DNA of 24,647 bases from Nitrospirota bacterium (GTDB lineage Bacteria; NPL-UPA2; JAADIA01), in assembly GCA_013151555.1 (NCBI GenBank), contig JAADIA010000080.1, positions 1 through 24,647 on the forward strand, read 5' to 3'. The notes below the pieces were generated by a model that saw nothing but the letters and a program-made list of their open reading frames with translations, was not told the origin of the DNA and did no database searches. Below, one piece after another: positions 1 through 24,647 of this stretch; positions within the stretch are counted from its first letter, which is position 1; each line of letters starts with the position of its first letter. The translations under genes were made by a program, and so were the position numbers.

Positions 1-839
1 ACAGAGCCACGGGCAATATCAAAAAATTCTGCCCGCGGACAAAAATCGTTCACATAGATATCGACCAGGCCGAGATTGATAAAATAAAGAAGTCCCATCT
101 CTCTATCAGCGGGGATATCGGTTTGGCTTTAAGACAATTAATTCCCCGGGTTCATTCTGATAAGCGAAAGGAATGGATTTCCCAGGTTGAGAAAATGAGA
201 GCGGGATATCCTTTTGTGATGCCTAAGAGCAAGGATCCTTTGCATCCGATAAACCTTATCCGGAATATAAATGGTCTGGTCGCCCCCGATACGATTATCA
301 CAACCGATGTGGGACAGCACCAGATGTGGGTGGCTCAAAGTTATCCCTTTAAATATCCTCGTACTTTGTTGACCTCCGGGGGGCTGGGAACAATGGGGTT
401 TGGATTGCCGGCAGCGATTGGGGCTGCTTTAACGAATCCTGATAAACGCACTGTTTGTATCAGTGGGGACGGCTCGTTTCTTATGAATATTCAGGAGCTG
501 GCAACCTTAGCGGATTTGAACCTGAAGGTAACTGTTATCATCATGAATAATGGCCACTTGGGTCTTGTTCGTCAACAGCAGGAATTGTTTTATGGTGGGA
601 AATATATTGCTTCCAGGTTTAAGACTAATCCTGATTTTGCCGGGGTGGCTCGGGATTTTGGTATTCAAAGTTATGATCTGGCAGAAACGAATCAACCTAT
701 GAAGATTTTGGCCAAAGCCCTATCGGAACCGGGACCATGTGTTGTCAATGTGCCCATAAACTGTGCGGAAAATGTTCTGCCTATTGTTCCGCCCGGGGCC
801 GCAAATAATGAAATGATCGGAGGAGATGAAGATGCCTAA
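1..839 (+). CDS. ilvB: Acetolactate synthase large (catalytic) subunit, 3' part only
   Basis: This is the C-terminal part (about 279 codons) of the thiamine-diphosphate enzyme that condenses two pyruvates to acetolactate, or pyruvate and 2-oxobutyrate to acetohydroxybutyrate, in branched-chain amino acid synthesis. The reading frame is open from base 3 and enters from outside the window. The ThDP-binding motif GDGSF...NN is present (about 463-555), followed by LGLVRQQQELFYGG. The tail, with PGP and VPPGAANNEMIGG, resembles E. coli IlvB more than the longer IlvI or AlsS types. The stop at 837-839 overlaps the start of ilvN, so the two subunits are probably translationally coupled. The amino terminus and promoter lie upstream of the window. 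Confidence 0.95.
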   Translation, partial: RATGNIKKFCPRTKIVHIDIDQAEIDKIKKSHLSISGDIGLALRQLIPRVHSDKRKEWISQVEKMRAGYPFVMPKSKDPLHPINLIRNINGLVAPDTIITTDVGQHQMWVAQSYPFKYPRTLLTSGGLGTMGFGLPAAIGAALTNPDKRTVCISGDGSFLMNIQELATLADLNLKVTVIIMNNGHLGLVRQQQELFYGGKYIASRFKTNPDFAGVARDFGIQSYDLAETNQPMKILAKALSEPGPCVVNVPINCAENVLPIVPPGAANNEMIGGDEDA

Positions 840-1128
840 GATATCCAGCGCTATTATTGAATTGACCGTTCAAAACCATCCCGGGGTTATGTCCCATATT
901 ACGGGGTTATTTTCCCGGCGGGGATTTAATATGGAAGCAATTTTATGTGCTCCCATCGGCGAGGGTGGAAAAAGCCGGATGTATCTATTGGTTGAAAGTG
1001 ACGGACGCATTGAGCAGATAATCAAGCAATTACATAAGCTCTATGATGTCTTGAAGGTCACTTTACGCGAAGATTATGATTATACTTTGTTTAACAGGTT
1101 GCATGAACTTATTAAAGGTGAGGAATAG
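832..1128 (+). CDS. ilvN: Acetolactate synthase small regulatory subunit, short IlvN type
   Basis: This is the regulatory partner of ilvB, 98 residues and essentially one ACT domain (ELTVQNHPGVMSHITGLFSRRGFN). It lacks the extra C-terminal domain of the roughly 160-residue IlvH proteins, so it matches the E. coli IlvN length class. ACT domains of this family bind valine or a related end product and mediate feedback inhibition. Two ATGs are possible, at 826 and 832. The GGAGGAG at 819-825 abuts the first but lies 6 nt from the second, so I choose 832 (MPKISSA). Its start lies inside the last codons of ilvB. No ilvC follows, so the operon ends here. Confidence 0.93.
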   Translation: MPKISSAIIELTVQNHPGVMSHITGLFSRRGFNMEAILCAPIGEGGKSRMYLLVESDGRIEQIIKQLHKLYDVLKVTLREDYDYTLFNRLHELIKGEE

Positions 1129-1255
1129 TCCCTTGCCAAAGGAACCCGCTCAAAATTCTCATGTGTGTGGTAGATTATTTGCTGTTTCGATGGTATGATG
1201 AGAAGAGAAATCGAGAGATATTATTATAACTGAACACCCGATTGGAGGGATCTCG

Positions 1256-2893
1256 TTGTCTCAGGATTCACATCAAGAACTGGTTAATAAAATTATTGAA
1301 GCTACCGACGCGGCGATTTGGGTTCTGGCAACCCGGCCGGAAGGAGCAGGTGTTTCCTTCCCCGAAATTGAATGTCTGGGAAAATTACAACAACGCTATG
1401 GGCGCGAGTTCCCGGTTCTGAACGATCAGAGCGAATTTTGGGAAACCCTGTGGCTTTGTACTGACCGGGTGCGTCAGCAATGGGACCGGATTGAGAAGTT
1501 AGCCCGCCGCACCGGGCCCGGGGTTCTGGAAAGGCTGCAACCGCTACTGGATGAGCAACGCCACGCGCTTTATCAGTGGGCTCGCCGTTTCATCACCGAG
1601 CATGCCCCGGTCTGTCCCCGGGTCGCCCATTTCGAGCTGGGCATTTCCCCTCTCAGACCGGATTGCCGCGGTCTCCACGAGCGTTTGGAAGGGCTCTACG
1701 AATCGGTCAAACGTATCGGTCGGTTCCCCACCGTGGAAGAAGGACTGGCTTTGCCGGAAGACCGGGTCAACATCGGCCTGATTTACGGGGGCGGCTGGAA
1801 CGTGAGCACCTTCAGCGTGCTGCGCGAGGCAGCGCATTTCCCGGGGATGAATACCTTTGTCGCTTTTGATCACGCGGGTGCCGACCTCTTCGGGCATGCG
1901 GGAGGGCGCGTAGTCCGTCTGGCTCCGGCGGGTCTGGTTCGAAGGTCCGGCAGGGAGGGTGAGGAGTATCTCCTGGCAACTTTCCGCAAGCCGCCGGTTC
2001 TGCATTTTGCTTTCCCTTACCAGTGGACCGGTACTCCACCTCATGAGCTCGGGCTGCCGATTCTGCGTTCGGACCTGACCCTGGAAATCGTGGATGATAA
2101 ATTGACTACTTCGCAGGCCCTTGCCTGGTATATGCAGACCTCGGGGGTACAACTCCCCCTGCCCCGGGAAAGGGGAATCCGTCAGGTACCGGGGCCGGTC
2201 GACCTTGATGCTCTGGCACACAGGGTGGCGGAAGCGCTCAATAGTCTGGAAGCGGAGGGTGTGGAAGAGGTGGTAGTCAAGCCGTCTTTTGGGGAGCAGT
2301 CTCAAGGCGTGCGCTATTTTTCCCTTTCAGGCGCGCGTCAGTCTGTTATTGAATATGCTGTCCGGCTTGGGTTGGAATACGATGTGGTAATCCAGGAACG
2401 GATTCGTCCGCCCGGAGGGGTTGATTTCGACTGGCGCGTGCTTGTGGCTCTCTCTCCGCAGGGTGAGCCGACGGTGGTGGGGCGTTTTGCCCGCAGGCGC
2501 CGGGGCGAAGATATTGAAATGGTAGCCGAGCGCGAGATGCCGGAGAGAGTCGGGATTACGGGAAAGGAAGCTGAGGCCTTGCTGGACAGGTTGAATGAGG
2601 TATCGCTCCATGCCTTCCGTGCGGTTGCCGGCTATGCTTTAGCCCGGCGGGATTTTCCCTGGCGCCCGTTGGGGGGCAATTCCTATGCCTTACCCTACTT
2701 GCTTGGTATCGATTTGATCGGTGAGGCGCGCATTATGGAGATTAACGGCCACGAGGTGGCCGGTATGTGGACGGATGACCGGCTCTACCCGGAAACACGC
2801 GGCAGGTGCAACCGGGTAGTCCTCGAATCGGCCCAGGTTGCTGCCAGGGATTATCAGGTTGCCCTGATGGCCACTGACAACTTTTGCCTTTAG
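1256..2893 (+). CDS. Large ATP-grasp-fold protein of unknown substrate
   Basis: This 545-residue protein starts at TTG (1256), with TTGGAGGGA 5 nt upstream. The C-terminal half looks like an ATP-grasp ligase. A VVVKPSFGEQSQGV segment (about residue 340) is the nucleotide-binding lysine/glycine loop. QERIRPP...FDWRVLVAL follows, and IMEINGHEVAGMW (about residue 494) supplies the acidic/Asn Mg-binding motif. The first 160 residues are helical and unrecognised. The middle (NIGLIYGGGWNVSTF) may be a pre-ATP-grasp domain. ATP-grasp enzymes join a carboxylate to an amine through an acyl phosphate. It converges on the minus-strand aminomutase operon, shares its GC-rich look and may act in the same pathway (inference). 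Distant similarity to YheC/D or glutathionylspermidine-type ligases is possible but not shown. Confidence 0.75.
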   Translation: MSQDSHQELVNKIIEATDAAIWVLATRPEGAGVSFPEIECLGKLQQRYGREFPVLNDQSEFWETLWLCTDRVRQQWDRIEKLARRTGPGVLERLQPLLDEQRHALYQWARRFITEHAPVCPRVAHFELGISPLRPDCRGLHERLEGLYESVKRIGRFPTVEEGLALPEDRVNIGLIYGGGWNVSTFSVLREAAHFPGMNTFVAFDHAGADLFGHAGGRVVRLAPAGLVRRSGREGEEYLLATFRKPPVLHFAFPYQWTGTPPHELGLPILRSDLTLEIVDDKLTTSQALAWYMQTSGVQLPLPRERGIRQVPGPVDLDALAHRVAEALNSLEAEGVEEVVVKPSFGEQSQGVRYFSLSGARQSVIEYAVRLGLEYDVVIQERIRPPGGVDFDWRVLVALSPQGEPTVVGRFARRRRGEDIEMVAEREMPERVGITGKEAEALLDRLNEVSLHAFRAVAGYALARRDFPWRPLGGNSYALPYLLGIDLIGEARIMEINGHEVAGMWTDDRLYPETRGRCNRVVLESAQVAARDYQVALMATDNFCL

Positions 2894-2989
2894 CCTGATA
2901 GAAGAGAAAATCGCCCTTTAGACGGTGACAAAAGTTTGAGGTAAGGACCAAGTGGTATCTGAAGCTTAAGGTGAGGTCTCCAAGAGGGT

Positions 2990-3910
2990 TTATGCTAACC
3001 CGACCCGGTACTTGCGCAAAAGGTGATGGGGATAATAGGACTTCTTCGCTTGCCTGAGGCCGGGTAACCCCAGATCCTGTTCCCGGTTAATCCATTTAAA
3101 TCCTGCTGCGGTATGTCTTGCAAACTCCTGGTTGATAACCGCATACGCCCCGGGCAATGAGTTGTTGGCCTTTTCGACGCGGGTAACAAAAGTGTCCTGA
3201 TTAAGGGGCTCTCCGAGGGCAAAGGCCACGATGTCACCTTCGCTGACCAGGGCACCTCCCCGGAGACCGAGCCACTGATAATTGGTGAGCACGGAAACCG
3301 TTGTCTCTACCTCTCGCCGAAGTCCGGGGAGATGGTGTTTGGGATGTTTTTCGAGCCAGTCCCGGCAGAACCGAGCGCATTCCTCCGCGAGGGAGGGGTT
3401 GAGGTCTTGATATCGGGCTTCGGGAAAAGTCTTCCGGAACTGCTGGATGTGGTTACGCTTTCTGTGAAGGAGGCGTCCGGGTAGTTTACGCAGTTTTTCC
3501 CCGGCATAGACGTAATCGGCTCGTTCGTGTTCTTCGGTTATGGTGATGTCGCTCTGCTCCGCCAGCCGTTCGGCTAAGGCCTGTGGTACCCGGGCGAAGG
3601 TAGCAGCGGGAATATCTTTGGCCTCTTTGAGGGCCGCCGGAATCAGGAGAGCTGCCTCTTCGAGATTTGAAATGAGGGGCGGTAGCAGGTGGGATTTCCC
3701 GGTTGCCGGGGCCTCGTTCAGCAGAATAATGGTTCCCCGAAAGCGGGCCAGGCGGCAGTGGGTGTAGGAGCGCCAGATCCACTGATAGGCAAAGGTGAAC
3801 TCACTGATCTCGGGTTGTGCCGCCTCGAAAGCGGCCTGAAGTAGTCCCTTATGTTCCCGGCCGAGCGGCGTGAATTGCGGATACTCGGGCAATTCGCTCC
3901 GTTCGGACAT
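2990..3910 (-). CDS. DUF2156 protein (LPG_synthase_C-like, GNAT fold), putative aminoacyl transferase
   Basis: The protein resembles the soluble C-terminal domain of MprF-type lysylphosphatidylglycerol synthases and stand-alone DUF2156 proteins. Recognisable parts are ISEFTFAYQWIWR near the N terminus, then RKLPGRLLHRKRNHIQQF, LTNYQWLGLRGGALV, and the end pattern NREQDLGLPGLRQAKKSY with a KYRV tail. Family members move an aminoacyl group from tRNA to a lipid or small molecule; the acceptor here is unknown. No membrane segments are visible, so it should be cytoplasmic. An upstream ATG at 3991 would add 27 low-complexity residues and has no clear ribosome site. The ATG at 3910 has GGGAG just upstream, so I use it (306 residues). 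It is the last gene of the operon, 87 nt after the aminomutase. Confidence 0.82.
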   Translation of the reverse strand: MSERSELPEYPQFTPLGREHKGLLQAAFEAAQPEISEFTFAYQWIWRSYTHCRLARFRGTIILLNEAPATGKSHLLPPLISNLEEAALLIPAALKEAKDIPAATFARVPQALAERLAEQSDITITEEHERADYVYAGEKLRKLPGRLLHRKRNHIQQFRKTFPEARYQDLNPSLAEECARFCRDWLEKHPKHHLPGLRREVETTVSVLTNYQWLGLRGGALVSEGDIVAFALGEPLNQDTFVTRVEKANNSLPGAYAVINQEFARHTAAGFKWINREQDLGLPGLRQAKKSYYPHHLLRKYRVGLA

Positions 3911-3997
3911 AGTTTCTCCCGGACCATTCTCGGCAGGCGGCTCTACTCCGGGTTCGGTTTGACGGGTGCCTCTGTTGGCGGGAGTCGGCATCGTTGG

Positions 3998-5137
3998 CTA
4001 CAACCTGTCGGAACTGCAGGCGCAGGATGCCGAGGGTTGCGGCATTTCTTGCGGTTGGGAAACATTCTGCTCCTCGGGAGGATTCTCTTCCCGCCAAATG
4101 TTGCCGTTATAAGTGCAGAGAACCATTTTGTTACCTTCTCGGCCTACCACGTAGGAGGGGGCAATCGGTATCTTGCCATAGGGGGTATCGAGTACGTACT
4201 TGGGAACGGCAAGTCCCGAGGTGTAACCCTGCAGGCCGCGCATAATTTTGAGACCGCGTTCAATAGGCGTGCGCAGATGCCGGGTCCCCGTAAGTGTTTG
4301 GCACTGGTAAATATAATAAGGCCGCACCCGGATACGCATTAGTTGTTGGCAAAGCTTTTTCATGGTGGGCAAATTGTCGTTGATACCTCGTAAGAGAACC
4401 GACTGGTTCCCCAGGGGGATCCCGGCTGAAGCCAGACGGGCGCAGGCCTGTTCGGCCTCCGGAGTAATCTCCCGGGGATGGTTAAACTGGGTATTAAGGT
4501 AGATAGGGTGATATTTTTCCAGCATCTTGCACAACTCCGGCGTGATACGCTGTGGCAGGGTGCAGGGAGCCCGTGAGCCGATACGGATTACCTCGACTGA
4601 GGGAATGGCATGAAGGCGCCGGATGATATCCTCGAGACGGTCGTCAGGCATCATTAGCGGGTCACCTCCGGTCAGCAGAACGTCGCGGATTTCGGCATGT
4701 TCGCGGATATACCGGATGCCTGCGGCAACCTTATCGTCGGAAAATTCCCGGTCCGGTTTTCCCACCATTGTTTCTTTACGCAGGCAATGCCGGCAGTAGG
4801 TCGGGCACCGGTTACCTATGCAGAAGGCGACCCGGTCGGGATAGACTCTGATGACCAGTTCAACCGGGGCGTGTTTTTCCTCATCAAGCGGGTCAGCCAC
4901 CCCGGCATCGTCGAAGAGTTCTTCGGCTGTGGGCACAACCTGCATCCGGATGGGACAATGCCGGTCCGTACGGTCTATCAGTCCGGCGAAATAGGGCGTG
5001 ATTGCCCAGGTGAACCGGAAACTTGCCTCCTTAATGCTCACGCGTTCTTCTTTTGTCAGATCTGTGTACTTCTCCAACTGCTCCAGCGTGGTGATCCGGT
5101 TGGCTAACTGCCAATTCCAATCGTTCCAATCTTTCAT
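3998..5137 (-). CDS. KamA-family radical SAM/PLP aminomutase
   Basis: A 379-residue member of the lysine 2,3-aminomutase family, which moves an alpha-amino group to the beta carbon using SAM, a 4Fe-4S cluster and PLP. The cluster motif CPTYCRHC gives C111, C115 and C118, with R120 matching the carboxylate-binding Arg of the Clostridium enzyme. PLP should be held by K322 in DTPYGKIP. Of the two aspartates that grip the side-chain amine of lysine in the classical enzyme (293 and 330), the second is kept as D317 but the first is Gln (Q280, in YIYQCQTLTG). The 37-residue spacing is identical, which supports the alignment. The substrate may therefore not be lysine. The C-terminal tail is short and contains CAC. 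It lies 13 nt after the ligase stop, in one operon. Confidence 0.92.
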   Translation of the reverse strand: MKDWNDWNWQLANRITTLEQLEKYTDLTKEERVSIKEASFRFTWAITPYFAGLIDRTDRHCPIRMQVVPTAEELFDDAGVADPLDEEKHAPVELVIRVYPDRVAFCIGNRCPTYCRHCLRKETMVGKPDREFSDDKVAAGIRYIREHAEIRDVLLTGGDPLMMPDDRLEDIIRRLHAIPSVEVIRIGSRAPCTLPQRITPELCKMLEKYHPIYLNTQFNHPREITPEAEQACARLASAGIPLGNQSVLLRGINDNLPTMKKLCQQLMRIRVRPYYIYQCQTLTGTRHLRTPIERGLKIMRGLQGYTSGLAVPKYVLDTPYGKIPIAPSYVVGREGNKMVLCTYNGNIWREENPPEEQNVSQPQEMPQPSASCACSSDRL

Positions 5138-5150
5138 TTTCCTTAGTCTC

Positions 5151-6167
5151 CTAAACCGTTTGTTCCGACATCCTGATTTGAAGAGGAGGTCTGTTTTGAT
5201 AATTAGGTCTCCGTTGCCGGGCCCAGTCGATAATTTGACCGATAAGCTGTTGGTACGATAGTCCCGCTACTGCTGCCTGGTAGGGGAAGATACTGTAATA
5301 GGGCGAAAGACCGGGCAGAGGATTAATCTCCAGAAAATTCGGCCGGCCGTCATCATCGAGTTTGAAGTCCACGCGGGCCAGGTCACGGCATGCCAGAATG
5401 GTGAATATTTTTAAGCCCATCCAGCGCAGCTCTTCGGCAAGATTTTCCGGAATTTCAGCCGGACAGATCAGCTCCCTTTGGTGGTCATGTTTTTCCTCAT
5501 AAGGATAAAAGTTCCGGCGGCTGCGGATCTCAACAACCGGGAGGAGCCGGGGCTTTTCGTTGCCGATGATTCCCACGCAGAATTCTCTTCCGGGAGCGAA
5601 TTCCTCTACCAGGCAATCCTGCTCGTACGTCTCCAGTATCCAGGCCACCCGGCGTTGGAGTTGGTCCCGCGTTTCGATGCGGGAGGTGGAGCGGATGCCC
5701 ATACTCGAACCTTCCGCGTTTGGTTTGACGAAAAGCGGACATTTCAGGTCAAGGTTATTCAAGTCTTCTATGCGGTGCACCTTTTTGAATGCCGGAGTGC
5801 GCAGCCCCCCGGCCGAGGCGAGCGTTTTCGTCAAGGCCTTATCCAAACTCATGGCGAGACTAAGTCCGTCTGAACCTGTGTAGGGAATACCAAGATGGTC
5901 GAGCCACGCGGGCACGATAGATTCGCGTGCCGGGCCCCGGATGCCCTCGGCTATGTTAAATACCAGATCGGGTTTCAGCTGGCGGATCTGCCCGGGAAAG
6001 TCCTCGGTGAGGTTTATTCCGACGGCCTTGTGTCCGCAGGCGCGAATAGCTTGCAGCAGGACCTCAATTGTGCGGTTACTCTCGTATTCTGCCCCGATAT
6101 CTTCCGGCAGGGGTTCCCCTGCAGATTCAGGGCCAAGCGGTTCATCGTAAACAAGCACGACTTTCAT
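5151..6167 (-). CDS. D-alanine-D-alanine-ligase-like ATP-grasp enzyme
   Basis: The 338-residue protein has the full ATP-grasp order of the Ddl family. DLVFNIAEGIRGPARES and IPYTGSD lie in the N-terminal domain, SLDKALTKTL at about residue 107, LFVKPNAEGSSMGI with K148, LVEEFAPGREF, ARVDFKLDDDGRP, and the Mg-binding EINPLPGLSP (E280, N282). Canonical Ddl enzymes have an E-V/I-N-T-x-P-G-x-T end with serine and leucine landmarks; here it is INPLPGLSPYYSIFP. Its place between a regulator and an aminomutase also argues for a dedicated ligase and against housekeeping cell-wall Ddl. The likely reaction is ATP-dependent dipeptide or amide formation, with substrates unknown. Its start overlaps the regulator stop as ATGA (6164-6167), indicating translational coupling. 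Confidence 0.88.
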   Translation of the reverse strand: MKVVLVYDEPLGPESAGEPLPEDIGAEYESNRTIEVLLQAIRACGHKAVGINLTEDFPGQIRQLKPDLVFNIAEGIRGPARESIVPAWLDHLGIPYTGSDGLSLAMSLDKALTKTLASAGGLRTPAFKKVHRIEDLNNLDLKCPLFVKPNAEGSSMGIRSTSRIETRDQLQRRVAWILETYEQDCLVEEFAPGREFCVGIIGNEKPRLLPVVEIRSRRNFYPYEEKHDHQRELICPAEIPENLAEELRWMGLKIFTILACRDLARVDFKLDDDGRPNFLEINPLPGLSPYYSIFPYQAAVAGLSYQQLIGQIIDWARQRRPNYQNRPPLQIRMSEQTV

Positions 6168-6517
6168 GTTCGGGACCTATCCGGTTTAAGCGGAGAGCTT
6201 TCTTCCGGGTCGGGGACTACCCTTTTTTGTTCTTCGTCGCAGAAGTTGGCAAGATATTCCTGAACTTGCGCGAACGCCTCAGAAACCCGCCAGTAATAGA
6301 CACTGCAGCAAGACTTGCGACAGTTTACCAATCCCGCTTCTTTTAAGATGAGAAGGTGTCGGGACATGTTAGGCTGTGAGCCCCCCATCTCTTTGACTAA
6401 ATCGCCCACATTATACATTTCCTCACATCTCGGTTGCGAGGGTAAGAGACAGAGAATCTTAATCCTGGTCACATCCCCTATCGCCTTGAAAATCTTTGCC
6501 TGTGTTTCAATATCCAT
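6164..6517 (-). CDS. ArsR/SmtB-family winged-helix repressor
   Basis: A 117-residue ArsR-type regulator. It has KIFKAIGDVTRIKILCLL, then the recognition helix region SQPNMSRHLLILKEAGLV and the wing with VYYWR. The ATG at 6517 has GGAGG just upstream and is preferred over an upstream ATG at 6541 without a ribosome site. Cysteines are C23, C31, C66, C70, C71 and C93. C31 sits shortly before the DNA-binding helices, near where ArsR proteins carry metal-binding Cys, but there is no CVCDL motif. The C66/C70/C71 set lies at the wing and could be a thiol or metal sensor. It is the first gene of the aminomutase operon and probably autoregulates it. Confidence 0.9.
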   Translation of the reverse strand: MDIETQAKIFKAIGDVTRIKILCLLPSQPRCEEMYNVGDLVKEMGGSQPNMSRHLLILKEAGLVNCRKSCCSVYYWRVSEAFAQVQEYLANFCDEEQKRVVPDPEESSPLKPDRSRT

Positions 6518-6540
6518 GGTTCCTCCGCCCGACCCATTCA

Positions 6541-6582
6541 TTACAATATTTGCATATTAGCATGTTTCGATAAGGCTGTCAA
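6541..6582 (-). promoter_or_regulatory. Promoter and candidate operator of the aminomutase operon
   Basis: Read on the minus strand there is a perfect -35 TTGACA (6582-6577), a 17-nt spacer and TAATAT as -10 (6559-6554). The -10 lies inside an imperfect dyad TGCTAATATGCA (6562-6551). It also lies in a direct repeat, ATGCTAAT then ATGCAAAT. Such an element over the -10 is where an ArsR-type repressor would be expected to bind. The transcript would start around 6547, about 30 nt before the regulator ATG. Confidence 0.65.
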
Positions 6583-6753
6583 CACTTTTATGTATTCCCG
6601 GCTCCCCGGATAAAATAAAACTTATCGAGGGGAATCTATCCTCGGGCTCATCCTTCTCTTAACTGCCGGCGATGAAACTCTGTGGATTTAGGGGGCTTTT
6701 TTTGAGGTGAGAAAAACACAGCGAGATAATAAGGGTATAGAGCGTTTTTTCCC

Positions 6754-6782
6754 TTGGCAGATTAAACCTGTCTGCTTATAAT
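6754..6782 (+). promoter_or_regulatory. recQ promoter
   Basis: TTGGCA (6754-6759), a 17-nt spacer and a perfect TATAAT (6777-6782) make a strong sigma-70-type promoter. It predicts a 5' leader of about 60 nt before the GTG start. The rest of the 6518-6848 intergenic region holds the divergent ArsR promoter and a small hairpin CGAGG/CCTCG (6626-6644); I see no gene there. Confidence 0.75.
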
Positions 6783-6848
6783 GAATATATTAAAGGGGTG
6801 ACAAAACCCGGTTGCAATATAATAAGCACAAAGCGAAAAGGGGTCAGA

Positions 6849-8660
6849 GTGAATAAAGAGCAAATCTATGCGGTCTTAGGGCAGTACTGGGGATATACCT
6901 CGTTTCTACCTTTACAGGAAGAGGCGATTCGGTCCATGCTGGAGGACGAAGACAGCTTAACGGTACTGCCTACGGGAGGGGGTAAGTCGTTATGTTTTCA
7001 ATTGCCGGCTTTATTGAAGGAAGGCATGGCGGTGGTTGTTTCTCCGTTGATTTCTCTGATGAAGGACCAGGTGGATAATCTTAAAGATATGGGGATAGCT
7101 GCCTGCTGTTTAAATTCCAGCCTCTCTCTTGCTCAGCAAAGGGCAGCTATTGCAGAGGTCCGGCAAGGAAAGATAAAGCTCTTATATGTATCTCCCGAAC
7201 GGTTACAAAATGAGGTGACGATAGATCTATTGAATTCCGTCGGGCTTTCTTTTTTTGTGATTGATGAAGCGCATTGCATAAGCCATTGGGGGCATGATTT
7301 CAGGGCGAATTATCGCACTCTCCGGATGATTAAAGAAAGGTTTAAGTCCGTAAGTGTCCATGCCTTTACTGCTACGGCTACCAAGGAAGTGCAACGAGAT
7401 ATTTTAGCGCAGTTAAAGCTGAGCAATCCTAAAGTTCATCTTGGCGGGGTAGACCGCCCTAATTTGACCTACCGGGTAATACCCCGGAAGCAGGTTTTGA
7501 AGCAGATAATGGGGGTGTTGGCAAAGCATGACCAGGAAGCGGGTATTATATATTGTCTGCGCCGTAAAGATGTAGATGCTGTTTCGGAGGATTTGAAAAG
7601 GTTGGGTATTGATAATGTCGGGTATCATGCCGGTATGCCGGATGCCGATCGTCATGTAGCCCAGGAAAAGTTTGCCCGCGAAGAAGTGAACATTATTGTG
7701 GCCACCATAGCTTTCGGCATGGGGATTGACCGTTCAAATATCCGTTTTATCGTTCATGCGGGGATGCCGAAAAGTATTGAACATTATCAACAGGAAACAG
7801 GCCGGGCCGGAAGGGATGGGCTTCCGGCTTCTTGTTATATGCTTTACGGGGGCGGCGATTACCGGCTATGGAGTTTTTTCGCGGAAGAGTCCTCTGAGCG
7901 GGAAGTAATGCTCAAAAAATTAAGTATTATTTATAACTTTTGCACCCGGCCTCAATGCCGGCATAAGGTGCTAGTGAATTATTTCGGTCAGGATTATGAG
8001 AAACACTCCTGTGATGCCTGCGATTATTGTTTGAATGAGCTTGATATGGTTGATGATGCGCTTATTATAGGGCAAAAGATATTATCCTGCGTAGTTGAAG
8101 TAAGGCAAGAATTTTATGGTTTCGGCGCCGGGCACGTGGTAAATGTGTTAAAAGGCAAGTTGACTGAGAAAATAGAGCGGCGGGGACATCACCACTTGCC
8201 GACTTTTGCTACCATGCCGGAGGAGTCGGAGGTATTTATCCGGCATATGATTGAACAGTTGGTAGGCCAAGGTTTTTTATTCAAGGAAGGAGAGTTTTCT
8301 ACGCTTTCAGTAACAGATACCGGAAGACAATTGTTGCACGGAGACCTGTCCCCGGTACTGGCTAAGCCTTTGCTGCCGGCGAAGAAAAAAGAGGTTGCCA
8401 GGAAGACCAGGGAAAGAAGAGAAAAGGAATGGGCGGAAATAGACCAGGAATTGTTTCAGATATTACGTAAAAAGCGGGCGGAGCTTGCCCGGGAAAGAGG
8501 GGTTCCGGCATATATTATATTCAGCGATAAAACCTTAAGAGATATAGCTGCAAAAAAGCCTGTAACTAAAGAAGCCTTTTCGGATGTTTACGGCGTAGGC
8601 GAAAACAAATTAAAATCTTACGCAGATATATTTATTAAAGTTGTTGAGGATTATGGATAA
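6849..8660 (+). CDS. recQ: ATP-dependent DNA helicase RecQ
   Basis: A 3'-5' superfamily 2 helicase acting in recombination and fork repair, 603 residues from the GTG at 6849. Domains in order: helicase core with Walker A TGGGKS (42-47), DEAH box in IDEAHCISHWGHDFR, SAT-like TATATKEV, and motif VI QETGRAGRDG. The RecQ C-terminal zinc module follows, with its Cys set in CRHKVLVNYFGQ...CDACDYC. A winged helix and a C-terminal HRDC domain (about 535-603, YGVGENKLKSYAD) complete it. An in-frame GTG at 6798 lacks proper ribosome-site spacing, whereas AAAAGGGG sits 5 nt before 6849. The last 49 bp recur exactly at 11787-11835. Monocistronic, with its own promoter and terminator. Confidence 0.95.
   Translation: MNKEQIYAVLGQYWGYTSFLPLQEEAIRSMLEDEDSLTVLPTGGGKSLCFQLPALLKEGMAVVVSPLISLMKDQVDNLKDMGIAACCLNSSLSLAQQRAAIAEVRQGKIKLLYVSPERLQNEVTIDLLNSVGLSFFVIDEAHCISHWGHDFRANYRTLRMIKERFKSVSVHAFTATATKEVQRDILAQLKLSNPKVHLGGVDRPNLTYRVIPRKQVLKQIMGVLAKHDQEAGIIYCLRRKDVDAVSEDLKRLGIDNVGYHAGMPDADRHVAQEKFAREEVNIIVATIAFGMGIDRSNIRFIVHAGMPKSIEHYQQETGRAGRDGLPASCYMLYGGGDYRLWSFFAEESSEREVMLKKLSIIYNFCTRPQCRHKVLVNYFGQDYEKHSCDACDYCLNELDMVDDALIIGQKILSCVVEVRQEFYGFGAGHVVNVLKGKLTEKIERRGHHHLPTFATMPEESEVFIRHMIEQLVGQGFLFKEGEFSTLSVTDTGRQLLHGDLSPVLAKPLLPAKKKEVARKTRERREKEWAEIDQELFQILRKKRAELARERGVPAYIIFSDKTLRDIAAKKPVTKEAFSDVYGVGENKLKSYADIFIKVVEDYG
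8612..8660 (+). repeat. 49-bp direct repeat, copy 1 (recQ 3' end)
   Basis: The last 49 bp of recQ, including its stop codon, are identical to 11787-11835. After the stop the two copies stay loosely similar for about 20 nt (TCG, AAGTAAA and GGGG in the same order). The copies bracket the mercury-resistance genes. Confidence 0.95.
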
Positions 8661-8673
8661 AAATCGATGAAGT

Positions 8674-8718
8674 AAAGAGGGGTCAGAGTCATTAATTTAC
8701 TCTGACCCCTTTTTCTCT
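8674..8718 (+). terminator. Rho-independent terminator of recQ
   Basis: An 11-bp perfect stem, GGGGTCAGAGT (8679-8689) with ACTCTGACCCC (8699-8709), has a 9-nt loop and is followed by TTTTTCTCTTTT. The A-rich left flank makes it partly bidirectional. The same 11-mer occurs at 6840-6850 over the recQ ribosome site and start. Confidence 0.93.
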
Positions 8719-8846
8719 TTTCTGGGCATGGATATCTGCCATCATCTCAATGGACAGGTGAAGGGAAAAAGTAATTCTACTCTGGATTGTCCACTCCCGG
8801 GGAAGGGTCCATCCTAATCGCCTTATTCCAAATCTTTAAAAAAAGC

Positions 8847-8911
8847 TTGACAGGAATAAGGCGGGTGGTAAAATATAGGTATAGGGAGTAGGAGTATATT
8901 ATATAAGGAGG
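8847..8911 (+). promoter_or_regulatory. Promoter, candidate operator and RBS of the mer operon
   Basis: TTGACA (8847-8852), a 16-nt spacer and TAAAAT (8869-8874) form a good promoter. Just downstream is a purine-rich segment with TATAGGGAGTAGGAGTATA (about 8879-8897), with TATA at both ends and a G-rich centre. G-rich runs flanked by A/T are typical of DUF156/CsoR operators, so it may be the repressor's site (inference). AAGGAGG at 8905-8911 is the ribosome site, 8 nt before the ATG. The rest of 8661-8919 holds only the recQ terminator. Confidence 0.65.
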
Positions 8912-8919
8912 ATTTCAAT

Positions 8920-9216
8920 ATGGCTATTAAAAAGGGGTGTCTTACAAAGGAGCGGAAGGAATTGATCCGGAAACGGTTGAATCGTATCAGCGGTCAGGTC
9001 AATGGACTTAAAAAGATGGTGGATGACGATAGATATTGCCTGGATATTTTACAACAGATTTCTTCAGTGCATGAGGCCTTGAGGGGTGCCGGCAAGGTGC
9101 TGATGCGGAACTACCTGGAGGTATGTGCTACCAATGCCATACGGTCAAAAAAAGAAGAAAAACAAGACCAGATTTATAATGAACTGATGGAGATTATCTA
9201 TAAGTTTGCTAAATAA
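8920..9216 (+). CDS. DUF156/CsoR-family transcriptional repressor in a mer operon
   Basis: A 98-residue all-helical repressor of the CsoR/RcnR/FrmR/CstR superfamily (RLNRISGQVNGLKKMVDDDRYC...). In CsoR, copper is held by Cys36, His61 and Cys65. The same spacing here gives C40, Y65 and C69, so the histidine is replaced by tyrosine and only the two thiols remain. That pattern is closer to the persulfide sensor CstR than to a copper sensor, and a dithiol site could also take Hg(II). It is the first gene of the merT-merA transcript, and no MerR is present, so it is the obvious candidate mercury or thiol-stress regulator. The family call is firm; the ligand is inference. Confidence 0.92.
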   Translation: MAIKKGCLTKERKELIRKRLNRISGQVNGLKKMVDDDRYCLDILQQISSVHEALRGAGKVLMRNYLEVCATNAIRSKKEEKQDQIYNELMEIIYKFAK

Positions 9217-9254
9217 CCAAAGAGTTGAACATGGATACAGGGAAGGAGTTATTC

Positions 9255-9644
9255 ATGAAAACTAGGTGGTCAAATACCGGGTCTCTAATTAGTGGAGCAA
9301 TTGCCTCCGTCTGTTGTGTTGGGCCATTGCTAATAGTTGCTCTGGGAATTTCCGGCGCAAGCTGGATCCCGGCGGTGAGACACTTCCGGCCATATTTTAT
9401 AATCATCACTCTGGGGTTTCTTGCCTGGTCCTGGTATGTATTCTTGAAGAAGAAAGCCTGCTGTGAGGCCGGCTCACCGGCAGCTAAGAGCCTGAAAAGA
9501 AGCAAAATTTCTCTTTATGTGATAACCCTATTGGTGCTTGTGTTATTAGCCTTACCTTATTTTCTGAGCGGAAGGATGAAGGCCAGGATGAAGGCGGCAA
9601 AAGCGGCAAAGGCTACTGTGTCCGGTATAAAGGGGAGAAAGTAA
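9255..9644 (+). CDS. merT: MerT-type mercuric ion transporter
   Basis: A 129-residue inner-membrane protein with three hydrophobic segments. The MerT signature CCVGPLLIVALGISGA puts a vicinal Cys pair (C20, C21) in the first helix. A second pair, ACC (C69, C70), lies in the loop after the second helix, as in classical MerT. MerT takes Hg(II) across the membrane and hands it to MerA. GGAAGGAG (9240-9247) fixes the start at 9255; an ATG at 9231 lacks a site. The C-terminal tail after helix 3 is Lys/Ala rich (KARMKAAKAAKA). No MerP is encoded, so another protein must act as thiol relay or none is used. Confidence 0.9.
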   Translation: MKTRWSNTGSLISGAIASVCCVGPLLIVALGISGASWIPAVRHFRPYFIIITLGFLAWSWYVFLKKKACCEAGSPAAKSLKRSKISLYVITLLVLVLLALPYFLSGRMKARMKAAKAAKATVSGIKGRK

Positions 9645-9705
9645 CCAAGGTTACCGAAAAGTTGCAGGTGGAAAGAAGGACCTGTTCACTTTAAGGAGAA
9701 TTGAG

Positions 9706-11106
9706 ATGGAAAAATATGATTTAATAATTATCGGGGGTGGGGCGGCGGGATTTTCCGCAGCTATTAAGGCGGACAGTTTAGGAGCAAAAACCTTAATTGT
9801 GAATGCCGGATTACCTATGGGGGGGACCTGTGTGAATGTGGGATGTGTGCCTACCAAATTTTTATTGGAGGTGGCTAAAGACTACTTTCGGGCAAGAAAT
9901 TATCCCTTTAAGTCTCTCAAGTTGGAAGCAGAAATCGGTTTTGCGGAAGTTGTGGAGGAAAAAGATGAGCTGGTAACGGCCTTAAGAAAAGCAAATTATT
10001 CGGATGTCCTGGAGAATTTGCCTCAGGTAACTTATAAGGAAGGCAAGGGGAGATTTTTGTCTGCAGGGGTAATCGAGGTGAAGGGAGAAAGGTTCTCCGG
10101 GGATAAATTCATAATTTCCCCCGGTTCCGCTCCCAAGGTTTTACCTCTTGAAGGATTAAAAGAAGCGGGCTTTTTGACTAACCGCACGGCTTTAGAGTTA
10201 AAAAGTCTCCCTGAAAGTATGCTGGTAATCGGGGCCGGTCCCATCGGTTTGGAATTTGCCCAGATTTTCTCCCGCTTGGGAAGCAAGGTTACCGTGCTGG
10301 AACTGCTGGAGCGGATTTTACCTCAAGCCGAGCCGGTTGTCTCCGAGGAATTACAAAAATGCCTGCAAGAAGAAGGAATAAATATAATTACCGGGGCAAA
10401 AATAAAAAAGATAGAAAAGAAAGATGGAAAGAAAATTGTGGTCATTGAAAGAGAAAATTCTTTCCGGGAAATCCCGGTAGAAGAAATTTTATTAGCCGCA
10501 GGGGTGGTGGGAAACAGCCGGGAATTGGGGTTGGAAAATTTAGGGATAGAAGTTGATAAAGGAGGCTTTATTAAGGTGGATGAATATTTGCAGACCTCTC
10601 AACCCCAGGTTTATGCTGCCGGGGATGTGTCCGGAACCCCCTGGCTTGAGACCGTGGCTGCAAAGGAAGGGAATATTGCCTGCAAGAATGCTTTAGGAGA
10701 AGAAAGGATCCAGATGGATTACCACAATATCCCCGCTGCCGTATTTACCTCGCCTCAAGTTGCCTCGGTAGGAATGAAGGAAGCCGAATATATGACTGAA
10801 TATGGCACCTGTCTTTGCCGGATGGTAAAAATGGATAGAGTGCCCAAAGCATTGGCTCTTCAAGAGACTAAGGGCTTAATCTTTATGGTCATTGGTCATG
10901 AGGATAAAAAGATAAAAGGGGTGCATATCGTATCGGAGTTGGCCTCTGAAATTATCCATGAGGCGACATTGGCCGTTAAGCAAGAGATGACCATAGATGA
11001 AATCATCGATACCGTTCATGTTTTCCCGACTTTCAGTGAGGCGATAAAGATTGCCGCCCAGGCATTTACACACGACCCCAAGAAGATGAGCTGCTGTGTG
11101 GAATAA
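9706..11106 (+). CDS. merA: Mercuric reductase MerA, without N-terminal heavy-metal domain
   Basis: A 466-residue FAD/NADPH disulfide oxidoreductase that reduces Hg(II) to Hg(0) in the cytoplasm. The N-terminal FAD motif is IIIGGGAAGFSAA. The redox pair C42/C47 lies in GGTCVNVGCVPTK, the NADPH motif in VIGAGPIGLEFAQ, and the second FAD motif in VYAAGDVSGTP. The C-terminal vicinal cysteines (C463, C464 in KKMSCCVE) are the mercury-delivery pair and separate MerA from lipoamide dehydrogenase and glutathione reductase. The MerP-like N-terminal domain found in many MerA proteins is absent. The start has AAGGAG upstream. It lies 61 nt after merT in the same transcript. Confidence 0.95.
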   Translation: MEKYDLIIIGGGAAGFSAAIKADSLGAKTLIVNAGLPMGGTCVNVGCVPTKFLLEVAKDYFRARNYPFKSLKLEAEIGFAEVVEEKDELVTALRKANYSDVLENLPQVTYKEGKGRFLSAGVIEVKGERFSGDKFIISPGSAPKVLPLEGLKEAGFLTNRTALELKSLPESMLVIGAGPIGLEFAQIFSRLGSKVTVLELLERILPQAEPVVSEELQKCLQEEGINIITGAKIKKIEKKDGKKIVVIERENSFREIPVEEILLAAGVVGNSRELGLENLGIEVDKGGFIKVDEYLQTSQPQVYAAGDVSGTPWLETVAAKEGNIACKNALGEERIQMDYHNIPAAVFTSPQVASVGMKEAEYMTEYGTCLCRMVKMDRVPKALALQETKGLIFMVIGHEDKKIKGVHIVSELASEIIHEATLAVKQEMTIDEIIDTVHVFPTFSEAIKIAAQAFTHDPKKMSCCVE

Positions 11107-11157
11107 AGGGATTTTTCCCTGTGGCGTCGGTTCCAGTCGCTCATCTTAATGTTATCC
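11083..11157 (+). repeat. attC-like site A (merA end to cysteine-rich gene)
   Basis: Its right half, CTGTGGCGTCGGTTCC then AGTCGCTCATCTT, shares wording with the other intercassette sites and ends in GTTATCC (11151-11157). The left arm AAGATGAGC (11083-11091) lies inside the last codons of merA and pairs perfectly with GCTCATCTT (11139-11147). An inner hairpin AGGGA/TCCCT lies between. It could also help terminate mer transcription. Confidence 0.45.
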
Positions 11158-11187
11158 ATCAGCAAATTAAATAAGGAGGCATTAAAA

Positions 11188-11562
11188 ATGAAAACAGCGG
11201 TTTGCCCTACGTGTGGTTGTTCCCTTGTAAGATTAGGTATCACTAAAGAGAGTGCAGTAATACGGAAATACCAAGAAAAAGAATATTCGTTCTGTTGCGA
11301 TGGATGTGCCCTCATGTTCGAAGAAAATCCTGAAGCCCTATTAGAAGAAACTAATAGTCTCGTCGTATGTCCAAGTTGCTTAGCAGAAAAACCAATAAAT
11401 CAAACCGTATCAATTAGCTATCAGGGTGAGAAACTGTATTTTTGCAAGTGCCCACATTGTATAACTGTCTTTCAGGAAGATTCAGAATATTATATAAAAC
11501 GTTTATCTGGTGAAATTAAATTTTCTGGTGTTTTCTCTGAGGGCCGAGGGTGTTGTACATAA
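11188..11562 (+). CDS. Cysteine-rich protein with two TRASH/YHS-like metal-binding modules
   Basis: A 124-residue protein with 13 cysteines. Module 1 has CPTCGC (C6, C9, C11) followed by YSFCCDGCALMFEENPE (C36, C37, C40). Module 2 repeats the plan with CPSC (C61, C64) and LYFCKCPHCITVFQED (C86, C88, C91). The C-x2-C, about 22-27 residues, then C-x(1-4)-C spacing with an F-x-x-(N/D) tail resembles TRASH/YHS treble-clef metal-trafficking domains. It ends in GRGCCT, a vicinal Cys pair at the extreme C terminus as in MerA. The start at 11188 has AAGGAGG upstream. It follows merA by 81 nt and may bind or relay Hg(II), replacing MerP (inference). It is more AT-rich than merA and lies between two attC-like sites, so it may be a separate cassette. 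Confidence 0.75.
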   Translation: MKTAVCPTCGCSLVRLGITKESAVIRKYQEKEYSFCCDGCALMFEENPEALLEETNSLVVCPSCLAEKPINQTVSISYQGEKLYFCKCPHCITVFQEDSEYYIKRLSGEIKFSGVFSEGRGCCT

Positions 11563-11570
11563 TATGCAGT

Positions 11571-11603
11571 AAAGATGTATAAAAACGCTATAGCGAACTG
11601 AAA
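11571..11603 (+). repeat. Partial attC-like site B
   Basis: After the cysteine-rich gene there is a palindrome CGCTATAGCG (11586-11595) followed by AACTGA. This matches the left half of site D (GCGCTACAGCGAACTGG), but no right half with a GTTANNN core is present. The site looks truncated. Confidence 0.3.
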
Positions 11604-11616
11604 TAAGGAGAAATTT

Positions 11617-11786
11617 ATGCTTAGAGAACCTCACATTCCTTGCAATACTGTTTCTGGTCTCCAAAAGAGTATCCCAAGCCTAAAAAACAGATATTTTTGG
11701 AACAAACAAGATGGTATTTCAATGACTTAGCATGGTCTGACCCCTTGACCCGCTTGACCCCACCCCTTGACCCCGTTGACGGATTG
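11617..11786 (+). pseudogene. Remnant of a small gene, frameshifted and truncated
   Basis: An ATG at 11617 has AAGGAG 6 nt upstream, as a real gene would. The frame gives MLREPHIPCNTV and stops after 37 residues at 11730. Another frame, from about 11635, reads more like protein: LQYCFWSPKEYPKPKK, then QIFLEQTRWYFNDLAWS. Loss of one base near 11634 would join the two. The sequence then runs into a TTGACCCC-rich stretch and the second recQ-end copy. I do not recognise the family. It could be a cassette gene cut by the rearrangement that created the recQ repeat. Confidence 0.3.
11735..11782 (+). repeat. Degenerate TTGACCCC tandem repeat
   Basis: CTGACCCC, TTGACCCG, TTGACCCC, CTTGACCCC and GTTGACGG follow each other within 48 bp, directly before the second recQ-end copy. 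The motif echoes TGACCCC in the recQ terminator stem. Confidence 0.6.
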
Positions 11787-11835
11787 AAAATCTTACGCAG
11801 ATATATTTATTAAAGTTGTTGAGGATTATGGATAA
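11787..11835 (+). repeat. 49-bp direct repeat, copy 2 (orphan recQ 3' end)
   Basis: Identical over 49 bp to 8612-8660 and ending in the same TAA stop, but with no recQ sequence upstream. Similarity fades over the next 20 nt. It cannot encode a helicase part here and marks a duplication or insertion boundary. Confidence 0.95.
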
Positions 11836-11900
11836 GATTCGAAAGTAAAAATGGGGAGCACGATGTCTCTTTCCATTCTCAACAATCAAGGCTTTTTTTC

Positions 11901-11930
11901 TTGACCGGCAAAACTCCCTTATGCTAAAAT
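11901..11930 (+). promoter_or_regulatory. Strong promoter upstream of the cassette array
   Basis: TTGACC (11901-11906), an 18-nt spacer and TAAAAT (11925-11930), preceded by TGC (extended -10). It reads towards the first clear attC-like site and cassette gene, the place an integron cassette promoter would occupy, although no integrase gene is next to it. Confidence 0.65.
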
Positions 11931-11936
11931 AATTGA

Positions 11937-12035
11937 AATTATTAACAAAGGAGAGTGAATGGACTTCATAAGTCACAATCGCTCCGTAAGAGGCAATCTA
12001 AGCTATCCGGTAGTAGCTGAAGGTTGCTTTTTTTT
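11937..12035 (+). ncRNA. Structured leader or small RNA ending in an intrinsic terminator
   Basis: From the promoter a roughly 100-nt RNA is predicted. It contains a hairpin GACTT-cat-AAGTC (11962-11974) and a small CTC/GAG hairpin. A terminal two-part stem follows, GCAATC (11993-11998) plus AGCTA with TAGCT plus GGTTGC (12022-12027), and then eight T. A short frame from ATG 11959 (39 codons, GGAG upstream) runs through the terminator to 12078 and may be chance or a leader peptide. This is either a free small RNA or an attenuator before the cassettes. It does not match a riboswitch class I can name. Confidence 0.5.
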
Positions 12036-12130
12036 GTTGGCAAAGGGGGATTGGGGGGATTTTACCTTAATCAAATAAGGTGAATGCCCGGTATCCTTGC
12101 TACAGGGAAGATTCATTTTTGCAAGAAAAT
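12036..12130 (+). other. Remaining intergenic DNA before the first cassette
   Basis: Contains a poly-G motif GGCAAAGGGGGATTGGGGGG (about 12040-12059) of the kind often repeated between genes in anaerobic bacteria, and a short CCTTA/TAAGG hairpin. Apart from the end of the 39-codon frame I see no gene. Confidence 0.5.
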
Positions 12131-12182
12131 GTCCTAATATCAGGATTAGTTTGCAAAAACGCAAACTAATAACTTGTTAGCT
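12131..12182 (+). repeat. attC-like site C
   Basis: This is the clearest attC architecture in the window. An R''-like TCCTAAT (12132-12138) and a 6-nt spacer lead into a perfect 10-bp stem, ATTAGTTTGC (12145-12154) with GCAAACTAAT (12161-12170), around a 6-nt loop. A 5-nt spacer and the core GTTAGCT (12176-12182) end it. The next start codon is only 10 nt further on. Confidence 0.68.
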
Positions 12183-12192
12183 TTGAGGAGTA

Positions 12193-12735
12193 ATGAAGGA
12201 GAAACACGGCATAGCGATCATAGAGGCATATCGGAACTATAAGCCTCCCATTGACGCGAGTAAGGTAGTGAATAGACTGCTTTCCCATATTCCCAAGAGG
12301 TACGTGTCTGGTTTGAAAACTGTCGTTCTTACCAATTCTGGCAATCTCAATTCCAAGCGAAAGCGAGCTAAGACCTGGTCAAGAAAGAAAAAGGTGCTCC
12401 TCCGGGATTGCGTGGGGCTTTACTATGAATCGTGGGAGAATAATCCGGCGTCGATTGAACTGTTCGTTGACAATATAGCCACGGCGTGGCCGACAAAGAT
12501 TCTGCATATCCCATTATTCTTAGACATGGCGTTTTCAGATGCACTATTTCACGAACTTGGCCATCACATCCACAAAACTCAGGCACCTGAGTTCAAGGAA
12601 CGTGAAAATGTAGCAGACCAATGGCGAAAAAAACTATCAAGACGCTATTTCAGACGATACCACTGGTACTTGTTTCCGATTGCACTTATGCTTTGCCAGG
12701 TTCGAAAGATAATAAATAAAAAGAGGAAAAGCTAA
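12193..12735 (+). CDS. Zincin-like HExxH protein (cassette gene)
   Basis: The 180-residue protein has H120-E-L-G-H124, followed by HIHKTQ and a downstream acidic stretch ERENVADQW (E136-D142) that could supply the third zinc ligand, as in gluzincins. A cationic stretch and a hydrophobic segment (about 157-170, WYLFPIALMLC) near the C terminus suggest membrane attachment with a basic KKRKS tail. Nothing else is recognisable. The ATG follows GAGGAG closely. It may be a peptidase or a zincin-fold toxin or effector; substrate unknown. The stop codon lies inside the left core of site D. Confidence 0.72.
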   Translation: MKEKHGIAIIEAYRNYKPPIDASKVVNRLLSHIPKRYVSGLKTVVLTNSGNLNSKRKRAKTWSRKKKVLLRDCVGLYYESWENNPASIELFVDNIATAWPTKILHIPLFLDMAFSDALFHELGHHIHKTQAPEFKERENVADQWRKKLSRRYFRRYHWYLFPIALMLCQVRKIINKKRKS

Positions 12736-12924
12736 CGTGACGGTCAAAAAAGTACAAACATGCTAAAAAATGGCAAGCATTATGAAGATTTTATCGATGA
12801 TAAATTGAATAGTTTCTAAAAATGCAGGGTTTTCAACTTTTTCGACAGGCTCAACTAAGCGCTACAGCGAACTGGACCCCCTGCCTGTGGCGCTAGTTCC
12901 AATCGTTGAGCTTGGACGTTAGCT
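12730..12924 (+). repeat. attC-like site D
   Basis: AGCTAACGT (12730-12738), overlapping the stop of the upstream gene, is perfectly complementary to ACGTTAGCT (12916-12924). Inside lie a small ATGCT/AGCAT hairpin and GCGAACTGG...GCCTGTGGCGC...TTCCAATCGTTGAGC, which is shared with sites A, E and H. At 195 bp it is long for an attC and may be two fused sites. Confidence 0.6.
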
Positions 12925-12937
12925 AAAGGAGGCAACG

Positions 12938-13474
12938 ATGAAAAAATATCGGGCAGGTGTGGCCATTCTGGCAGTTTTCATATTTGTGTGTTTTGTAGCT
13001 CTATCCATTGCGGGAGCGGATGGAGATTCAGAGTCTATTCCTGTGGGGAAATTTCGATTGGATGTAGGTGAAGACATTGCAATATTAGATGATACACTGG
13101 TCGTTCGTATGGTGCTTAGGATCAATCCATCTGCACACGAGTTGGGAACAAGGATTCAATTCCGGTACCTGGACAAGCTATCTCATGATGGTTGGGCGGG
13201 TGGTCTCCACAGAAAATTGGAACACAACTTGCTGTTTGTCGCACAGTTCAAGGATAAGTCGCCATCTTGTGATGTGCCCGTTCTCATGTACACTTTCCAG
13301 CATGGAGGTGCGGGTGTTTCAGACTTGCAGGAGGCGCCAGGAAAGAGTGGTTTGGACGAGGTATTGCGATTGACAGCGAGCTCTGGCTTCTACGATTTGG
13401 AGACTCCGTTAGTTATTGGAGAACTTGCCGGAAGTCCGATTACGTTATCGGTGGAACCACCACCAAAGAGATGA
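12938..13474 (+). CDS. Exported hypothetical protein (cassette gene)
   Basis: 178 residues from an ATG with AAAGGAGG upstream. The N terminus MKKYRAGVAILAVFIFVCFV is a signal peptide or anchor, probably cleaved after SIAGA. The remainder alternates polar and hydrophobic residues (KFRLDVGEDIAILDDTLVVRM), suggesting a beta-rich extracytoplasmic domain. I do not recognise a family. It is followed by site E. Confidence 0.7.
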   Translation: MKKYRAGVAILAVFIFVCFVALSIAGADGDSESIPVGKFRLDVGEDIAILDDTLVVRMVLRINPSAHELGTRIQFRYLDKLSHDGWAGGLHRKLEHNLLFVAQFKDKSPSCDVPVLMYTFQHGGAGVSDLQEAPGKSGLDEVLRLTASSGFYDLETPLVIGELAGSPITLSVEPPPKR

Positions 13475-13526
13475 ACGAACTGGTACCGCTGGCGCGGTTC
13501 CGGTTCGCTGAACTTGGATGCCAGGC
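13472..13526 (+). repeat. attC-like site E, core decayed
   Basis: The imperfect stem GAACGAACTGGTACC (13473-13487) pairs with GGTTCCGGTTCGCTGAAC (13496-13513), followed by TTGGAT and GCCAGGC. Elsewhere the equivalent place has GTTANGC, so the core looks mutated. Confidence 0.5.
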
Positions 13527-13545
13527 GGTAAGGGGGTAATTGCAA

Positions 13546-14082
13546 ATGGGTAGGATGGTCTTGACGGTTTCGTGCTTCATACTGTTTCTTTTTCCTACAA
13601 TTGGTTGTGGGCAAATGGCCTCCAAAGAGCAACAAGTCTTTTCTGTTACCCAGGATCATCTGAAGCTTACGCTCAAGAAAGTTTCAATTGCCGAGATATT
13701 TGATGAAAATCGCAGGGAAGAACTTCAAGTCGATGTGTGGTGCTTCCTTGAAAGAACCGATGGGAAACCTATAAACAACGAGGACAATGTAACCTTAGGA
13801 GGTTTTTCCTTGGTTCGGGATAAATCGGAAAGAATTCCTTATAGCAATGTAGCCTCAACAATGTATCAGTCCACATCGGTTCCTCTCGAGTATAAATGGC
13901 TTTTAGGTCAAGAATTTCAGTTTTCAGACAACGCTAGGCTCTTTCATGGTAGCTTATTGGTAAAGAAGAAAGATCTAGCGAACTTGTCGAAGTTGAACAT
14001 TCACATTTATATGGGATTGACGAACCGTGATGGGAACCCGGAGCCGTTTGTGTTTGAAGATGTTCGACTACCAGGCAGATAA
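13546..14082 (+). CDS. Putative lipoprotein (cassette gene)
   Basis: 178 residues from ATG 13546, which has GGGGG 9 nt upstream; a TTG at 13540 is too close to it. The N terminus MGRMVLTVSCFILFLFPTIG followed by C is a lipoprotein-type signal peptide with the likely lipidated Cys in TIGC. The mature part looks beta-rich (LKLTLKKVSIAEIF, ELQVDVWCFLERTDG). The family is unknown. It resembles the preceding gene in size and export, but I see no sequence similarity. Confidence 0.68.
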   Translation: MGRMVLTVSCFILFLFPTIGCGQMASKEQQVFSVTQDHLKLTLKKVSIAEIFDENRREELQVDVWCFLERTDGKPINNEDNVTLGGFSLVRDKSERIPYSNVASTMYQSTSVPLEYKWLLGQEFQFSDNARLFHGSLLVKKKDLANLSKLNIHIYMGLTNRDGNPEPFVFEDVRLPGR

Positions 14083-14107
14083 AAACTCACACAACCAATC
14101 GATGGAA

Positions 14108-14159
14108 CTAACGTAAAAACGCTAGCGTGTTTTCACGTAGCTCATCTCTGATGTTATGA
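14108..14159 (+). repeat. attC-like site F
   Basis: A long stem with single-base bulges: CTAACGTAAAAACGC (14108-14122) pairs with GCGTGTTTTCACGTAG (14125-14140), leaving G and C unpaired on the right arm and one A on the left. Then CTCATCTCTGAT and the core GTTATGA (14153-14159). Confidence 0.62.
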
Positions 14160-14181
14160 TTCTGAAAAGGAGGTAACGATT

Positions 14182-14493
14182 ATGAGTTTCAATTGGTTTA
14201 ATCGGTCAGATGATAAATTCGTCAATATGGCAAACGACCCTAATGGCCTTGCCGAGGCGATTCGAAAGCACAGGATGATCCGCAATATCCTGTCTCCATT
14301 GGGCTTGCTAATGTTCATCATCGGTGCGTATTCCAACCATCCCGGAGATTATGAGACTGCTATTTTCGGCGGCCTTATGGGGCTTCTAGCTCTGTCTTTT
14401 GCTCTTTATAGCGACATTATTGTCAAGATGCTAAAATTGCGGGGTGCTCTCATAGACATAAATAATAAAGGAAATACCAATAAAAAATCATAA
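14182..14493 (+). CDS. Small two-helix membrane protein (cassette gene)
   Basis: 103 residues, with AAAGGAGG upstream of the ATG. A soluble N-terminal part (about 38 residues, SDDKFVNMANDPNGLAEAIR) is followed by two hydrophobic helices (ILSPLGLLMFIIGAY and AIFGGLMGLLALSFAL) and a polar Asn/Lys-rich tail. No family recognised. The stop codon lies in the left core of site G (TCATAAC). Confidence 0.68.
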   Translation: MSFNWFNRSDDKFVNMANDPNGLAEAIRKHRMIRNILSPLGLLMFIIGAYSNHPGDYETAIFGGLMGLLALSFALYSDIIVKMLKLRGALIDINNKGNTNKKS

Positions 14494-14519
14494 CCAGTCG
14501 CTGCGCTTGGATGTTATGC
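14488..14519 (+). repeat. Minimal attC-like site G
   Basis: TCATAAC (containing the stop codon), a short CCAGTCGC/GCGCTTGG imperfect stem, AT and GTTATGC. The two cores match as complements at 6 of 7 positions. At 32 nt it is shorter than usual attC sites and may have lost its central part. Confidence 0.5.
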
Positions 14520-14552
14520 CTTGTAGCGTGACACAAGCGAAAGGAGATAGTT

Positions 14553-14717
14553 GTGGAAAAATATGAAGTGGTTGTGACTGATGTTCAGATGCCTTTTGGA
14601 TCAATGGTCATTTTTATGATCAAATGGGCAATAGCAACAATACCCGCTGCTATCATATTATTTGTCATTGGCGCAATTCTTATGGGGATACTTGCGGGAA
14701 TAGGGGTAGGATTCTAA
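14553..14717 (+). CDS. 54-residue single-pass membrane protein (cassette gene)
   Basis: Starts at GTG with AAAGGAGA upstream. A short N terminus (MEKYEVVVTDVQMPFGS) is followed by one long hydrophobic span (FMIKWAIATIPAAIILFVIG) and a Gly-rich end (GILAGIGVGF). It sits between two attC-like sites with good spacing, which supports it as a real small gene although no family is recognised. Confidence 0.58.
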   Translation: MEKYEVVVTDVQMPFGSMVIFMIKWAIATIPAAIILFVIGAILMGILAGIGVGF

Positions 14718-14747
14718 ACAAAACAATGGCATTCTTTTATATCATTT

Positions 14748-14812
14748 GTGAACTGGCCCCCTCGCCTGTGGCGTCGGTTCCGGTTCGCTGAGGTTGGGGG
14801 TTCTCTGAACCT
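14748..14812 (+). repeat. attC-like site H
   Basis: GTGAACTGG (14748-14756) pairs with CCGGTTCGC (14780-14788), enclosing the hairpin CGCC-TGT-GGCG (14763-14773). It shares GTGGCGTCGGTTCC with site A. The core before the next gene is degenerate (GGGGGTTCTC). Confidence 0.5.
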
Positions 14813-14832
14813 GGATAAGAAGGAGGAACGAT

Positions 14833-15357
14833 ATGAAAAGTACCACCGCATTATCTCTCGGTATGAGGCTTGTTGCGTTAGTACTGGGTGTCCGCGCCAT
14901 AGTTTATCTGCCCACATTTGGTTGGACTCTGCGGCGTTTGGCCGACGAGCCTAAGCAATTGCCCTTTGCTGTGTCCATGGGGATGGCTATTGCACTCAGC
15001 CTTGCTGCAGCTTGGCTGCTTTTCCGATTTGCTGACCGGCTAGCTACAAGGTTTATCTCGTCTGATGATGAGATTGGTCTGAAAGGGTACGATGACCCCT
15101 CAGTTCGTCGGGAAGTTTTTCAGCTGGCATTGAGGATCATTGGCGCTGTCTGCATTGCCTTCTCAATACCTCAGTTCGTGGGGCAAGGAATTGTGAGAAT
15201 AGTGACTTACTCTTCATTTCAGATGCAACTATGGCTCCATCTTGTGCCTGGAATAATAAGTTTCTGCATTGGAGTGTATTTTTTAAAAGGGGGAGAGCTT
15301 CTAGTAAGGATAGCTTACGGTCGCGAACATGCACCTAATGAGCGAACGGGGACATAG
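14833..15357 (+). CDS. Four-helix integral membrane protein (cassette gene)
   Basis: 174 residues from an ATG with AAGGAGG upstream. Four hydrophobic spans are visible: about 10-30 (LVALVLGVRAIVYLP), 45-65 (AVSMGMAIALSLAAAWLLF), 97-115 (LALRIIGAVCIAFSIPQFV) and 130-152 (WLHLVPGIISFCIGVYFL). A polar loop (RFISSDDEIGLKGYDDP) separates the pairs. No conserved catalytic pattern and no recognised family. The TAG stop lies at the left core of site I. Confidence 0.68.
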   Translation: MKSTTALSLGMRLVALVLGVRAIVYLPTFGWTLRRLADEPKQLPFAVSMGMAIALSLAAAWLLFRFADRLATRFISSDDEIGLKGYDDPSVRREVFQLALRIIGAVCIAFSIPQFVGQGIVRIVTYSSFQMQLWLHLVPGIISFCIGVYFLKGGELLVRIAYGREHAPNERTGT

Positions 15358-15384
15358 GTAACGATTTTGTTTATAACGTTAAAC
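15355..15384 (+). repeat. Minimal attC-like site I
   Basis: AGGTAAC at the stop codon, a 15-nt AT-rich middle and the core GTTAAAC (15378-15384), 13 nt before the next ATG. GTTTATAACGTTAAAC within it is nearly self-complementary. The short length makes it a weak call on its own. Confidence 0.4.
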
Positions 15385-15397
15385 AAAGGAGGCGAAA

Positions 15398-15982
15398 ATG
15401 GAACCCATAGTAGTAAGGCCGGAAAAAGAGCAGAGAACCATGTGGTTTATCGGTTGGGGTATCCTCTTCGTTCTTGGTTTAGTACTCGGGGTGGTTTTGC
15501 TACTTACTGTTGACAAGCTCTTTTTTGGCCTTTGCTTGGTCGGCTGGTTGATATTCATGTCCCTTATCTTGCTTTGGATTCCGGCCTTCTACAAGTCCTT
15601 GGAATATATCATTGACAGTGATTCTGTAAAAATGAGGCAAGGCGTATTCTGGAGAAAGCGGGTTACTGTTCCCTATGCCAAGATTACTAATATAGATGTA
15701 ACTCAAGGGCCGGTTCAGAGGATGTTCAATATCGGGACGATTCATATTCAAACAGCAGGTGCTGGTGGACCGCAAGGAGCACATGCCGAATTGAAATTGG
15801 TGGGCGTCAGAGATCTTGATGGGTTGAAAGATGCTATTATGGAAAGGGTCAGAGGTTATACCATTTCAAGGCCGGAGGAGACCAGAAAGGAAATCGCGGA
15901 AGAAAGCGATTCGAAAATCTTTAAACATATATTAAAAGAACTCACGGCTATTCGTGAGGTATTGGAGAAAAGACAGGGTTAG
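15398..15982 (+). CDS. Membrane protein with bacterial PH domain (bPH_2/YdbT-like)
   Basis: 194 residues, with AAAGGAGG upstream. Two adjacent transmembrane spans (about 16-36 and 43-66) are followed by the bPH_2/DUF304 signature LEYIIDSDSVKMRQGVFWRK, then VPYAKITNIDVTQGPVQRMF and NIGTIHIQTAG. A charged coiled-coil tail (KIFKHILKELTAIREVLEKR) ends the protein. YdbS/YdbT-type proteins of this kind have been linked to envelope stress and antimicrobial peptide resistance in Bacillus; the role here is unknown. Followed by two attC-like sites and no gene between them. Confidence 0.82.
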   Translation: MEPIVVRPEKEQRTMWFIGWGILFVLGLVLGVVLLLTVDKLFFGLCLVGWLIFMSLILLWIPAFYKSLEYIIDSDSVKMRQGVFWRKRVTVPYAKITNIDVTQGPVQRMFNIGTIHIQTAGAGGPQGAHAELKLVGVRDLDGLKDAIMERVRGYTISRPEETRKEIAEESDSKIFKHILKELTAIREVLEKRQG

Positions 15983-16035
15983 CAGAATGTGATGTATTAC
16001 ATTCTCAACAACCGCAGGCAACTTGGATGTTAAGG
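15979..16035 (+). repeat. attC-like site J
   Basis: A perfect 7-bp stem AGAATGT (15984-15990) with ACATTCT (15999-16005), then GGCAACTTGGAT and the core GTTAAGG (16029-16035). The AACTTGGAT before the core is shared with site E. No gene lies between it and site K, so a cassette may have been lost here. Confidence 0.5.
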
Positions 16036-16073
16036 TAAAAAATCTCGAAATGATTGATAAGTTAAAACAAAGA

Positions 16074-16122
16074 GAACTGAAATTCGTGACGCGATTTCCA
16101 GTCGCTGATTTTTACGTTAGGG
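16074..16122 (+). repeat. attC-like site K
   Basis: A stem with staggered unpaired bases: ACTG-AAAT-T-CG pairs with CG-ATTT-C-CAGT (16076-16103), leaving T and C bulged. GTCGCTGATTTTTAC and the core GTTAGGG (16116-16122) follow, 12 nt before the next start. Confidence 0.58.
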
Positions 16123-16134
16123 AGATATGATAGT

Positions 16135-16974
16135 ATGTTAAATGTGCCCGTGTTTCTTGTTCTGGGTCTTATTCTGGTCGCCGGTTTTATCGTTATTAAA
16201 AAACATTTACACATCGCCAGACGAGAAAGATTGATGAAACAGCCGTTCCCCCGGGAGTGGGAGAAAATACTCCAAAAAAACGTGGCTCTTTATCAACACC
16301 TTCCTCCTAACCTCAGGGAAGAACTTCACGGGGATATCAATATATTTCTGGATGAAAAAAGGTTTGAAGGTTGCGGCGGGTTGCAACTTACTGATACCAT
16401 TAAGGTGACCATTGCGGCGCAGGCCTGCCTGCTGTTGTTGAACAGGAAACCTACTTTTTACCCAAAGCTGAGTTCCATCCTGGTTTATCCCGGGGCATAC
16501 ATTGCCAAGCAAACATCCTTTATCGGCGATATGCCGGTCCAGGTGGACAGTGCCAGGTTGGGCGAGTCCTGGAGTAACGGGGCTCTGGTGTTGGCCTGGG
16601 ACCATGTCAAACAGGAGTCCATGGATATCGAAGACAGGCACAATGTCGTCCTGCATGAATTTGCTCACCAACTGGACCAGGAAGACGGCCGGGCCGATGG
16701 TGCTCCGATTCTTGAGCAAAGGTCCAGTTATGTTGCCTGGGCAAGGATTCTGAGCCGAGAGTATGGAGAGCTCCTTCAGAAGGTAGAAACTCAACATCAG
16801 GATGTGATTGACTCCTACGGAGCAACCAATCCGGCAGAATTTTTTGCGGTGATCACCGAAACATTTTTCAAAAATCCGGAAAAACTGAATAGAAAGCATC
16901 CTGAACTCTATGAAGAATTAAAATTATACTATAAAATGGATCCGCTCCGATGGTTGCCCGACAACATTTGCTAA
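16135..16974 (+). CDS. MtfA-type zinc metallopeptidase (family M90)
   Basis: 279 residues with an N-terminal membrane anchor (VPVFLVLGLILVAGFIVI, 4-21), then the MtfA/M90 body. The body includes WEKILQKNVALYQHLPP, FEGCGGLQLTDTIKVTIAAQ, a VYPGAY segment, the zinc motif H174-E-F-A-H178 in VVLHEFAHQLD, and E235 in NPAEFFAVITETFF as probable third ligand. E. coli MtfA is a cytosolic peptidase that binds the glucose-PTS repressor Mlc; this form has an added anchor. It follows the last attC-like core by 12 nt, but no attC follows the gene. It may be the last cassette or the first chromosomal gene beyond the array. Confidence 0.9.
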   Translation: MLNVPVFLVLGLILVAGFIVIKKHLHIARRERLMKQPFPREWEKILQKNVALYQHLPPNLREELHGDINIFLDEKRFEGCGGLQLTDTIKVTIAAQACLLLLNRKPTFYPKLSSILVYPGAYIAKQTSFIGDMPVQVDSARLGESWSNGALVLAWDHVKQESMDIEDRHNVVLHEFAHQLDQEDGRADGAPILEQRSSYVAWARILSREYGELLQKVETQHQDVIDSYGATNPAEFFAVITETFFKNPEKLNRKHPELYEELKLYYKMDPLRWLPDNIC

Positions 16975-17031
16975 AGCAACAGATGTAGAACTACCAGATG
17001 GGGGAGGGAAAAATTTTTTTGAATTTTTGAA

Positions 17032-17060
17032 TTGACTCTTAAAGATAATTCTGCTAAATT
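17032..17060 (+). promoter_or_regulatory. Promoter of the riboswitch-Ehr operon
   Basis: TTGACT (17032-17037), a 17-nt spacer and TAAATT (17055-17060) with TGC in front (extended -10). The start point would fall a few bases before the riboswitch aptamer. In 16975-17031 I see only T-rich sequence. Confidence 0.72.
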
Positions 17061-17067
17061 GGCATCA

Positions 17068-17118
17068 ATGGTGATGGGGTTCGCCGTAACCGTCTGATAA
17101 AGGGCTAATGACTCCTGG
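17068..17118 (+). promoter_or_regulatory. Fluoride riboswitch (crcB motif)
   Basis: The conserved blocks of the fluoride aptamer are present in order: GGTGATGGGGTTCGCC (17070-17085), GTAACC, a short stem closed over GATAAA, and GGGCTAATGACTCCT (17102-17116). P2 forms from GGTGA and TCGCC, P1 from GGGGTT and GACTCC with GU pairs, and the GCTAATGACTCCT end is close to verbatim for the class. These RNAs turn genes on when fluoride is high. A CCGTCC/GGACGG hairpin (17136-17150) follows but without a T-run, so the expression platform is not obvious. The first good gene downstream is the NuoH-like subunit at 17309. Confidence 0.9.
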
Positions 17119-17308
17119 ATGTTATTCTTGTATACCGTCCCCTGGACGGGTAAGGTCATCATCAGGAATGACAGAAAGGATATTACGGTGAACGAAGATC
17201 ATCATCCTCTTAATAATAGGCTCCTGAAGTTTTACCCTATCCCTGTAGCAATCCTTGTTTGCTCCCGGCCGGATTTAAAGATATGGAAGCAGTGGCGGAG
17301 GGGCAGGA

Positions 17309-18253
17309 ATGATTAATAAAATTGTTTTTAACCTCCTCCAGGTCATTGTGGTAATGGCTTTCTCCCCTCTGGTGAAGGGAGTTATTGACTACCTGAAAGA
17401 GACGGTTCAGTCCCGTTGCGGCCCGAGTATCTTCCAGCCCTATCTGGATATCTGGAAACTTTTTCATAAAGATGAGGTGGTTTCCGAACAGAGTTCGTGG
17501 ATATTCCGGTTCACGCCTTATATGGTGTTTGTAACTCCTATCTTTGTAACGCTTCTTATTCCGGTTCTCACTAGATATCCTTTGTTTTTCGCTTTTATGG
17601 GCGATATGCTCGGCGCGGGATTCATTCTCGCCCTGGGCGGGTTTTTTGCTACCTTATCGGCAGTGGATACGGGGAATCCTTATGGCCCGATGGGGGCCAG
17701 CCGCACCCGTATGGTCGGTTTTCTTGCTGAACCTGTGTTTATGATTGTCTTTTTTACCGTCTCCTTTGTGGCTGGTTCGACTATACCCTATATTGTCCAG
17801 AAGGTCTGGGTAACGCCGCTTTCCAATTTTTTTGAACCCTCGCATGTGCTGGTAATGCTTGCCTTTATCATGCTTATTATTGCCGAGGCGGGACGTATTC
17901 CTGTGGATAATCCTTCCGGGCATTTTGAACTGGCCATGATAGATGAATCCAAGGGGCTGGAATATTCCGGGCGGGGAGCGGCTCTTATGAAATGGGGCGG
18001 GAGTATGAAGTTCTTTGTCCTGGTGTCGATATTTCTCAATGTTCTTGTTACTCCCTGGGGACTGGCCCAGGGAAACAGCCTGGGCGCGGTGCTTCTTGCC
18101 ATCCCTCTTATTCTGCTCAAAATATTTGCCTTTATCATTGTTCTGGTGGTGATCGAGTCTTCGTTTGCAAAACTGAGGCTCTTCCGTATCCCGGAGTTTC
18201 TTGTTGCGGCTTTCATTACCTCTGTTGCCGCGATGATAACATATTTTTTTTAA
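17309..18253 (+). CDS. HyfC/HycD-like (NuoH family) membrane subunit of an Ehr complex
   Basis: A 314-residue multi-span membrane protein of the family that anchors the hydrophilic arm of complex I and group 4 hydrogenases. Typical motifs: KGVIDYLKETVQSRCGPSIF, then QPYLDIWKLFHKDEVV near the N terminus, MGASRTRMVGFLAEPVFM, and EAGRIPVDNPSGHFELAMI with DESKGLEYSGRGAALMKWGG, which matches the conserved acidic NuoH loop. GGAGGGG sits 5 nt before the ATG. It is the first recognisable gene after the fluoride riboswitch and leads the hyf-like operon. Confidence 0.93.
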   Translation: MINKIVFNLLQVIVVMAFSPLVKGVIDYLKETVQSRCGPSIFQPYLDIWKLFHKDEVVSEQSSWIFRFTPYMVFVTPIFVTLLIPVLTRYPLFFAFMGDMLGAGFILALGGFFATLSAVDTGNPYGPMGASRTRMVGFLAEPVFMIVFFTVSFVAGSTIPYIVQKVWVTPLSNFFEPSHVLVMLAFIMLIIAEAGRIPVDNPSGHFELAMIDESKGLEYSGRGAALMKWGGSMKFFVLVSIFLNVLVTPWGLAQGNSLGAVLLAIPLILLKIFAFIIVLVVIESSFAKLRLFRIPEFLVAAFITSVAAMITYFF

Positions 18254-18274
18254 ATTCGTAGGAGAGGAAAGACG

Positions 18275-18958
18275 ATGATAGACCATAGTGCAACACCTAC
18301 GTTGCTGACGCAATTGAATGCCCTTACCGGGGGGCTGTTTCTTCTCTCAACATTTGGCGTCATTGCCGTGCGTCAGGTGCTTGGCTGTTTAAAAATGTTT
18401 ATAATTCAGTCTCTTCTCCTGTCGGCGTCTGCTTTGTTTCTGGCTTATTATTATTCCTCCGTTCACTTGCTCGCTGTAGCTGCTATCGCTCTTGGGGTTA
18501 AACCTTTTTTAATCCCCTATCTGCTTCGCCGGACGGTAGGAGAGGAACTTACTTCCCGGCGGGAGATATCCCAGGTCTTGAACATATCGACATCGTTGCT
18601 GATTGCTGCCGGACTTACGGTCTTTTCATATTTTGTTGCCAAACCGCTGCTGAGCGTTTCCGGCGGCATAATTACTGCGGTCAACCTCCCCATTGGGATA
18701 TCGGCTCTCTTTATCGGCGCTTATGTGTTGACGGTAAGGAGGGAGGCTGTGCCTCAGACTATCGGGATCCTTACTATGGAGAACGGGGCCTTTTTCGCTG
18801 GTATCTCTATTGCCTCCGGTTTGCCGTTCATCGCGGAGTTGACGGCTGCCTTTGATGCTCTTATCATTGCCGTTGTTATGGGTATCCTGATCAGAAAGAT
18901 TCACGAACGGGTGGGAACTACTGCCGTTGGCGGGATGAAAGCCCTGAAGGAGGAATAG
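18275..18958 (+). CDS. HyfE-like (NuoK-related) membrane subunit
   Basis: A 227-residue hydrophobic protein with about seven spans. The C-terminal half has the HyfE/NuoK pattern: ALFIGAYVLTVRREAVPQTI, then GILTMENGAFFAGISIASGL, and PFIAELTAAFDALI with membrane glutamates that in NuoK form part of the proton path. It is longer than NuoK (about 100 residues), as HyfE proteins are. TAGGAGAGG precedes the ATG. It sits 21 nt after the NuoH-like gene. Confidence 0.9.
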   Translation: MIDHSATPTLLTQLNALTGGLFLLSTFGVIAVRQVLGCLKMFIIQSLLLSASALFLAYYYSSVHLLAVAAIALGVKPFLIPYLLRRTVGEELTSRREISQVLNISTSLLIAAGLTVFSYFVAKPLLSVSGGIITAVNLPIGISALFIGAYVLTVRREAVPQTIGILTMENGAFFAGISIASGLPFIAELTAAFDALIIAVVMGILIRKIHERVGTTAVGGMKALKEE

Positions 18959-18964
18959 GAACAG

Positions 18965-20410
18965 ATGGAGCTTATTTTTATTCTTATCATACCCATAGCA
19001 GCGGCTCTTCTCTCGCTTGTCCCTGCGGGCAAGAAATTTGCCTCGGGGATAACCATTGCCGGGGCGGTTGCGGTTTTTATCCTTACCCTGAGAGCAGTAT
19101 TTGCAGTCGCCGGGGGCCGGGAACTGACCGCAGTGAGAAACTGGATTTCCTCCGACGGCCTTGGCGTTCTTATCCTTTTACTGGTAGCCTTTGTGGGACT
19201 TACTTCGGCTATATTTTCCCGGGGTTATATGGGAAGGATTGTGGAAGCCGGCAAGCTCAGGAAGGTCCGCCGCTATTATTTCCGTTATAATCTCTTTGTC
19301 TTTTCCATGCTATCCATACCTATTTTATCCCAGGTGTCTCTTGTCTGGGTTCTCGTAGAACTGACCACGCTGCTGTCGGTCTTGCTGGTAAGCTTTGAAA
19401 ATACCGCTGAGGCGCTGGAGGCGGCCTGGAAATATATCGTGCTTACCGGTATGGGGGCAGCATTTGCTCTTCTGGGCATTCTCATCCTTTACTGGGGAAT
19501 GCATATCGCCGGGGGAGAGGCGTTTACCTGGGCCGGTCTTATCAAGGCGGCCCCGGCCATCCCGCCCGCCCTGCTGAAAACAGCTTTTATCTTTATCCTC
19601 ATCGGATTCGGGACAAAGATCGGTCTTGTGCCTTTGCATACCTGGCTGCCTGATGCCCATAGTCAGGCGCCTGCGCCGGTCTGTGCTCTCCTCTCGGGGG
19701 TGGAGACCACCACTGTTCTCTATGTAGTTTTAAGGCTTTTACCGGTTCTGGAAGCTTCGAAGACAATTAATACCGGCAACTGGTTTATCGTCTCCGGTCT
19801 CATCTCGGTCGGCGCTGCGGCCTTCCTGTTGATTCAGGTAAAGGATTATAAACGCTTATTCGCTTTTTCCACAATCGAACATATGGGAATTATTATGGTT
19901 GCCGCCGGGCTGGGCGGGTTTGCCGGTCATCTTGGCGCTGTCTATCAGATATTAACCCATTCCATCACAAAATCTCTTTCTTTCTTTGCCGCCGGTTCCG
20001 TATTTCTGCTCCTGGGCAGCCGGAACATTTCCTCGGTGAAAGGACTTATAAAAACATCCCCGATCACCGGAGCGGCCCTTCTTATCGGGGGGCTAGCCAT
20101 TGCCGGAGCGCCTCCCTTTGCCGTATTCCTGAGTGAATTCTCTATCTTAAAAGCCGGTATTGCCGGTGGCAATTATCTGACAATCGGCCTTCTGACGGTC
20201 TTTATTGTCATTGCCTTTTGCGCCCTTATGTTTCATGTAAACCGGATGGTTTTCGGAAAGCCAGCGCAGGAACCGCTTAATCCGGGGCTGCCCCCGGCGG
20301 CAATTGTCGCGTTGGTCCTGGCTGTTATTCCTGTGATTCTCCTGGGATTTTATATCCCCGGTCCGCTTAATAAACTTTTACTGTATGCCGCCTCTTCTCT
20401 GGGGAGATAA
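18965..20410 (+). CDS. HyfF-like antiporter-type membrane subunit (NuoN/NuoM family)
   Basis: A 481-residue protein with about 14 spans in the Mrp/NuoL-M-N fold. Signatures: a conserved Glu in VLVELTTLLSVLLVSFE, a Lys in GFGTKIGLVPLHTWLPDAHS followed by QAPAPVCALLSGVETTTVLY, and KDYKRLFAFSTIEHMGIIMV. These charged residues make up the ion-translocating half channels. The start at 18965 is 6 nt after the previous stop, with GGAGGAATAGGA overlapping it, so the genes are tightly coupled. A 270-nt gap containing a repeat element follows. Confidence 0.93.
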   Translation: MELIFILIIPIAAALLSLVPAGKKFASGITIAGAVAVFILTLRAVFAVAGGRELTAVRNWISSDGLGVLILLLVAFVGLTSAIFSRGYMGRIVEAGKLRKVRRYYFRYNLFVFSMLSIPILSQVSLVWVLVELTTLLSVLLVSFENTAEALEAAWKYIVLTGMGAAFALLGILILYWGMHIAGGEAFTWAGLIKAAPAIPPALLKTAFIFILIGFGTKIGLVPLHTWLPDAHSQAPAPVCALLSGVETTTVLYVVLRLLPVLEASKTINTGNWFIVSGLISVGAAAFLLIQVKDYKRLFAFSTIEHMGIIMVAAGLGGFAGHLGAVYQILTHSITKSLSFFAAGSVFLLLGSRNISSVKGLIKTSPITGAALLIGGLAIAGAPPFAVFLSEFSILKAGIAGGNYLTIGLLTVFIVIAFCALMFHVNRMVFGKPAQEPLNPGLPPAAIVALVLAVIPVILLGFYIPGPLNKLLLYAASSLGR

Positions 20411-20540
20411 CATTATGAGGCTCATCTACAAAAGGCGTAGTTATGCACAGAGAAGTTACTCAAATAACCTTTTTAAACCGCAGATTGAACGGATTTAAAT
20501 AAAATGAAATAAATCAACTCTTTTAGAGCATAAAAAATAT

Positions 20541-20647
20541 AAACCACGAGATTTCACAAGATTTACACAGAAACAAAACTAATATCTAATTTTTTTCTTT
20601 CAATTTTAGATTCTCTAATCTTGTGATAATCTGTGTAATCTGTGGTT
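20541..20647 (+). repeat. MITE-like inverted repeat element 1 (CACAGATT type)
   Basis: The left end AACCACGAGATTTCACAAG... (from 20542) and the right end ...CTGTGTAATCTGTGGTT (to 20646) are imperfect inverted copies of about 30 nt built from CACAGATT units. The interior is AT-rich. It fills much of the 20411-20680 gap inside the operon. No coding capacity seen. Confidence 0.7.
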
Positions 20648-20680
20648 ATAGGGTTTTCTTGATTTGGGGAAGGACCGATT

Positions 20681-22288
20681 ATGAAAAGCAAAACGGATAA
20701 TAATATTAAACTAAGTGATTTACCCCGGGCGCTCAGTTCCCGCTGGCCGGATAGGGTAAGAGCAAGTCTGGCGCCGGATAAGTTACTCTGCCGGATAGAA
20801 TGTCATCCGGCCGAACTCACCGGCGTCTGTGAATGGCTGAGCTCAAAACTGGGATACAGGTTTGCCACGATGATAATTGAGGAAGCGGCTGAGGACTGGG
20901 TGGGGCAATATATCTTTTACGGCGGTAGAGAGAAGGCTTTTGTTTACCTGACGGTCAGGCAGGTCAAGTCAGATAAATCCTTTCCTTCTATAAGCAAGGT
21001 CGTTCATGCCGCTGACTGGCACGAACGGGAGGCGGAGGACCTTTTCGGCCTCGTCTTTGCCGGTCATCCCCGGCTGAACGATTTTGTCCTTCATGAGGAG
21101 TGGCCGGAAGGGGTAAACCCGATGAAAAGGGAATTCAACGCGAAAGAGCCTTATCTCCACAGAGAAGCCAAACCGGAGTGGCGGCCGAAAGCTATTCTCC
21201 ATGAACCCGGCGCTTTTATGATGCCTATAGGCCCGGTCTATGCCGGGGCTGCTGAATCCGTCCATTTTCTTCTGGAGACGGTCGGGGAGGATGTGGTCAG
21301 GACGATACCCCGGTTATTCTATAAATACCGCGGAGTGGAGAAAATAGCTGAAGGACAGCCGGTGGAAAAGGTCCTTCTTCTCGCGGAACGGTTTTCCGGA
21401 AGCGCTGCTTTTGCTCATTCCCTGGCTTTCTGCCAGGCGGTAGAGGGAACTATGGGGGCCGATGAGGTGCCTCGGCGGGCTCGGGAGCTCCGGGTGCTGC
21501 TTGCCGAGCTGGAGCGTATGCGTCATCATCTATCCGCAATTGAAGGAATCTGTAGTTCTACCGGTCTTGCAGTAGCGGCAAGTCAGACAGGCATCCTGGA
21601 AGAGGAACTCCTGCGTCTAAGCGCTGAATTTACCGGGCATCGTTATCTCTTCGGCCTGAATATTCCGGGTGGGCTCTCCCGGGATTTTACCAATGAAGAG
21701 TGCCGGAAACTTGCCCGGAAAATAAATGAAATCCTGAAAAAATTAGAGGAACTGCAGGGGATGCTTCGTTATTCAAGCAGTTTCCTTGACCGGCTGGAAG
21801 AAGTAGGTATAATCTCCAGAGAAGGTGCCATGAATTACGGGCTGGTCGGCCCGGTTGCCCGTGCCTGCGGCATCCGCCATGACCTGCGTCGGGCTCTGCC
21901 TTATGCTGCTTATGATTCCGTACAATTTTCTCTGCCCGCGGAAAGGGAAGGTGACGGTTATGCCCGTCTCCGTCTCCTCTTTCAAGAAGCGGAACAGTCG
22001 GCAAATATCATTGCGCAGCTCACCCGGTCTCTTGCGGGAGGCAATGTTTATAAACAAATGGATAAATTTTCTTCCGGCTCGGCCCTGGGCTGGGTAGAGG
22101 CTCCTTTGGGGGCGGCTTTTCACTGGTTAAGAATTGACGATAACGGCCGGGTTGTCCGTTATGACCTGACTACCCCGTCCTTTACCAACTGGCACGGGTT
22201 TCATCTGGCGGCCGAGGACTTTGCTTTTCAGGATTTTCCGATTATCCTGGCTACCTTTGGACTATCAGTCGCCGAGTCCGACCGTTGA
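20681..22288 (+). CDS. HyfG/HycE-like large subunit lacking the NiFe site (Ehr catalytic-position subunit)
   Basis: 535 residues. The N-terminal third is a NuoC-like domain (HAADWHEREAEDLFGLVFAG, then HPRLNDFVLHEEWPEGVNP). The rest is a NuoD/hydrogenase-large-subunit domain (PIGPVYAGAAESVHF, RGVEKIAEGQPVEKVLLLAE). In hydrogenases the next motif is ERxCGxC; here it is ERFSGSA, with S239 and A242 in place of both cysteines. The C-terminal DPCxxC is also gone (S529 and E532 in GLSVAESDR). It therefore cannot bind the NiFe cofactor in the usual way and cannot be a working NiFe hydrogenase. This is the definition of the energy-converting-hydrogenase-related (Ehr) group, whose substrate is unknown. 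Confidence 0.92.
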   Translation: MKSKTDNNIKLSDLPRALSSRWPDRVRASLAPDKLLCRIECHPAELTGVCEWLSSKLGYRFATMIIEEAAEDWVGQYIFYGGREKAFVYLTVRQVKSDKSFPSISKVVHAADWHEREAEDLFGLVFAGHPRLNDFVLHEEWPEGVNPMKREFNAKEPYLHREAKPEWRPKAILHEPGAFMMPIGPVYAGAAESVHFLLETVGEDVVRTIPRLFYKYRGVEKIAEGQPVEKVLLLAERFSGSAAFAHSLAFCQAVEGTMGADEVPRRARELRVLLAELERMRHHLSAIEGICSSTGLAVAASQTGILEEELLRLSAEFTGHRYLFGLNIPGGLSRDFTNEECRKLARKINEILKKLEELQGMLRYSSSFLDRLEEVGIISREGAMNYGLVGPVARACGIRHDLRRALPYAAYDSVQFSLPAEREGDGYARLRLLFQEAEQSANIIAQLTRSLAGGNVYKQMDKFSSGSALGWVEAPLGAAFHWLRIDDNGRVVRYDLTTPSFTNWHGFHLAAEDFAFQDFPIILATFGLSVAESDR

Positions 22289-22324
22289 TAGGGTTAAAAA
22301 TAATATGAAAAAGAGATGAAGAAA

Positions 22325-22566
22325 ATTTGACAGGATTAACGGGATAGACAGGATTGAAAAAGCTAAAAGCTGAAATAAATAAAAGAGTGAGAAACAAAGC
22401 CCCGTAAAAGTTTATAAAGAGTTTGAAATTCAGTTAGTAAACTATCTAACGGCCACTGGCAAACTGGTAGGATTACTATTAAATTAAATTTTGGCAAGAA
22501 GAAAGTTAAGGTAAAACGAAAAGTAAAGACATTCGGGAAATAAAAATCCTGTTCATCCTGTCAAAA
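22325..22566 (+). repeat. MITE-like inverted repeat element 2 (GACAGGATT type)
   Basis: TTTGACAGGATTAACGGGAT at the left end (about 22326-22345) is an imperfect inverted match to AATCCTGTTCATCCTGTCAA (22545-22564). Between them is AT-rich DNA without a gene. It occupies most of the 22289-22692 gap between the large and small subunit genes. It belongs to a different repeat family from element 1. Confidence 0.7.
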
Positions 22567-22692
22567 GAAGGTTTTGATTAACTAACAGGATTACGGAGAA
22601 GATTGTGGATAACTACACTTTTAGGAGAAGAACCAAAAATCTTTAGGGAAACTTTCGATAATACTGTATTGCTAAAAGGGAGATGGATAAAT

Positions 22693-23457
22693 ATGTTCGG
22701 GTGGGTCTTAAAAGGATTGGCAACGGGGATTAAAACAACCCGGTATCCAAAGAAAGAGGAAACGGCGCCGGGTATCTCGGCCGGGCGACCATGTGCCGGG
22801 AAGGTCAGCGGGGATAATAAATCAACCCTGGCCGTTTGTCCGGCCGGGGCGTTGGCTGAGAATAAAGGCATGGTATCTGTAGACTATTCCCGCTGTATCC
22901 ATTGTTTTCGCTGCCGGCGCACCCCGGGAATTATTCCTCTTGATTGGCAAGGCGGTTATGAATGGGCTGCGGTCACGGACAGGGATAGTAAGGACAAAGG
23001 AAAAATGGGAAAAGCCTTCCGCCGGTCTCTTCACCTCAGGATTGTGGATGCCGGAGCCTGCGGCGCTTGCTTGAGCGAAATCTCACAGATAAGTAAACCC
23101 TACTATAATATCCATCGGCTCGGATTTTTTATAACTCCGACTCCAAGGAAGGCTGATGTCCTTATTGTGGCCGGGCCGGTAACCGACCACATGCGTTTTC
23201 CCCTTCGAGAAGCTTATGAGGCAATGCCGACACCCCGGGCGGTGATAGCTGTCGGGACATGTGCCCTATCCGGCGGTCTCTTCGGGCCGAGCTTCGCATC
23301 TTGTGAAGGTGTCCACGAGGTGTTGCCCGTGGATATTGCTCTGCCGGGATGCCCGCCGCCGCCCCTGGCGATTATTCACGCCTTGCTGTTATTGACCGGA
23401 CGCAGATCCCCTGCCGCCCTTATATCAACCGGTCTTAAAGGGAAAAAGGAGCAATAA
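22693..23457 (+). CDS. HyfI/HycG-like small subunit with N-terminal ferredoxin-type domain
   Basis: A 254-residue iron-sulfur subunit. The N-terminal part starts like HyfH/HycF ferredoxins (MFGWVLKGLATGIKTTRYP) but keeps cysteines for one 4Fe-4S cluster only: C49 in VCPAGAL and C68, C71, C74 in CIHCFRC. The C-terminal part is the NuoB/hydrogenase small subunit with C123, C126 (GACGACLSE), C190 (GTCALSGG) and C220 (PGCPPPP), enough for the proximal cluster. Electron transfer is thus intact although the partner lacks nickel. A TTG at 22603 could extend the frame, but those 30 residues are not family-like. The ATG at 22693 has GGGAG upstream. The next gene starts in the overlap TAATG. Confidence 0.9.
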   Translation: MFGWVLKGLATGIKTTRYPKKEETAPGISAGRPCAGKVSGDNKSTLAVCPAGALAENKGMVSVDYSRCIHCFRCRRTPGIIPLDWQGGYEWAAVTDRDSKDKGKMGKAFRRSLHLRIVDAGACGACLSEISQISKPYYNIHRLGFFITPTPRKADVLIVAGPVTDHMRFPLREAYEAMPTPRAVIAVGTCALSGGLFGPSFASCEGVHEVLPVDIALPGCPPPPLAIIHALLLLTGRRSPAALISTGLKGKKEQ

Positions 23458-24647
23458 TGGAGACATCTCATCTTCTGATAATTTTTCTTCTCCTTTGCGC
23501 CGGCGGGGTCTTTCTCAGCCTTATCCTCCCTGAGCGCAGGAATCCTGTGGCGCTTGCCTGGGTTGCCTCCCTGTCATCCGTAGCAATCCTGCTGGCGAGC
23601 GGGAAGATACTTTTGTCCGGGCAGACATTCCAGGCGGAACTCTGGAGGATAGCTTCCCTGGGAGTTATCAGTCTCAAGATAGACCGTCTCTCGGCCCTGT
23701 TTATCTTCGTAACCGGTATTGTTTTTCTTCCTGTTTCCATCTACTCAGCACGTTACCGAGATACCTTGGCCGTTACAGCCTGAAGTCATTCGCGGTCTTT
23801 TATCATTTGCTCTTTGCCTCTATTATCCTCATCCTTATTTCCGCGGATGTCCTTTCCTTTATCTTAGCCTGGGAAATAATGTCTATCCTCGCCTATTTGC
23901 TGGTGAACTATGAACATGACAAGAAAAGCAACACCCGCTCCGGCCTGTTGATGCTGGCTATGAGTGAGGCGGGAACTCTGGCGGTAGTCCTGGGATTCCT
24001 CGTTCTGGCACGGGTCTCGGGCAATCTTGATTTTGTCTCTTTAAAGTCAGCGGCGGCGGGCATGGGAGATCCTGCCCGGCTGGCAGTCTTTCTGCTTGCT
24101 TTTTTCGGCTTTAGTGTCAAGGCCGGGTTAGTTCCCGTTAATACCTGGCTTCCCCGGGCGCACACCGCTGCCCCGGGCAGTTTTTCCGCCATCCTTTCCG
24201 GGGCTACTCTCAACCTGGGCATCTACGGTATCATTCGTATCAATGCCGATATCCTTCCTCAGACAAGTGTGGGTGCCGGGGTGATTGTTCTCATAATAGG
24301 AAGCCTTTCCGCCCTGCTCGGCATCCTCTATGCCACTACCGAGAACGATATGAAAAAAATGCTTGCCCACAGTTCCATAGAGAATATGGGTATTGTTGCC
24401 GTCGGCCTGGGAGCAGGATTTATCTTTTCCGCCCTGGGGCATCCGGCTTTAGCCGGCATTGCTTTCATCGCCGCCCTTTATCACATGACCAATCATTCCT
24501 TATTTAAGACGCTCCTCTTTCTTGGAGCCGGGGGCATAGATTCAGGAACGGGCACGCGTAATATGGACCGCCTGGGAGGGTTAATCAAGGCTATGCCCTG
24601 GACCGGACTTTTCTTTCTCGTGGGTGCTCTCTCTATCGCTGCCCTTC
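23457..24647 (+). pseudogene. HyfB/NuoL-like antiporter subunit, frameshifted and cut by the window end
   Basis: The first 108 codons give a NuoL-type start (ILPERRNPVALAW, then LKIDRLSALFIFVTG) and stop at 23783. From 23762 a second frame continues the same protein without a stop to the window end: YLGRYSLKSFAVFYHLLFAS, then KAGLVPVNTWLPRAHTAAPG and LAHSSIENMGIVAV. Both frames meet in the conserved YSxxY...GRYSLK region. A single lost base at about 23757-23762 (RYRE-YLGRYSLK) explains it. Real mutation, sequencing error and programmed frameshift are all possible; the intact remainder favours error or recent mutation. As a HyfB homologue it would be an ion-translocating subunit of the complex. 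Confidence 0.85.

Follow-up and report, generated by a model that had tools for sequence, protein, structure and literature searches.

In lysine 2,3-aminomutase (structure 2A5H), the side-chain amine of lysine is gripped by two residues, Asp293 and Asp330. BlsG, the blasticidin S arginine 2,3-aminomutase, is another member of the KamA family, and proteins with a DUF2156 domain form an MprF/VlmA-like family with a GNAT fold. Enzymes of the MprF/VlmA type are tRNA-dependent, and VlmA acts on a small molecule in valanimycin synthesis (PMC2922099). At a later stage of blasticidin S formation, leucine acylates the beta-amine (PMC5572114). Nothing was found in the open-access literature on an aminomutase paired with a Ddl or another ATP-grasp ligase; an earlier description is possible. 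The window analysed here, a 24,647-nt stretch of DNA from a Nitrospirota bacterium, carries such a pair within an operon.

Layout of the operon and its outer genes

The first-pass annotation had placed four genes on the minus strand at positions 2990-6517, and open reading frames and domain calls agreed with this. The order of transcription is an ArsR/SmtB-family regulator (6164-6517, 117 aa), a Ddl-like ATP-grasp ligase (5151-6167, 338 aa), a KamA-family radical SAM/PLP aminomutase (3998-5137, 379 aa) and a DUF2156/LPG_synthase_C protein (2990-3910, in an ORF that extends to 3991). The claimed couplings were also found, with a 4-nt overlap (ATGA) between the ArsR and Ddl genes and a gap of 13 nt between the Ddl and KamA genes. 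The DUF2156 gene probably starts at Met28, position 3910, rather than at the ORF end at 3991, because homologues begin there and GGGAG is found 5 bases upstream; this start gives a gap of 87 nt to the KamA gene instead of 6 nt. The ArsR gene probably starts at 6517, with GGAGGA upstream, rather than at an upstream ATG at 6541. The TTGACA element reported earlier belongs to a strong sigma-70-type promoter, TTGACA-N17-TAATAT, whose -10 element is preceded by TG, at 6582-6554 on the minus strand (10/12 matches). An upstream riboswitch was considered and rejected, as no Rfam family matched upstream of the operon at the gathering threshold.

The ArsR protein probably regulates the operon from its own promoter. 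It has an HTH_5 domain, scored above the cut-off of the NCBIfam metalloregulator subfamily NF033788 and contains Cys23, Cys31, Cys66, Cys70, Cys71 and Cys93. The arsenic motif ELCVCDL was absent, and EEMYNVGDL was found at that place. No ArsR relative was seen near KamA in any of the fetched neighbourhoods, which makes the regulator specific to the window operon among those examined.

The DUF2156 protein at the other end of the operon matched the Pfam domain at 2.5e-42 (145 bits against a cut-off of 27.5). With a length of 306-333 aa, it consists almost wholly of the soluble domain and lacks the membrane half of MprF. AlphaFold predictions from single sequences gave a pLDDT of 39 for this protein and 40 for a neighbouring 545-aa ORF. 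Of 289 other genomes, 35 contained relatives; no relative whose position could be placed adjoined KamA, and none was found in the eight genomes with the nearest KamAs. A conserved genomic context of DUF2156 was sought and not found.

A conserved pair of aminomutase and ligase

The aminomutase has the Pfam domains Radical_SAM and LAM_C and scored 316.6 bits with the KamA-family subfamily model TIGR00238 (cut-off 199.2). Among the equivalog models, glutamate 2,3-aminomutase (TIGR04368) scored highest with 465.2 bits against a cut-off of 650, followed by lysine 2,3-aminomutase (TIGR03820, 443.9 against 525.4) and the arginine 2,3-aminomutase BlsG (TIGR04468, 428.9 against 600), so that all three remained below their cut-offs. 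Compared with the 2A5H structure, the protein keeps the CxxxCxxC cluster motif (C111/C115/C118), R120 for the carboxylate (equivalent to R134) and K322 for PLP (equivalent to K337). Asp330 is retained as D317, and Asp293 is replaced by Gln280. With Gln in place of this clamp residue, lysine is an unlikely substrate. Between Asp330 and Lys337 the window KamA has two residues fewer, giving a short loop, DTPYGK. KamAs with the short loop formed one clade (SH-aLRT 98), which took in BlsG and the KamAs of rhizobial plasmids with moderate support (86/88); within it, the KamAs of the window and of a locus in Dehalococcoidia (L004) shared a Gln-type subclade (97/94). Position 293 in the short-loop clade is Q, E, H or D, which would be expected if the substrates vary. 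Our leading guess for the substrate is arginine or another amino acid held by a single acidic residue, and arginine is only a lead because the pattern in BlsG is reversed relative to the window KamA, with Asp293 retained and Asp330 lost.

The ligase matched the Pfam domain Dala_Dala_lig_C at 1.1e-42, and it scored below the cut-off of all NCBIfam Ddl models shown. The residues for ATP/Mg and for the carboxylate of the second substrate are retained (K110, K148, K226, R265, D267, E280, N282 and S292), the last six corresponding to K215, R255, D257, E270, N272 and S281 of the Ddl-fold site, and the invariant E27 sits one column off E15 of DdlB. A separate canonical Ddl is encoded in the same genome in a murC-murB-ddl-ftsQ-ftsA string, with gene names read from the translations, and this protein grouped with the canonical Ddls in the tree. 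The window ligase fell outside that clade (SH-aLRT 100). A housekeeping D-alanine--D-alanine ligase was rejected on the basis of the model scores, the tree and the second Ddl in the mur cluster. Ligases that accompany short-loop KamAs formed a clade of their own (SH-aLRT 94), in which those of the window and L004 were sisters (support 95). The matching KamA and Ddl trees are the strongest sign that both enzymes serve one pathway.

The KamA-Ddl pair is a real conserved module found across distant bacteria of several phyla. KamA was searched in 386 genomes, and the Ddl-like ligase was then searched in 79 of those that carried KamA. Of these 79 genomes, 28, representing 23 family codes, had a Ddl-like gene no more than 3.5 kb from KamA, with some neighbourhoods on short contigs and gene calls taken as the longest ORF helped by homology. 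By our own arithmetic, with about 1-2 Ddl hits per 3-Mb genome, such proximity would be expected by chance in about 0.3 genomes, that is, in fewer than one. The Ddl-KamA arrangement of the window recurred at L004 as well as at L093, L094, L095 and L096, and at L005 in Firmicutes UBA5435 it was followed by a GNAT gene downstream. Long-loop relatives were organised as Ddl1-Ddl2-GNAT-KamA or KamA-Ddl1-Ddl2-GNAT. At 8 of 15 short-loop KamA loci there was no Ddl-like gene nearby, so KamA can work without the ligase. The first-pass annotation had named conserved co-occurrence of the four families as a check; this held for KamA and Ddl, but ArsR and DUF2156 were neighbours only in the window. A conserved four-gene unit was thus rejected, and since neither DUF2156 nor ArsR was found beside KamA elsewhere, the unit is the pair and both other genes are additions in the lineage of the window.

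Related, independent pairings were seen elsewhere. In a Kitasatospora blasticidin-type cluster, blsG and the gene of an ATP-grasp ligase with a LAL_C2 domain stand two genes apart. Three rhizobial plasmids share one gene order in which KamA adjoins an ATP-grasp gene, and on the one that was scanned the KamA is of the short-loop type and the ligase has LAL_C2. On a Thioflavicoccus plasmid, a Ddl-like ligase adjoins a long-loop KamA beside diaminopropionate and diaminobutyrate genes. Together, these cases show that the ATP-grasp ligases paired with aminomutases come from two or more distinct subfamilies.

Proposed pathway and rival explanations

The operon probably, though not securely, encodes a small NRPS-independent two-enzyme route to a dipeptide containing a beta-amino acid, to which the DUF2156 protein possibly adds an aminoacyl group. 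The evidence consists of the genes present, their conserved linkage, the co-inheritance of KamA and Ddl clades and altered residues in the substrate pocket. Acting on an amino acid other than lysine, KamA would shift the amino group from the alpha to the beta carbon, as suggested by the family and the kept catalytic residues. The Ddl-like enzyme would then use ATP to activate the carboxyl group of one amino acid and link this group to another amino acid through the amine of the latter, giving the dipeptide. In the weakest step, the DUF2156 protein, which occupies the place held by a GNAT acyltransferase in the long-loop clusters, may transfer an aminoacyl group carried by a charged tRNA, in the manner of VlmA. 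We infer the order of these steps and all of the substrates. The idea of a beta-amino-acid conjugate, put forward in the first-pass annotation, gains support because the pair is conserved and the ligase is not a housekeeping Ddl, but a pathway of four genes was not borne out, and positive evidence for the suggested lipid or cell-wall modification was not found.

KamA could instead make a free beta-amino-acid osmolyte, such as beta-glutamate, beta-lysine or an acylated form, while the Ddl-like gene has a separate function and only shares the transcript. Several short-loop KamAs standing alone and the glutamate 2,3-aminomutase as top-scoring equivalog would fit with this. We nevertheless consider it unlikely, given that the linkage to Ddl recurs in 23 families, that the Ddl partners of short-loop KamAs have their own clade, that the operon lacks an AblB-type gene and that the upstream region matched no Rfam family at the gathering threshold. 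An altered wall precursor, in which the peptidoglycan stem ends in a beta-amino acid added by the ligase while the DUF2156 protein modifies lipid or wall, appears improbable. The ligase is indeed in the Ddl family and the DUF2156 domain is common to MprF, but the mur cluster already has a canonical Ddl from whose clade the ligase is well separated, the DUF2156 protein is without the MprF membrane half and no wall genes recurred beside the pair in the neighbourhoods examined.

Secretion of the products as antimetabolites or antibiotics, comparable to blasticidin S or the dipeptides of amino-acid ligases, is unlikely. The window operon has no exporter or resistance gene, and most short-loop pairs are bare two-gene units, despite the presence of BlsG in the KamA clade of the window, its occurrence with an ATP-grasp ligase in one cluster and the link of Ddl and KamA to diaminopropionate genes on the Thioflavicoccus plasmid. 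Antibiotic products are a subset of the dipeptide route rather than a clear alternative to it.

Returning to the two-enzyme dipeptide route, the occurrence of the KamA-Ddl pair in several phyla suggests that this operon of an anaerobe probably makes a small, so far uncharacterised molecule. A wider reading is offered tentatively, and we regard it as doubtful: the pair may represent a widespread NRPS-free family in which radical SAM aminomutases feed beta-amino acids to Ddl-derived peptide ligases, with the end group being acetyl (GNAT) or a tRNA-borne aminoacyl group (DUF2156) depending on the lineage, and thus an undiscovered class of beta-amino-acid peptides of anaerobes. If the route is correct, it would provide a compact and portable enzyme pair for beta-amino-acid amides without a peptide synthetase, together with a group of KamAs that have a remodelled substrate pocket and a directly testable substrate. 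Uncharacterised metabolites of 23 or more bacterial families would also gain a gene-level handle, and a standalone DUF2156 protein, whose family has few known functions, would be tied to a plausible small-molecule acceptor.

Comparison with known systems

The locus resembles the ablA-ablB system for the osmolyte N-epsilon-acetyl-beta-lysine in having a KamA-family aminomutase beside a gene of the acyl-transfer type. In contrast to that system, the window has no AblB, has lost the clamp residue Asp293, has gained an ATP-grasp ligase and has an MprF-like protein where the acetyltransferase stands. Glutamate 2,3-aminomutase (EAM, TIGR04368) is the top equivalog for the window KamA, yet with 465 against 650 bits. 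The VlmA/MprF tRNA-dependent aminoacyltransferases share the DUF2156 domain family, and VlmA is the precedent for a small-molecule acceptor (PMC2922099), but unlike those systems the window operon lacks a gene for a paralogous tRNA synthetase. In the long-loop KamA-Ddl1-Ddl2-GNAT clusters, for which we found no publication, KamA and a Ddl1-type ligase are adjacent as in the window; they differ in having two ligases and a GNAT acyltransferase and in retaining Asp293 as well as Asp330 of the lysine clamp. The blsG system has a full nucleoside antibiotic cluster, a ligase of the L-amino-acid-ligase (LAL_C2) type instead of a Ddl-like one, and D293/T330 in BlsG where the window KamA has Q/D. It shares with the window an aminomutase of the same KamA clade, 51% identical and with the short loop, encoded near an ATP-dependent carboxylate-amine ligase.

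A possible second ligase beside the operon

Convergent with the aminomutase operon lies an ORF of 545 amino acids on the plus strand (1256-2893), which had no matches in Pfam or NCBIfam. Its C-terminal half was ATP-grasp-like, with a weak match to RimK (E 0.085), and homologues were found neither in the 240 other genomes searched nor in plasmids. The ORF is possibly an orphan second ligase adjoining the operon.

Aminomutase and ligase loci elsewhere

Response-regulator genes adjoined the long-loop KamA-Ddl clusters at seven of the fetched neighbourhoods (L041, L076, L078, L083, L084, L085 and L092); they were of the sigma-54/NtrC type in those scanned and were often accompanied by a kinase-like gene. 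These adjoining genes may form a dedicated two-component system that induces the long-loop KamA-Ddl pathways. At L081, a histone-deacetylase-like domain was fused to GNAT (7246-8991), and the fusion was flanked by KamA on one side and Ddl-like genes on the other.

KamA and ligase genes were also plasmid-borne. A single stretch of Thioflavicoccus mobilis plasmid pTHIMO01 (L111) carried genes for a diaminobutyrate transaminase, SbnA, an SbnB-like protein, a Ddl-like ligase and a convergent KamA, and this gene content suggests diamino acids as the ligase substrates. Three Rhizobium plasmids (L109, L122 and L123) shared an identical order of Glu-type dehydrogenase, unknown protein, ATP-grasp and KamA; the L109 KamA was of the short-loop type, with Cys in place of Asp330.

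Other gene sets in the window

Two further plus-strand gene sets were provisionally assigned by reading their translations. Positions 17309-24647 hold genes of a predicted membrane-bound hydrogenase-like complex of the group 4 type. The set at 8920-11562 resembles an operon for mercury resistance: it encodes a CsoR-like regulator and a MerT-like membrane protein, together with a MerA-like flavoprotein and a protein rich in cysteine.
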